DNA from: Bacilli bacterium
GTDB lineage: Bacteria > Bacillota_I > Bacilli_A > RF39 > UBA660
Assembly (NCBI GenBank): GCA_017397685.1
Contig: JAFQID010000030.1
Location: 1-57,091 of the forward strand
Length of the DNA: 57,091 bases
Reading direction: 5' to 3'
The position numbers and the translations under genes are program-made. Numbering within the stretch: position 1 is the stretch's first letter; each line of letters begins with the position of its first letter. Positions 1-57,091 of the stretch are shown here, one piece after another. A model generated the notes under the pieces. The model was not told the DNA's origin and did no database searches. It saw only the letters and a program-made list of their open reading frames with translations.

Positions 1-101
1 AAATGCGTTCTGACAAACAATACTATAACATATTTTATATTTTTTTTAAATATTTTTATCTGTTTTTGTGCGATAATTACTAGAAAATCATATATTTTTA
101 A

Positions 102-125
102 AAAGTACACAACATTGTGCACTTT
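102..125 (-). terminator. Hairpin terminator after S1 remnant
   Basis: The 11-base arms 102-112 and 115-125 are inverted complements with one G/A-type mismatch and leave a minimal loop. On the minus strand the hairpin is followed by a T run (plus-strand A run before 102). It lies just downstream of the S1 remnant, as expected for the terminator of the gene that once ended there. The very short loop makes a palindromic protein site an alternative. Confidence 0.45.
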
Positions 126-134
126 ATTTAAAAT

Positions 135-224
135 TCAACGACTTTTTTCTAGAAAGTTTAATTTACCTTTCTTATTAAATCCAATTGCTTTAACAGCTAT
201 TTCATCTCCATCTTCTACTTTTTT
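135..224 (-). pseudogene. Remnant of an S1 RNA-binding domain gene
   Basis: Read on the minus strand, 135-224 encodes about 30 residues containing VEDGDEIAVKAIG and KKGKLN, ending at TGA (135-137). This pattern (V.GDEI.VK.IG...KGK.N) resembles the last strands of S1 OB-fold domains, such as the C terminus of polynucleotide phosphorylase or general stress protein 13. An in-frame TAA lies directly upstream at 225-227, inside a homopolymer context, and no start codon or ribosome binding site serves the fragment. I see it as the tail of a decayed gene. The S1 identification rests on motif memory over a short stretch and is tentative. Confidence 0.35.
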
Positions 225-225
225 T

Positions 226-293
226 TAATATTATTTCTAGATCGATTATTATTGTGATTTTTTATGTTATTGATGTAATTAGTATTTTTTATT
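226..293. other. Non-coding AT-rich stretch
   Basis: All frames are interrupted by stops and no promoter or hairpin stands out. It separates the S1 remnant from the J-domain gene and probably holds the decayed upstream part of the former. Confidence 0.4.
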
Positions 294-1415
294 TTATAAA
301 AGTCTTTTTAAAAGCGGTTCAAGTATTATATCAAAAATTTGATAGAATGATGTTGTATTATTTAAATCTATATTTCTTGTAATTTTTATAAACTCTTCTA
401 TTTTGTGGTTTTTTTCTATATCTAAGAGTTCACTTAATATTAGACTTAATAGATTTTGAATTGAACTTTTTTCCTTATAATCATTTATTTCTTCTTGAAG
501 AGTTTTTGCATGCTTTATAATAGTTTTTTTTATGGTTAAAAATTCAATCATAAGTGAGTTTTGTTTATTAATTTCTTGTACTTTATTTTCAAATATTTTT
601 GTTATAGTTATTAATTCTTGATCTGCTATTGATCTTTGGGAACATGTTTTTAATATTTTTTCAAACTCCGTTTTTGTTGTTTCAATTATTTGTAAAATAT
701 TTTGTTCTTGACAGTTTGCATTTAGAGAATATTTTTTAACTATATCATTAAATATACTTTGAGCTTTTATTACATATTCGTTTATTATATTATTGCTTTC
801 TATTTCTAATTTAGATAGAGTTTCTTCATATAATTTTAAAATATCATTATTATATTCTAATTTTAGTTTTTCTTGTGCTTTTAAGTAAATCTCTTTTATT
901 TCAGGTTCTGTTTTAAAAGGTGTTTGGTTATAATTATATATCATTTTATTTTTTATGATTTTAACTAATTTTTCATAATATTCTTTTATTCTTTTTTCAG
1001 CGTTATAATACGCGTTCCATACTTCTGATGGTGCAGAATTCACATATGGCGCTAGAACACATATATCATGAACTAGACTATTTAAGGTATTTACTATTTT
1101 CTCTATTTCATTTTCATTTATGAATATTTGATTAATTCTAAATTTCTTTATTTTTCTTAAGAAACGAAGTTCTTCCACTGGATCATACGTATATTTATTC
1201 TTTGTTTGCGATTGATTATATGTATTTTGTTCTACTTCTTTTTTTAAATATTCATGCGCTTCGTTTATTTCTTGCATTTTCTTTAATGCTTCTTTATTTC
1301 CTATGTTGTGATCAGGATGATATTTTTTTGCTAGTTCTCTATATTTCTCTTTTAATTCTTTTTCTGAAAAATTAGGTGTTAACCCCATAATTTTTAAAGC
1401 TTTTTGTAAATTCAT
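294..1415 (-). CDS. J-domain (DnaJ-like) co-chaperone with long coiled C-terminal region
   Basis: Residues about 5-58 form a J domain: the helix II sequence KEKYRELAKKY is followed by the diagnostic HPD triad at residues 33-35 and a typical helix III. J domains stimulate ATP hydrolysis by DnaK-type Hsp70. The remaining 300 or so residues are lysine/glutamate/asparagine-rich, look helical and show no zinc finger or DnaJ C-terminal domain, so this is not canonical DnaJ but a class III J protein of unknown client. The ATG at 1415 is preferred over an upstream one at 1487 because AAAGGGGAAAAGG lies just before it. It follows nadK on the same strand after a gap of about 80 bases. Confidence 0.8.
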   Translation of the reverse strand: MNLQKALKIMGLTPNFSEKELKEKYRELAKKYHPDHNIGNKEALKKMQEINEAHEYLKKEVEQNTYNQSQTKNKYTYDPVEELRFLRKIKKFRINQIFINENEIEKIVNTLNSLVHDICVLAPYVNSAPSEVWNAYYNAEKRIKEYYEKLVKIIKNKMIYNYNQTPFKTEPEIKEIYLKAQEKLKLEYNNDILKLYEETLSKLEIESNNIINEYVIKAQSIFNDIVKKYSLNANCQEQNILQIIETTKTEFEKILKTCSQRSIADQELITITKIFENKVQEINKQNSLMIEFLTIKKTIIKHAKTLQEEINDYKEKSSIQNLLSLILSELLDIEKNHKIEEFIKITRNIDLNNTTSFYQIFDIILEPLLKRLL

Positions 1416-1498
1416 TTTTTCCTTTTCCCCTTTAAAGTGTTTTATATTATACCAAAAAAATGATATTTTGTAAATAAATATTGACATTAAAATTGATA

Positions 1499-2302
1499 TT
1501 AATCATTTAAAAATTTCTCATTTATTATATTTATAAAATTATAATCTTGCATTCTTAAACATTTAATTCGTTTATTTTTAATATTTGTTTTTATTTCTCT
1601 TACATTTTTGTATTTTTTATTTTCTCCATCTATTGTTATTAATATATTATTTTTGTTTTCTTTTGGATATATGTTTATTTTTTTATTTTCTGGTAATATT
1701 ATTGATGTTAATAAATTTCTATATGCTTTAGAATTTAAAGGTGCAATTGGTGTTATTTGTATAGTATGAAGGGTGTTATAGATTAGTGCTCCTCCAAAAG
1801 ATAAATTGTATGCGCTTGAACCACATGAAGTTGATACTAATATTCCATCTCCATTAAAAGTTTCTAAATATTTTTTCTCAATAAATATATCTAACATTAC
1901 AGTGTTAAGATCTAATTCTCTTATTACTATTTCATTTAATGAGTAGAACTTTGACGATGAGTTTTTTGTTATTATATTTGTTTCTAAAATACCTATGTTG
2001 TCTTCTTTGTAATTATTTTTATTTAAATTGTTAATAAATTCGTCTATTTTGTTTGGTTTTATTTCTTGAAGAAATCCTAAGGTTCCTGTATTTATTCCTA
2101 CATAATAAATATCACTATTAAAGTTTGTTTTTTTTATCATTCTAAGAAAAGACCCATCTCCACCTATGGCAATAGCTAAATCATATTTCTCTTCACAAAT
2201 TTCAAAATTATTTTTTATTAATTTTCCATTTAATTCTTTATATATTTCTTTTGATATTTCATTATCATTTACAAATATTTTTATTTTATTTATTTTTCTC
2301 AT
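1499..2302 (-). CDS. nadK: NAD kinase
   Basis: ATP-dependent NAD kinase phosphorylates NAD to NADP in the cytoplasm. The signature GGDGS is at residues 47-51 of a 267-residue protein. It is followed by the NTGTLGFLQE loop and the GDGILVSTSCGSSAY region that binds NAD in this family, although the usual TPTGSTAY is altered to TSCGSSAY. Length is normal. The ATG at 2302 lies 13 bases after the nrtR stop. An AAAGGAG overlaps the nrtR end but sits about 17 bases from this ATG, which is long. The alternative ATG at 2362 would overlap nrtR and adds an unlikely tail. It is the last gene of the NAD operon, supplying NADP from the NAD made by its neighbours. Confidence 0.92.
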   Translation of the reverse strand: MRKINKIKIFVNDNEISKEIYKELNGKLIKNNFEICEEKYDLAIAIGGDGSFLRMIKKTNFNSDIYYVGINTGTLGFLQEIKPNKIDEFINNLNKNNYKEDNIGILETNIITKNSSSKFYSLNEIVIRELDLNTVMLDIFIEKKYLETFNGDGILVSTSCGSSAYNLSFGGALIYNTLHTIQITPIAPLNSKAYRNLLTSIILPENKKINIYPKENKNNILITIDGENKKYKNVREIKTNIKNKRIKCLRMQDYNFINIINEKFLND

Positions 2303-2315
2303 GTATTTTTTTAGT

Positions 2316-3140
2316 TTATTCTCCTTTATATTTGTATAGAACTGATGGTCTATGTCCTCCACCAGTTTTTACTTTTTCAGTTTTTATTACCTTATCTTTT
2401 ATTATTCTTCTAAATGCTGGATCAAGTAGTTTTTTTCCTAATATAACTTCGTATACTTGTTGTAATTCGCCTAGAGTAAAATAACTTCCCATCATATTAA
2501 ATACGATATCGGTATATTCAATTTTATTTTTTAACCTATTTATTCCTATTATTATAGTTTTTGCATGGTCAAAAGCGATATGTTCATTTTTTATTATTTT
2601 ATAATCATATTTTTCTGTTGTTTTTTCTGTTAATATTTTTTCTATTATTATTACAAAGCTTTCTTTTTCATTATCAAATGTTAGAGAATATTTTTCTTCA
2701 TCTTCTAAAACTGTTATATTAAACCAAGATGCTTCTAAGGATAGAGTGTCTGTTAGTTTGTCTTTGTCTACTAGTGCCATATATGATGTACTTACTATTC
2801 TCATTCTTGGATCTCTATTTATTTCGCTATTAGTATATAATTGTTCAGTGTATATTTTATGAAGGTTTGTTTCCTCAGCAAGTATTCTTTCGCCTGCTTC
2901 TTCTAACGTTTCTTTTACACCTATAAATCCACCTGGTAGACACCATTTATTTTTAAATGGGTGATCTTTTCTTTTTACCATTAGTACACTAAAGCATTTT
3001 CGATCTAGTTTCCTATAGTTATTTGTTTTTTTGTTAGATACACTGAATATTAACAAGTCTACTGTCATTGATAGTTTTTCGTAAATAGTTGAGTCATAAT
3101 TTTCTAAAAATTCTTTTTCTGTTTCATATGTTTTTTCCAT
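2316..3140 (-). CDS. nrtR: NrtR-like Nudix/winged-helix transcriptional regulator of NAD metabolism
   Basis: The N-terminal two thirds are a Nudix fold: the phrase NKWCLPGGFIGVKETLEEAG leads into a Nudix box whose REUXEE core reads RILAEE, so the first catalytic glutamate is replaced by isoleucine. The C-terminal third (from FTLGELQQVYEVILGKKL to the end) is the winged-helix domain typical of NrtR, including the region ending in GGGHRPSVLY. NrtR proteins usually repress NAD synthesis genes, with ADP-ribose-type metabolites as ligands. The degenerate Nudix box fits ligand sensing rather than catalysis. Its position between pncC and nadK in an NAD operon strongly supports the role. GGAGG precedes the ATG. 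A plain Nudix hydrolase is the main alternative. Confidence 0.85.
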   Translation of the reverse strand: MEKTYETEKEFLENYDSTIYEKLSMTVDLLIFSVSNKKTNNYRKLDRKCFSVLMVKRKDHPFKNKWCLPGGFIGVKETLEEAGERILAEETNLHKIYTEQLYTNSEINRDPRMRIVSTSYMALVDKDKLTDTLSLEASWFNITVLEDEEKYSLTFDNEKESFVIIIEKILTEKTTEKYDYKIIKNEHIAFDHAKTIIIGINRLKNKIEYTDIVFNMMGSYFTLGELQQVYEVILGKKLLDPAFRRIIKDKVIKTEKVKTGGGHRPSVLYKYKGE

Positions 3141-3168
3141 TGTTCCTCCGTTAGTTATAAATGTTTTT

Positions 3169-3198
3169 AATAGTTAAAATACTATTTATATAATTATA
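3169..3198 (-). promoter_or_regulatory. Possible internal promoter and palindrome before nrtR
   Basis: In the 71-base gap between pncC and nrtR the minus strand carries TATAAT (3198-3193). Seven bases downstream is a perfect 6-6-6 inverted repeat, AATAGT then six bases then ACTATT (3186-3169). No good -35 is visible. This could be an internal promoter with an autoregulatory operator. The half-site differs from the palindromes at the pncA promoter, so a shared regulator is not shown. Confidence 0.3.
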
Positions 3199-3211
3199 AC
3201 ATATGAATCAA

Positions 3212-3697
3212 TTAATTATTTAATTTTGTTATTTTTATTAAGTTATTTAGTATAATATTTGTAATATATTTTTTTACTTTTTCTCTTGTTTTGTTAGGAC
3301 ATAAAAGTTTCATTTCTTTATAAGTGTTATCTTTACTGTTATAAATCGAAATAAATACTTCATTATCATTTCCATATTGATTGTTTATGTCTGTTCTGTT
3401 AATTTTTCCAGTTATGCCTACTCCATATGTACTGTCTGCGTATTTGCTTATACATTTACTCATTTCTTTTGCAACTTCAATACTATAGACTGAGTATTTA
3501 TCTATAGTTTCTTTTTTTACTCCACTTTTTATTTTGAATTCATTTGAATATGTAATGCAAGAATATTTTAATACTTGACTTGAATTATCTGCGTTAGTTA
3601 TAGTACTTGCGACAAAACCCCCAGTGCATGATTCCATTGTACTAATAGTTTCTTTATTTTCAATTAATTGATTTACTAATTTAATTACTTTTTTCAT
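3212..3697 (-). CDS. pncC: Nicotinamide-nucleotide amidase (CinA C-terminal domain)
   Basis: The protein (161 residues) is a stand-alone CinA C-terminal domain. It has MESCTGG at 21-27, YSNEFK, a YSVYSIEVAKEMS segment and GVGITG, all hallmarks of the NMN deamidase PncC. PncC converts nicotinamide mononucleotide, for example that released by NAD-dependent DNA ligase, into nicotinate mononucleotide, the substrate of the adjacent nadD product. The stop of nadD and the ATG of this gene are directly adjacent (TAAATG), and AAAGGAG lies six bases before the ATG. CinA-type proteins are also annotated as competence-damage proteins. The operon context favours the NMN amidase role. Confidence 0.88.
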   Translation of the reverse strand: MKKVIKLVNQLIENKETISTMESCTGGFVASTITNADNSSQVLKYSCITYSNEFKIKSGVKKETIDKYSVYSIEVAKEMSKCISKYADSTYGVGITGKINRTDINNQYGNDNEVFISIYNSKDNTYKEMKLLCPNKTREKVKKYITNIILNNLIKITKLNN

Positions 3698-4273
3698 TTA
3701 TTCTCCTTTGTATAAATTTTTATTTTTAATATAACCTAATACTTTTTTATCTATTATTTTTTGTAATTTTTCTAAGTTATTTTCTTTTATTAACTTTCTA
3801 ATTAAAGAAGATGAAATATCAATATTTTTTAAATCATTTACTATTATATATTTATCTTTTTTTCCTAGTTTATCTAGATAGATGTTTATATTTATTTTAT
3901 TTCTATTAACAATTATAAGATTATATTTTAATATTTTTTTATAATTTTTCCATTCTTTAAATCTTAATATGTTATCCGCACCGATTATTAGATAAAGTTC
4001 ATCTTTTTGATATTCTTTTTGTAATTTTTTTAATAAATTGTAAGTGTATTTTATATTGTTATCTTTTGTATTAATTATTATTTTTTTGTTTTCAAATATT
4101 TTTAACATATTTATTCTATCTTGAATATTTATTAAATTATTTTTATTCCAGTAATTTTGCGTAGGTATAATTAATAATTTATCTATGTAATCTTTTTTTA
4201 ATAAATGATTAGCTATTTTTATATGTCCTTTGTGAACAGGGTTAAAGCTTCCTATAAATACACCTAATTTCAT
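3698..4273 (-). CDS. nadD: Nicotinate-nucleotide adenylyltransferase
   Basis: NadD joins nicotinate mononucleotide and ATP to give deamido-NAD. The sequence opens with GVFIGSFNPVHKGH, the nucleotidyltransferase signature with HKGH at 14-17. It has LIIGADN mid-protein and ends with ISSSLIRKLI, the ISSxxxR motif of the superfamily. At 191 residues it has the usual length. AAAGGAG precedes the ATG by six bases, and nadE ends two bases upstream. In the operon it receives substrate from pncB and pncC and hands deamido-NAD to nadE. Confidence 0.94.
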   Translation of the reverse strand: MKLGVFIGSFNPVHKGHIKIANHLLKKDYIDKLLIIPTQNYWNKNNLINIQDRINMLKIFENKKIIINTKDNNIKYTYNLLKKLQKEYQKDELYLIIGADNILRFKEWKNYKKILKYNLIIVNRNKININIYLDKLGKKDKYIIVNDLKNIDISSSLIRKLIKENNLEKLQKIIDKKVLGYIKNKNLYKGE

Positions 4274-4275
4274 TT

Positions 4276-5034
4276 TTATCTCCTTTTGTATTCTGGAATG
4301 TTAAACTTATGTTTATTTGATTTATGTAATTTTTCTATTTTTTCTTTTATACTTTTTTCTACACTATTTTTATTATTTAAATATGCTGATATTTGAGAAT
4401 ATTTTACACCTAATTTTTCTTCGTCTGTTTGTCCTGAGAGACCATCGCTTGGAGTTTTATATAATACTTCTTTAGGAACTTGTATGTATTTACCAATTTC
4501 AATTACTTCTTCTACTGTAAAATCTGAAAGTACCGATATATCATGTGAAGAATCTCCACCTTTTGTAAAATATCCTACATATAATTCACTTTTATTACTT
4601 GTTCCTGCTACTAAGTAAATACCATTTTTTAATTCTGTGTATAAAGCTGCAATGTAATATAAAGCGCTCATTCTAAGGCGTGGTTTTAGATTTATATCGC
4701 TATTTTTTGTTTGATTTTGTGAGTATGTGCCTATTTTTTTAATTTCTAGTTTGAATGAGTCAAAACTATTTGTTAAATCAATGTTTATAAGTTCAAATCC
4801 ATATTTATCACTTATTATTTTCGCATCATTTTTATCACTTTCATTTGAGTGGCATGGAAGTGTTACTCCTATTACATTTTCTTTTCCTAGTGCTAATGTA
4901 AATAAACCTGCGACTACCGCTGAATCTTTTCCTCCGGAGATTCCTATTACTACTCCTTTTAGATTTTGCTTTTTGTAATAATTTCTAATAAAATCAATTA
5001 TTTTTTTTGTTTCTTCTTTTACATTAAAATTCAT
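4276..5034 (-). CDS. nadE: NH3-dependent NAD synthetase
   Basis: NadE amidates deamido-NAD to NAD using ATP and ammonia. The PP-loop motif SGGKDS lies at residues 33-38, followed by LPCHSNES. The C-terminal part has AGTSNKSELYVGYFTKGGD and TPSDGLSGQTDEEKLG, both diagnostic for NadE. The 252-residue length matches the ammonia-dependent form. There is no N-terminal nitrilase (glutaminase) domain, so nitrogen would come from free ammonia. AAAGGAG sits just before the ATG. Confidence 0.95.
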   Translation of the reverse strand: MNFNVKEETKKIIDFIRNYYKKQNLKGVVIGISGGKDSAVVAGLFTLALGKENVIGVTLPCHSNESDKNDAKIISDKYGFELINIDLTNSFDSFKLEIKKIGTYSQNQTKNSDINLKPRLRMSALYYIAALYTELKNGIYLVAGTSNKSELYVGYFTKGGDSSHDISVLSDFTVEEVIEIGKYIQVPKEVLYKTPSDGLSGQTDEEKLGVKYSQISAYLNNKNSVEKSIKEKIEKLHKSNKHKFNIPEYKRR

Positions 5035-5045
5035 TTTTTTCTCCT

Positions 5046-5636
5046 TTAACTCAAATATTGTTTTGCTCTTAGCAATGTTAGTTTAGAGTTTGAACTATTT
5101 ATATATCCTAATTTTTCTAATTCTAATAATTCATCAAAATATACTAATGTATTTTTTACTATCTCATCTCTATCTAATTTTTGATTTGATATTTTTTCAC
5201 AATTAAGTGCGATAAAGCAATGATTATATGCTGAACTTATTCCTTCATCTTGATAAAAGCTATCTAAAAGTATATATGAAGATGCTTGATATCCAGTTTC
5301 TTCTAGTAGTTCTCTTTTTGCAGCTTCTAGTGGTGTTTCATTTTCTTCTATATAACCCGCTGGAAATCCGATGCTTACAGTTTCTTTAGTAAATACTCTT
5401 GGTTCTATATTTATAATTATTTCACCACTTTTTAGTACGGGTAATATAATTATTGCGGATCCATCTTTTTTATTTTTTGATAATTTTTCTCTTGTAATTG
5501 TTCTTCCATCTTTAAAAGTTATTTCATATGGAATGCCTTCAATAAATTTGTTTTTTTCTTGGTTAGATAATTCAATCTTTATAGCTTTTAATTCTTCTAT
5601 ATATTTTTTTATTTCTTCTAATTTTTTTGATCTCAT
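5046..5636 (-). CDS. Nudix hydrolase, ADP-ribose pyrophosphatase type
   Basis: A complete Nudix box runs from G94 to Y116 (AGYIEENETPLEAAKREL then LEETGY), with all catalytic glutamates. The N-terminal strand ITFKDGRTITRE and the FPAGYIE context match the ADP-ribose diphosphatase subgroup (NudF/YqkG-like), which hydrolyses ADP-ribose to AMP and ribose 5-phosphate. It overlaps the end of pncB as ATGA, so it is probably translationally coupled. In an NrtR-containing operon it could lower ADP-ribose, the expected signal of the regulator. Substrate choice is inferred from family and context. Confidence 0.85.
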   Translation of the reverse strand: MRSKKLEEIKKYIEELKAIKIELSNQEKNKFIEGIPYEITFKDGRTITREKLSKNKKDGSAIIILPVLKSGEIIINIEPRVFTKETVSIGFPAGYIEENETPLEAAKRELLEETGYQASSYILLDSFYQDEGISSAYNHCFIALNCEKISNQKLDRDEIVKNTLVYFDELLELEKLGYINSSNSKLTLLRAKQYLS

Positions 5637-7102
5637 TTTAGCTCCTTTTTTATACCTTTTATTTCTTCTATATTTTCCCTTGATTTTTCTATTAAATTTC
5701 TTTTTAATTTTAGTAATTTTGGTGAAAGTGTTACATATTGTATATGTGGGTTATTAAATCTTTTTGCCTCAGGATATAATGTATCAAACTCTTTTTGTGC
5801 ATATTGTCTTATTTCATTTAGTGTTGGAACTTTATATATTAGTTTGCCATTTTTGAATATTGGTATTTGTAATTCTCTTTTTATATAATTTGTTATAGGT
5901 TTTCTTTTCCAATTATGAGTTTCATCCATTAATGTGTAATTTTCTTCACTAATTTCTTCGTGTTTTAATGCGATTGTATCTCCGATAGTGAATCCTGTAT
6001 TTTTGTCATAAAATCTTATTACTTTTTTTAGTCCTGGGTTTGTTATTTTTGTTACATTATCGCTTAGTTTAATAGTGGGCACTTCTTTTTCGTTTATGTA
6101 TCTTGATGCTAATTTGTATACTCCACCGAATACTGGTGTACTTTTTGATGTAATAAGATTTTCTCCTACTCCAAAGGAATCAATTGGTGAGCCCTGAGAT
6201 AATAAGTCTGATATAGTGTATTCATCTAGTGAATTGGATACGCATATTTTTGTATCATGTAGTCCAGCTTCATCCAGCATTTTTCTTGCTTCTTTTGATA
6301 AGTATGCAAGATCTCCACTATCTAGCCTTATACCTTTTAGTTTGTATCCATTTGGTAATAAATATTCTTTAGCAACTTTAATTGCATTTGGAACTCCGCT
6401 ATTTAGAGTATCTATTGTATCTACTAGTAATACTGTGTTATTTGGGAAATTTTTTGCATATGTTAGAAATGCTTCATATTCTGAGTCATGTTCCATTATT
6501 AATGAATGGGCCATTGTGCCTAGTAATGGTATTTTGTATTTTTTTCCCGCTTCATAGCATGATGTTCCTTCACATCCGGAGATGTAGGCACTTTTAGCAC
6601 CTATTATTGCTGCATCTTTTCCATGTGCTCTTCTTGCTCCAAACTCTAATATTTGTTTATCTTTTGCGCTATCTTTTATTCTTCTAGATTTCGTAGCAAT
6701 TAAACTTGAGTGATTGAATTTGTTTAATATATCAGTTTCTATTATTTTTGCTTCTATTTGATTTGCTATTACTGTTATGCAAGGTTCACCTGGAAACATT
6801 ATTGTTCCTGTTGGAACAGCATATATATCACCAGTAAATTTGAAATTTCTTAGATAGTTTAAAAAATCTTCATCAAACAAGTTTAAACTTCTTAAGTACT
6901 TTATATCATTTTCATCAAACTTAATATTTTTTATATAATCTATTATTTCTTCTAAGCCTGCGACTACATTATATCCACCATTGTCTAGGTTTCTTCTAAA
7001 AAATACATCATAAACACTTTTTTCATCTTTTTTGTTTGTTTTAAAATCTGTATATGCCATTGTTAATTCATATAAATCTATTAATTTTTCATTATTATTC
7101 AT
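5633..7102 (-). CDS. pncB: Nicotinate phosphoribosyltransferase
   Basis: PncB makes nicotinate mononucleotide from nicotinate and PRPP. The N terminus LIDLYELTMAYTDF and the FFRRN segment are typical. GARRAHG at 155-161 contains the conserved histidine region, and GIRLDSGDLAYLSKEARKMLD forms the phosphate-binding part. At 489 residues it matches the longer Gram-positive type. GGAGG precedes the ATG at 7102, and pncA ends one base upstream. It receives nicotinate from the pncA product, giving a two-step nicotinamide salvage at the head of the operon. Confidence 0.95.
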   Translation of the reverse strand: MNNNEKLIDLYELTMAYTDFKTNKKDEKSVYDVFFRRNLDNGGYNVVAGLEEIIDYIKNIKFDENDIKYLRSLNLFDEDFLNYLRNFKFTGDIYAVPTGTIMFPGEPCITVIANQIEAKIIETDILNKFNHSSLIATKSRRIKDSAKDKQILEFGARRAHGKDAAIIGAKSAYISGCEGTSCYEAGKKYKIPLLGTMAHSLIMEHDSEYEAFLTYAKNFPNNTVLLVDTIDTLNSGVPNAIKVAKEYLLPNGYKLKGIRLDSGDLAYLSKEARKMLDEAGLHDTKICVSNSLDEYTISDLLSQGSPIDSFGVGENLITSKSTPVFGGVYKLASRYINEKEVPTIKLSDNVTKITNPGLKKVIRFYDKNTGFTIGDTIALKHEEISEENYTLMDETHNWKRKPITNYIKRELQIPIFKNGKLIYKVPTLNEIRQYAQKEFDTLYPEAKRFNNPHIQYVTLSPKLLKLKRNLIEKSRENIEEIKGIKKELK

Positions 7103-7103
7103 T

Positions 7104-7682
7104 TTAATATACCTCCGTTATATTTATTCCCGCTTGTTTCATTAGCTTAAGTGATATATCGTTATATTCGTCTTTATTGTGACTATCACTATTAAATGTA
7201 TCTACAGCATTTCTTGGTACTGTTATTTGTATGTTAATATTTTTTTCATCAAAGTAGTTAATTAAACCAATTGCTAAATTAAGTATGCATATATCAGTAC
7301 AGCAACCAGTAATTACTATTTCTTTTAAAGCTTTCATTCTTTCTATGTCTTTCATTAATTTTTTGTTTTCTCTAGCTGAGGTTGCATTTTTTTCATATGT
7401 TAGTTCTGGCACGACATATTCTTCTAATTCATCTACTATTTGTGATTCGCTAGTTCCTTTTAAACAATGAACAGGGAACTTTTTAAACTCTATACTTTCT
7501 AAGGTATGAGCATCTTTGATAAAAATAATTGGGTTATTTTCTTTTTGAAACTTTTGTGCGATATCTACAACGTTTGGGATAATATTTGCGATGTTTTCAT
7601 CTTTCATGTTACCTTCTTTTATAAATCCGTTAATCATATCCACTACGATAAGTATTTTTTCTTTTTCATTTAATTTTTCCAT
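7104..7682 (-). CDS. pncA: Nicotinamidase (isochorismatase-like cysteine hydrolase)
   Basis: Nicotinamidase deaminates nicotinamide to nicotinate. The catalytic triad of the fold is visible: D15 in LIVVDMINGF, K98 in TYEKNAT, and C132 in TGCCTDIC. The family cis-peptide turn precedes the cysteine. The ATG at 7682 follows GAAAGGA at a good distance. An ATG ten codons upstream lacks a ribosome binding site. As first gene of the operon it lies under the promoter and palindromes at 7735-7820. Isochorismatase relatives exist, but the pncB neighbour makes nicotinamidase the best call. Confidence 0.9.
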   Translation of the reverse strand: MEKLNEKEKILIVVDMINGFIKEGNMKDENIANIIPNVVDIAQKFQKENNPIIFIKDAHTLESIEFKKFPVHCLKGTSESQIVDELEEYVVPELTYEKNATSARENKKLMKDIERMKALKEIVITGCCTDICILNLAIGLINYFDEKNINIQITVPRNAVDTFNSDSHNKDEYNDISLKLMKQAGINITEVY

Positions 7683-7734
7683 ATTTTTTTTCCTTTCTTT
7701 ATTTAACTTCATATAATAACATTAGGCCTTTTAT

Positions 7735-7757
7735 GTTATTAATATTTTGTTAATAAC
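7735..7757. promoter_or_regulatory. Candidate operator 1 of the NAD operon
   Basis: A perfect inverted repeat with 8-base arms: GTTATTAA, 7 bases, TTAATAAC. It lies about 50 bases upstream of the pncA start, downstream of the -10. A near-identical copy occurs at 7783-7805. Binding by the NrtR-like protein is inferred. Confidence 0.55.
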
Positions 7758-7782
7758 AAACTTTAAAATAAAATTTGCTTTT

Positions 7783-7805
7783 GTTATTAACATTTTATTA
7801 AAAAC
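7783..7805. promoter_or_regulatory. Candidate operator 2 overlapping the NAD operon -10
   Basis: The repeat GTTATTAA, 7 bases, TTAAAAAC differs from operator 1 by one base in the arms and has the same arm and spacer lengths. The -10 box (7792-7797) lies inside its spacer, so a bound protein would block RNA polymerase. Start-to-start distance to operator 1 is 48 bases. Confidence 0.6.
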
Positions 7806-7820
7806 AAAGTTGTTTGTCAA
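7792..7820 (-). promoter_or_regulatory. Sigma-A-type promoter of the NAD salvage operon
   Basis: On the minus strand TTGACA (7820-7815) is followed by a 17-base spacer and TAAAAT (7797-7792). The expected transcription start is near 7785, about 100 bases before the pncA ATG. The upstream gene is closed off by a terminator at 7846-7862. Confidence 0.75.
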
Positions 7821-7838
7821 TACTTTTTTTAAATAAAT

Positions 7839-7862
7839 TAAAAAAAGAGTTTGTTTAACTCT
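7839..7862 (-). terminator. Rho-independent terminator of the lipoprotein gene
   Basis: The stem 7846-7851 / 7857-7862 (AGAGTT with AACTCT) has a five-base loop and is followed on the minus strand by seven Ts. It overlaps the stop codon of the 178-residue lipoprotein gene and separates it from the NAD operon promoter. Confidence 0.75.
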
Positions 7863-8391
7863 CATAATCGTATAAACCGTGTATTTTTTCAAGTACTACC
7901 CTATCCGGTGCTTCTACTATCCATGTACCATTTTCTTTGCTTAAGTAAAAATCCAACTCATAATCTACTGTTTCTGTTGTTTTTAACATTTCTTCTAGTT
8001 TATATTTTGTATATTTTTCATTATCAACTATATCATTTGTCATGAAGTCTTCTGGATTAGTGTTTAAGTGATTTAGTGATGTTTGTTCTGATTTATATAG
8101 ATCAAATACAGTTATTTTCACTGTAACAGTTGCTTTGTCTGCATCTATTGATTCATCTTTTACCATATATTTTAAGTTTTCATATTGCCTTGTTAATACT
8201 TTTTCATAGACTTTCGAGTTTTCTTCACTTAAATTTTCACCTTTAATCGTTGATGATAAATCCATGAGTACATCTTCATGCATTGAAGTGTATCTTCCTA
8301 GATATGCTTCCACTTTTCCTTTTGGAGTATTTGAGGAAGAACATGCTGTTAAGAAAATAATACTTATAAAAAGAATTAATAATTTTTTCAT
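7855..8391 (-). CDS. Putative lipoprotein of unknown function
   Basis: The first 17 residues form a lipoprotein signal peptide, with two lysines, a hydrophobic core and the lipobox LTAC, so the mature protein starts at cysteine and is anchored outside the membrane. The rest (about 160 residues) is soluble and mixed alpha/beta, with a tail containing SKENGTWIVEAP, as in small extracytoplasmic domains of Bacillota. I do not recognise a named family. It is a single gene closed by a terminator overlapping its stop codon. Confidence 0.8.
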   Translation of the reverse strand: MKKLLILFISIIFLTACSSSNTPKGKVEAYLGRYTSMHEDVLMDLSSTIKGENLSEENSKVYEKVLTRQYENLKYMVKDESIDADKATVTVKITVFDLYKSEQTSLNHLNTNPEDFMTNDIVDNEKYTKYKLEEMLKTTETVDYELDFYLSKENGTWIVEAPDRVVLEKIHGLYDYES

Positions 8392-8432
8392 TTTATCCTC
8401 CTATGTTTATAGGATTATCTTTTTTTTTACTT

Positions 8433-9041
8433 TTATACATTTTTATATGATAAAAGTTTTAATATTTCATATAGTTGTTCATGCTTTTTTGTATATTCAT
8501 TATCTATTTCATTAATTAATTTATTATAAGTTGGTTTATCTTTATTTTTTTCATCAAACCATTCTTTGTAAATATAGTTTAATATTTCATTATTATTTTT
8601 TATTTTTTCTAATTCTTTTTTGATTATTTTTATTTTATTTTTCTCATTTCTTGTTAAAGTAGATATTGTATTTTCGTTATTGTTAGTTATTTTGTATTCA
8701 AATGCAAAAGGTTTTAATTTATATGCATACTCGTTAATTTCACTATCATCTTCCAGCGAGAGTTTGCTTATTTTTTTTATTTCTCCTTTTTCATTAAAAT
8801 TAACGCATACTGAATCATAGTCTGTTGCGAATAAGCAATTATATTGGTTTTCTATTTTTATATTTTCTAAAAGTGTTTTGTTTATTTTTATATTTTTATT
8901 TATTATTTTACTAAATATATCTTCTGTTATTTTTATTAGCGGTAGCTTTTTTATTGTTTTTGTTTTATCTGTTTTTTCCCATTCGTAAAAATTTATTAAT
9001 TCATTTTTAAAGTTTACTATTATATTATATGCGTATTTCAT
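8433..9041 (-). CDS. Hypothetical protein, 202 residues
   Basis: No family recognised. The protein starts MKYAYNIIVNFKNELINFYEW, is rich in asparagine, lysine and isoleucine, has no signal peptide or membrane segment, and ends in a charged, probably helical half (EKNKIKIIKKELEKIKNN onward). AAAGGAG lies five bases before the ATG. Its start overlaps the end of the small membrane protein gene upstream by 17 bases, so the two are likely co-transcribed. Confidence 0.75.
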   Translation of the reverse strand: MKYAYNIIVNFKNELINFYEWEKTDKTKTIKKLPLIKITEDIFSKIINKNIKINKTLLENIKIENQYNCLFATDYDSVCVNFNEKGEIKKISKLSLEDDSEINEYAYKLKPFAFEYKITNNNENTISTLTRNEKNKIKIIKKELEKIKNNNEILNYIYKEWFDEKNKDKPTYNKLINEIDNEYTKKHEQLYEILKLLSYKNV

Positions 9042-9246
9042 GTTTCTCCTTTTTCTTTCTTAATGATATACATATTAATATTATACCCACTAAAAATAAT
9101 ATACATTCATATCTTTTTATTATAAATAGTAAATATTTATAAAATGTGTATCCCATTGATAGTAAGTTTAAATATATTATTATGTACATTAGTCCAAAAG
9201 AACTTAATAAACATCCTAGTATAAATAAAAATATTTTTCTAAACAT
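9025..9246 (-). CDS. Small membrane protein, two predicted helices
   Basis: A 73-residue protein with hydrophobic segments at about 5-30 and 40-61 and a lysine-rich tail (RKKKEKHE), suggesting a two-helix inner-membrane protein with a cytoplasmic C terminus. GGTGAT stands before the ATG. It overlaps the following 202-residue gene by 17 bases. Function unknown. Confidence 0.65.
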   Translation of the reverse strand: MFRKIFLFILGCLLSSFGLMYIIIYLNLLSMGYTFYKYLLFIIKRYECILFLVGIILICISLRKKKEKHEIRI

Positions 9247-9311
9247 GTAATCACCATTAAATTCTATTTCTTTTTTTTAGTTTTTAGTATATAATTGATT
9301 AGGTGATAGAT

Positions 9312-10130
9312 ATGGAATTAATTAAATATATTATACTAGGTATTGTTCAAGGATTTACTGAACCGTTACCTATTTCATCTAGTGGTCATGTTTTTGTTTT
9401 TAAAAATTTACTAGGTGCGAGTGAACTTATGAATGATTTAAACTTTGAAATTATTGTTAATTTCGGAAGTTTGATTGCCATTATTTTGATTTATTTTAAT
9501 GATATTGTTAGACTTATTAAGAATTTTTTCTTATATTTAAAAACTAAAAATAATGAGTATAAAAGTGATTTTAAATATTGTCTTCTTATAATAATTGGAG
9601 TTATACCTATTGGGATTGCTGGAGTTTTACTTAAAGATAAAATTGAAAGTGTTTTAGGTGCGACTACTACTATAGTGGGAATTGCATTTCTTATTACTTC
9701 AATATTTCTATATTTGGTAAGAGATATCAAAGGAAGAAAAGATGATTATGATATAACTTTTGCTGATGCTTTATTTATAGGTTTTATTCAGATTGTTGCT
9801 TTAGTTCCTGGCATTAGTAGAAGTGGTACGACTCTTATTGCAGCTTTATCAAGAGATATTAAAAGATCTCCTGCGCTTAAGTATTCGTTTATGCTTTATA
9901 TCCCAATTAGTATTGGTACGATGATTTTAGGAGTTAAGGATTTAATTACTATGCCTAATTTAAGTGATTATCTTTTACCTTATGGGCTTGGATTTATTGC
10001 TTCATTAGTTGTTTCATATTTTAGTCTTAGATGGTTTAAAAATATTATGAATAAAGGTAAACTTGCTTATTTTAGTATTTATTGTTTATTACTTGGATTA
10101 TTTGTTTTATTTATTCTTAAACATATTTAA
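9312..10130 (+). CDS. uppP: Undecaprenyl-diphosphatase (UppP/BacA)
   Basis: This membrane enzyme dephosphorylates undecaprenyl pyrophosphate, recycling the wall lipid carrier. The first catalytic region reads IVQGFTEPLPISSSGH and the second VPGISRSGTT, both diagnostic. About eight hydrophobic helices are visible and the length (272 residues) is typical. I choose the ATG at 9312 because AGGTGAT lies four bases before it; the in-frame GTG at 9303 is part of that ribosome binding site. A TATAAT at 9290-9295 may be its -10. The gene is monocistronic and ends in a hairpin shared with rmuC. Confidence 0.93.
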   Translation: MELIKYIILGIVQGFTEPLPISSSGHVFVFKNLLGASELMNDLNFEIIVNFGSLIAIILIYFNDIVRLIKNFFLYLKTKNNEYKSDFKYCLLIIIGVIPIGIAGVLLKDKIESVLGATTTIVGIAFLITSIFLYLVRDIKGRKDDYDITFADALFIGFIQIVALVPGISRSGTTLIAALSRDIKRSPALKYSFMLYIPISIGTMILGVKDLITMPNLSDYLLPYGLGFIASLVVSYFSLRWFKNIMNKGKLAYFSIYCLLLGLFVLFILKHI

Positions 10131-10163
10131 AAAAGAAATATATATGCGTTATATTTCTTTTTT
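10129..10163. terminator. Bidirectional terminator between uppP and rmuC
   Basis: A perfect 14-base stem (10129-10142 with 10150-10163) and a seven-base loop. The ends are A-rich and T-rich, giving a T run in either direction. It serves the convergent genes uppP and rmuC. Confidence 0.85.
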
Positions 10164-11235
10164 AATCTATTAATTCTTGTTCATTTGTTTCAAGTTTTAC
10201 ATTGTTTATTGAGTCAAATCTTTTTGATATTTTATCTGTTGTTATGTGTATATCTTTTACATCTTTTGTAACCGTATCTATGCTTCTTGATAATTTATCC
10301 CAGCGTAATTTATATTTATCAAACTCAATACCTAGTTTATTAAGTTCTTCATGTATTATTGATGTGTATTTATCTCTTTCAAGTCCCATTAATACTGATT
10401 GAATGATTGTTAATAGACTCATAAGTGTTGTCGGGCTTGCTAACCATACTTTTTTATTTGCGGCATATTTTAATATGTTTGGATGATACGCGTTTATTTC
10501 AGCGAATATAGCTTCTGCAGGTAAGAACATTATTGCTTGATCAGATGTTTTTCCTGGGATTATGTATTTATTAGATATTGCATCTATGTGTTTTTTTACA
10601 TCTGCTTCAAATGTTTTGTTTCTTATATCTTTTTCTGCTTCTGAAATGCCTTTTTCTACTAATCGTCTATAATTTTCAAGTGGAAATTTAGAGTCTATGC
10701 ATATTGTTCCTAGTGGCTGTGGCCCGAAAATAATTGCATCTGCGATATACGTATTAGGGAGTGTATATTGTCTTTGATATATTTTGTCATTTTTTTCTCC
10801 AAATATTGATGAAAGAATATGATAAAGATTTATTTCACCAAATATACCTCTACTTTTTTTGTCGGTAAGTACATTTTGTAGTGATACTATTTCTGTGCTT
10901 AAGCTATCTATTTTCTTTTGTGCTTCATCTATTTTGGCGAGTCTTTCAAGTATTCCGGTGAATGTTTTGTTTGTTTTTTCAAAGTTTACTTCTAGGTTTT
11001 CATTTACTTTTTGGTTTATCATATTTAGTTTGTATTCTATTCTATCGTTTAAGTTATTAAAATCTTTTGTTAAGTCATTAGAAAACTTTAGTTTAAAATC
11101 TCCTATTTCTTTTATTAAACTTATTTCTGTTTTTGTTAGTTTTTCATTAAGTTCATTATTGTTATTTTTTCTTGTTAAAAGTATGATTATTAAAATTATT
11201 ATTACAATTAAAAGTGATATAATTATATATTCCAT
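10162..11235 (-). CDS. rmuC: RmuC family DNA recombination protein
   Basis: The protein has an N-terminal membrane helix (about 3-21), a long coiled-coil (about 28-130), then the RmuC nuclease-like core with RGIFGEINLYHIL, CIDSKFPLENYRR and FLPAEAIFAEI. RmuC proteins limit sequence inversions in E. coli and belong to the PD-(D/E)XK-like nucleases. The biochemical role is not settled. Length (357) is normal. AGAGGT precedes the ATG. It is a single gene converging on uppP. Confidence 0.9.
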   Translation of the reverse strand: MEYIIISLLIVIIILIIILLTRKNNNNELNEKLTKTEISLIKEIGDFKLKFSNDLTKDFNNLNDRIEYKLNMINQKVNENLEVNFEKTNKTFTGILERLAKIDEAQKKIDSLSTEIVSLQNVLTDKKSRGIFGEINLYHILSSIFGEKNDKIYQRQYTLPNTYIADAIIFGPQPLGTICIDSKFPLENYRRLVEKGISEAEKDIRNKTFEADVKKHIDAISNKYIIPGKTSDQAIMFLPAEAIFAEINAYHPNILKYAANKKVWLASPTTLMSLLTIIQSVLMGLERDKYTSIIHEELNKLGIEFDKYKLRWDKLSRSIDTVTKDVKDIHITTDKISKRFDSINNVKLETNEQELID

Positions 11236-11291
11236 GTTTACCTCTTTTCTATATAATTATATCAACTTAATTTTAAAATTTAAATTACTTT

Positions 11292-11861
11292 TTATATTTT
11301 TAACACTTTATTTATTATTAATGAAATAATATATGTTATTAATACTATTATAACTATTTCTATTAGGATTTTTGGATTACTTATGCTTTCTATTAGAGAT
11401 GTTCCGATGTAACCCCAAAAGTATACTAAAGCGATTTTTCCTATAGCTATTGCGGTTATAAACTTTTTAAAGTCCATTTTTATTATGCCACTTGCTATGT
11501 TAACTAAAAATGCTGGTGTAAAAGGGATTGCTATTAAAACTGTTAGGCTTCCTATAGACATATTTTTAAGTTTTTTTGTATATTTGTTTAGTGTTTCTTT
11601 GTCATTTATTTTATCATAATATTTTTTACTTAGTTTTCCATTACATATTTTATATGATATTATGCATCCTATTATTGTGAAAATCCATGATATTATAAAA
11701 CCTATTAAATTGCCAAAACATAGGAAGTTTATTGTTATAAATACAAATAAAGGTAAAACTGGTAAAATAGATTCTACCATTATTAATATACATCCTATAA
11801 ATCCTCCTATTAAACCTAGGCTTTGCATAAATATTTTAATTTGTTCTGCTAATTCTACCAC
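11292..11861 (-). CDS. TVP38/TMEM64 (VTT/DedA-like) membrane protein
   Basis: A 189-residue membrane protein with about five hydrophobic segments. The central IAIPFTPAFLVNIASGI matches the VTT-domain pattern of TVP38/DedA-type proteins, a family linked to lipid scrambling and membrane homeostasis. It starts at GTG (11859-11861) with GGAGG four bases upstream. The exact substrate cannot be inferred. Confidence 0.75.
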   Translation of the reverse strand: MVELAEQIKIFMQSLGLIGGFIGCILIMVESILPVLPLFVFITINFLCFGNLIGFIISWIFTIIGCIISYKICNGKLSKKYYDKINDKETLNKYTKKLKNMSIGSLTVLIAIPFTPAFLVNIASGIIKMDFKKFITAIAIGKIALVYFWGYIGTSLIESISNPKILIEIVIIVLITYIISLIINKVLKI

Positions 11862-11898
11862 TTTTCCTCCATATGTATTTATTATATTACTTTTCTTA

Positions 11899-12114
11899 CT
11901 ATTTTTCTAGTATTATAGCGTTATAACCTACGGCTTTTAAAACTGATACTATTCTTTTACTTAGTTTTCCACTTTTACAATATATATAGTATGTTTCATC
12001 TTTTTTTAAATATGCTCTATAGTTATTTAATAGTTCATCATATGGAATGTTAATACTTCCTTCTATATGATCTTTTTTGTATGATAATTTATCTTGAATA
12101 TCAATTATTTTCAT
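11899..12114 (-). CDS. Single-domain rhodanese-like protein
   Basis: A 71-residue rhodanese domain with DIQDKLSYKKDHIEGSINIP at the N terminus and the active-site loop YCKSGKLSKR containing the catalytic cysteine. Such proteins carry sulfur as persulfide. The ATG at 12114 follows AGGTGAT at seven bases; an in-frame GTG four codons upstream is part of that site. It lies 37 bases upstream of the VTT gene, probably in one transcript. Confidence 0.82.
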   Translation of the reverse strand: MKIIDIQDKLSYKKDHIEGSINIPYDELLNNYRAYLKKDETYYIYCKSGKLSKRIVSVLKAVGYNAIILEK

Positions 12115-12160
12115 ATTAGTTATCACCTATTTTATTATATGTGATTTTTATTTTTTGGTA

Positions 12161-12194
12161 AAAAAAGAATAGATTTTATAATTTTCTATTCTTT
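12161..12194 (-). terminator. Terminator of the RyR-like gene
   Basis: A nine-base stem (12164-12172 with 12186-12194) and a 13-base loop, followed on the minus strand by a T run. It sits just downstream of the RyR-like gene. Confidence 0.75.
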
Positions 12195-12209
12195 CAATTT
12201 ATTTTTTTA

Positions 12210-12746
12210 TTATAAGCTTTTGCTTGATGTTGCGATATTATATTGTTCACATATTTGTTCTATATCTATAAGTCCATTTATATAATCTTGAACTTTTAAT
12301 TGTGCAGGTAATAATTGTGCTTTATCCTTATCTTTTTCTTCTTCAGATAATTGACTATATGGAACCGCTAATTTAGGGTCTCCATATTCAGGATGAAATA
12401 CCCAATCATTTCTTTTCAACCATTCTTCATGAATAATTGAGGCCATTTTTTCAACTTCTTCTTGACTAATTTGTTCACCTGAAATAGTTTTGTCATAAAC
12501 CAATTCAACGGCTATCCTAGCTGCTTCTAAGTTTTCATATTGCCAGTTTGATGGTAGTTCTTCAAAAGAGCAATTTGCTATATCAACTTCATTCGTTCCA
12601 TGTTTTTCATTCCAAACTTCATCTTTTGATTTTTTGATTCTTGGTTCAAATGTTCCGTCTTCTTTTTTTCTTGGTGCTCTCCAAGCTTCATGTAAATCTG
12701 AGCCTAACGCATATGAAAGTGCATTTTTAACAACTATATCATCCAT
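12210..12746 (-). CDS. RyR-like domain protein
   Basis: The second half (about residues 105-160) contains IIHEEWLKRNDW, then YGDPKLAVPYSQLSEEEKDKD. This matches the RyR repeat pattern (HE.W......VPY..L.E.EK..D) first defined in ryanodine receptors and found in some bacterial proteins. The first half has LGSDLHEAWRAPRKKEDGTF, possibly a diverged repeat with the same HE.W motif. The function of bacterial RyR domains is poorly known; some occur beside phage, ADP-ribose or defence genes. A single gene with its own terminator. The assignment rests on motif memory. Confidence 0.65.
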   Translation of the reverse strand: MDDIVVKNALSYALGSDLHEAWRAPRKKEDGTFEPRIKKSKDEVWNEKHGTNEVDIANCSFEELPSNWQYENLEAARIAVELVYDKTISGEQISQEEVEKMASIIHEEWLKRNDWVFHPEYGDPKLAVPYSQLSEEEKDKDKAQLLPAQLKVQDYINGLIDIEQICEQYNIATSSKSL

Positions 12747-12898
12747 GTTTGCTACCTCCTTTTATAGTTATTATACTATAAATTTAATGATTGTCAAAAA
12801 TTTTAGCGGTCTATTGTTTAATAATTGAAATATAGACATAAAGCTTATTTATATGCTAAAATTAAATTAACAAAAATAACATTATAGAGGTATTAAAA

Positions 12899-15800
12899 AT
12901 GATAGAAAAAATGACTTTAGAAAGATTTTATGAAATTAAAAACAGTTTATATCAAATATTAAAACACTTTGATGAATATATCCAATTACATAAAAATGAT
13001 GAAAACTTTAACCAAGCAGACTTCCACCAAAAAACTGTTGAAAAATACTTAAAATTACAAAGTTATTTATTAAATTATGATTTAAGTGATATTCCATTTA
13101 AAGCATGGGAAGGTTTTAATATAGTATCAGATTCATCATTGCCAACAGTTGATTTTTCAAAAACTAAAGCAAATATTGATTTTGCATTAATTGATTGTGG
13201 CGAAAACTGTAATTTTAAAGGGTGTAATATTAGAAATTTAAATAAAAGATCTATTTTCTACATAAACCCGAATGAATTTGATGAACAAACAATAAAAGAT
13301 AATCCTTCAATTTTTTTAAGCGATTCATTTAATAATGATTTTAAAGATAAATACTACAATAATTCTATAACAATAGAAGACTTATCAAAATTAACTAATG
13401 AACAAATTAATGAGTTTGTTGACAAAAAAGGACTAAGAAAATTAAAATCCATTAGTTATCAGCATAAAAATTTTATAAAGCTTTTAGGATTGGATAAAAT
13501 AATTCAACTTTACAATCATTCTAAAGAAGAATATGAAGCAATTATAAAATTAGCTGAAATTAATATGGGAAATGATATTGAAGATTTTATCGTACAAAAT
13601 AAGGAGTTTAATGTAGCAGATTTTAAAAATAATTTGTTTAATTTTTTCAAAGATAAATTTATAAAATCTCATATGAAATATATACCCACAGATTTTCCAC
13701 AATTATTTATAAAAGAAAACTCAGATTTATTTTTAATAAATGCTAACATATCTGAAGAAATGAAAAAAAAATATTTCGATCGAAATCTAACCATACAAGA
13801 CGTATTAGAATATCCGGAAATATTTTTAAATATGCCTATAGAACATTTTATGGTAAACAATATCGCTCTGCTAATTAAAAAAAATTATAGTAATAATGAA
13901 TTTCAAGAATTAATTCAAAAACATCGAGATGTATTTTCACATTTATCGAAAAAAGATGATTTTAAAAAATTAGAAAGCTATTTTAAAGGTGAAAATAGTT
14001 TAGACGTAGACTTTAGTAAAGCAATTAAAAATTATTTTATAGAAAATGAAATGTCAACGGAATTCAGGACCATTAATGAAGGGCGAATAACATATAATAT
14101 ACCCACATGGTTATCTTCAATGAACTTTAAATTCATTGAAAAAATAAGTGATTTAAATGACTTACTACAATGCGACTATAATGTAGTCGTCCTAAATTCT
14201 GAGCAAAGAAATATTTTAGATACTTTAGGAATTAACAATATAAAAAAATTCGAAAAAGATACTGGATTTTTTAGTGATCAAAGAAATATGGGTGATGAAA
14301 AACTACAAATATTTAACAATTACATCAAAAACTATATAGATTTTAAAAATGGTAGTTTATCTTATGAAGAATTTCAAGATAATTTTGTTAAACTTTTAGA
14401 TTACATGAGAAAACAAAGAGTATTTAAAAACTACTTAGTCCCTTATGACTGGATTCAAGGAGATTTTAGAAATAATCATCCAGAGATTTTTATAGACATA
14501 AACGCAGAACGAGAATTAAAAAAATCTTTCTATAGTTATGAAATTACGCCTAATTTTTTATATAATAATAAAAAATATATACCATTTTTAATAGATAAAA
14601 ACTTAACTAATACTATAGACGCAAATATAAAACTACACACAAAAAACTCAATAAATACATTTGGCGAAATAGTACCTAAATATGAAAATTTTATAGAAGA
14701 ATATGCATCTAGATATGGTAATGAAAACTTATTAAAATTAATTTCTGATTATGGTGAAATATTATCAGATATAGAAATTTCTAGTCTTAATGGCGAAATT
14801 GAAAACAAAGAGCATATCGAAAAAGCATTAAGGTATTCTATTTATAATAAAATTTCACATGATAATAAACCGTACTATCAATTATGTAACAATTCAGAAA
14901 TGATTTTAGAATATCCAAATATATTTTTAAGCGACGATGCACCTGAAGAATTAAAAAATGCCTTATATAATCGAAACATTGATACGGAATTTATTTTATC
15001 TAATCCACAATTTGTAGATTACTTAAAACATATAGATTTAAATATAATCTTCAAAAATATGCCAATCAAAACAATGAATAATCAGAGTGAAATATCAACA
15101 AACCTAATAAATATAATTGAAGATACTTTTGATAAAGAAGATGCTTTTAATGTAATGTTATCATATGGAAAATACCTGGAATCAATTTATAAAATAAACG
15201 AACTAAAAACCTTTGAATATAATCAAAATATGTCTGATATTGACTTATTGAATGGAATAGAAAAAATTATTTTAAAAAATATCCTTGACGGAAATATAAT
15301 ATACGATGAAAATATAACTGAACATTTCAAAAATAATAACCCTACACTATTTTTAAAAAAAGATACACCTCAAAATATCAAAAGTAAGTTTTATAATAGA
15401 GAATTTAATATATACGATTTTAATGAAAATCCAGAATTAATAAAAATATTCGAAAACACAAATATTGCATGCGGATTTCCTTTGAAATATTCATGGATAA
15501 TCTCGTTATTTAATGACTCTGAAAATATAGAAATAGCAAATTACAAAAGATTGAAAATCATCACACAATATTCAAAAATTCAAGACTTAAATTTGGAAAA
15601 AAGCTTTAAAGATTATGTTCTAAATTCAAAAAATAATATTAACTTTGAAAAAATCGAAGAAATCGCTGATATTTTATCTAGCCTTTCACTAAGTAATTCT
15701 AATGAGATTTATGCATTTAGAAAAGAATTAGCCGAACAAATATTAAGATCAGAAATACCTATAACAAGTTTTAAAAAAATTGAAAAAATATTTATTAAAA

Positions 15801-17818
15801 ACAATATCCCTACTATTGGAAAAATATACTCTTGCTTCGACATATTACATCCGGATTTTCAAGGTTTTGATTTTGATAGTTCTACGATTTCTCCTGTATT
15901 AAAAAACTCTTCAACCATGAGCAAAAAAATTATAGTGTTTTCCGATTTAATAAAATCTTCTTTTGGTTCAAATAATAAATCTATAAACTCTTACTTAAAA
16001 AATATTGAAATTGGTTCTAAATTATATGAAAATATCAAAAATGGACACATTAACTTTAATGCACTGAACGAAACTGAACAAAATGAATTATTTACCTTCA
16101 GTAAACACTTAGAAACTTTATATAATAATACTATGAAAGGAAAAAAAGAAAACGGATCATTTATATCTACAGGTAATGTTTTAACTGATATATTTGAATT
16201 ATCAAAAAAACTATCACCTAATGGTACATTAGAATATAATTTAGCTGATAGGGTTATTAGAATGTTCTGCGGATTGGCTGGAATTGATACGTTAGAGCAA
16301 GCAAAAGAATATATTAATAAAAAGATACAAACCGCTAACGAAAGAAATAGACAGGCTTCAAATAAGGAAATTACATTAGAACAAGGAGATTTTATAAAAG
16401 GTATAGGAGATATTACATATTTAAAAAATATTTTACAAAATGGTAGTGTTTCTAAAGAATATTTAGGTTCAAGCGCTAGTAGTGATGCTACTCCACTTGA
16501 TACTGATATATCAATGATTATGAGTTCTGATGGAACAGTGCGAGACAAAATTAATTCAACTGCTGCGAATGACTATGGACCTATATGGCTTGTTTTAAAA
16601 AATGATGATAGATTTATCACCACAAGAAATTACAATGAAACATTAGATATAAAGAGAGATATAACTAAAATGGAAGTTTTTTATACAGGTGTTAGAGGAA
16701 AAGGACATTATGGAATTAGAACAGGTTTTGCTTCTAGCGAAATAAACTATATTGTTATGGAAAACTATAATTTAAAAGTAGGATTAGAAATTGCAATGAA
16801 TGGATTTTATATTCCTGTGGCTAATATGGAAGGTAAAATTGTATTTACTCCAAAAGATTACGATGAATTAAGAGAAAAAATGAGTGGACTATCATATTTT
16901 GATGAAAATAATTATATGTTTTCTGAAAACTTAGTAACTGAAGAAACAGAATATTTTGCATCACTAATTGATCAAAATAATTATGAAGTTCAGAATAAAA
17001 GAAATAAAATATATGATATTTTAAAAAAATCAATTTACGAATTAGGGTTGGTTTTAAAAACTGAAATAGATGGAGATTTAACTGAAGGATTTATTGAAAT
17101 AATTGATACAGGTTCTACTGGAAGACAAACAAATAAACCAGGTGATGGAGATTTTGATTTTATAATGAGATTAGATAAACGTATTCTATCAAATCAATTA
17201 GAAGTTACTAAATTAAAACAAACATTATTAAAAAATCTAAAAAAAGAAAATACTATAGAGTTTACATCAGAAGGAGATTTCAGACTTAAAAATATTCAAA
17301 TTGATAATGAAACAAACGTCGATATAGACATAACATTTATAGCTAAAACTAATAAAATCGCGTATACAACAGATATGGCATTAAAAGATAGACTTAATAC
17401 AATCAAAACAAAAGACCCAGAAAAATATAGATATGTTATAGCAAATATCTTGCTAGCTAAACAAGTATTAAAAGAAGCAAATGTTTATAAACCAAATAGA
17501 GGAGAAAACCCGCAAGGTGGATTAGGTGGTGTTGGAGTTGAAAACTGGATATTACAAAATGGAGGATCATTTATCGATGCTGCTAGAAGTTTTGTTGAAG
17601 CAGCTGATGGTAAAAGCTTTACTGAGTTTCAATCAAACTATCAAATATGGGATTTTGGAGAAAATCATTTTGCGGAAAAACATAATAAATATCCACACGA
17701 TAACTTTGTAGTTAATAATATGAATAAAGAAGGATTTGAAAAAATGTTGCAAATATTAAAAGAATATCTTAGAAATCATCAAATACAACAAGAAGAAACT
17801 GCACATATAAAGATATAA
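12899..17818 (+). CDS. Giant 1639-residue protein with C-terminal nucleotidyltransferase-like domain
   Basis: No signal peptide or membrane segments. Residues about 130-850 hold five or six diverged repeats, each built on (N/Y/H)P.IFL followed by a helical stretch and a YN/FYNR-type turn (near 135, 274, 305, 528, 672 and 815). A middle domain around 1225-1340 contains DYGPIWLVLKNDDRF and GHYGIRTGFASSEINYIV; I do not recognise it. Near the C terminus GSTGR (1405-1409), DFD (1418-1420) and DID (1475-1477) form the metal-binding pattern of polymerase-beta-type nucleotidyltransferases. GGVGVENWILQNGG after it recalls class I CCA-adding or OAS-like enzymes. GAGGT precedes the ATG and TGCTAAAAT lies upstream. 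It faces the type IV secretion cluster tail to tail; an effector or defence role is speculation. Confidence 0.8.
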   Translation: MIEKMTLERFYEIKNSLYQILKHFDEYIQLHKNDENFNQADFHQKTVEKYLKLQSYLLNYDLSDIPFKAWEGFNIVSDSSLPTVDFSKTKANIDFALIDCGENCNFKGCNIRNLNKRSIFYINPNEFDEQTIKDNPSIFLSDSFNNDFKDKYYNNSITIEDLSKLTNEQINEFVDKKGLRKLKSISYQHKNFIKLLGLDKIIQLYNHSKEEYEAIIKLAEINMGNDIEDFIVQNKEFNVADFKNNLFNFFKDKFIKSHMKYIPTDFPQLFIKENSDLFLINANISEEMKKKYFDRNLTIQDVLEYPEIFLNMPIEHFMVNNIALLIKKNYSNNEFQELIQKHRDVFSHLSKKDDFKKLESYFKGENSLDVDFSKAIKNYFIENEMSTEFRTINEGRITYNIPTWLSSMNFKFIEKISDLNDLLQCDYNVVVLNSEQRNILDTLGINNIKKFEKDTGFFSDQRNMGDEKLQIFNNYIKNYIDFKNGSLSYEEFQDNFVKLLDYMRKQRVFKNYLVPYDWIQGDFRNNHPEIFIDINAERELKKSFYSYEITPNFLYNNKKYIPFLIDKNLTNTIDANIKLHTKNSINTFGEIVPKYENFIEEYASRYGNENLLKLISDYGEILSDIEISSLNGEIENKEHIEKALRYSIYNKISHDNKPYYQLCNNSEMILEYPNIFLSDDAPEELKNALYNRNIDTEFILSNPQFVDYLKHIDLNIIFKNMPIKTMNNQSEISTNLINIIEDTFDKEDAFNVMLSYGKYLESIYKINELKTFEYNQNMSDIDLLNGIEKIILKNILDGNIIYDENITEHFKNNNPTLFLKKDTPQNIKSKFYNREFNIYDFNENPELIKIFENTNIACGFPLKYSWIISLFNDSENIEIANYKRLKIITQYSKIQDLNLEKSFKDYVLNSKNNINFEKIEEIADILSSLSLSNSNEIYAFRKELAEQILRSEIPITSFKKIEKIFIKNNIPTIGKIYSCFDILHPDFQGFDFDSSTISPVLKNSSTMSKKIIVFSDLIKSSFGSNNKSINSYLKNIEIGSKLYENIKNGHINFNALNETEQNELFTFSKHLETLYNNTMKGKKENGSFISTGNVLTDIFELSKKLSPNGTLEYNLADRVIRMFCGLAGIDTLEQAKEYINKKIQTANERNRQASNKEITLEQGDFIKGIGDITYLKNILQNGSVSKEYLGSSASSDATPLDTDISMIMSSDGTVRDKINSTAANDYGPIWLVLKNDDRFITTRNYNETLDIKRDITKMEVFYTGVRGKGHYGIRTGFASSEINYIVMENYNLKVGLEIAMNGFYIPVANMEGKIVFTPKDYDELREKMSGLSYFDENNYMFSENLVTEETEYFASLIDQNNYEVQNKRNKIYDILKKSIYELGLVLKTEIDGDLTEGFIEIIDTGSTGRQTNKPGDGDFDFIMRLDKRILSNQLEVTKLKQTLLKNLKKENTIEFTSEGDFRLKNIQIDNETNVDIDITFIAKTNKIAYTTDMALKDRLNTIKTKDPEKYRYVIANILLAKQVLKEANVYKPNRGENPQGGLGGVGVENWILQNGGSFIDAARSFVEAADGKSFTEFQSNYQIWDFGENHFAEKHNKYPHDNFVVNNMNKEGFEKMLQILKEYLRNHQIQQEETAHIKI

Positions 17819-18084
17819 TAACATTTAAGAAAAATTTTAAAAAATTTATAAAAAAAAATTAAATTTACTTCCTTTTTGTTTAATCATTATTTGATACTCA
17901 GGCGGCTCCTCAGCGTTTCATTTTCCTTCAAATAATATTTTTTATCATATATTAAGTATTAATAATACAATATCACAAAGTAAATATCCAAACATTTTTT
18001 ATTTAAAGTTTATGTTAAATTTATTGAATACAAAAATAGTTTTGTTTTTAGATAAATTATTATTTTTAGTTTTTTAAAGAAATT
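17819..18084. other. Intergenic region without a recognised gene
   Basis: About 265 bases between the giant gene and the terminator of the secretion cluster. It is AT-rich except for a short GC patch near 17900 (CAGGCGGCTCC). No ORF, tRNA or convincing promoter is visible. Confidence 0.5.
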
Positions 18085-18121
18085 AAAACCTTTTAATAGT
18101 TTTGTTCTATTAAAAGGTTTT
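18085..18121. terminator. Bidirectional terminator, secretion cluster and giant gene
   Basis: A perfect 15-base stem (18085-18099 with 18107-18121) and a seven-base loop. T runs follow on the plus strand and, less strongly, on the minus strand. It lies just after the virD4 stop and closes both convergent units. Confidence 0.85.
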
Positions 18122-18126
18122 TAAGT

Positions 18127-20370
18127 CTATTCATCTGATCCAAAGAAATCATCAAAGAAATCTTCATCTTTAATATTGTCTTTAACAACTACGCTATCAA
18201 CATCTATGTTTACTTTTGGTTTATCTTGAACGATGTTTTCTTCTTTTTGTTTGTCATCAATGTTAATAACTTCAGGTTTTTGTGGTTGTGGTTTGATAGT
18301 TTCTATCTCTCCACTTAATATTTTTTCTATTTCTTTTTCTAATTCTTTTTCTTTATCTTGATTTAAATTATTTATTTGCTGAATATTTTCTTTTACCATC
18401 TTTTCTATATCGTTATTTTCTTTAGAAGCTTTAGCATCTTCTTTTTCTTTTTGTGCTTTTTCTTCAGCTTCTAATTCAGCAATTTTCTTATCAAGTTCTT
18501 TTACATAATCATCTAAATTAGATATAGCTGGATTCATTCCTCCGCCAAATCCAGGTTGTCCTCCAAATGGGAATGGTGCCATTGGTCTTGCTCCAGGACC
18601 TCCCATCATTCCACCAAATGGTGAGTTTACATTAAGGCCTTGTTCTTCTTTCATTTTATTTACATAGCCTTTTATGTCAAATGTTTGAACTTCGCCTTTT
18701 GGTCTTTTTACATATCCTAACTTATCATATTGTTTACCCCAATCTATTTTAAAGTTAGGTGTTAGATTTACTTTAAATGGATTACTTCTAAATCTTTTTA
18801 TTAGTACTTCAAACATTTTAAAACTTTGTAAATCACTAACTGTTAAAAGTGGTCTTATAGGTGGTTGTGGTTTATCTTTATCTACTTTTTCTGGTTTTTT
18901 ATCTCCACATAATTTACTTATTTCTTCTAGTGCTTTTATTTCAGTACTCATAAGATATACGAAGTTACCACAGTTACCTCTTATAGTATTTGCTACCTCT
19001 TGTCCATAAACTTTATCTAATTGTGAAAAGTTTTGTATAACGAAACTAAATCTAATATTTCTACTTCTAGATGCGGTTATCATTGATTCTACATCTTTTA
19101 GTGCTGGCATATTAGCAAATTCATCTAAGACAAAGTTTGTTCTATATGGTAGTTTTAGATTTGGACATGTTTGTGCTACAGCTATTAGAGCTTCATAAAC
19201 TTGTTTTACGAATATTGTTGCTAGTGCGTGATATGTTGTTTTTTCATCATGTACTTTTAAAAATACTGCTGTTTTTTCTTTTCCTATGTCTCTTATATCG
19301 AAATCAGAATGTGAAAGCATTTCACTTAGGTTTGCTTGTGAAGAGAATATTCTTGTTTTTGTTCTAAAAGTAGACATTATTCCACCCTTAGTATCAGATG
19401 GTGCGTTTATACAAGAAGCTGCAGATATATATGCTGGCGAAAGTTCTCCTTTACTCTTAAAGTATTCTTTTAAATATGTTGATGCGCCTATTCTATCATC
19501 ACCAATTTCAGCCATCATATTTATACTATTTATATTTATTTCTTCTTCTTTAGCATCATCAAATAAGCCTAATGCTAGACCTGTAAAGAAGTTTGATGCT
19601 GTGTTTTCCCAAAATGGTTCTGCTTTGTTATTTGGATCTATTAATATATTACTTGCTAGGTCTTGTAATAGTTCATTTGCTTTATCAGTGTTTCCACTTT
19701 TATAAAGTGCATATGGATAAGTAAATGGATTCCATGCTGATCCTTCATCTGGATCACGGAAGTTTACTATTATTACCTTATATCCTTTATCTTTTAATAG
19801 ATTTCCACACTCTTCATATAGTTCACCTTTTGGATCGGTAACTATCATACTTTCTCCCGCTCTACCTAATATTTTAATTAATGTAAGCATGAAACATTGG
19901 CTTTTACCTGAACCAGATGCTCCCATTATAAGTGAGTGATTTTCTCCATCATCAACCCAAGCGTATTTTCCATCATTTATAACTGGAAAGCCTGCGGCAT
20001 CATATGTATCATCTTTTAGTGTTATTTTTTTTATTTTGTAATCTTTTTTCATGTCTTTTATATCCATGAATTTTGAAAATCCATCTGGTTTTGATTTTTT
20101 TTGTGTTGTTATTCCAAAACCTGATTCTCTTTCAAAAAAGTAAGAAGAACAACTTGCAAATATTGCGAATAAAGATATGAAGTAAAATAGTAGTGTTGGA
20201 AATAAAAATTTTCCTCCAAAAGCTGGAAATGGATTTAATCCTCTAAACTCTTCTTCAACAGCTAAACTATTTAGGTTTAATACTAGTATCGCTATTAGAT
20301 ATAAAAGTACTACACAAAATATTAAAAATATTACTATATCTTTTTTATCCGCTCTAAATTTTAATTTCAT
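18127..20370 (-). CDS. virD4: VirD4/TraG-type type IV coupling ATPase
   Basis: The coupling protein brings substrates to a type IV secretion channel. Two N-terminal membrane helices (about 12-37 and 57-80) precede the ATPase. Walker A GASGSGKS is at about 150-157, followed by VTDPKGELYEE. Walker B is NFVLDEFANMP, and SFVIQNFSQLDKVYG is a conserved family segment. The last 170 residues are an unusual low-complexity tail: a Gly/Pro/Met-rich stretch, then a lysine/glutamate-rich helical stretch ending in DDFFDDFFGSDE, perhaps a substrate or partner interface. The ATG at 20370 has GAGGTG upstream; the GTG at 20379 is within that site. It is last in the cluster. Confidence 0.92.
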   Translation of the reverse strand: MKLKFRADKKDIVIFLIFCVVLLYLIAILVLNLNSLAVEEEFRGLNPFPAFGGKFLFPTLLFYFISLFAIFASCSSYFFERESGFGITTQKKSKPDGFSKFMDIKDMKKDYKIKKITLKDDTYDAAGFPVINDGKYAWVDDGENHSLIMGASGSGKSQCFMLTLIKILGRAGESMIVTDPKGELYEECGNLLKDKGYKVIIVNFRDPDEGSAWNPFTYPYALYKSGNTDKANELLQDLASNILIDPNNKAEPFWENTASNFFTGLALGLFDDAKEEEININSINMMAEIGDDRIGASTYLKEYFKSKGELSPAYISAASCINAPSDTKGGIMSTFRTKTRIFSSQANLSEMLSHSDFDIRDIGKEKTAVFLKVHDEKTTYHALATIFVKQVYEALIAVAQTCPNLKLPYRTNFVLDEFANMPALKDVESMITASRSRNIRFSFVIQNFSQLDKVYGQEVANTIRGNCGNFVYLMSTEIKALEEISKLCGDKKPEKVDKDKPQPPIRPLLTVSDLQSFKMFEVLIKRFRSNPFKVNLTPNFKIDWGKQYDKLGYVKRPKGEVQTFDIKGYVNKMKEEQGLNVNSPFGGMMGGPGARPMAPFPFGGQPGFGGGMNPAISNLDDYVKELDKKIAELEAEEKAQKEKEDAKASKENNDIEKMVKENIQQINNLNQDKEKELEKEIEKILSGEIETIKPQPQKPEVINIDDKQKEENIVQDKPKVNIDVDSVVVKDNIKDEDFFDDFFGSDE

Positions 20371-20408
20371 AGGTTTCACCTCGTTTTGTTATTATACTAT
20401 ATTTTATT

Positions 20409-21068
20409 TTAAATTTCATTAACTTTTTTGTGTTTATAATAAACATATATTACTAATAATAATGGTATAGTTAAAATTATTATTATAGTTAAAGTTATAT
20501 TTGTTTGATTTGAATCTTCATTCATTTCTTTTTTTATATTTTCTTTTAAGGTTTGTAAAGTTTTTCTATTTTTTATTTGAATAGTTAGATTTTGTTTTTT
20601 ATTATATTCATTTAAGTTTATAACTTCATAATTACCTTCTATATTTTTTGAAATGTTAAGAATATTATTTTTATTCATCTTTATTTTTATCAAATCTATA
20701 TATGGTAAGTAAGTTTCTGTTCCATAAGCATACACTTTAAATATATCGTTAAAAACTATATTTATATTATCTTGATATACTTGGTATGTTCCAACATATT
20801 TTTTGAATAAATCATTTTTTAATATTTCTTCTATATTTTTTACTTTTCTAGTAAGGGTTATTCTTGTATTGTTATCTTCTAGTTTTACATTGTATATCTT
20901 TTGTATTTTTGACCATTCATCTGGCTTGTTTTCAACAAATTCATTTTCTTTAAGAATTATTTCAATATTTTCTGTAATTTGTTCGTCATTTTCTATATTT
21001 AATTCATATGTTAAAGAACAACTTGACAGTGTTAATAATAATATGATAAGTATAATTATTTTTTTCAT
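20409..21068 (-). CDS. Lipoprotein with C-terminal membrane helix, secretion cluster
   Basis: A signal peptide with lipobox LSSC gives a lipid-anchored protein of about 200 residues. A second hydrophobic helix near the C terminus (about 193-212) is followed by KHKK, so both ends would be membrane-held with the middle outside. The start CSLTYELNIENDEQITENI recalls LppM/DUF3153-type lipoproteins (tentative). AGAGGTGA precedes the ATG at 21068. It lies between the wall hydrolase and virD4 genes, with a gap of nine bases to the former, so it is probably part of the apparatus envelope. Confidence 0.75.
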   Translation of the reverse strand: MKKIIILIILLLTLSSCSLTYELNIENDEQITENIEIILKENEFVENKPDEWSKIQKIYNVKLEDNNTRITLTRKVKNIEEILKNDLFKKYVGTYQVYQDNINIVFNDIFKVYAYGTETYLPYIDLIKIKMNKNNILNISKNIEGNYEVINLNEYNKKQNLTIQIKNRKTLQTLKENIKKEMNEDSNQTNITLTIIIILTIPLLLVIYVYYKHKKVNEI

Positions 21069-21077
21069 ATTCACCTC

Positions 21078-24000
21078 TTAATAATATGGTCTTACAAAAG
21101 ATACCATATTATTTGTTTGTTTTACTATCGAAGGAATATCTCTGCTTCCTGATACACTTGATGATGCTTTTGTGTTTGTTTCTGCGATTATGTAGTTTCC
21201 GTTTTCATCATAACCTAAGAATATAGAAACGTGTCCAATATTTTTCCATCTACTTGGGTTTGTGTCATTAAATATTAAATCACCAGGTTGTAAGTTATTT
21301 GGATCAACACAATTATTTACATATTTTTTCATCATATATGTTGAGCTATCACTTTCTTTTTTATCTATACCCAGTTGTTTATATGCATCATTTAGCACTG
21401 TTCTTACAAATGCCGAACAATCTCCAACTTCTTTTCCCGCATTTACATAATTAGTTGCAATTTCTACTACTTTTTTATTAAATGCTGCATTATATCCTGA
21501 AACGTAATTTTCACATACTTCATCTGTATCTTTTACTGTATTATTTACTTTTATTGTATAGTTATCATCAGCATAATATTTTGACATTGAACCATCAATA
21601 TCATAGCAAATTATCGTATATGCTCCTCCTCCGGTATTTGCTCCATATTCCATGTTTATTATTTCTTCAAATGAATATCCTGCTTTTGCTAGTTTTTCCC
21701 ATCTATTTTGTACACTCGCTGTATACCTTGTTTCATAAATATTTCCAGAATCACTATCCAAAAGTAAGTATTGACTTGCTATATCAAATAGTGAACCTAG
21801 TTTTTCAATTTGTGAAGATGATAATGGTTTTTTCCAATAACCATGTGCTCCACCAGACACTGTTGAAGGATATTCCGTACCACTTGCGGTGTATCTAGAA
21901 CATCCATTATATACATCGCACCAGTTTTGTCTACAACTACCACTTTTCATAGTAATTGATCCATTTTTAAAGTTTTTATTATTAGCTAAAGCATAGTTAA
22001 TTCCTGCAACCATTTGTGTTAAAGTATAATCATCTAGCGATGATATTCCAATTTCAGCATATGTTACTCCAAGAATATAGTCTTTGAAGTTTGTTGAACC
22101 TATGCTTTTTCCTGCACAGTCAGTTAGATTAACTTTCATATTTGCAAGTTGATTATTTGTCGGTGTTAAACTACCATTTTCGTTATTTGATGGTGTATAT
22201 ATATATTCACAATAATAGTTAGCTTTTGCATATACAGCGCCGCTAAATAATCTTGTTGATTTTCCACTTTCTTCAACTAATAATATTTCATTAAATTCTT
22301 CTTTTCTTTGTTTTATTTCTTCTAAAATTGTTTCTATTTTTTTAGGTGTCCATGTTTCATCTTTATTAAAGTTTGGTAAGTTTGGATCATTATCTGCTTC
22401 TTCAAATCCAGGAAAGTTTCTATAAGCAAAACCTTTTAAGTAGTCAAACTCAGCTCTACCCGATGCTGGTTCAACTTGTGCTACTGCTTTGCCTTCTGTC
22501 CAAATTGAATAAGTTCTTGGTACGCTATGAAATTTATCTTTTTCTGGTAAATCTGGGTCTTCTATATGTTGTACATAGTATGTTGTGTCTACTATTCCTG
22601 TTATTTCTCTATCATTAAAGAAATTATATGCATTTTCGTATGTTCCATCAACTTTATAATATTCACAATCAGGACATATATCTTTTAAATACTTTATAAA
22701 TTCAGTCTCATCCATAGAACCATTGCATGGTATGTCTGTTGATTCAAACGCTAAGTTCATATTTGTATCGTATACGAAACCGGCTCCTGTTAGAGATAAG
22801 AAGTCTTCATCCTTTGAAATGTTTAAATCTTTAGAAAGATGTAATACTTTTTTCTTTTCTTTTCTCATATAACCTGACATTCCAAACAAGAATTTTTTAT
22901 CTTTTTCATTGTCTTGTTCATCGTCATTATAACGCATAAATATTTCCCATTTAGTTAATGAATTATAGTAAAATTGATTATTGTTTTGTAAACAAAAACC
23001 TGTTATTGTTTCTTCGCCTAAGATATTTTTTTCAATATTATAATCAAATGTAAAGTCAGGATATACTTCTTCGAAAATTGTACTTTTAATTATTCTCATT
23101 ACTTCATCTGCAGTTAATAGAGGTTCTCCTTTACTATTTTTTGCTTTTACAATATTTTCTAGTGTTGCAAAATGATTACCTGCTGAAACTACATTTTCAT
23201 TTGAAGGGTCTTCATACCAGTCATACATTGCTTGTTGATCAAATCCAAAAAATACTGAACCTAGTATCAAACCTACATCCATTTTCAAACCATAATCATA
23301 ATATTTTTCTTCGAAATTTTCTACGGTTCCTCTTATATATCTTATTAGATGGCATGCATCTCTAAATTCTCCACCAGTAAGTGTTTCGTATATGGAGTCA
23401 ATTATATCTCCTATTGTACCCCGTCCGCACACATTTTCATCTTTTAAAGCTATTACTAGTTCTTCCCGTGAAAGTTCTGTTAAATCTTTTCCGTTAACCA
23501 CAGGCCCATTATCGGTATACAAGAATAATTGATTTGAAGTTTTTTCATCACCTTCTAATTCTGCTTCTTTTATTCCGAAAAATACTGATATAGAGTTTGT
23601 AAACGAGTTAAAAGCTAGCAAAAAGTATAGAAAGATAAATACTGCAAGGAATGCTGCAGCGCCTAATGCTATTAACTTTATTTTTAAAGGTAAGTTTTTA
23701 AAAAACTTTTTAAATCCTTTTGCTTCAACTGGAGCACCTTCGTTATTTTTAGATTTTTTAAATGGTGCTTTTTTAGGATTTTCTTTTTCTTTTTTATCTA
23801 TTTTTTCATTTGTATTTTTTTTATCTAATTCATCTTTTTTTTCTAGTGAAGATGGTTTTGATGATTTTTGTTTTGGCTGTTCATCATCAAATTGCCTTCC
23901 TATTCCCTCATTTTTTCCTGTCCTATTTTTTATTGCATCTATGTCTGTTTGACTATGTTTTTTTACTTCATTTATTCCACTTATCAATCCGCCAGTAAAG

Positions 24001-24080
24001 TTATTAGAATGCAAAGAAGATGAACTAGGGTTATTTAGTTCATCACTCATGTTTTCATTATTTAAATCATTATAATCCAT
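21078..24080 (-). CDS. VirB1-like wall hydrolase: SpoIID-like domain plus NlpC/P60
   Basis: A 1000-residue bitopic protein. A charged cytoplasmic region (1-130) leads to one membrane helix (about 134-157) and a large extracellular part. Residues around 655-830 resemble SpoIID-type lytic transglycosylases (FKDYILGVTYAEIG, with the candidate catalytic glutamate). The C terminus is an NlpC/P60 peptidase with the cysteine in DCSAF (C888) and the histidine in GHVSIFLG (H950). The pairing of a glycan-cleaving and a peptide-cleaving domain parallels CwlT-type proteins of Gram-positive conjugation systems, which open peptidoglycan for the channel. The SpoIID-like call is weaker than NlpC/P60. Confidence 0.85.
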   Translation of the reverse strand: MDYNDLNNENMSDELNNPSSSSLHSNNFTGGLISGINEVKKHSQTDIDAIKNRTGKNEGIGRQFDDEQPKQKSSKPSSLEKKDELDKKNTNEKIDKKEKENPKKAPFKKSKNNEGAPVEAKGFKKFFKNLPLKIKLIALGAAAFLAVFIFLYFLLAFNSFTNSISVFFGIKEAELEGDEKTSNQLFLYTDNGPVVNGKDLTELSREELVIALKDENVCGRGTIGDIIDSIYETLTGGEFRDACHLIRYIRGTVENFEEKYYDYGLKMDVGLILGSVFFGFDQQAMYDWYEDPSNENVVSAGNHFATLENIVKAKNSKGEPLLTADEVMRIIKSTIFEEVYPDFTFDYNIEKNILGEETITGFCLQNNNQFYYNSLTKWEIFMRYNDDEQDNEKDKKFLFGMSGYMRKEKKKVLHLSKDLNISKDEDFLSLTGAGFVYDTNMNLAFESTDIPCNGSMDETEFIKYLKDICPDCEYYKVDGTYENAYNFFNDREITGIVDTTYYVQHIEDPDLPEKDKFHSVPRTYSIWTEGKAVAQVEPASGRAEFDYLKGFAYRNFPGFEEADNDPNLPNFNKDETWTPKKIETILEEIKQRKEEFNEILLVEESGKSTRLFSGAVYAKANYYCEYIYTPSNNENGSLTPTNNQLANMKVNLTDCAGKSIGSTNFKDYILGVTYAEIGISSLDDYTLTQMVAGINYALANNKNFKNGSITMKSGSCRQNWCDVYNGCSRYTASGTEYPSTVSGGAHGYWKKPLSSSQIEKLGSLFDIASQYLLLDSDSGNIYETRYTASVQNRWEKLAKAGYSFEEIINMEYGANTGGGAYTIICYDIDGSMSKYYADDNYTIKVNNTVKDTDEVCENYVSGYNAAFNKKVVEIATNYVNAGKEVGDCSAFVRTVLNDAYKQLGIDKKESDSSTYMMKKYVNNCVDPNNLQPGDLIFNDTNPSRWKNIGHVSIFLGYDENGNYIIAETNTKASSSVSGSRDIPSIVKQTNNMVSFVRPYY

Positions 24081-24104
24081 ACTTCACCTTCTTTTGCTTT
24101 TATA

Positions 24105-25895
24105 TTATAGTCCTCCACCAGAACCAAATGATTCTAGTTCTTGCTGTGTAGCGATTACGTTTATTCTCATTCTTCTGCTTCCACAAACGAATAGAGCTTG
24201 TCCTTGACTATATCTTTTTATTGAATCTTTTTCTTGTTCGTTCAAATCAACTAGTTTTGATAAGTCTTCTACTGCTTGTTTTCTTAATCCCATTACTAGA
24301 TAGTATGAAGCATTATCAAATATTGCTTTACCATGTATAAGCACGTTTGGAGCTGCGAAGTCTGTTGGTTGTTGTGTGATTATTATTGTTCCTGTGTTAT
24401 ATTTTCTACTTCTACGTTGTATTCTAGCAAGGAACTCTGCTCCTAATGTATTTTGGTCAGCAAGAAGCATATGTGCTTCATCTACCATAAGGATTGTATT
24501 TATTTCTCTATCTAATGCTAATCCCCAAGCATATTTTAATATGTTGAAGAATAATGCATTACGAATATTATTATCTGCATTCATTAATTCTTTTATATTA
24601 AATACTATAAAGTCTGAATCTGTATCAATAGTTGTTTTACCAGTAAAGTAGTATCTAAGTTCTTTTGTAAATGGTCTGATTTTTATTTCAAGTCTTTCCA
24701 TTATATCTCTTTCGTGAGTATGTTCTGTCATTGAAAGTAATCTACCTTTGATTGTTGCGTATACATCATCAAATGTAGGATATTCATGTGAGCCTATTTT
24801 TGAAAAGTCTGTATTATAATCTATTTTATATCTTTTATATGTATCTTGAACTACTTCGCTAAATAGTGTTAATACGTCTTCTTCTATATCTGGAGCATAG
24901 TATTTCATAAATGCTTTTAATGTTTGAAGTGTTCTAGTTAGTACAGCGTATCCCATACCTTCTTTCAGTTCATCTTCATCAGCATCTAGTACTACTTCAA
25001 GTGGATTTATCATTCCGAACTCTCCGCCTCTTCCAAGATCTATGAAATCTCCACCATATAGTTTTGTCATTTCATTAAGTTCGCCTTCAGGGTCGATTGC
25101 GATTATTTTATGTCCATTTCTTATATTACTTCTTAGTAAGACTTTAGCTGCGGTTGATTTACCACTACCAGATGTACCAAGAATTATCATATTTGCGTTA
25201 TTTCTATTAAATTCTTTTTTTATTTGGAATAAGAATTGGTTGAATAGTATTACTCCTCCTGAATAATCTACACCTAGTAAACATGAAAGTCCTGGGTCTT
25301 TTATACTATCAAATATGAAAGGATACATAGCTGCGATTGTTGGAGATGGAATTGGTGTTCCAACTCTTTCTTCGATATCATTTTTTTCAAATATTGGAAG
25401 CATACTTTTAAGTATTTTTTCTTGTTCAAAACGAAGGGTAACTCCTCTCATTCCCATTGCATCAAGATAGTTTTTAACTTGTACTTTTTTATGTTCTAGT
25501 TCTTCATGTGAGTCAGCTGATATCATTACGTGCATTTGAAAATCAAATATTCTTGATTGTGTAGCTGCTAACATTTGAATGAAGTTCTCTATACTTTCGT
25601 AATCTTGTCTTATTTGTTCTTGGATTGTTCTATCATGTTCGTTTTGATATCTTTGTTTCATATCAGCGATTTCTTTATTTAACATTTTTGATAGTATTGA
25701 AAATGGAATTGGAATATGCTTAATACATATTTTAACTCCTGATAGTTGTGTAAGGTTAGCAAGGTATCCTTGGTTTATCATTTTTGGATAACTTACTATT
25801 GTAAGTATTGTTGAATATTTGTCGCTTATTATCATTTCTGATGGTTTAAATTCTAGTCCTTTAGGAGCTAGTTGACTTTTAAAACTTAAACTCAT
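24105..25895 (-). CDS. virB4: VirB4-type secretion ATPase
   Basis: The cytoplasmic motor of the type IV system. Walker A GTSGSGKST is at 240-248, followed by KIIAIDPEGEL. Walker B reads ILMVDEAHML, and RRSRKYNTGTIIITQQPTDF is a conserved downstream motif of VirB4/TraE ATPases. The N-terminal 200 residues are the helical VirB4 cap. It starts in an ATGA overlap with the preceding 196-residue gene, so the two are translationally coupled. Length (596) matches TrsE-like proteins. Confidence 0.93.
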   Translation of the reverse strand: MSLSFKSQLAPKGLEFKPSEMIISDKYSTILTIVSYPKMINQGYLANLTQLSGVKICIKHIPIPFSILSKMLNKEIADMKQRYQNEHDRTIQEQIRQDYESIENFIQMLAATQSRIFDFQMHVMISADSHEELEHKKVQVKNYLDAMGMRGVTLRFEQEKILKSMLPIFEKNDIEERVGTPIPSPTIAAMYPFIFDSIKDPGLSCLLGVDYSGGVILFNQFLFQIKKEFNRNNANMIILGTSGSGKSTAAKVLLRSNIRNGHKIIAIDPEGELNEMTKLYGGDFIDLGRGGEFGMINPLEVVLDADEDELKEGMGYAVLTRTLQTLKAFMKYYAPDIEEDVLTLFSEVVQDTYKRYKIDYNTDFSKIGSHEYPTFDDVYATIKGRLLSMTEHTHERDIMERLEIKIRPFTKELRYYFTGKTTIDTDSDFIVFNIKELMNADNNIRNALFFNILKYAWGLALDREINTILMVDEAHMLLADQNTLGAEFLARIQRRSRKYNTGTIIITQQPTDFAAPNVLIHGKAIFDNASYYLVMGLRKQAVEDLSKLVDLNEQEKDSIKRYSQGQALFVCGSRRMRINVIATQQELESFGSGGGL

Positions 25896-26482
25896 AATCC
25901 AATCACCGTCCCAAATGTAGTAGTGTCTCCACCATTCATAAATCCATCTAATAATGTTCTTAAATCATCATTACTTACTTGCTGAGATTGAAGGCCTGCT
26001 CCAGCGAGTCCTGAGATTAGGTTTTGAAGTTTCTTTTGAATCATTTCAGGTCTTCTTTCTTTAAATAATATAAAATATTCTGTATCTGTTACGTTTACTT
26101 CTTTACTCATAAATAGATTTGCTTTATCTATATCTTCTCTTACTAGTTTTCTTATTGCTTGTGTTTGAACTGAGTTATATAGAAGTTTTAATTGTGATAA
26201 ATATACATTTATATCAACTGGTCTGTCAGCAACAATTAACCAAAATTCATAATCAAGAGTGTTATATAAATTTCTTAGATTATAAATAGCATTATTTTGA
26301 GAATCATAATCAAGAATAAATATATTTCTAGGTTTTATTTTTACTCCTGTTACTCTTGATCCATTATCAAGAACAATTTCTCCATTTTGTATCGCTCTTA
26401 TAGGTAGCCAGTTTTCAGCATATTTCATTGCTTTTGTATTTACTTTATTTTTTTGATTCGTCGTCTGTGACATGTCTAACAC
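25892..26482 (-). CDS. TrsD-like / VirB4 N-terminal-type conjugation protein
   Basis: A 196-residue protein without membrane helices. ENWLPIRAIQNGEIVLDNGSRVTGVKI is characteristic of the small component encoded directly before VirB4 in Gram-positive systems (TrsD-like). It may supply the N-terminal domain that is fused to VirB4 elsewhere. It overlaps virB4 by ATGA and the upstream PrgI-like gene by about 38 bases. I keep the GTG start because GAGAGG lies five bases before it; an ATG three codons later is possible. Confidence 0.78.
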   Translation of the reverse strand: MLDMSQTTNQKNKVNTKAMKYAENWLPIRAIQNGEIVLDNGSRVTGVKIKPRNIFILDYDSQNNAIYNLRNLYNTLDYEFWLIVADRPVDINVYLSQLKLLYNSVQTQAIRKLVREDIDKANLFMSKEVNVTDTEYFILFKERRPEMIQKKLQNLISGLAGAGLQSQQVSNDDLRTLLDGFMNGGDTTTFGTVIGL

Positions 26483-26768
26483 ACCATCCTCTCCATAAAT
26501 ATCTAGTTGGTCTAGTAAAGTATCTATACATTTCTATCAAAAATGTAAGTACATTATGATAAAAAGGAATTGGTACTACTAGAAATCCACATACAAGAAC
26601 CGGCGCTAGTTTTAGAAACATAGCTTTAACAGCCATATTATCATCTAATAAAAGTAATATTACTGATGTACAGAATCCAATTACTAATATTGCTAAATCT
26701 ATTGGCCTAAATGTATTAAATATTAACTGGCTTTTTTTAGAGTTTGCCGGTATTAAATATTGTTCCAT
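26445..26768 (-). CDS. PrgI/VirB3-like inner membrane protein
   Basis: A 107-residue protein with two hydrophobic helices (about 24-41 and 52-72) in the arrangement of the PrgI/VirB3 family: IPANSKKSQLIFNTFRPIDL at the N terminus and a basic/aromatic tail RYFTRPTRYLWRGW. VirB3-like proteins anchor VirB4 to the membrane. AAAGGA precedes the ATG, and it overlaps the next gene, consistent with tight coupling. Confidence 0.82.
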   Translation of the reverse strand: MEQYLIPANSKKSQLIFNTFRPIDLAILVIGFCTSVILLLLDDNMAVKAMFLKLAPVLVCGFLVVPIPFYHNVLTFLIEMYRYFTRPTRYLWRGWCVRHVTDDESKK

Positions 26769-26786
26769 ATTCTTTTTTCCTTTCTA

Positions 26787-28784
26787 TTAATTTCCACCAC
26801 CATATGTATTAGGTCTATTAGCTCTTCGAGTGGCACCTTTATTACCAATATTTTCTGCTTGTCCTGAATAGTGTTTTTTTGCTGCACTAACAGTTGGTGA
26901 TGGTTTATTATTTCCGTTGCTAGGTCCACTAGTGTTTCCAGAACTATTCGAGTTATTATTTTGCTTAGCAAATCGTGGTGTAGCTTTCATAGCATTTTTA
27001 CTTCCACTAGCAAGGTCTTGACTTTTATATCCTATCTCTGCTCTGCTATCGTATAATTTGGTTGTTTCAATAACTTTTGCATCATTATTAACAGAATCAT
27101 TTACAAATAATGCTGCTTCATAAACACTTTTCCAGTGTTTAGATGAAACCTCTTTTGCATCACGGTACGCTTTTAATGTTTCTGCATTCTTATCGTTTTC
27201 GTATGCCATTTGCGCATTAATTACTGTATCATCATATTCCATCATTCTACTAGCAAAATCATCTGCACTCGATCCATATTTTATTTCATTACCTTTATAA
27301 TTAAATTTATTATTACTTAGTGCTTCACTTCTTGCTGCCACCATATTTTCAAGAGCTTTTTTATTGTCATTTTGTCTTTGAATTTGTTGTGCTTGTTTTG
27401 ATTGTATTCCAAGTGTTTTTTCTATACCACTTACTGCATATGCTCCAAAGCCACCCATTCTTGCAATATTTAATGCTCTATTTCTATTTTTTTCGTTATT
27501 CGCGCCAATGTTTTTTATTGCGTCTGATATTGATTGACCTTTCATTCCAGAAGATGCACCATTAAATGCACCCGCAAACATGTTAGCAGCAGTTCCTGCA
27601 AGTCCTGCACCCGAAGCTATTCCGGTTGTTAAACCTGTAACTCCACCTATTGCAAATCCGCCTAATCCTGCCATAAATTTACCGAATGAACCTTTGCTTT
27701 CACCGCCTAAGTCCACTCCAAATAAACCTCCAACGAACTTAGGTAATAATAATGCGAACCTATAGCCTGCTATTATAACCATTACTGTTATAAGCATTTT
27801 TTGTATACCACCTGTTGCTCCACTAGCAGATACAGAGCCGAACATAGTGCTTAGATTTGCTGTTATAGCTGAAATAAACGCTGTTGATAAGAATATTGCT
27901 GCTATTCTTATGAATGCATCTGTATATGTTGTTAAATAAGCTTTTGTGTAATTTTTCCATATTTTTTGTTCTGATGCTGGGTCTATATAACTTATTATTG
28001 CTACTGGTGCAAGCATTTGAAGCACAAGTAATTTAAACATCCTTACGCCTATTTCAATTGCCATTTTAACTATTGAATACACCATAAATAATCCTACGGC
28101 CGCACTTACAAAAGGATATTCATACACAACGGTTTTCCCAACTTCATCAGCAAGTTGTGCAACACTTGTGAAATCTTTTCTCGTGTTTGGGTTAGGGTCT
28201 TTTATTTTATCAAAGACTGGTTCATAATTTGGCGAGCCATCGTTTCTAAGAAATTGTTGAAACGTAAACACTGCTATTTCTTTTCCAAAATCATCAATAC
28301 CACCATCACTATTCGCACCAAATACAAGTCTTGCTATAAGTCCTCCCCTATCCGCTGAGTCTCCTTCTATTACTTGCAAATCTGATACATCATTAAATCC
28401 TACAACTATTAAATTAATATCATTTAATAGTGCAAATACAAAATTATACGATAGAAGCATTGCTGCTGTTATGACTATTCTTTTAACTAGTGCTACTCCT
28501 CCAATTCTGCTATCTGTTGCTTTACCCGGATCGATTAAGTAATTAATTAATGACATTGCTAGTCTAAATACTACAAACACCATAATTAAAGCACGGAGTC
28601 TATCAATTAATGCACCCGCTATTCCAAGTATAGAGTTCATATTAAGCTGTGCCATAAGCAAGAATAAATTATAAGAATATGATACTAATGAAAATATTAT
28701 TCCATCAAATGTTAAGGCTAAAGAAGTCAAAGGATATTGTACCCATGTAGCCAACGATGCAAATGATAATAAAGATCCAAACAT
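26787..28784 (-). CDS. VirB6/TrbL-like polytopic channel protein
   Basis: A 665-residue membrane protein with about seven hydrophobic helices in the first 390 residues, including VKRIVITAAMLLSYNFVFALL and a conserved MLAPVAIISYIDP segment. A glycine-rich hydrophobic stretch (about 360-410) and a long soluble asparagine/lysine-rich tail follow. This is the layout of Gram-positive VirB6/TrbL-type proteins that form the inner-membrane channel. The tail ends RPNTYGGGN; the same NPNTYGG string occurs in the small membrane protein at 29162-29545. Its promoter is at 28820-28848. Confidence 0.85.
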   Translation of the reverse strand: MFGSLLSFASLATWVQYPLTSLALTFDGIIFSLVSYSYNLFLLMAQLNMNSILGIAGALIDRLRALIMVFVVFRLAMSLINYLIDPGKATDSRIGGVALVKRIVITAAMLLSYNFVFALLNDINLIVVGFNDVSDLQVIEGDSADRGGLIARLVFGANSDGGIDDFGKEIAVFTFQQFLRNDGSPNYEPVFDKIKDPNPNTRKDFTSVAQLADEVGKTVVYEYPFVSAAVGLFMVYSIVKMAIEIGVRMFKLLVLQMLAPVAIISYIDPASEQKIWKNYTKAYLTTYTDAFIRIAAIFLSTAFISAITANLSTMFGSVSASGATGGIQKMLITVMVIIAGYRFALLLPKFVGGLFGVDLGGESKGSFGKFMAGLGGFAIGGVTGLTTGIASGAGLAGTAANMFAGAFNGASSGMKGQSISDAIKNIGANNEKNRNRALNIARMGGFGAYAVSGIEKTLGIQSKQAQQIQRQNDNKKALENMVAARSEALSNNKFNYKGNEIKYGSSADDFASRMMEYDDTVINAQMAYENDKNAETLKAYRDAKEVSSKHWKSVYEAALFVNDSVNNDAKVIETTKLYDSRAEIGYKSQDLASGSKNAMKATPRFAKQNNNSNSSGNTSGPSNGNNKPSPTVSAAKKHYSGQAENIGNKGATRRANRPNTYGGGN

Positions 28785-28819
28785 AAATATCCACTTCCTT
28801 TTATTTAAATTATAGGTTT

Positions 28820-28848
28820 ATTATAGCAAATGTTTATATAAAATACAA
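28820..28848 (-). promoter_or_regulatory. Promoter of the type IV secretion cluster
   Basis: On the minus strand TTGTAT (28848-28843), 17 bases, then TATAAT (28825-28820) preceded by TGC, an extended -10. It lies about 36 bases before the VirB6-like ATG and downstream of the terminator at 28863-28885. Confidence 0.75.
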
Positions 28849-28862
28849 TATTTTTCACAAAT

Positions 28863-28885
28863 AAAAAAGCCTTTGTTTTAGGCTT
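28863..28885 (-). terminator. Terminator after the DUF1292-like gene
   Basis: Stem 28867-28872 / 28880-28885 (AAGCCT with AGGCTT on the minus strand), seven-base loop and six Ts after it. It overlaps the stop codon of the upstream gene. Confidence 0.8.
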
Positions 28886-29150
28886 AATTTTCTTCATAAG
28901 ATGATAATATTTCTTTCATTTCTTCTTTATTTTCAAGAACTAATTTGTTAGTTATTATTTGATATTCTTCATCAGAAACACCATCAAAGAATATTTTGTC
29001 ATTTTGGTTTATTACTTTTACTATAGAATATTCATCATTATTTTCATCTTCATTTATTAAATATAAATATAAGTTATTATTATGATCAATTATATTTAAA
29101 ACTATAAAGTTTTTATTATTTACTTCTACTACATCAAATTTTTCAAACAT
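28884..29150 (-). CDS. DUF1292-like small acidic protein
   Basis: An 88-residue acidic protein with the layout of DUF1292 (YrzB) proteins: an N-terminal beta segment, a YLYLINEDENNDEYSIVKV stretch and a final DEEYQIITNKLV helix. DUF1292 has no known function and is normally a housekeeping gene in Bacillota. GGTGGAG precedes the ATG. It follows the 130-residue membrane protein by 11 bases and ends in a terminator. Confidence 0.65.
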   Translation of the reverse strand: MFEKFDVVEVNNKNFIVLNIIDHNNNLYLYLINEDENNDEYSIVKVINQNDKIFFDGVSDEEYQIITNKLVLENKEEMKEILSSYEEN

Positions 29151-29161
29151 TTTTACTCCAC

Positions 29162-29545
29162 CTATCTTTTCATTGTGTTTTCATTTTCTAGTTTGTCTGT
29201 TATAGTTTCCAAAACATCAGAAAAACTTATATTTACTTCATTTCCGTTTTCATCTACCAGTTTTGTTTCAGGTCCTCCGCTAGGAGAGTAAGATGCAATT
29301 ACTTCTTTATAACCATTTTCTATACATATTTGGTTATAAGCATTGTTTGCCATAGCGAAAAAAGATATCATTCCAACACCTACACCAAGATATACCATAC
29401 CTTTTATTAATTTCTTTTTGTTTTGGTTTTTTCTATTAGTTTTTTTAACTCCGCCATACGTGTTTGGGTTTCTAAGACCTGTTTGTTTTGTGTGTGCTTT
29501 GTTTGTAAAAGAAAAAGGATCTTTTAGTGTTTCGTTATTATTCAT
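29162..29545 (-). CDS. Small single-pass membrane protein with NPNTYGG motif
   Basis: A 127-residue protein from the ATG at 29545 (AGGTGA six bases upstream). A basic N-terminal region containing GLRNPNTYGG is followed by a lysine-rich stretch, one membrane helix (about 46-66) and an extracellular domain of about 60 residues. The NPNTYGG string matches the C terminus of the VirB6-like protein, which links this gene to the secretion system despite its separate promoter. No family recognised. Confidence 0.7.
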   Translation of the reverse strand: MNNNETLKDPFSFTNKAHTKQTGLRNPNTYGGVKKTNRKNQNKKKLIKGMVYLGVGVGMISFFAMANNAYNQICIENGYKEVIASYSPSGGPETKLVDENGNEVNISFSDVLETITDKLENENTMKR

Positions 29546-29562
29546 TTTTATCACCTATTTTC

Positions 29563-29591
29563 ACTTTATTTGTTTTTCATTTGTTTGTCAA
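29563..29591 (-). promoter_or_regulatory. Promoter of the NPNTYGG membrane protein gene
   Basis: On the minus strand TTGACA (29591-29586), a 17-base spacer and TAAAGT (29568-29563). The -10 is imperfect, the -35 is consensus. The start codon is about 18 bases downstream of the -10. Confidence 0.55.
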
Positions 29592-29599
29592 TATAATTG

Positions 29600-30319
29600 T
29601 TATAAGTTTACATTGTGATATACGTTCGAAACGTCATCTACATCTTCAAGCATGTTAATTAATCTTTCAAATTTTTGTTTTTCTTCTTCGTTATCTATAG
29701 TTATTGTATCTTTTGCAAAATATGATATTTCGTCTAATTCAAATGTTATGTTTTCAAATGCTGTTTCTAATGCTTTTTTAGCATTATTTAAATCTTGTAC
29801 TTCTGTATAAACTATTACCATATCTTCTTCTACTTCTATATCGTTTGCATCTACATCCGCATTTATTAAAGCTTCCATTATTTCTTCTTCGTTATGATTT
29901 TTTATTCCAACCATTCCTAGATGTTCATACATGTAGCTAACAGCTCCTTGAGATGCCATTTTTGCTCCACATTTATTAAATACTGTTTTTACTTCCGCGA
30001 TTGATCTATTAGTGTTATCTGTTAAACATTTGATTATTAAACTTGAACCAGCAGGTCCATATGCTTCATATTCTACTGTTACATAGTCTTCGCCTGCTCC
30101 ACCTTTTTTTGCTTTATCAATATTTCTATTTATTACATCCGCTGGAACTTGTTCTCTTTTTGCTTTTTCGATTACTCTTCTTAATATATCATTACTTACT
30201 GGATCTGGATTACTCTTTGCTGCTTGATATATTTCCTTTGCATATATTGAATATAATTTTGATTTTCTTGCGGCTGTTTTTGCCATAGATGCCGCTCTTA
30301 CTTCATGTGCTCTTCCCAT
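29600..30319 (-). CDS. yebC: YebC/PmpR family protein
   Basis: The N terminus has MGRAHEVRAASMAKTAARKSKLYS, IYAKEIYQAAK and a KGG loop (IDKAKKGGAGEDYV). The later YEAYGPAGSSLIIKCLTDN region also matches YebC. Members act as transcriptional regulators or as translation factors that relieve ribosome stalling at proline runs. The usual GHSKW after the start is HEVRA here, as in some Bacilli paralogues. Length (239) is normal. GGAGGG precedes the ATG, and the upstream gene ends in TAATG overlap. Confidence 0.92.
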   Translation of the reverse strand: MGRAHEVRAASMAKTAARKSKLYSIYAKEIYQAAKSNPDPVSNDILRRVIEKAKREQVPADVINRNIDKAKKGGAGEDYVTVEYEAYGPAGSSLIIKCLTDNTNRSIAEVKTVFNKCGAKMASQGAVSYMYEHLGMVGIKNHNEEEIMEALINADVDANDIEVEEDMVIVYTEVQDLNNAKKALETAFENITFELDEISYFAKDTITIDNEEEKQKFERLINMLEDVDDVSNVYHNVNL

Positions 30320-30615
30320 TATATTTCCCTCCTTAACACATTTTCTTTTTCATTTTCATATTCTTTTATTAAATTATATAATTCTATAAATAGTATTATA
30401 TCTATTTGATTTTGATTTTTTTGTGAGTATTTATTTCTTATTTCAAATATTTTATTTAAAGCTAAGTTTTCTTCTTCTGTTTTTATGATTATTTTTGTAT
30501 TTGTGCTTTCACAAAATCTTATGTCTTCTAGTACTCTTCTTAATGTTTTAAATGAAATGTTTGTTTCTTCTTTGAACAGTAATAGTTCTATTTTTAAGTT
30601 TTCTATATTTTCCAT
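30319..30615 (-). CDS. Small hypothetical protein between recG and yebC
   Basis: A 98-residue, probably all-helical, charged cytoplasmic protein without recognised family. GGGAGG lies before the ATG, its stop overlaps the yebC start (TAATG), and recG ends 11 bases upstream. The tight spacing supports it as a real, co-expressed gene. Confidence 0.7.
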   Translation of the reverse strand: MENIENLKIELLLFKEETNISFKTLRRVLEDIRFCESTNTKIIIKTEEENLALNKIFEIRNKYSQKNQNQIDIILFIELYNLIKEYENEKENVLRREI

Positions 30616-30626
30616 AAACCTCCCTG

Positions 30627-32627
30627 TTAGTCTAGTGAAGACATTTCTTTTATTATATTAGCATACATTTTATAATTTTCAAAGTTATTGTTTATATTTG
30701 CGTTATAAAATTCTATTACATCTGTTTTTGCTTGAAGAAGTATTTTCATATCTTCTTTTATGTTAGCTATTTTAAATGTCATATCTCCACTTTGTTTTAC
30801 TCCGAATAAATCTCCTTCACCGCGCATTTCATAGTCTTTTTCTGTAATATAAAATCCATCATTGCTTTCTTCTAGAACTTTTAAACGTTTATTATTTTTT
30901 GCTCCGATTAAAATACAATAACTTTGGTATTCGTTTCTTCCTACTCTACCACGAAGCTGGTGAAGCGTTGCAAGACCAAATCTATTTGCATCAAATATTA
31001 TCATCATAGTTGCATTTTTTACGTCTACTCCAACTTCAATAACTGTTGTTGATATTAGAATATCAACGTTTCCTTTTTTGAAGTCTTCCATTATTTTATC
31101 TTTATCTTTATTTGATAGTTTACCATGTAATATTGCTGATTTGTATTTTTTATTAAAACGTGTGTCTATATTTATTTTGATTTGATTTACTGTTGTTAAA
31201 TCTAATGATTCATTTTCTTCTATTAATGGTGAAACAATATATACTTGATGATTATTTTTTAGTTCTTCTTCCATTAAGTTATAAACATCTTCAAGTTCTT
31301 TTTCTGTTTTTATTAGTGTTTTTATTTCTTTTCTACCTTGTGGTTTTGTTTTTATATAAGATATGTCCATATCTCCATAAATTGTTAATGCATATGTTCT
31401 TGGTATTGGTGTTGCGGACATATAAAGTGTATCTGGTAGTAAGCCTTTGTTTTTTAGGTTTGCTCTTTGACTCACTCCAAAACGATGTTGTTCATCTGTT
31501 ATTACTAATCCAAGATTTTTAAACTCTACGTTTTCACTAAGTAATGCATGAGTTCCGATTAGAAAATCAATTTCCCCATTTTTTAGTTTTTCGTAGATTT
31601 CTTCTTTTTCTTTTTTCTTGGTACTTCCAAGTAATAGTTCTACACTTATATCTGCTTGTGAAAAAATATTTTTTATGTTTTCATAGTGCTGAGAAGCTAG
31701 TACTTCTGTTGGTGCCATTAGAGCTGTTTGATATTTTGATAGATGATTTATGTAAGCTGCGATTACGGCAACTATTGTTTTTCCACTACCTACATCACCT
31801 TCTAACATTCTATTCATTCTTGTTGATGATGTTAGATCTTTATATATGTCTTCTATTGCTTTGTCTTGATCCGCTGTTAGTTCAAACGGAAGGCTTCTTA
31901 TAAACTCGTTTACTTCTTCTGTGTCTATTTCTCTTAAATAACCCATTTTACTGTTTTTATTTGTTTCTTTTAAGTGATTTATTTTAAACATAAAGCAAAA
32001 CAGTTCTTCATATTTTAGTTTTAGTTTTGCTTTCTTTATATCACTTGCGCTTTTGGGATTATGAATTAAGTTAATTGCTTCTTTTTTTGAAATTAGTTTA
32101 TATCTTTCATTTATGTATTCTGGAACAAAATCTATATAATTATTATAAATATTTAAAGCATCTGAAATGTATTTACTTAATGCTTTTGATGTTATACCAT
32201 TTGTTAAGTGATAAATACTAAGAATAGTTCCTGATTCAATTTTTTCTAGTTTTATGTCTGATGCGACTATTGTGTTTTTGGGTAAATCATATTTGCCAAA
32301 TACTGTAATAGTATTACCAGGTTTTATTTGTGTTTTCATAAATATTCTATTGAATATTACTATGTTTACCATTTTGTTGTTTCCAAATGCTCTAAATGAT
32401 AATGATGTCATGTTTGCTTTTATACGTCTTGCCATAGGAATTGAATCTACTTTGCATTCTATGATTACATTTTGTCCATCTTCTATTTCTTTTAAGTTAT
32501 CTATTTTTATTATATCGTGTCTATATGGGTAGTAATATATTAAATCTTCTATGTTATATATATCTAAGTTATTTATATTTTCTATTGTTTTTGGACCAAG
32601 TCCTTTTATTTTTGTTAAATCACTCAT
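30627..32627 (-). CDS. recG: ATP-dependent DNA helicase RecG
   Basis: RecG remodels stalled forks and Holliday junctions. The N-terminal KGLGPKTIENIN and OB-fold wedge domain precede a superfamily 2 helicase: Walker A EGDVGSGKT, DEQHRFG (motif II), MSATPIPRT (motif III), and a C-terminal GRVGRNEYQSYC with EVGVDVKNAT. Length (666) is normal. The start at 32627 is chosen because AAAGGA lies eight bases before it; an upstream ATG at 32654 adds nine unlikely residues. Confidence 0.96.
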   Translation of the reverse strand: MSDLTKIKGLGPKTIENINNLDIYNIEDLIYYYPYRHDIIKIDNLKEIEDGQNVIIECKVDSIPMARRIKANMTSLSFRAFGNNKMVNIVIFNRIFMKTQIKPGNTITVFGKYDLPKNTIVASDIKLEKIESGTILSIYHLTNGITSKALSKYISDALNIYNNYIDFVPEYINERYKLISKKEAINLIHNPKSASDIKKAKLKLKYEELFCFMFKINHLKETNKNSKMGYLREIDTEEVNEFIRSLPFELTADQDKAIEDIYKDLTSSTRMNRMLEGDVGSGKTIVAVIAAYINHLSKYQTALMAPTEVLASQHYENIKNIFSQADISVELLLGSTKKKEKEEIYEKLKNGEIDFLIGTHALLSENVEFKNLGLVITDEQHRFGVSQRANLKNKGLLPDTLYMSATPIPRTYALTIYGDMDISYIKTKPQGRKEIKTLIKTEKELEDVYNLMEEELKNNHQVYIVSPLIEENESLDLTTVNQIKINIDTRFNKKYKSAILHGKLSNKDKDKIMEDFKKGNVDILISTTVIEVGVDVKNATMMIIFDANRFGLATLHQLRGRVGRNEYQSYCILIGAKNNKRLKVLEESNDGFYITEKDYEMRGEGDLFGVKQSGDMTFKIANIKEDMKILLQAKTDVIEFYNANINNNFENYKMYANIIKEMSSLD

Positions 32628-32749
32628 ATAACACGTCCTTTCAAATAACTTCAATATTATATCATAAGTATTTGTTTTTTTAAATAATTTTCTTTATTTA
32701 AACTAAAAAGAATATTGATTTTATCAATACTCTTTAAAAATACTATTTG

Positions 32750-34597
32750 TTATCTTTTTAATTCTTTTTTATATATTTGTTCTTTTTCAATATTTCTTTT
32801 TCTCATTCCTATAATTATTCTTTTTCCAACGATTTCCAATGTTACGATCATAATACCTAATAATAATAATTGATTCATTATGGTGTCGACAATATTTTTA
32901 ATATTTTTTCCTTTATAATGTTCAAGGTCAATGGTTGCGTACTGAAGTGATGCGTATTCTTCTTGTGAATTGTTTCCAAATAAATCTTCAGCATAGCAAA
33001 AGTTTACATCGCAGTTTCCATAGTCGTTTGATGCGCCTGTGTCTTTACATACATTAGTTATTTGTAATATTGATGGTGTATAGTAAGCATTCGATTCGTT
33101 TTTTAGTTCTATAAGTTCATCTATAGTAACTCCAGTATCATTATTTTCATTACCAGAATATTGTGGTCCGCCTGCTTTCCATACGCGCCAATTTGTATCT
33201 TTTAATTCAATGTGTTCTCCATCTTTTTCCAAACTTTGACTAATCATTTGTAAGGTATAACCATTTGCGTAGATACCAACTTTTGTGAAGCCATGAGATT
33301 TACACACATTTTCAAATGTTTGCATTAATCTATAATAATCATTATGTTCATAATATTGTTCGAAATCTAAAAATACTGGAATATTTTCACGTTCTAAAAC
33401 AATATTATTTTTTTCTAGTTCTTCATTTAATTTTTTGAAATATTCATTTAGTCTTTCTTCATATACTGATATTTTCATATCTTTTGCTATACAAAAATAT
33501 AAACCTAGTTCAATATCATTCTCAATCGTATTTTTTATTTGTTCAATACTTTCTTCTATATAATGTCCTTTATGCGAACTATAATTTGCTGAATCTCTAG
33601 CTATTTCCACTATTACAAAATCTGATGTTTCTTTTACCCTATTCCAATCAATGTTGATTTGATAGTTTGAAATATCTATACCTCTAGCAACAGCATAGTT
33701 ATATGCTGATTGATTTTTTTGTATATCTACTGTTTTATAAATATTTGGTATTTTTATAATGTCGCCTTGTTTTAATTCTTCTTTTTGATTTTCATTATAC
33801 TCTCTTAAATCTTGTTCGCTTAAACCATATTTTAAAGCAAGGGAGTGGTAATTTTCATTTTCTTTTACTTCGTATAATGCTGTATATATTAATTTATTTG
33901 AATTATTAAAACCTTTTGACATTATTACTTTAGAAAGATCTTGACTAGCGGTTATTTCACCATTTAATTCTTTTTTTAGATTAGATGTTCCATCATATTT
34001 TATATTTTCACTTTCTTTAACAACAAAGCAATCATATGGTGTTGTATCTAACACATATTCCTTACATTCACATAAACTAGAATCTTTACCATAAAATCCA
34101 AAATACATATCACTTCTTGACATTTTATCAATGAACGCTGTCATTAATTCACGTCTTTGTGCTACATTTAGTGCTTTATTTGACATTAATGAATCTATAT
34201 CACAGTAAACTGGTAAATCAATTTTATATTCTTTTACAATAGCTTGTAAAAAATCAACATCTTCGTATAATCCAGCCAAATTAATAGAATCTGTTTCTAA
34301 AATTAACCCTATTGAAATCTCATGTTTTTTACAAAACTCTATTTTTTCTTTTAATACAGCGACATTATCATTTTTATTTACTTTTAATATTACAAAATTA
34401 TTTGTATTTACTAATTTGTTATTTAAAATATTAATTTCTTCGTATCCAATACTATTTTCAGCGGTACCATCATTACTTTGAGCTACTTTATTTGACATAC
34501 TTTCTAAAATAAAATTAGTCATTAAATAAGCACCGCTTAATGCTGTTAATGAGTGTATACCAAATTTTATTGCCTTAATTCTTTTTTTATTTTCCAT
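32750..34597 (-). CDS. Membrane-anchored LysM / GH25 lysozyme-like protein
   Basis: A 615-residue protein with membrane helices near both ends (about 12-30 and 575-595). The core (from GIDISNYQINIDW) is a glycoside hydrolase 25 muramidase with the catalytic pair in PVFLDFEQ. Before it lies a LysM-like wall-binding module (about 240-285, ending GDIIKIPN). An upstream region (about 45-190) with LPVYCDIDSL looks like a second, degenerate GH25 barrel. It should cleave or bind peptidoglycan on the outer face. The start has AGGGGGG five bases upstream and a consensus promoter at 34623-34651. Confidence 0.85.
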   Translation of the reverse strand: MENKKRIKAIKFGIHSLTALSGAYLMTNFILESMSNKVAQSNDGTAENSIGYEEINILNNKLVNTNNFVILKVNKNDNVAVLKEKIEFCKKHEISIGLILETDSINLAGLYEDVDFLQAIVKEYKIDLPVYCDIDSLMSNKALNVAQRRELMTAFIDKMSRSDMYFGFYGKDSSLCECKEYVLDTTPYDCFVVKESENIKYDGTSNLKKELNGEITASQDLSKVIMSKGFNNSNKLIYTALYEVKENENYHSLALKYGLSEQDLREYNENQKEELKQGDIIKIPNIYKTVDIQKNQSAYNYAVARGIDISNYQINIDWNRVKETSDFVIVEIARDSANYSSHKGHYIEESIEQIKNTIENDIELGLYFCIAKDMKISVYEERLNEYFKKLNEELEKNNIVLERENIPVFLDFEQYYEHNDYYRLMQTFENVCKSHGFTKVGIYANGYTLQMISQSLEKDGEHIELKDTNWRVWKAGGPQYSGNENNDTGVTIDELIELKNESNAYYTPSILQITNVCKDTGASNDYGNCDVNFCYAEDLFGNNSQEEYASLQYATIDLEHYKGKNIKNIVDTIMNQLLLLGIMIVTLEIVGKRIIIGMRKRNIEKEQIYKKELKR

Positions 34598-34622
34598 AAA
34601 TACCCCCCTAAATTGGACTATT

Positions 34623-34651
34623 ATTATAATATATAAGTATATGTTTGTCAA
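34623..34651 (-). promoter_or_regulatory. Consensus promoter of the GH25 gene
   Basis: On the minus strand TTGACA (34651-34646), a 17-base spacer and TATAAT (34628-34623), a perfect sigma-A-type promoter. It fixes the downstream ATG (34597) as the start. Confidence 0.9.
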
Positions 34652-34706
34652 TTGTTAATAGCTGTTATGTAATAATTTTTATGACCATTGTTAATTATTT
34701 CTAATT

Positions 34707-34729
34707 TAAAAAAAGTGCACTGATGCACT
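34707..34729 (-). terminator. Terminator of the sigma/helicase operon
   Basis: On the minus strand AGTGCA, four-base loop, TGCACT (34729-34714), then a run of seven Ts. It lies nine bases after the sigma factor stop. Confidence 0.75.
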
Positions 34730-34737
34730 GTTTTATC

Positions 34738-36342
34738 TTATAATGTTTTAGTTGTTAAAAATCCTGCTTCATCATCTATAAGTTCTTTTAGATTTTTACT
34801 TCTCGATGGGTGTCTTAATTTTCTTAGGGCTTTTGCTTCTATTTGTCTTACACGTTCTCTAGTTACATTAAATACCCTTCCAACTTCTTCAAGAGTTCGT
34901 GCTTTTCCATCATCAAGACCAAATCTTAATCTTATAACTTTTTCTTCTATTGGTGTTAAAGTATCTAGGATATTTTTAAGTTCTTCTTGTAATAAACTCA
35001 GAGAAGCATATCTTTCTGGATCTTCTTCTGTGGAATATGACTGTGCATAACGTCTATCCTCGTAATCGTCAATTTCTGCATATTCTTCAAAACTTGTTGG
35101 ATAATCATATTCTTCTAAATCTTCCTCCATTTCTTCGTATGCTTCTTCATCATAATCATCTGTGTCTTCAAAATCATGAATATTTTCATAATCATCGGTA
35201 TCTTCAAATTGTTCGTAAGATAGCGAATTTTGGCTATTGTTTAATTCATCATAAACATATGTTTCGTGTATAACATCAATCATTGAATTATATGATTCTG
35301 CTTTTTGGGCAGTCATACTTAAAAATCCTAATTCACATAAATCATCAACTGTTGTTTTGTAGCCTAATAATTTAGTAGTAACTTCTAATAATGCTTTTAT
35401 TTTCTTTCTTTTCCAATAATCATCCCATGAATAACCTGTTAAGTTTTTAAATTCATGTTTAACTTCTGAATCCATATATTTAAATGCCATTGATGAAAAT
35501 TTATTACCTCGTTTAACATCAAACTCTGCTATAGCTTTTGTTAACCCAATCAAACATACACTTTGTAATTCTTGTTGTTCAACAAACAATCTACCAAAAT
35601 TTTTTCTAATAACAAAGTTAACTAATTTAATGTTTCTCTTTATAATTTCTTCTTCGATTATTTCTTTTTCTATTATAAGTTTTTCCATTTCATCAGTTAT
35701 TAATCTATCTTCTTTTAAATTTTCTATTTCCGCACTGACTTCTGATACTTTTGTAATTAACTGTTTATATTTTTCATATATTTTTTCTTTTTTATCAAAA
35801 CTTTCTTTATCCATATTGTGTTTTTTAAAAAATTCATCAATTTTTTGATAATTTATAATTCCATTTTCTTCTATGTATGCTTCCATTTCATTAAATAGTT
35901 CAATAAGATTGTCTATAAAAGGATATTTTGATTTTAAAGAAGATAATTCATGTATTAACTTATGCCTTGTTTTATCCAATAATTTTATTTCTTTTTGTTT
36001 TTGTTTTTCTATTTCTTTTTTTAAATTATCTCTTTTGGTAAATATCTCTTTTTCTTCTTGTGCGGTCATTGGATATAGTTCTTGTATGTTATGTGCAACT
36101 TCACTATAAGAGTCACTTAATGTTTCGAAAGCCTTTCCGGTGTATTCTTCTAATTGTTCTAATTTTGAATAATAACCTTTTTTTAAATTATTTAGCATTT
36201 CTCTATGTCTAATGTTAAAATTTGACTCTCTTGCGATAATTTCCGGTGGAATTCCCTTTTTTAACAATTCTAGAATTGTTTTTTCAATAATTAATTTTCT
36301 ATCAAATCCAGAATCAACCTCTTTTTTATAATCTATTCTCAT
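34738..36342 (-). CDS. Divergent sigma-70 family RNA polymerase sigma factor
   Basis: Region 2 is visible at about 235-300 ([18 protein letters not shown], then [20 protein letters not shown], then [11 protein letters not shown]). Region 4 is near the C terminus ([15 protein letters not shown] and [20 protein letters not shown], the -35 binding helix-turn-helix). The WIRQAI-type region 2.4 of primary sigma factors is replaced by [11 protein letters not shown], region 3 is unrecognisable, and an acidic insertion rich in DDYE (about 370-440) sits between regions 2 and 4. The first 230 residues are mostly coiled coil. Its ATG overlaps the helicase stop (ATGA). Probably an alternative sigma factor; a lineage-specific primary one is possible. 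Confidence 0.85.
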
Positions 36343-39300
36343 TTTAAACTCCCTTTCTTATTTTTAAAATATTCTATTGTGTTATTTTGATATTTTTTTT
36401 GTAGCATTAATATTTTACTTTTGTATTCTTTAGATAATTCAGAACCATATTTTTGATATAATTTTGCAAGTTCTACTTCTTCTAAGTCATCACTTAATAT
36501 TGACGGCATTCTTTTATTTAATTCTGCAAATTCCTCTATTTTTTCGCACATTTCCTTTTTTTGATGTTCCTTGATAATTTTTTTACTTCTTTCAACTAGT
36601 TGTTTTCTTTCAGCGGTATTAGATACCGAATATACTTGTTCATATTTTTCCGCTAGTAGTTTTTCTACTATATCGCTTGAAAAAGGAGATGGTAATCTTT
36701 TATTTACGCTTACAAAATTGAAGTATTCTTCAATAAAATCGTTAATTACTATTGCGTTATATTTTAAAGTATTTGCTTTATTTAATTTTTCTATTTCCGA
36801 GAATAATATATCATATTGATGATTTTTGTTGTTATAAGATTTTATTTCTTCATATAATGTTTTATCCATTTGTTCTAAGGCTTTAGAAAGTGGTATTCCT
36901 TTATTTTTCATCAAAGATACTAACGAAGATAAATAGTCAAACGCTAGGCATTCAATTTGAAATTCTTTTAACAATTCTTTTTCTTCATTAGTTAGTATTT
37001 TTAATTCATTTTCAAAATCTAATTTTTCATACGGATTTTCTTTTATTTGTACTTTTAAGCCTTCTATGAAAGCATTTGATGCTTCTTTTTTTAATGTAAA
37101 TGTATATGTATTTGTTCTTCTAATATTTTCTTGGAAAATAGCATTTAAATTTATATCATTTAATACGAATCTTTCTAGGTGGCTTAGGGCTTTTGTTTTT
37201 TCTTTTAAAAGTAGTTTTTTATGTAGGTTACCTATTGTTTCATCAGATAGTTTGTTTCCCATATACATTTCTTCTTCAGTTATTGGAATACCTAAATCAT
37301 TTAATTTTGTTAAATATCTTTCTATATCTTCTATATGTGATTCTATTAAATAATTTGCAATATATAAATTTAAATAATGATCTTGTGGTTCTGGTCTTCT
37401 TTTATGTTTTTCGAGATATTGTATGAACTCATGATATAATCTTATTTCATTTTTATATGTTGAATGAGCAAAGTTTATACATTGTTTATCTAATTTTTTG
37501 AATTGTTTTTCAATTTTTGCATTAATATGTATTCCTCTACTTTTTATATAAGGTAATAATTTTATTGGAATTAAATCTTTATTATTTTTTATTTTGTTTT
37601 CTAATTTTGCTATTTCAATTTCACTATTTAATTTCCCTTTAAAAACTTGATTTATTAAGTTAATCGTTCTTATTAATATTGTGTATAGTCTATAATCTAT
37701 TTTATTATGTTTTTTCAAATAATCTATTTTATTTTTTATATTTTCATATGCAAAACTATTTATATTACAATTTTCAATGGTAGTCATTACTTCTTCATAT
37801 AAGATATTTAATTGTCCTTCTTCTAGTTTGCGGTTAGTTATTATTTTTTCTTCTAGTGTTAGTGGTATATTGTTACTTTCAAGAGCGTTACCTATTTCAT
37901 TCATATATGTTGAATTACCCAAATTCATTAGTTCGTTATATTTTTCATATAAACCTTTTTCTAGAGGTTCATCTAATAACGGTCTTCTTCCTGTTTTGTT
38001 AATAAACTCTACTAGTGCTTTAGCAGTTTTTCGTTTTTGTAAATTTTCGAGTTCATAAATTGATTCACACCCATATAACATTTGTAATCTTTCTTCCATT
38101 GTCATATTTAATTCGTCAGTTAATTCTATGTTCATTTCTAGCATTTGTTGAAATTGAGTGTTTGTAATATATTTATAATTTTTTATTATATATTTATACG
38201 CATTATATGAGTCTTCATCTAATTTTATTAATTCTAATGTTATTTGTTTTTCTGCTGGGTAATAATCATTTATTTTATTTTTTATTGTATGTAGTGCTTG
38301 ATCAATTTCAAGTGTTTTATTTGATAATAATTTTTTTATTTCAGGTCTATTTTTTAAAGCATCTTTTATAAGTCTAATCTTTTTTAAAGTTTTAATTTCT
38401 AGATTATCTATTTTTATTCCTTGGCTGTATTTGTTTTCAATTTCATTTAAATAATCTTCTATCTCTAATTTACTTGGAAAAACATTCATTACCAAAAGTT
38501 CTTCTACATTTAATTTATAGTTTGCTTCTTTTAGTTTATCTTTTAATTTAAAATGATTAATATTACTTAAGTATGTACGGTATTTATTAAATAGTTCTGC
38601 TTCTTCAAATTCAATAGGACTTGGTCTTCTTTTATTTTTTAAGTAGAATTCATTGTATTTATGCATTGTTTTTTGAAAATCATTATCAATTGCTTTTCTA
38701 ATATTTCCATGTATTTTTATTTGTTCTATTGCTTTCTCATCATCTTGCCAACTAGCAATTTTGATTCCAAGAAGATTTAATCTATAAATATGGTCAATGT
38801 TAAGATCATTTTTACATTTGCATAATTCATCATATATTTTTTTGTGTTCTTTATCAAGTTTTTTATTTTTTAATAAATCCATAAAATTTTCATTTGTAAT
38901 TGAACAAAAATATTCAAGATATTTTATATTTCTTTCTATTTGATCTTTTATTATGTATTCATTATCTAATATTTCTTCTATTTCATTTACTGAATCTATT
39001 ATTTTGTTGCCTTTTTCTATTATTTTGAATCTTTCAAGAATTTGTTGATAATGTTCTGTATTTTCAGGATTTGTATTTAATTTATCTTCAATTGTATATA
39101 ATATTTCTCTATATAAATTATTTACAACATCTATGTTTGAAGCATTACCAACTATATCAAAAATTTTTATTTGTTTTTTTCTAGATGAAAACGATAGTGC
39201 TCTGCCTATTTGTTGTAAATATACGATTGGAGATGTTGTTTTCCTAGCCATTATTACACCATCTACATTAGGAACATGCATTCCTTCATTAAAAATATCT

Positions 39301-40229
39301 ATTGCAAACATAACTTTTATTGCATTAGGATTAGTGGATGCGAATTCATCTATTTGTTTTTGATTTTCATCTTTTCTTTTGCCACTATGAACACTATAAG
39401 TTTCAATATTTCCTAGTTCTTCGAACCAATATTTTGATTCTTCCATTTTTTTGTAAAGTTCTTCTTTATTAGAACAAAATACAATATATTTTTCTCCTTC
39501 TTTAACTTCGTTTTCTTTTAACAATTTATTGATATCTTTTTCTAATTCAAAACTTTCAGAAATATCTCGTGTTTTTCTTCTTATTTCTTCTAATTCAGGT
39601 AAGTTTCCAATACGCCCTAATTTTCTGTTTATTCTATTTATGTCATCTTTTACATGTCCACAAATATTTATATATAAAGGTGCCGGTAATATTTCATTTA
39701 GGATTGCATCAGAAAGACTCAATCTACTTGCTACATTGTTTTCAAAAAATAATTCTGCTACATCCGTATAATTATCTAAATATCTTACAGCGGTCGCTGT
39801 TGCACCAATCATCACTTTATCTTCAGAATCTTTTACTAAATCTCTAAGTTCTCCTATAGTTTCTCCCCAAACTGGTGCTCCACAATGGTGCGCTTCATCA
39901 AAAACAAAGCAATCATAGTTTTCATAGTACCATGATGCATCTTTTTTATTTATATTTGAATATATGATTAAATCTAATTTATCAAATGTATTTACACCAA
40001 CGCCAAGTGCTGTCATATCTTGAGTAACAAATTGTTTAAACATTGGTTCATGCGTTGTAACAAATAAAACTCTTTTTCCTTTCATTTGTTCTGCGAGAAA
40101 CTTAATTAAAATGTATGATTTTCCTGTACCAGTAGCTCTTTCAATAAATGAAAAATTGCTATTTTCTAAACTTTTTAAAATAGCTTGATATGCTTCTTCG
40201 TTATGCGGAAATAGTTTTATTTCTTCCAT
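36339..40229 (-). CDS. Large DEAD/DEAH-box (SSL2/type III restriction-like) helicase with repeat tail
   Basis: Residues about 1-380 are a superfamily 2 helicase: Walker [11 protein letters not shown], motif [10 protein letters not shown], motif [13 protein letters not shown], and motifs V/VI in [13 protein letters not shown] and QQIGRALSF. The remaining 900 residues are helical with five repeats of a KRRPS-type motif (near 536, 748, 944, 1176 and 1240), each followed by an acidic L..Y pattern, resembling helicase-associated repeats of phage and mobile-element helicases. No nuclease or methylase partner is nearby. It is translationally coupled to the sigma factor, suggesting a joint role. Confidence 0.88.
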
Positions 40230-40351
40230 AAATTACCTCTTTACTATTATATATATAGTATAACATTTTTAGATGTACAATGCTATAATTTTTCTTCTAA
40301 TAATTCCTTTTTGTGTTTTTTGACCTTTTTTAATTTTTTTAACTTTTATAC

Positions 40352-40380
40352 TTGACAAAATGTTGGTTTTAATATAATAT
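40352..40380 (+). promoter_or_regulatory. Promoter of candidate small RNA 1
   Basis: TTGACA (40352-40357), then TAATAT at 40375-40380 with a 17-base spacer, or TATAAT at 40373-40378 with 15. Transcription would start near 40386, with no ORF before the terminator at 40487. Confidence 0.65.
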
Positions 40381-40385
40381 ACTGA

Positions 40386-40487
40386 CTTACCAATTCACTT
40401 TTAGGCGAATTGGTGCTAGTATCACACTAGCCAACCCCTTTTTATTCTTTTTTCCGGACTACGCTCAGGGGGCGTTAGTCCTTTTTT
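40386..40487 (+). ncRNA. Candidate small RNA 1
   Basis: About 100 bases between a promoter and a terminator, without an ORF. Hairpin 1 pairs CCAATTC (40390-40396) with GAATTGG (40407-40413). Hairpin 2 pairs GCTAGT (40415-40420) with ACTAGC (40426-40431). A single-stranded CCAACCCCUUUUU stretch follows. The terminator pairs GGACTA (40456-40461) with TAGTCC (40476-40481), extended by CGC/GCG around a bulge, before six Ts. The exposed CCCC could pair with G-rich ribosome binding sites. I match it to no known RNA family. Confidence 0.6.
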
Positions 40488-40519
40488 ATTTGTAATTTTT
40501 GTTATATAATGTTGGTGTT

Positions 40520-41446
40520 ATGGGAAATTGTTTTAAATATTCACTTGATAATAAGAGATATCATACTTTAAATTATTATTATAAAAATAAGTATGGATGT
40601 AAGGTGTTTAAGGTTAGTTTAAATGCTGGTTTTGGTTGTCCTAATAAGAGGGATGGTAAGGGATGCATTTATTGTTTAAATGGCAGTGGTGAAAACAGGG
40701 GAATGAGTTTAATTAATCAATTTAATAAGGTTAAAGAGATTATGGAAAATAAATGGCCCGGTAGTAAGTATATTGGTTATTTTCAAGCTGATACTAATAC
40801 TTATGCTCCTGTGCATGTTCTTAAAGAATGTTATGAAAGTATTTTGAGAATAGATAATGTTATTGGGCTTAATATCGCTACTAGATGTGATGCGATTAGC
40901 GATGAGGTTTATGATTATTTAGAAGATTTAAATAAGAGAACTAATTTAACTATTGAACTTGGTCTTCAAACTATTCATGAGAAAACTGTTCAGTTAATTA
41001 ATAGAGGTCATGATTTAAAGTGTTTTGAGGAAGCTGTTAGAAAACTTAGAGAAAGAAATATTGATGTGGTTGTTCATATAATTAATGGACTACCTTACGA
41101 GTGTAAAGAAGATATGATTAAAACCGCTAGGTATTTATCTGGCTTAGATATTCAAGGTGTTAAGATACATATGTTGTTTGTTTTAAAAGGTACGCTGCTT
41201 GAAAAGTTATATTATGAAAAAGGTTTTCATGTACTTAGTAAAGATGAGTATGTTGATATTGTATGTGATCAACTTGAAGTTCTTAGGGATTCAATTGTTA
41301 TTAATAGGATTACTGGAGATCCTGATAGAAATTTAGTTATTGAACCTAAATGGCTATTAAAAAAGTTTTGTGTACTTAATGATATTGATAAGGAGATGGC
41401 AAGAAGAGATAGTTATCAAGGTATTTATGCAAATGAAAAGGTGTGA
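40520..41446 (+). CDS. TIGR01212-type radical SAM protein (YtqA-like)
   Basis: A 308-residue radical SAM protein. The cluster-binding motif has the family's wide spacing, CPNKRDGKGCIYC (C-x8-C-x2-C), followed by GSGENRG. YIGYFQADTNTYAP, IATRCDAI and ELGLQTIHEKT are also typical. Members are thought to modify RNA or cofactors, and the reaction is not established here. I start at ATG 40520; an earlier ATG at 40499 overlaps a TATAATG (40503-40509) that looks like a -10, implying a very short or leaderless mRNA. It follows candidate small RNA 1. Confidence 0.85.
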   Translation: MGNCFKYSLDNKRYHTLNYYYKNKYGCKVFKVSLNAGFGCPNKRDGKGCIYCLNGSGENRGMSLINQFNKVKEIMENKWPGSKYIGYFQADTNTYAPVHVLKECYESILRIDNVIGLNIATRCDAISDEVYDYLEDLNKRTNLTIELGLQTIHEKTVQLINRGHDLKCFEEAVRKLRERNIDVVVHIINGLPYECKEDMIKTARYLSGLDIQGVKIHMLFVLKGTLLEKLYYEKGFHVLSKDEYVDIVCDQLEVLRDSIVINRITGDPDRNLVIEPKWLLKKFCVLNDIDKEMARRDSYQGIYANEKV

Positions 41447-41500
41447 TTTGTTGAAGTGAACCCCATTTGGGACATTTCATTGTCTACACCTTTTTTTGTT
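41436..41500 (+). terminator. Long terminator hairpin after the radical SAM gene
   Basis: AAAGGTGT at the gene end pairs with ACACCTTT near 41488. Inside, CCC and GGG form a smaller stem with a TTT-type loop. A run of seven Ts follows on the plus strand. It also separates the convergent Cys-His-Asp gene. Confidence 0.7.
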
Positions 41501-42008
41501 TTGGTTTAAGATTTTGATCTAATGTGTATTGTTTTCTTGCTTGATAAAATTTGTGTTTTCTTAACTGTGAGCTTGTTATTCTTTGATTTTCTTGATAGCC
41601 TAGTTCACTTTTTAAGTTTTTATCTATTACTAGAAGAAATGAGGTATCTATTATTTTGTCGTATGTTTCAAGCCACCAGTGTCCGCCTTCTTTTTCTGCG
41701 TTTAATGTACCTTTTAATATTGGAACTGTTCCACAAACTATGTCTACATTATCGTAAGAATAAGAAAATTGAAGTGCTGCATTTTTGCAGTTTCCTATGT
41801 TTAATCCTAGTGTGAACATATCCATAAACTCTTTCATTAAGGGGCTTGGTGAAGAATAGTTTTGCTGTTTTATTTTTTCCCATTCTTCTTCATTAAATGG
41901 TCTTATTTTACCATTTTGGATGTTTTCATTTATTATTTTATTAAACCATTCATGTTTTTGAGAGAGTTCTTTTAGCAAATCAAATCCTTTAAATGATTCT
42001 TCATTCAT
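41484..42008 (-). CDS. Unknown protein with possible Cys-His-Asp triad
   Basis: 174 residues, cytoplasmic. GLNIGNCKNAALQFSY, EGGHWWLETYDKIIDTSF supply a cysteine, a histidine and an aspartate in the order and spacing of transglutaminase/NlpC-like hydrolases. This is inferred from pattern only; no family is recognised. AGAGG precedes the ATG, which lies eight bases inside the end of nifJ, so it is translationally coupled to pyruvate:ferredoxin oxidoreductase. The gene ends opposite the radical SAM gene. Confidence 0.7.
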   Translation of the reverse strand: MNEESFKGFDLLKELSQKHEWFNKIINENIQNGKIRPFNEEEWEKIKQQNYSSPSPLMKEFMDMFTLGLNIGNCKNAALQFSYSYDNVDIVCGTVPILKGTLNAEKEGGHWWLETYDKIIDTSFLLVIDKNLKSELGYQENQRITSSQLRKHKFYQARKQYTLDQNLKPKQKKV

Positions 42009-45000
42009 TTTTCGCCTCTTGATTTTCTAAGTTTTTGAAGTAATTATATCTTGATATGGCATTATTTAGGTTTTTGTTAAATAATTCGTTATAGTTTTCT
42101 TCTGATGTATTTTCAAGATTTTTATATCTTAGTTCTCTTTTGAATATACTTTCATATTTTGTGAAGTCTGGTTCTACCCCATCAACTATGTATTTATTTT
42201 CTTTTGGTAAGTATCTCATTAGAAGGTTGTATCCTGATTCTACTAGTAGTTTTTGTTCTTCTATAGAGTTTTGAAGTCCACCATATATTCCTTGTTCTAT
42301 ACATGGGCTGTATGCGATTATTAATGATGGTCCATCATGTTCATATGCTTCTTTAAATACTTTTAGTGTATGCATCATGTTCGCACCCATTGAGATAGAT
42401 GCTACATATACGTTCGGTATGCATGATGCGATTTTAAATAAGTCTTTTTTGTTTTCTTTTTTTCCTAGGCTTGAAAACTCTGCGATTGCGGCTGCGTGTG
42501 TTGATTTTGACTTTTGGCCTCCGGTATTTGAATATACTTCTGTATCTAATACGAGCACATTTATATTTTCGTTTGAATGTAAAACATGATCTAGTCCTCC
42601 ATAACCAATATCATATGCCCAGCCGTCTCCGCCTAAAATCCATACTTTTCTTGATGGTATGTAGTCTATTAGTTCTCTTAATTCATTTGGAATATTCATT
42701 TTTTCTAACTTTTCTTTTATCGCATTTGTTATGTCATCATCTTCCATGTTGTCTATCCACTCTTTATATGTTGCTTTTACGAGTGGATCTACTTCATCTT
42801 TTGTTTTGTACATTATTTCTTTTATTTTGTTTCTTTGCTCTTTATAACTTTCATGTATTCCGTATCCGAACTCTGCATTATCTTCAAAAAGAGAGTTTAT
42901 CCATGGTATTTTATACGGTGTGATTGGAAGTGATGCACCATATATTGATGAACACCCTGTTGCGTTTGCGATTACCATGTTTTTTCCATAAAGTTCTGTT
43001 AGTACTTTTATGTAAGCTGTTTGTCCACATCCTGCGCATGAACCAGGGAACTCAAAATATGGTTTTTGGAAACCTACTCCTTTTATTGTATACTTGTTAA
43101 AGTTTGTTTGATTTTCATGTTCGTTAAATAAGTAATCACTTATTCTTTCTAGTCTGTCGTTTGGTTTATCCATAACAAGTGCTTTTTCACCATTTTTTCC
43201 AGGACATACTTTTTGACATAATCCACATCCTGTACAGTTTGAACTTGCTACTGAGATAAAGAAGTTTTTGTTTTCTTCTCCCATGCTTGGTATTGTTTCA
43301 CTTTTATCTATTTTTGACATTATCAAATCATTGTCAGTAAGTGAGAAAGGTCTTATTACCGCATGTGGACAAATAAATGAACACATATTACATTCTATAC
43401 AGTTTTCTTTACACCAGTTTGGCACTAAAGATGATATTTTTCTTTTGTCAGATGCTGATGAGCCACCTAAGTATGTTCCATCTTTATGATTTATAAAGTC
43501 TGATACTTTAAGGTTATCTCCTTTTCTTTCTAGCATTTCATTTATTAATCCTAGTTCTTTTTTTGCCTCCTGTGTAAACGTTAAGTTTTTCGTGTCAAAC
43601 TCTAGTAAACAATTTGTAGATTCTTCGATAGCTTTTAAATTTCTATCAACAATTATTTCTCCTTTATTTTGATATGTTTTCTTTATCATTTCTTTAAATG
43701 ATTCTATTTCTTTTGATGAGCCACCTAGTAATTTTATCATGTATGAGCATATTATGTTATTTAGTTTTCCTTGAAGTGAGTATTTTTGATTTATTTCCTC
43801 TAAATTACAAGTGTATACTTTTATATTTTTTTCTTTTATTTCTTTTTTGTTTTCATTTGATATTAAATTATTTAGTTCTTCATTATTTAACGATGTAGAT
43901 ATTAGAAGTTTTCCATTTTGTCTTATACCTAGAAGGCAGTTATATTTTGAAAGGTATACATCTTTACTTATTACGACAAAGTCAGGAGACGTTAAAAGGT
44001 ATGGAGCATTTATTTCTTCATTACTTATCCTTAGATGTGATATGGTAACTCCCCCACTCTTTTTTGAGTCATATTCAAAATATCCTTGTACAAATGTGTT
44101 TTCATTTTCTCCTAAAACTTTAAGTAAGTTTTTAGATGCGCTTACCATTCCATCTGAACCAAAACCAAATACTTTTATTTCTTTGAAGTTATTTTGTATT
44201 TGATATGGTTTTATTTCTAGGCTTAGATTTGTTATATCATCTTCTATTCCAATTGTGAAATGATTTTTAGGTTTTATTTTTAATAGGTTATCAAATACAG
44301 CTTTGATGTGTGATGGTGGTACGTCTTTTGATGATAGGCCGTATCTTCCTCCATATATTTCTATGTTTTTGTTTTTTAAAGTTTCTATTATGTCTAGGTA
44401 AAGTGGTTCTCCTGATGAGCCTGGTTCTTTTGTTCTATCAAGTACAGCTATTTTTTCTATGTTTTGTGGAAGTACTTTTAATAGATGTTTTGCGCTAAAT
44501 GGTCTATATAGATGTACTTCTATTAAACCATAGTCTTCTCCTAGATCTTTTATTACTTGTTTTATTACTTCACAAACTGAGGCCATTGCGATTATTAAAT
44601 ATTTTGCTTTTTGGCTTCCATGGTACTGAAATGGTTTATAGTTTGTTCCAGCAAGTTTATTTATTTCGTTCATGTATTTTTCAACTATATCTGGCATTTC
44701 ATCGTAGTATTTGTTTCTTACTTCAATATTTTGGAAGTAAACATCAGCTGTTTGAGCTGTTCCTCTTGTTATGTTTTTGCCTATGTTTAATGCTCTATTT
44801 TTGAAATTAGTAACCGCTTCTTTGTCAATTAATGATATTAAACTTTCTTCATCTATTAGGTTTACTTTGTTAAGTTCATGGCTTGTTCTAAATCCATCAA
44901 AGAAGTGAACAAATGGTAGTGAACCTTTTATCGCACTAAGGTGTGCTACTGCGCTTAGGTAGTATGCATCTTTTACTGATGAAGAAGATAGCATACAAAA

Positions 45001-45408
45001 TCCAGTTTGTCTTACTGCATAAATATCTTGATGGTCTCCAAATATTGAAAGAGCGTGTGTTGCGATAGATCTTGCTGCTACATGAATTACGGCTGGTAAC
45101 ATTTCACCTGCCATTTTATACATGCTTGGCACCATAAGAAGAAGGCCTTGTGATGCGGTAAATGTTGTTGATAGCGAGCCCGCTTGAAGTGAGCCATGAC
45201 AAAAAGCTGCTGCTCCTGCTTCACTTTGCATTTGTACTACTTTTACATTTTTATCAAATAGATTTTTTTTGTTTTTAGCACTCCATTTGTCAGTTAAGGT
45301 TGCCATTGGGGTTGCTGGAGTTATTGGGTATATTCCACATACTTCAGAAAACATATAAGCACTTTTAGCCGCTGCTTCATTTCCGTCTATAATATAAGAT
45401 TTTTTCAT
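42001..45408 (-). CDS. nifJ: Pyruvate:ferredoxin (flavodoxin) oxidoreductase
   Basis: This enzyme splits pyruvate to acetyl-CoA, CO2 and reduced ferredoxin in anaerobes. It is the single-chain form (1135 residues). The N-terminal domain begins IIDGNEAAAKSAYMFSEV with YPITPATPM. Two 4Fe-4S motifs follow (CIECNMCSFICPH and CTGCGLCQKVCPG). The thiamine-diphosphate domain has PGSCAGCGQTAY, NATGCSSIYGAS and GGDGWAYDIGYGG. Start 45408 is supported by GGTGAT six bases upstream; an upstream GTG/ATG would add a few residues. It indicates fermentative, oxygen-sensitive central metabolism. Confidence 0.97.
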   Translation of the reverse strand: MKKSYIIDGNEAAAKSAYMFSEVCGIYPITPATPMATLTDKWSAKNKKNLFDKNVKVVQMQSEAGAAAFCHGSLQAGSLSTTFTASQGLLLMVPSMYKMAGEMLPAVIHVAARSIATHALSIFGDHQDIYAVRQTGFCMLSSSSVKDAYYLSAVAHLSAIKGSLPFVHFFDGFRTSHELNKVNLIDEESLISLIDKEAVTNFKNRALNIGKNITRGTAQTADVYFQNIEVRNKYYDEMPDIVEKYMNEINKLAGTNYKPFQYHGSQKAKYLIIAMASVCEVIKQVIKDLGEDYGLIEVHLYRPFSAKHLLKVLPQNIEKIAVLDRTKEPGSSGEPLYLDIIETLKNKNIEIYGGRYGLSSKDVPPSHIKAVFDNLLKIKPKNHFTIGIEDDITNLSLEIKPYQIQNNFKEIKVFGFGSDGMVSASKNLLKVLGENENTFVQGYFEYDSKKSGGVTISHLRISNEEINAPYLLTSPDFVVISKDVYLSKYNCLLGIRQNGKLLISTSLNNEELNNLISNENKKEIKEKNIKVYTCNLEEINQKYSLQGKLNNIICSYMIKLLGGSSKEIESFKEMIKKTYQNKGEIIVDRNLKAIEESTNCLLEFDTKNLTFTQEAKKELGLINEMLERKGDNLKVSDFINHKDGTYLGGSSASDKRKISSLVPNWCKENCIECNMCSFICPHAVIRPFSLTDNDLIMSKIDKSETIPSMGEENKNFFISVASSNCTGCGLCQKVCPGKNGEKALVMDKPNDRLERISDYLFNEHENQTNFNKYTIKGVGFQKPYFEFPGSCAGCGQTAYIKVLTELYGKNMVIANATGCSSIYGASLPITPYKIPWINSLFEDNAEFGYGIHESYKEQRNKIKEIMYKTKDEVDPLVKATYKEWIDNMEDDDITNAIKEKLEKMNIPNELRELIDYIPSRKVWILGGDGWAYDIGYGGLDHVLHSNENINVLVLDTEVYSNTGGQKSKSTHAAAIAEFSSLGKKENKKDLFKIASCIPNVYVASISMGANMMHTLKVFKEAYEHDGPSLIIAYSPCIEQGIYGGLQNSIEEQKLLVESGYNLLMRYLPKENKYIVDGVEPDFTKYESIFKRELRYKNLENTSEENYNELFNKNLNNAISRYNYFKNLENQEAKNE

Positions 45409-45441
45409 TTTAATCACCATTATAATTATACATAAAAAAAA

Positions 45442-45457
45442 TGTATTTTAAAATACA
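45442..45457 (-). terminator. Terminator of the 132-residue gene
   Basis: Palindrome TGTATT-TTAA-AATACA followed on the minus strand by eight Ts. It overlaps the stop codon of the gene at 45448. Confidence 0.7.
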
Positions 45458-45846
45458 CTTGTTAATTTTTCTAATTTTATCAGCTCGCTAGTTTCACAAA
45501 TAAGTGATATTGAGTCTATGTAAAATCCATTTAGTTCGTAGTAGATTTTGTCTTCTATAGATTTATCTTTTGTATATTTTTCTATTAACTGTGTTTGTGG
45601 GTTATGAGTAATATAGTATTTTTTATCTTCTACAGTATATGAGAGAACCTCTGCATCTATCTGGTTTAATATGTTATCTAGTTCATATACATTTAGTTTT
45701 TTAAAATATACGTTATAGTGATTTTCAGTGTGAATGTCATCTTTGTTATAAATAAGAGCATTTTTATGATTTGAATCTATTTCCAATGTGTCATATAGAA
45801 AGAAAGATGTAAATAATATTATAATACTATAAATTGTTTTTTTCAT
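45448..45846 (-). CDS. Putative exported protein, 132 residues
   Basis: An N-terminal hydrophobic segment (about 5-19, after MKKT) without a lipobox suggests a signal anchor or signal peptide. The rest is a soluble domain of about 110 residues with no recognised family. AAGGGGAAA precedes the ATG. It is monocistronic, with a terminator over its stop codon. Confidence 0.7.
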   Translation of the reverse strand: MKKTIYSIIILFTSFFLYDTLEIDSNHKNALIYNKDDIHTENHYNVYFKKLNVYELDNILNQIDAEVLSYTVEDKKYYITHNPQTQLIEKYTKDKSIEDKIYYELNGFYIDSISLICETSELIKLEKLTSVF

Positions 45847-45939
45847 AATTATTTCCCCTTTTTATTTATAGTGTTATATTTTTTTGTTTTTTTAATAATC
45901 CAATTTTTGGAAAAAATTTAAAATTTGTTATAAAATAAA

Positions 45940-45969
45940 TTGACTTAATTATTTTTTTTATTATATAAT
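45940..45969 (+). promoter_or_regulatory. Promoter of candidate small RNA 2
   Basis: TTGACT (45940-45945), an 18-base T-rich spacer and TATAAT (45964-45969). The predicted start near 45975 falls exactly at the first base of the 5' hairpin. Confidence 0.75.
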
Positions 45970-45974
45970 GTTAT

Positions 45975-46068
45975 TAGCGTAGAGATACGCTACGAAATAC
46001 TTCTACGAATATAACTGTGGTAGTATTTCAACCAAAACCCCCTGAAGGAGCCGAAAGGCTCCATTTTT
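45975..46068 (+). ncRNA. Candidate small RNA 2, whose 3' end serves as an attachment site
   Basis: About 94 bases, no ORF. Hairpin 1: TAGCGTA (45975-45981), GAGA loop, TACGCTA. Hairpin 2: GAAATACT (45994-46001) with AGTATTTC (46022-46029), plus an inner CTAC/GTGG helix. A single-stranded ACCAAAACCCCC stretch follows, then the terminator GGAGCC-GAAA-GGCTCC and a T run. GNRA loops, a compact fold and a strong promoter argue for a real RNA. The CCCCC could bind G-rich ribosome sites, such as those before the GH25 and 895-residue genes. The last 30 bases recur exactly at 56717-56746. Confidence 0.72.
46039..46068. repeat. att core copy A (30-bp direct repeat)
   Basis: Identical over 30 bases to 56717-56746. 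It comprises CCCCTGAAG, the GGAGCC-GAAA-GGCTCC hairpin and ATTTTT. It is the 3' end of candidate small RNA 2 and lies 65 bases from the integrase pseudogene, as expected for attL of element 1. Confidence 0.7.
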
Positions 46069-46108
46069 GTTTGTTTTATAAGGGCTCCAGGCCATTTCAT
46101 ATATGTAT

Positions 46109-46128
46109 TAGGTACCCAAATAGGTACC
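46109..46128. repeat. Arm-type repeat pair A
   Basis: TAGGTACC occurs twice with a 12-base period (46109-46116 and 46121-46128), between core A and the integrase stop. Its near match TAGATACC appears as pair B at the other end of element 1. Probable arm-binding sites of the integrase N-terminal domain. Confidence 0.55.
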
Positions 46129-46132
46129 TATT

Positions 46133-47248
46133 TTAATTTAGTTTGTCGATAATGTCGATAATTTCATTCATTTTATTTTTAAATAGATGGGAATAAGTAT
46201 TTAATGTCTCATCTATTTTTGTATGCCCTAGATATTTTGCAACTACATTTATACTTGCATTACTATTGATTAGTAATGATGCACAACTATGTCTAAAATC
46301 GTGAATCCTTATTTGCTTAACTCCTGCTAGTTTACAAATTCTATTTTTACGACTTCTAATTCTACCATTAGTAATTGGATCAGTATCTCCAAATACATAC
46401 CACTTATTATTAAATCCATAATGTTTTTCACAAACTTTATATAATTCTTTTAAATCATCAAGTAATACTTTAGGTATAGGAATTTCTCTTATACTAGATT
46501 TTGTTTTAGGTGTAGTTACCATATAAGGTTTATTTTCATCACCTTGAGTAGCAACTATATTTTTATTAACTCTTAAATAACTATTACCAAAATCTATATC
46601 ATTCCAAGTAAGACCTCTTAGTTCACCTCTACGAAGACCACAATAATATAAAGTTTCGTACATTGTTTTATATAAAATATCTTCTTCTACAGATATAAAA
46701 CTTTTAAATTCTTCATAAGTAAAGAATAACATTTCTTTAGGCATTTCATTTGGATTAGTAAAATTAGTCATTTTATTGTAAGTAGTAGTAAAGTTAAAGT
46801 TATACCATTTACTAGCATAGTTTAATAATTCTTTAAAGAATTTAAATAGATGATTTTTATGATTAGTTTAATAACCATAAGTATTAATTTCCTTTTTCCA
46901 TTTTTCAAAATGTTCTATATTAAAATCTTTTAATTTAATATTTTCTAAATTTTTAAAGAACTTTTGTCTATCTCTATAAGTTTTTAAAGTAGTAAATTTA
47001 ACTTTATCTTCTTTATAAGCATAGAACAAAGTGTATAAATCTTTAAATGTCATATTACGATTATTATCAGCTCTTTCTGTATTAAGAGTAAGAAACTCTC
47101 TTTCAGCATTTAAAGCCTCTGTTTTAGTGAAAAACTTCTTTGATTTATATTTTCTTCTTGTTCCATCTAAATTCTTCACATAGTCATAAAATATCCATTT
47201 GCGACCATCTTTTGTCCATTCTGATTTATCTAATAGTTTAACTGCCAT
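46133..47248 (-). pseudogene. Tyrosine integrase interrupted by a nonsense codon
   Basis: Two open segments lie in one frame, separated by a single TAA at 46868-46870. The upstream part (126 residues) has the DNA-arm-binding AP2-like region (KWIFYDYVKNLDGTRRKYKSK) and the SAM-like core-binding domain. The 32 codons after the TAA (NHKNHLFKFFKELLNYASKW) stay open and continue the core-binding domain. The downstream part (212 residues from 46771) is the catalytic domain with GLRRGE, HDFRHS and LGHT. Full length would be 371 residues, normal for Tn916/phage-type integrases. A point mutation fits; an internal restart could yield a catalytic-domain-only protein. Confidence 0.85.
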
Positions 47249-47696
47249 AGTATTCCTCCTTTGAATCTAAATCATTGCTATCAAATTCTAAAGGTTCCTT
47301 ATATTTAGCAGTATATAATCTTTCTGTTGCAGTTCGTTTACTTTCTATTACAAGACCATTTCTATCAAGTTTTTCTTTATGATTTGCAAGTAACTTACCG
47401 AAAGTTGATGGAATAACATTTAACTTTAATTTACTAACCATATCAGATGCAGTAAAAGTAAATTCTTTCAAACTAATTGCATATCTAAAGAAAGTCATAA
47501 TGTTTTCATTCCATACTTCATCAGCCAAGTTATCAATTTTAAGTATCAAGTTTTCATTTCTTTTCAGTACGTAATCTTTACTAGGGTAATCTCTGCTTTC
47601 ATACTTTAAGTAGAAAGTAGATTTAATATTCTCATCTTGTTTTAAAGCAATTTTACCATCTACACAAGTATCAATAGCAGTACTACCTAAAGACAA
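47238..47696 (-). pseudogene. C-terminal fragment of an element-encoded ATPase gene
   Basis: The open segment begins without a plausible start (a TTG) at GSTAIDTCVDGK and continues for about 150 residues. The beginning recalls the strand order after the ATPase core of AAA_25/RepA-like proteins that precede integrase genes in Gram-positive elements; this is tentative. The last part looks like a winged-helix region. No Walker motifs remain. The upstream half is lost at a junction near 47700, where a fragment of an unrelated gene on the other strand begins. Its stop overlaps the integrase start. Confidence 0.5.
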
Positions 47697-48161
47697 AAAT
47701 CGGATATTTACAAATCGATAATTAATTTTAAGGTAAAGGTAGTTAACGAAAAAGAAAATGAGTTGTCTGGTGGAGAAAGAGCTGAATATAATTTATTACG
47801 AGAAATTAAAAGTTCAGAACAATATGATGTTCTATTACTTGATGAGCCTGAAGCGTCCTTTGACAATCCGTTTATTAAGGATTATATAATTGATATAATA
47901 AAAGATATTTCACAAAAAACAACGATATTTATTACAACCCATAATAATTCTCTAGGAATGTTATTAAATCCTAACAAATTAATATATATATCAAATGAAG
48001 ATGATGGTTTTAAAGTTTATACAGGAGAAGTTGGTAGTAAGAATTTAACAACTACAGATGGTACTTCTATAATAAGTTATGATACTATTATGGAAGTTAT
48101 GGAAGCAGGCACTCAAGCATATGAAGAAAGGAGACAAATTTATGAAAGTTTTAAAAATTGA
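47691..48161 (+). pseudogene. 5'-truncated ABC/SMC-type ATPase fragment
   Basis: The segment reads VNEKENELSGGERAEYNLL, then YDVLLLDEPEASFDN and IFITTHNNSLG: ABC signature, Walker B and H-loop of an SMC/RecF-like or ABC ATPase. Walker A and the coiled coil are missing. The frame opens at 47691 directly at the junction with the other truncated gene, and the only start is a TTG inside the signature motif, so it is a remnant. The following small gene overlaps its end and is intact, suggesting an original two-gene system that lost its front part. Confidence 0.75.
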
Positions 48162-48444
48162 AAATAAAAAATGTTTTTTTTCCACAGACGGTAGTAAATA
48201 TATTTCGATTACAGATATTGGGAAAGAAGATATTTATATGATTTTAGATATAATTTATAGTGATAAGGATTATGAAATGGATGAATATAATGAAAATGTA
48301 GAGATAGTAAATGATGTAGAAAAAATTATTTATAAAGATATATATAGTCAATTTTCTTCATTTGAAACAAAAAAAGATATTTTTGCATCAGAAATAAATG
48401 ATGAATTTAAAGCAATAAAGGAAAAATATGAATTAGATATATAA
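48142..48444 (+). CDS. Small acidic protein downstream of the ATPase fragment
   Basis: A 100-residue acidic cytoplasmic protein starting MKVLKIENKKCFF, with AAAGGAG eight bases before the ATG. It overlaps the ATPase fragment by 20 bases, the arrangement of a translationally coupled partner. No family recognised. A hairpin terminator follows. Since its partner is truncated, its expression and function are uncertain. Confidence 0.65.
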   Translation: MKVLKIENKKCFFSTDGSKYISITDIGKEDIYMILDIIYSDKDYEMDEYNENVEIVNDVEKIIYKDIYSQFSSFETKKDIFASEINDEFKAIKEKYELDI

Positions 48445-48447
48445 TTT

Positions 48448-48484
48448 AAAAATGCTGATAATTAACAACTTATTAAGCATTTTT
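48448..48484 (+). terminator. Terminator after the small acidic protein gene
   Basis: AAAAATGCT (48448-48456) pairs with AGCATTTTT (48476-48484), followed by more Ts. Bidirectional in principle. Confidence 0.7.
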
Positions 48485-48494
48485 TCTTTTTATG

Positions 48495-48503
48495 TGCTAT
48501 AAT
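48495..48503 (+). promoter_or_regulatory. Extended -10 promoter of the 895-residue gene
   Basis: TGCTATAAT; no clear -35. It lies 26 bases before the start codon, whose ribosome binding site is the G-rich GAGGGGG. Confidence 0.65.
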
Positions 48504-48528
48504 ATATCTTACTTTGAGGGGGATTACT

Positions 48529-51201
48529 ATGGAATACGCGATTCAGCAAAAGATAGATAAACTAAGTAAAATGTACAATTACTTTGAAGGTAAGAAAGCT
48601 ATTAAGGTTATATCTTCAATGACTATAGAAGAAGCAGAAATAGTTTTATCGAATCCAAAAGTACAAGAGATAATATTTAGAATAGATGATGTTGATACTT
48701 TAAGAGAAATTTTTAGAAAGAGTCCTGCATTTTTTCAGGAAGTAATGTTTTCAAATGAGAAAACACAAGACCTACTAATTTCTCCAAAAAAAACTCTTAA
48801 AAGAAAAGAATTAATAACAAACTATAATAATAGAGACTTTGTATTTAGTGAAAAAGAAATTAGAGAACTAGAGGTTTTTCTACATACTATTAAAAGTCCA
48901 AAAATTTATGAACAAATTGTGGATAGTAAATTTTTCCAAAGAATTGTACCAATGTTTTATGAAAAACAAATAAATAAGTCTTTCTTTAGAGGCATGGATG
49001 TTGTTAAATTATTTAATAATATTATTAATGATAAAGAAATATTTAATACTAGAAAACCAAGACGAAAAAATATAATTGAGGTATTCAATAAAGTTAGTAA
49101 TCATATCTTACTATCAGATGATTATCAAACAATTATTAGTGATGGGAAAAGTTTTATTCAATCTAAAAAATGGAAATGTAGAGATGAAGAAAAGATTTAC
49201 ATAGATGATAGAACACTATCTTTACTTACAACTCCAATGTTGGAAGAACTATTAGAATTTGAGAATATAGATAATGAATACATCAAGAACTATCTGAAAA
49301 AAGATATACTACCTAAGATTATTAGAAATAATTACGATTTTAATAAAATATTCTCACATCTTATGACAGGTAATTATAATTGTTTTAATGGTATTGATTA
49401 TATTTACTTTAGTGTAATAATTGAAGAGATTGATAATAATGAAGAATTAAAAGAAAAATTTATAAATTTTATTTATAATATTTTGTGTAATAATCAAAAC
49501 TTTAATTTAGCTGAAGAAGATATGGTTAAAAAAGTACTATATAATAAAATAAAGAATATGGAAATTAAAAAAGAACAATATAAAAGTTTATTCTATTCCC
49601 CAGATGGATTAAAGACAATTTTCTATTTAAAGTTTGGTAAATTATCACGAAGAATGGATTACTTAAATGGTATTTCTTCAAAACAATTAATTTATTTAAA
49701 TATTAAACATATAAATCAAATATTAAATTCCTTAAATATTGAAAATGAAGATGAACTTTCAAATTTATATTCATTTGCAATAAAATTATATATGGTATTT
49801 GGATTAGAAAGAACTTTAAAGATTCTTAAAGGCGATTATGGTCATATTAATAGATATTTCTTTGATAATGTAAGTAATCTTAATGTTAAAAATGTTGAAT
49901 TAATAAAAGAAGGTAAAAAATATATCCCTAAAATATCAAATGAATTTATAAGTTTTATGTTTGCTAATCAAAATGAAAATCATTTTAAAAACATGCTTTC
50001 AGATTCTTCTAGTTTATTAAGTAAAAATTGGAGTTATTTATATAATAACTATGAAGAAATAAAAGAAAAATGTCATGGAGTAATAACTCTTAAAAAACTT
50101 AATGTAATATTAAGAGAATTATCTCCTGAAAGAGACCTTGATGATGTATCACCTAATAATTATAAACTACAAGAAAATGATATTTTAAATGATGTATGTT
50201 TAGGTAATAAGTCAAGAAAGTCAAATCAAGAAGTATATAAAATGGTATTAGATATTTACGAAAAAATGAAACGTAGAACAGAATCTAGTATTCCATATGT
50301 AAAAGGAGAAGCATCTAATGGATATTCATACGAGATGATGAAATTAAATGACCCGATAGCATTTACATTAGGATACAGAGGTAATTGTTGTATAAGAGTT
50401 AATGATATTGCACACAATCATTTATTACATGCAACATTATGTAGAAATGGTAGAATATTATTAATTTTTGATAAACATCATCAATTAGCAGGATTTGTTC
50501 CATTAAAAAGAAATGGTGAATTACTTATAGCTAATAGTATTGAATGTTTGCATAAAGTCAGAAATGAAAGTGCAATAATTGCATTTAAAGAAGCAGTAAG
50601 TTATATTGTTGAAACATCACAAAACAATGAAAAAGATTCAATAAAATTAGTATGTATTGGTCGTGAGGCATATGCAAAACCAAGCGGTACACCATTTCCT
50701 AATGATATACCAACACCAACTATATTTGAAAAGAATGATCCTACTTATGCTCATACTGATCAATATCATAGAACACTAGATATTATATATAAGAAGACTG
50801 CATTAAATATATCTACTATTAAGTATGGTAATCCAACTTGCAGTTATACTGACCCTAGACCACAAATAAATTCTTGTGATTTCAGAAGTGGAAATAATGA
50901 AACTATTGAACAGGCATTAAAAATTATTAATGCAGTAAGATATGAAAATGCAGATATAGAAGAATTAGAAAATTTCACTTTATGTAGAAGATATGGTTTA
51001 GATAAATGTATATATAATGAAGATTGGTATATTGTAACGACATATGATGGTAAAATATATGGTGATTTTCTTAAATTTAATCCTAAAGCTGAAACAGAAT
51101 ATAAAATTGCTTTTGGTGAACTAGTTGGTATGAGTTACGATAATTATAAAGAAAAAAATGGTAAAGAGAAAAAATTAAGTTTACAAAGAAGAAGATATTA
51201 A
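48529..51201 (+). CDS. Unknown 890-residue protein of the island
   Basis: The start ATG 48529 follows GAGGGGG by six bases; earlier in-frame codons are part of the leader. The first 550 residues are helical and asparagine/lysine-rich, without signal peptide or membrane helices. The C-terminal part is more compact: LGYRGNCCIRVNDIAHNHLL, ILLIFDKHHQLAGFVPLKRNG and ANSIE suggest a beta-rich catalytic or GNAT-like domain. PSGTPFPNDIPTPT and DPRPQINSCDF follow. No family recognised. It stands alone with its own promoter in an accessory region, which fits a single-gene defence protein or toxin; this is inference from context. Confidence 0.75.
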   Translation: MEYAIQQKIDKLSKMYNYFEGKKAIKVISSMTIEEAEIVLSNPKVQEIIFRIDDVDTLREIFRKSPAFFQEVMFSNEKTQDLLISPKKTLKRKELITNYNNRDFVFSEKEIRELEVFLHTIKSPKIYEQIVDSKFFQRIVPMFYEKQINKSFFRGMDVVKLFNNIINDKEIFNTRKPRRKNIIEVFNKVSNHILLSDDYQTIISDGKSFIQSKKWKCRDEEKIYIDDRTLSLLTTPMLEELLEFENIDNEYIKNYLKKDILPKIIRNNYDFNKIFSHLMTGNYNCFNGIDYIYFSVIIEEIDNNEELKEKFINFIYNILCNNQNFNLAEEDMVKKVLYNKIKNMEIKKEQYKSLFYSPDGLKTIFYLKFGKLSRRMDYLNGISSKQLIYLNIKHINQILNSLNIENEDELSNLYSFAIKLYMVFGLERTLKILKGDYGHINRYFFDNVSNLNVKNVELIKEGKKYIPKISNEFISFMFANQNENHFKNMLSDSSSLLSKNWSYLYNNYEEIKEKCHGVITLKKLNVILRELSPERDLDDVSPNNYKLQENDILNDVCLGNKSRKSNQEVYKMVLDIYEKMKRRTESSIPYVKGEASNGYSYEMMKLNDPIAFTLGYRGNCCIRVNDIAHNHLLHATLCRNGRILLIFDKHHQLAGFVPLKRNGELLIANSIECLHKVRNESAIIAFKEAVSYIVETSQNNEKDSIKLVCIGREAYAKPSGTPFPNDIPTPTIFEKNDPTYAHTDQYHRTLDIIYKKTALNISTIKYGNPTCSYTDPRPQINSCDFRSGNNETIEQALKIINAVRYENADIEELENFTLCRRYGLDKCIYNEDWYIVTTYDGKIYGDFLKFNPKAETEYKIAFGELVGMSYDNYKEKNGKEKKLSLQRRRY

Positions 51202-51267
51202 GAATTTTAGTTATTATCATTAAAATAAACTATAAAATAATAATATTTAAATATCAAAACTGATAAG

Positions 51268-51330
51268 AATGACACAATGACACTAAAAATGTGAGTGGGG
51301 CACTTGCAAACAATGCGTCATAGTGTCATT
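51268..51330. repeat. Iterated inverted repeats between the 895-residue gene and the YobI-like gene
   Basis: AATGACAC occurs twice in tandem (51268-51283). The inverse occurs as GCGTCAT and GTGTCATT near 51315-51330, so AATGACACT (51276-51284) pairs with AGTGTCATT (51322-51330). A large-loop terminator of the upstream gene, an operator, or recombinase arm sites are all possible. Confidence 0.5.
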
Positions 51331-51354
51331 TTATAATAAAATTAACGGAATTTA

Positions 51355-51363
51355 TGATATAAT
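51355..51363 (+). promoter_or_regulatory. Extended -10 promoter of the YobI-like gene
   Basis: TGATATAAT without a convincing -35. Transcription would start near 51370, upstream of the attenuator hairpin at 51383-51430. Confidence 0.6.
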
Positions 51364-51382
51364 AATATATATAAAAAGGAAG

Positions 51383-51430
51383 CGCTAGTACAGGCTTATA
51401 ATTTTATAAGTTTTTGTATTGGCGTTTTTT
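51383..51430 (+). terminator. Intrinsic terminator (attenuator) in the YobI-like gene leader
   Basis: CGCTAGTACA (51383-51392) pairs with TGTATTGGCG (51415-51424) with two wobbles. Inside, CTTATAA pairs with TTATAAG around a two-base loop. Six Ts follow directly. It lies between the -10 and the ribosome binding site, only about 20 bases before the start codon, so most transcripts should end before the gene unless the hairpin is disrupted. Confidence 0.7.
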
Positions 51431-51451
51431 AGTAGTAAGGAAGTGAATAAA

Positions 51452-54400
51452 GTGAAAAAATTAAAAAAAGTAGATAACTATCAAGATTATATTAATTTGG
51501 CACCAACATCAAATGCAACTGATATAGATGAATATTCTGAAATATTAGATTATAGTTTAGAAAATGAAGATATTCATAATATTGCAATATTTGGAAATTA
51601 TGGTGCCGGTAAAAGTAGTTTTTTGAAAACTTATTTTAAAAATAAGAATAATTATATAAATATAACATTAGGTTCTTATGGAAATAATAACAAAAATCTT
51701 GGAAAAAGAAAAACTCAAGAATATCATCAAACAATTGAAAAAAGTATTTTGCAACAATTATTATATCAAACAGCTCAAGAGAAAGTCCCACAATCAAGGT
51801 TTAAGAGACTTACAAAATATTCAAAATCTGATATGTTTTTTGAAACTTTTATATTTGTTTTGATTACCTTGATTTGTATGTTTGTTTTTATTCCTAATTT
51901 TTTTGAAGGATTTTTTGAACCGTATAATAATATTAGCGAAGTGTTAAAAATTTTAAATTTTAAAATTAAAACAATTAAATTTTATACAAATTATTTTTTT
52001 ACTAGTTCATTATATATGTTAATGTTCACATTTGTCGTTTTTTGTATTTATAAAATTCGTGAGTTTATTAAAGATAATTTCTATATAAGCAAAATAAAAT
52101 ATAAAGATGCTGAAATAGAAATAAACGGAAAGTCAGAGTCAATATTTAACAAATATTTAGATGAGATTATTTATTTTTTTCAATGTTCTGATTATAATGT
52201 AGTTATTTTTGAAGACATTGATAGATTTAATGGAGCTTTGTCAATTATTGAAAAACTAAAAGAATTAAATTATTTATTAAATACATCTTCAAAAATAACG
52301 AGAAAAATAAGCTTCATATATGCGATAAAAGATGATTTTTTTGAAGAAACGACTGAAAGAACAAAGTTTTTTGATAAAACAATTCCTATTATTCCTGTAT
52401 CTTCATTATCAAATTCAAATGAAATTATATGGGACAAATTTAAAAATATTTATGGTGAGACTAAAAATAAAATGTATTATGAAATTGATAAAAAATTTAT
52501 CAATAATATTTCTGTATTTGTAGATGATATGAGGACAATTAATAATATAATGGCTGACTTTGTGCTTTTTAGTGACAAGTTCATTGATAAAGATTTAGAT
52601 AATTGTAAGCTAATGGCAATGATATTTTATAAAAACCTATATCCACAAAAATATTCGCTTATGTTAAAAGGAGAAGGTACATTACCAAATGTTATTCAAA
52701 ATAAAAGTGAAATTGTAAACAAACTTACAAAAAAACTAAAAGAAGATAATGAAAACATACAAAAAGATATTAATGATTTAGAAAAAGAGAACCTATTAAA
52801 TATACTTGAGTTAAAACAAGTTTTAGTAATGAATTTAGTTAGTATTTCTAATGACAAACTTAGCTATCATAAATTAAAATTTAGCAATTCTGAGTGTGAT
52901 ATTTCTGATTTTTTAAAAGAAGATTTTGATATAAGCAAAATAAAAAATACTACTATAACTTTTAGAAATCGTGATTATTCATACCATAAAGAATTTAATG
53001 AAGAAGAAATTTTTGAATCTTTTGGTGGAAAGCAAACATATATAAAAAGACTAGATAATTTAAATTATGATAAGGATGCTAGTATTGAACAAAAACAAAA
53101 AGAAATTTCTTTGATAGAAAAAAATATTAAAAACATAAAGGAAATGTCAATTAAAGAATTAATAGACAAATATGGCATTGATATTATTGCTGATAATTTA
53201 AATGATTTTGAAATGTTCATTTTAAAACGTGGTCTTATTTCTAGCGACTATTATGATTACATTACATTATTTAAAGAAGGAAATTTAACTATTCAAGATA
53301 TGCAGTTTGTAAAAAATGTAAAGAAGGATAGTAAAATGGAAAATTATTCGTATCATTTAGATAATTTAAATGAAGTTGTTAATAGATTGGATATATTTGA
53401 TTATTCATCAGATAGTATATTGAATTTTGATTTGTTTGATTATATATTTGATTTTAAAAATAAAGTGGAGTTAGACATAAAAAATAAAATTTTATTACAA
53501 TTTGAGAATATTACAGATGAAAAACTAGACTTTATAGATAGTTATTTAGCAAACAGTGAATTAAGTATGAATTTTGTAAATAGCCTATTATTAAAGAAAA
53601 ACAATATTTGGGAAAAATGTTATTTAAAAAATAGTAAAAATAGAGACTATATTGATCAATGGGTAAAAATATTTTTAAGTAATTCAAAATTTTTGGTAAA
53701 CACTGATAATACTTTTATTAATTATATTGATTTACATGATAAATTTTATAAATTATTTTCCTCATTAGGCGACAATCATAAAGAAACGTTGATTAAGCAA
53801 AATGTAAGATTTAAAAATATTGATGCAAATTGTACTAAAGATTTTTATGAATTTATATTTAAAAATAATTTATATGAAATTAACGAAAATATGTTGAAAC
53901 TATTATTAGAAAATACTATTGATTCTAGTGAACATTTATCAAATAAGTTTTTAACAATTTTAGAAGATGAAAGATTAAAAATTATGAAACAAAACATATA
54001 TAATAATTTTGATATATATATTGATAATGTTTATAATAATTTAGAGAATCAAAATAATGATGAAAATGTTATATTAAATATACTAAATAATGAAGATATT
54101 AAAGATAATGTTAAAAGTACAATTATTTTTAAGGAAGAGACTAAAATAAAAGACATAAGTAAAATATCTACTGATTATTATGAATGTGTTTTGAATAATA
54201 ATTTAATTGATTATAATTGGAAAAATGTAATATACATGTATAATTATGTAAAAGATATTCCTGAAAAGTTAGCTAATATAATTAATGATATTGATAATAT
54301 ACAGTTCATTAATTTATTGGATAATCAAAATGATTTCTTGGTGGACTTAATAAGTAATAAAGATATTAACTTAAATACTTTAGAAAAAAACATAAATTCT

Positions 54401-55033
54401 TTTGATTGTAAAATATCAAATTTAGAAAATATAGATTTTATATATGAATTTGATAAATTAAAAATAATTATTAATAATAACATTTTAGACTTTACTTTTG
54501 ATAATTTTAATTATATTAAGAACAAATCAATAGACTTATTAGTTTTATTTATTAATACAAATAAAAAATACTATATTGATAATTGTGATGATTTTGATGT
54601 AGAAGATATAGCAAATGAATTGATTGAAAATCTAGCATTAGACGAAGATATTAAGTTAACATTATTTGAAAATGAAGTAATAAAAAATACAATGTTAAAG
54701 ATAGGTTTATTATTTAAACTTGTTTATGATAATAAATATGGTTTAAGAAATGATGAATCTAATAATTTAATTTTTAGTTCTAATTTAGAAAAGAATAGAA
54801 AATATTCTTATTTAAATAAAATTAAAGAAGAAATTGATACTGATATAATTAAAGACTATTTATGTATGATTAATTCTGAATTTGAATTTATAGGTGTTGG
54901 CAAAAATAATTTTTCAATAGATTTTGATCAAAGTTTATATGAAATATTAAAGAAACTTGAATTAGAACGAATCATTTCATCATGTATAATAACTAGAAAA
55001 AATAAAATTATGATATATAATTTAAAAAAATAG
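51452..55033 (+). CDS. YobI-like membrane P-loop NTPase
   Basis: A 1193-residue protein starting at GTG 51452, with AAGGAAGTG upstream; the longer frame from 51419 runs through the leader hairpin and is rejected. INLAPTSNATDIDEYSEIL and the Walker A GNYGAGKSS (48-56) match the YobI family P-loop NTPases (KAP-related). Two membrane helices lie at about 130-155 and 185-205, inserted in the NTPase domain. Walker B is NVVIFEDIDRF. The long helical C-terminal half is asparagine-rich and probably a sensor. YobI of B. subtilis lies in a prophage-like region. KAP-type membrane NTPases are linked to mobile elements and defence. Specific role unknown. Confidence 0.82.
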   Translation: MKKLKKVDNYQDYINLAPTSNATDIDEYSEILDYSLENEDIHNIAIFGNYGAGKSSFLKTYFKNKNNYINITLGSYGNNNKNLGKRKTQEYHQTIEKSILQQLLYQTAQEKVPQSRFKRLTKYSKSDMFFETFIFVLITLICMFVFIPNFFEGFFEPYNNISEVLKILNFKIKTIKFYTNYFFTSSLYMLMFTFVVFCIYKIREFIKDNFYISKIKYKDAEIEINGKSESIFNKYLDEIIYFFQCSDYNVVIFEDIDRFNGALSIIEKLKELNYLLNTSSKITRKISFIYAIKDDFFEETTERTKFFDKTIPIIPVSSLSNSNEIIWDKFKNIYGETKNKMYYEIDKKFINNISVFVDDMRTINNIMADFVLFSDKFIDKDLDNCKLMAMIFYKNLYPQKYSLMLKGEGTLPNVIQNKSEIVNKLTKKLKEDNENIQKDINDLEKENLLNILELKQVLVMNLVSISNDKLSYHKLKFSNSECDISDFLKEDFDISKIKNTTITFRNRDYSYHKEFNEEEIFESFGGKQTYIKRLDNLNYDKDASIEQKQKEISLIEKNIKNIKEMSIKELIDKYGIDIIADNLNDFEMFILKRGLISSDYYDYITLFKEGNLTIQDMQFVKNVKKDSKMENYSYHLDNLNEVVNRLDIFDYSSDSILNFDLFDYIFDFKNKVELDIKNKILLQFENITDEKLDFIDSYLANSELSMNFVNSLLLKKNNIWEKCYLKNSKNRDYIDQWVKIFLSNSKFLVNTDNTFINYIDLHDKFYKLFSSLGDNHKETLIKQNVRFKNIDANCTKDFYEFIFKNNLYEINENMLKLLLENTIDSSEHLSNKFLTILEDERLKIMKQNIYNNFDIYIDNVYNNLENQNNDENVILNILNNEDIKDNVKSTIIFKEETKIKDISKISTDYYECVLNNNLIDYNWKNVIYMYNYVKDIPEKLANIINDIDNIQFINLLDNQNDFLVDLISNKDINLNTLEKNINSFDCKISNLENIDFIYEFDKLKIIINNNILDFTFDNFNYIKNKSIDLLVLFINTNKKYYIDNCDDFDVEDIANELIENLALDEDIKLTLFENEVIKNTMLKIGLLFKLVYDNKYGLRNDESNNLIFSSNLEKNRKYSYLNKIKEEIDTDIIKDYLCMINSEFEFIGVGKNNFSIDFDQSLYEILKKLELERIISSCIITRKNKIMIYNLKK

Positions 55034-55047
55034 TTAAAGATTATTTT

Positions 55048-55072
55048 CTAGATACCAAAACTAGATACCAAA
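55048..55072. repeat. Arm-type repeat pair B
   Basis: CTAGATACCAAA occurs twice with a 13-base period, 15 bases after the YobI-like stop and about 114 bases before core B. It differs by one base from the TAGGTACC of pair A at the opposite end of element 1. Confidence 0.6.
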
Positions 55073-55185
55073 TGTTAAAAATAAAGTTATTTTTATAAAC
55101 TTTAATAAATTATGCTAAAAGAAAAAGCCTTATTTTGTAAGACTTTAACAAATTATTAAATTGTTACGAACTGATAATAATATTT

Positions 55186-55222
55186 CCCCCTGAAGCTAGG
55201 ACGAGAGTCCTAGCATTTTTTG
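55186..55222. repeat. att core copy B (variant) and terminator
   Basis: It begins with the same CCCCCTGAAG as core A and ends with the same CATTTTTTG, but the stem is different: GCTAGGAC (55195-55202), GAGA loop, GTCCTAGC (55207-55214). Loop class and layout are conserved while stem bases changed together, so it is still a terminator. I take it as the shared attachment core between elements 1 and 2. Confidence 0.6.
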
Positions 55223-55272
55223 TTTTGCCCCATAAATAGGGTTTGTGAAGATTGAAGTAGCCCAAAGTGTAA

Positions 55273-55294
55273 TTTTATCTACATTTTATCTACA
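55273..55294. repeat. Arm-type repeat pair C
   Basis: TTTTATCTACA occurs twice in perfect tandem, 51 bases after core B. The same TTATCTAC motif forms pair D at the other end of element 2. Confidence 0.6.
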
Positions 55295-55511
55295 CTTTTT
55301 TGACCTAAATTTTTAAAGCTGAAATCTTGCATACCCTTATAAAACCTAAGAAAGCTAAATATTGAAGCTATTAAAATTTGAAAATCAGTTTTGCTAAGGA
55401 ATTTAAAGACCTTTTCGATAATTTTAAAAATTTAGAGACCTTTATTTACCTGGGTCAAAAGTAAAAAAATTAAATTTATGTTGCCCCTGGAAGTAGCCAA
55501 GACCAAAAATG

Positions 55512-55520
55512 TGGTATAAT
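55512..55520 (+). promoter_or_regulatory. Extended -10 promoter of the NERD gene
   Basis: TGGTATAAT within a 14-base string (AAATGTGGTATAAT) that recurs exactly at 56929-56942 upstream of the next unit. Confidence 0.65.
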
Positions 55521-55536
55521 TAAATTGGTGATATAT

Positions 55537-56541
55537 ATGGGAATTATTGATAACGTTATTGATTCGGCAATAGATGCCTTTAGATTTAAAGATACAATTT
55601 TTTATAAAGAAAATAGTGACCTGCAAGATAGATATGATGCATTAAAAAGATTAAATGATGAATATCCTAATAACGAAGATTTAATAAGAGAATTATTTAT
55701 TATAAAAAAAGGATTAGATGGTGAGAATGAAATAGCCTATCAACTAAAGAAAGCACATATTGGAATGTATGTTTTGCGAGATGTTAAAGTTAAATATGAA
55801 GATCTTACGGCACAGATTGATTATGTTATTATTACTCCAGTTTATATTTATTATGTAGAATGCAAGAATTTGGTTGGAAATATAACGGTTACTGATAAAG
55901 GAGATTTTATAAGAGAAATTACTATTAATGGCAAAAAAATAAAAAAAGGAATGTATTCTCCCCTAAGGCAAGTAGAAGCGCAAAGAGAAGTAATACGTAA
56001 AATTTGGGATAGTAATACCAGTAACTTTAAGAAATTTTTTTCATCTAAAAATTTTGAGTATTATAGAAGAGTTTTAGTAGTGGCGGCTAATCAGGATACT
56101 ATATTAAATACTAACTATGCACCTAAAGATATGAAATATAAGATATTAAGAGCAGATGCATTGGTACGACAAATCGAATACGATTTTAATCACAGAGGAA
56201 ATGATGAAGTTTTAGATTCAAGGAAGTCGATGGAAGAATTAGCGAAATCTTATCTGGATTATTCTTCCAAAGATATAATTGATTATTATGAGTTTTATAA
56301 AAGTAAATATTGCAGTAATATTATTGGAAATGATGAATTGAGGGATAGACTAATTGAATTTAGAAAACAGAGATCAAATGAAAGGGGAGTTCCGGCATAT
56401 TATGTTTTCACTAATGATGAACTTGATAAATTAATAGAAGTTAGACCACAATCAATAGAAGCGTTAAAAAAAGCCAATATATTAACTCCAATAAAAATAA
56501 AAACGCATGGAGAACTAATAATAAATGAGATTAATAGATAA
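55537..56541 (+). CDS. NERD nuclease-like plus HRDC domain protein
   Basis: Residues about 55-170 are a NERD domain: DGENEIAY supplies the first acidic residue, QIDYVIITPVYIYYVECKN the D and the ExK of the PD-(D/E)XK-like core. Residues about 265-330 resemble HRDC: ELRDRLIEFRKQRSNERGVPAYYVFTNDELDKLI ends with a helix-hairpin segment, as in RecQ and UvrD-type helicases. NERD proteins are predicted nucleases; HRDC binds DNA. The ATG 55537 follows GGTGAT; the GTG at 55525 is part of that site. It is the only gene between att cores B and E. A role in defence is inferred from context. Confidence 0.82.
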   Translation: MGIIDNVIDSAIDAFRFKDTIFYKENSDLQDRYDALKRLNDEYPNNEDLIRELFIIKKGLDGENEIAYQLKKAHIGMYVLRDVKVKYEDLTAQIDYVIITPVYIYYVECKNLVGNITVTDKGDFIREITINGKKIKKGMYSPLRQVEAQREVIRKIWDSNTSNFKKFFSSKNFEYYRRVLVVAANQDTILNTNYAPKDMKYKILRADALVRQIEYDFNHRGNDEVLDSRKSMEELAKSYLDYSSKDIIDYYEFYKSKYCSNIIGNDELRDRLIEFRKQRSNERGVPAYYVFTNDELDKLIEVRPQSIEALKKANILTPIKIKTHGELIINEINR

Positions 56542-56588
56542 ATGTTGCCATTTTAATAATTAATTTTGAAGAATTGTTTAAATAAAAA

Positions 56589-56610
56589 TTATCTACACTT
56601 TTATCTACGA
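56589..56610. repeat. Arm-type repeat pair D
   Basis: TTATCTAC occurs twice with a 12-base period (56589 and 56601), about 107 bases before core E. It matches pair C, at the same distance class as pair B has to core B. Confidence 0.55.
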
Positions 56611-56716
56611 ATTTTCTAAATTACAGGATGGTGTAGAGCGTATTTAAAATGGCGATATGCCGTGTTTTAAGGGATTAAAACGGATGGTTAAGTAATCAAA
56701 TTGCCCCTAAAATTTT

Positions 56717-56746
56717 CCCCTGAAGGAGCCGAAAGGCTCCATTTTT
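56717..56746. repeat. att core copy E (30-bp direct repeat)
   Basis: Identical to 46039-46068 over 30 bases, including the GGAGCC-GAAA-GGCTCC terminator. The flanking bases differ from copy A, so the repeat is not part of a longer duplication. Candidate boundary between element 2 and element 3. Confidence 0.7.
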
Positions 56747-56805
56747 TGTATAATTATGCGATTTTATAAGCAAATCTTGCAATTTTTTTGTAAGATGTTA
56801 CAACT

Positions 56806-56853
56806 CTAGATACTGTTTAGATACTGCTTTTTGGTATCTAAAACGGTATCTAA
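56806..56853. repeat. Arm-type repeat cluster F
   Basis: TAGATACTG appears twice with an 11-base period (from 56806), followed by GGTATCTAA twice with a 12-base period (56833 and 56845) in the opposite sense. It starts 59 bases after core E, in the position of pairs A and C relative to their cores. Confidence 0.55.
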
Positions 56854-56933
56854 TTTTTATTTTGTCCTTATAAATGCTGGATTTTATTAAATAAAAAGAT
56901 TTTCGCTCTCTTCGGTGCGGTGGGAACGAAATG

Positions 56934-56942
56934 TGGTATAAT
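56934..56942 (+). promoter_or_regulatory. Extended -10 promoter of element 3
   Basis: TGGTATAAT in the same 14-base context as the NERD promoter. The gene it serves lies at or beyond the window end. Confidence 0.55.
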
Positions 56943-57021
56943 ATTTATAGGTGACTAACTATTAGAAGTCAATAGACATTTTGAAATTTTTAATAGTTTT
57001 TCATAAATTGGAGATTGTCCC

Positions 57022-57069
57022 ATGCCAAAAAGATTTCACGGTAGTGAAATTCTTAAAAATAATTCTTAA
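57022..57069 (+). CDS. Possible short or broken ORF at the window edge
   Basis: ATG 57022 with GGAG eight bases upstream encodes MPKRFHGSEILKNNS and then stops. The PKRFHGSEILK start recalls HicA-type toxins. A near-duplicated ATTCTTAAAAA string just after GSE could have caused a frameshift. The window ends before this can be judged, so I report it only as a possibility. Confidence 0.2.
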   Translation: MPKRFHGSEILKNNS

Positions 57070-57091
57070 AAAGATTATTTTAAAAAAGACG

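What the first reader, a model, noticed from the sequence alone, without database searches (positions are those of the whole stretch)
55186..56746. A 1.5-kb integrase-less cassette carrying only a NERD-HRDC gene
Between cores B and E there is exactly one gene plus two arm pairs of the same sequence. Such a minimal unit would have to be mobilised in trans, like a satellite or gene cassette. The cargo joins a predicted nuclease domain to a DNA-binding HRDC domain and has its own extended -10 promoter.
Basis: partly seen in the sequence, partly recalled or inferred. Interest (0 to 1): 0.72.

Follow-up and report, generated by a model that had tools for sequence, protein, structure and literature searches.

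The report
Integrase-less nuclease cassette in an array
A 1.5-kb stretch carrying one nuclease-like gene is a genuine member of a small family of mobile-looking DNA cassettes that share the same ends, carry different (often antiviral) genes, and have no integration enzyme of their own, so they most likely move by borrowing one.

Summary
Cores B (55187) and E (56717) bracket one NERD-HRDC gene and two TTATCTAC arm pairs; there is no integrase.

It is not a one-off. In 386 genomes of the host's family the same left end (80-83% identity) occurs in only three others, from three other genera. Two of these (G298, G249) are complete 1.5-1.8-kb cassettes: same arms (spacing 11 left, 12 right), same left and right ends, unrelated cargo (GNAT + peptidase-like; DUF5655 protein of candidate defence family PDC-S18), no integrase. 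The fourth (G087) carries the same NERD gene at 98.3% nucleotide identity, although its nifJ is only 66% identical. The promoter is part of the shared left end, not of the cargo.

The core is the 3' end (terminator) of a conserved small-RNA-like gene, which serves as attachment site for a large family of integrase-bearing elements and for other short integrase-less units (YhcG nuclease, methyltransferases, RT, EcoRI methylase + GmrSD).

No integrase element with TTATCTAC arms was found in the window's genome or among 386 genomes, and the neighbouring integrase is broken by a stop codon. Trans mobilisation is therefore inferred, not shown. Nearest known concepts are CIMEs, pseudo-SCC and integron cassettes; I rate it a new variant.

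The parts
45940..46068 (+). small-RNA-like gene (TTGACT/TATAAT promoter, two hairpins, AACCAAAACCCCCTGAAG, terminator) whose 3' end is the chromosomal attachment site
   Evidence: conserved in 40 aligned sites from many genera; covarying hairpin, 5 of 6 pairs with two-sided changes; no Rfam family
46039..46068 (+). core A: CCCCTGAAG-stem-CATTTTT, junction of the sRNA gene with the first element
46109..46128 (+). left arm pair of the upstream element (TAGGTACC, spacing 12)
46133..47248 (-). tyrosine integrase of the upstream element, interrupted by one in-frame stop (TAA at 46868-46870)
   Evidence: PF00589 and arm-DNA-binding hits; one frame with a single stop; intact 371-aa homologue in G249
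51434..55030 (+). cargo of the upstream element: YobI-like NTPase, PADLOC Tmn
   Evidence: Pfam 4e-98, PADLOC Tmn 8e-64
55048..55072 (+). right arm pair of the upstream element (CTAGATACC, spacing 13)
55187..55220 (+). core B, left boundary of the cassette; the stem CTAGGACGAGAGTCCTAG is carried by the cassette
55222..55526 (+). conserved left end of the cassette family (about 80% identical in four genomes)
55275..55293 (+). left arm pair TTATCTAC-TTATCTAC, spacing 11
55510..55520 (+). extended -10 promoter TGTGGTATAAT, part of the conserved left end (kept in G298 with different cargo, eroded in G249)
55537..56541 (+). cargo: NERD-HRDC protein, 334 aa
   Evidence: few differences from the 98.3% identical copy, dN/dS about 0.13
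56589..56608 (+). right arm pair TTATCTAC-TTATCTAC, spacing 12
56589..56725 (+). conserved right end of the cassette family (83-84% identical in three genomes)
56717..56746 (+). core E, right boundary; its stem belongs to the next element
56807..56853 (+). arm pairs (TAGATACTG direct, then inverted GGTATCTAA) of a third element that runs off the contig

Best explanation
The 1.5-kb unit is a non-autonomous, site-specific integrating cassette. Its chassis is a left end (core half with terminator stem, arm pair, about 200 bp, promoter) and a right end (arm pair, about 110 bp, CCCCTGAAG core half). One gene or a short operon is plugged in between the promoter and the right arm pair. Its target is the terminator of a small-RNA-like gene, or the copies of that core at the edges of earlier insertions, so elements accumulate in tandem. 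A tyrosine integrase of the arm-binding type, supplied in trans by another element, would bind the TTATCTAC arms and cut at the shared CCCCTGAAG core. Insertion leaves the cassette's own hairpin as the new terminator of the sRNA, or of the preceding element, and pushes the old terminator to the far side. The cargo here is a predicted NERD-type nuclease fused to an HRDC DNA-binding domain, probably an antiviral or anti-plasmid gene. Shown: boundaries, shared ends, cargo exchange between cassettes, horizontal spread, absence of an integrase, and use of the same site by integrase-bearing elements. Inferred: trans action, the exact crossover position, the defence role.
For: Three complete cassettes plus one partial copy in four genera share ends with the same arm spacing (11 left, 12 right) and the same cargo junctions. 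Cargo differs: NERD-HRDC; DUF5655/PDC-S18; GNAT + S51-like. The NERD gene is 98.3% identical between window and G087, while the flank next to it is only 80% identical and nifJ 66%: cargo and ends recombine, and the gene moved between genera. Arm pairs match at both ends of complete integrase-bearing elements at the same site, for example AGGTAGC in G025, AACTACC in G298 and TATGACTTA in G408, so arms mark the ends of an element. Arm geometry is regular: left arms mostly about 64-95 bp from the core start, right arms 123-153 bp before the next core. Other integrase-less units at the same cores have matching arms at both ends: AGGTAAC twice and TAGATAC once. In G298 one integrase-bearing element and two integrase-less cassettes stand in tandem inside a 318-kb contig. 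A near-empty site in G426 has a native terminator hairpin resembling the right-hand core of G025, consistent with stem replacement.
Against: No integrase element with TTATCTAC arms was found in the own genome or in 386 family genomes, nor were the cassette ends found in plasmid, phage or viral collections. The TTATCTAC type is rare (4 of 386). No excised circle or fresh insertion was seen. The right boundary in G298 is a degenerate core (CCCCTTGAAG). In G087 the right end is missing.
Confidence: 0.66

Rival explanations
1. Classical CIME: a decayed integrative element that lost integrase and transfer genes but kept its att sites, moving only in cis when a neighbouring element sharing the core mobilises the whole composite (accretion).
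For: It stands in tandem with an integrase-bearing element that shares the core. The CIME definition and tandem-accretion route are established (PMC5704250), and 15 integrase-less ssrA islands in Dehalococcoides were read this way (PMC3146451).
Against: Independent decay would leave different scars. Here three cassettes with unrelated cargo share the same left and right junctions and the same promoter region. The arms differ from those of the neighbouring integrase element, and the neighbouring integrase in the window is broken.
Confidence: 0.22
2. The shared ends are moved by homologous recombination or natural transformation between existing cassettes and arrays; arms and cores are relics.
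For: Mosaic of 98% gene and 80% flank in window versus G087, and a replaced right end in G087.
Against: The four cassettes lie next to different elements and different genes; homologous recombination alone needs a resident copy of the ends. Both arm pairs and the spacing are conserved better than the DNA around them.
Confidence: 0.1
3. Assembly artefact: a repeat-induced chimera in a metagenome-assembled genome.
For: Window and several related contigs end close to a core, as repeats would cause.
Against: The same cassette structure is found mid-contig in independent assemblies, including a 317,805-bp contig.
Confidence: 0.02

Closest known systems
CIME (cis-mobilizable element; PMC5704250) and integrase-less ssrA islands of Dehalococcoides (PMC3146451)
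   Same: bounded by attachment sites, no integrase, tandem arrays at an RNA gene next to integrase-bearing elements
   Different: one fixed chassis with interchangeable 1-2-gene cargo and a built-in promoter, and its own arm-pair type distinct from the neighbour; not evidently a separately decayed island
pseudo-SCC elements of staphylococci (PMC2900268)
   Same: recombinase-less cassette flanked by the site sequence, in tandem with a recombinase-bearing one, proposed to be excised by the recombinase of the neighbour
   Different: serine recombinase without arm sites; the pseudo-SCC read about is 16.5 kb against 1.5 kb
integron gene cassettes
   Same: arrays of one-gene cassettes without a recombinase gene, moved by an enzyme in trans; the core includes a hairpin; variable cargo
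   Different: double arm pairs at both ends, cassette carries its own promoter, core conserved as plain sequence rather than as a folded attC; integrase family is the arm-binding type (PF14657/PF00589), not IntI
integrative and mobilizable elements with lambda-type arm-binding tyrosine integrases
   Same: same target, core and arm geometry
   Different: these carry integrase, replication-type genes and 9-17 kb of DNA
MITE-type non-autonomous transposons
   Same: short, defined ends, enzyme absent, relies on an autonomous relative
   Different: direct arm pairs and site-specific core instead of terminal inverted repeats; carries a gene

Membership tests
CIME | flanked by attL and attR of a known integration site | tested here: met
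   cores B and E match the sRNA 3' end core used by integrase-bearing elements
CIME | no integration or transfer genes | tested here: met
   one ORF only
CIME | derived by decay of a larger ICE or IME | tested here: inconclusive
   same junctions in three cassettes argue for one chassis, but an ancient single deletion cannot be excluded
CIME | mobilised in cis by accretion | not testable with these tools
   needs excision assay or reads
integron gene cassette | attC site folding as a single strand and recognised by IntI | tested here: not met
   core is a plain CCCCTGAAG plus terminator hairpin, with arm pairs; neighbouring integrases carry arm-binding domain and PF00589
integron gene cassette | intI gene and attI platform nearby | tested here: not met
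   only a broken arm-binding integrase in the window; PF00589 finds four places in the genome
non-autonomous relative of arm-binding tyrosine-integrase elements | same core and arm geometry at both ends as autonomous elements | tested here: met
non-autonomous relative of arm-binding tyrosine-integrase elements | an autonomous partner with the same arms | tested here: not met
   no TTATCTAC integrase element in 386 genomes; a similar arm string (TAGATAC) occurs in both integrase-bearing and integrase-less units, though at a different distance and spacing
phage satellite | phage-derived packaging or regulatory genes, or viral-contig relatives | tested here: not met
   single NERD-HRDC gene; no relatives in viral contigs or phages
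NERD-HRDC protein family | NERD and HRDC domains above Pfam cut-offs | tested here: met
   62.3 and 47.4 bits against cut-offs 22.1 and 23.8

The most novel reading that the evidence does not exclude
A family of bacteria keeps integron-like arrays behind a small-RNA gene. Miniature cassettes with a fixed chassis, a built-in promoter and interchangeable one- or two-gene cargo, largely defence genes, are inserted and shuffled by arm-specific tyrosine integrases acting in trans. Each insertion hands the sRNA a new terminator.
Probability: 0.45. Interest if true: 0.8.

Novelty: new variant of a known kind. Interest (0 to 1): 0.64.

Why it matters
If right, it adds a second, non-integron way for bacteria to keep exchangeable single-gene cassettes, in small-genome Bacilli where the arrays are rich in predicted defence genes. 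It makes a testable prediction: one integrase acting on foreign cassettes through matching arm pairs. It also gives a simple search key (sRNA core plus arm pairs) for finding new defence genes. And it names a conserved small-RNA-like gene absent from Rfam whose terminator is exchanged at every insertion.

Tried and rejected
Integron: rejected, no IntI or attC-like features. Phage satellite: rejected, no viral relatives. tRNA or tmRNA site: none in the window. Known Rfam RNA for the attachment site: none.

Partner integrase in the own genome: the four PF00589 places are two 309-313-aa frames with the size of XerC/XerD (not examined further), the broken window integrase, and C21, which has TTTACCTCTTA arms. 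Partner integrase in the family: none with TTATCTAC arms. Elements after secA in G161 and G413 have CTATCTACAC arms but no integrase in the stretch read.

A clean empty site in G298's genus was not found; a partial one was found in G025's genus. Most TTATCTAC hits outside the four cassettes lie in what look like coding sequences and are taken as chance.

Full report
Observation. The window holds three copies of CCCCTGAAG-hairpin-CATTTTT, at 46039, 55187 and 56717, with none in 100 shuffles. Two TTATCTAC pairs lie between the second and third. The only gene there is a 334-aa NERD-HRDC protein. I would place the cassette at about 55187-56725, because the hairpin after each CCCCTGAAG belongs to whatever follows it.

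What the core is. In many genomes of the host's family the same core follows a short, conserved, promoter-bearing stretch. Its features are TTGAC...TATAAT, a first hairpin, a covarying second hairpin, the single-stranded AACCAAAACCCCCTGAAG, then a terminator. It matches no Rfam family. This looks like a small-RNA gene whose 3' end is an attachment site. 166 of 386 family genomes hold at least one such core. Integrase-bearing elements sit at it with the integrase near the left core and matching arm pairs at both ends, for example AGGTAGC in G025, AACTACC in G298 and TATGACTTA in G408. Left arms start mostly 64-95 bp after the core start with spacing 11-12; right arms lie 123-153 bp before the next core. 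In G025's genus a relative (G426) has the sRNA directly in front of the downstream chromosomal genes. Its native terminator hairpin resembles the right-hand core of G025, consistent with each insertion bringing its own hairpin and pushing the native one to the right.

The cassette family. A scan of 291 family genomes for TTATCTAC pairs gave, besides what look like chance coding hits, the window, G087, G298 and G249. A DNA search with the left end in 386 genomes gave the same four and nothing else long. G298 and G249 are complete: left pair with spacing 11, right pair with spacing 12, total 1.8 and 1.5 kb, no integrase. The left ends are 80-91% identical among the four and the right ends 83-84% among three. 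Alignment shows the left end conserved up to and including an extended -10 promoter and the right end conserved from the first TTATCTAC onwards, with unrelated DNA between. Cargo differs: NERD-HRDC in the window and G087; a 297-aa DUF5655 protein matching candidate defence family PDC-S18 in G249; GNAT plus an S51-like peptidase carrying a stop in G298.

Movement. The NERD gene is 98.3% identical at DNA level between window and G087, although the left flank is 80% and the nifJ genes only 66% identical. Differences in the gene are few, with dN/dS about 0.13. The gene has passed between genera recently, together with promoter-proximal DNA, while the ends differ. Other NERD-HRDC homologues (82% identity or less) sit at ordinary loci with no cores or arm pairs, and rarely near an integrase. 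The cassette is a vehicle, not the gene's only home.

A wider pattern. About eleven complete units of 1.3-3.2 kb between successive cores have no integrase. I chose regions partly for short spacing, so this is no estimate of frequency. Cargo includes YhcG/PDC-S02 nuclease, an m5C methyltransferase, EcoRI methylase with GmrSD, a Fic-AAA-RT set, and GNAT pairs; a 3.5-kb unit carries an Eco57I-like enzyme. Two with AGGTAAC arms and one with TAGATAC arms have matching arms at both ends. In G298 one integrase-bearing element and two integrase-less cassettes of different arm type stand in a row inside a 318-kb contig. The window's upstream element carries a Tmn-like NTPase. Its integrase is interrupted by a stop, so in this genome it could not help as written.

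Mechanism. The simplest account is a non-autonomous element of the arm-binding tyrosine-integrase kind: an integrase supplied by another element binds the arms and exchanges strands in CCCCTGAAG. The missing piece is the partner. No integrase element with TTATCTAC arms was found in the own genome, in the family sample, or in viral, phage or plasmid collections. It may be rare, unsampled or carried on something else. Cis mobilisation by accretion (CIME) is the main rival. It explains the tandem, but not why three cassettes with different cargo share the same junctions and promoter region.

Known relatives. CIMEs are defined as elements that lost integration and transfer genes but kept attL and attR (PMC5704250). 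Fifteen integrase-less islands at ssrA in Dehalococcoides were read so (PMC3146451). [quoted passage not shown] The present cassettes share the principle and differ in the fixed small chassis, the built-in promoter, the paired arms and the swapped cargo. I call it a new variant of a known kind.

Noticed in passing
window 45940-46068 and 40 aligned sites (L012, L048, L052 etc.): A conserved small-RNA-like gene with covarying hairpin and invariant AACC(A)AAACCCCCTGAAG, absent from Rfam, is the attachment site of a large family of elements; its terminator hairpin is supplied by whichever element sits next to it.
   Followed up: partly
L138 (own genome C49) 16437-18637: Another core in the same genome with GTGTACC arm pair, a DRT-type reverse transcriptase (UG17, PADLOC 5e-113) and a SLATT_5 protein; contig ends before the right boundary.
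   Followed up: partly
L153 15015-17079 and L175 3105-5170 (both genome G298): Two integrase-less two-gene cassettes with AGGTAAC arms at both ends and different cargo; the first pair of genes has no Pfam or PADLOC match.
   Followed up: partly
window 46868-46870: The integrase of the upstream element is interrupted by a single in-frame stop; intact homologues exist in related genomes.
   Followed up: yes
window 51434-55030: YobI-like NTPase matching the Tmn defence family, next to an 890-aa protein with no Pfam match above cut-off (48529-51198).
   Followed up: no
L158 9636-9658 and L159 14807-14829: Arm pairs TATCTACAC directly after secA in two genomes, suggesting a related element family using the secA 3' end.
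   Followed up: partly
L166 7186-7430: Two cores only 244 bp apart with no gene between them, perhaps an emptied cassette.
   Followed up: no
L012 7050-9279 (G087): The NERD cassette's right end is replaced by other DNA with a GTATCTAA arm pair, three small genes and an integrase C-terminus cut by the contig end.
   Followed up: partly
L251 6972-8106 (own genome C21): A second arm-type integrase (371 aa) beside a TTTACCTCTTA arm pair just downstream of a GatB-like gene, probably another integrated element.
   Followed up: no
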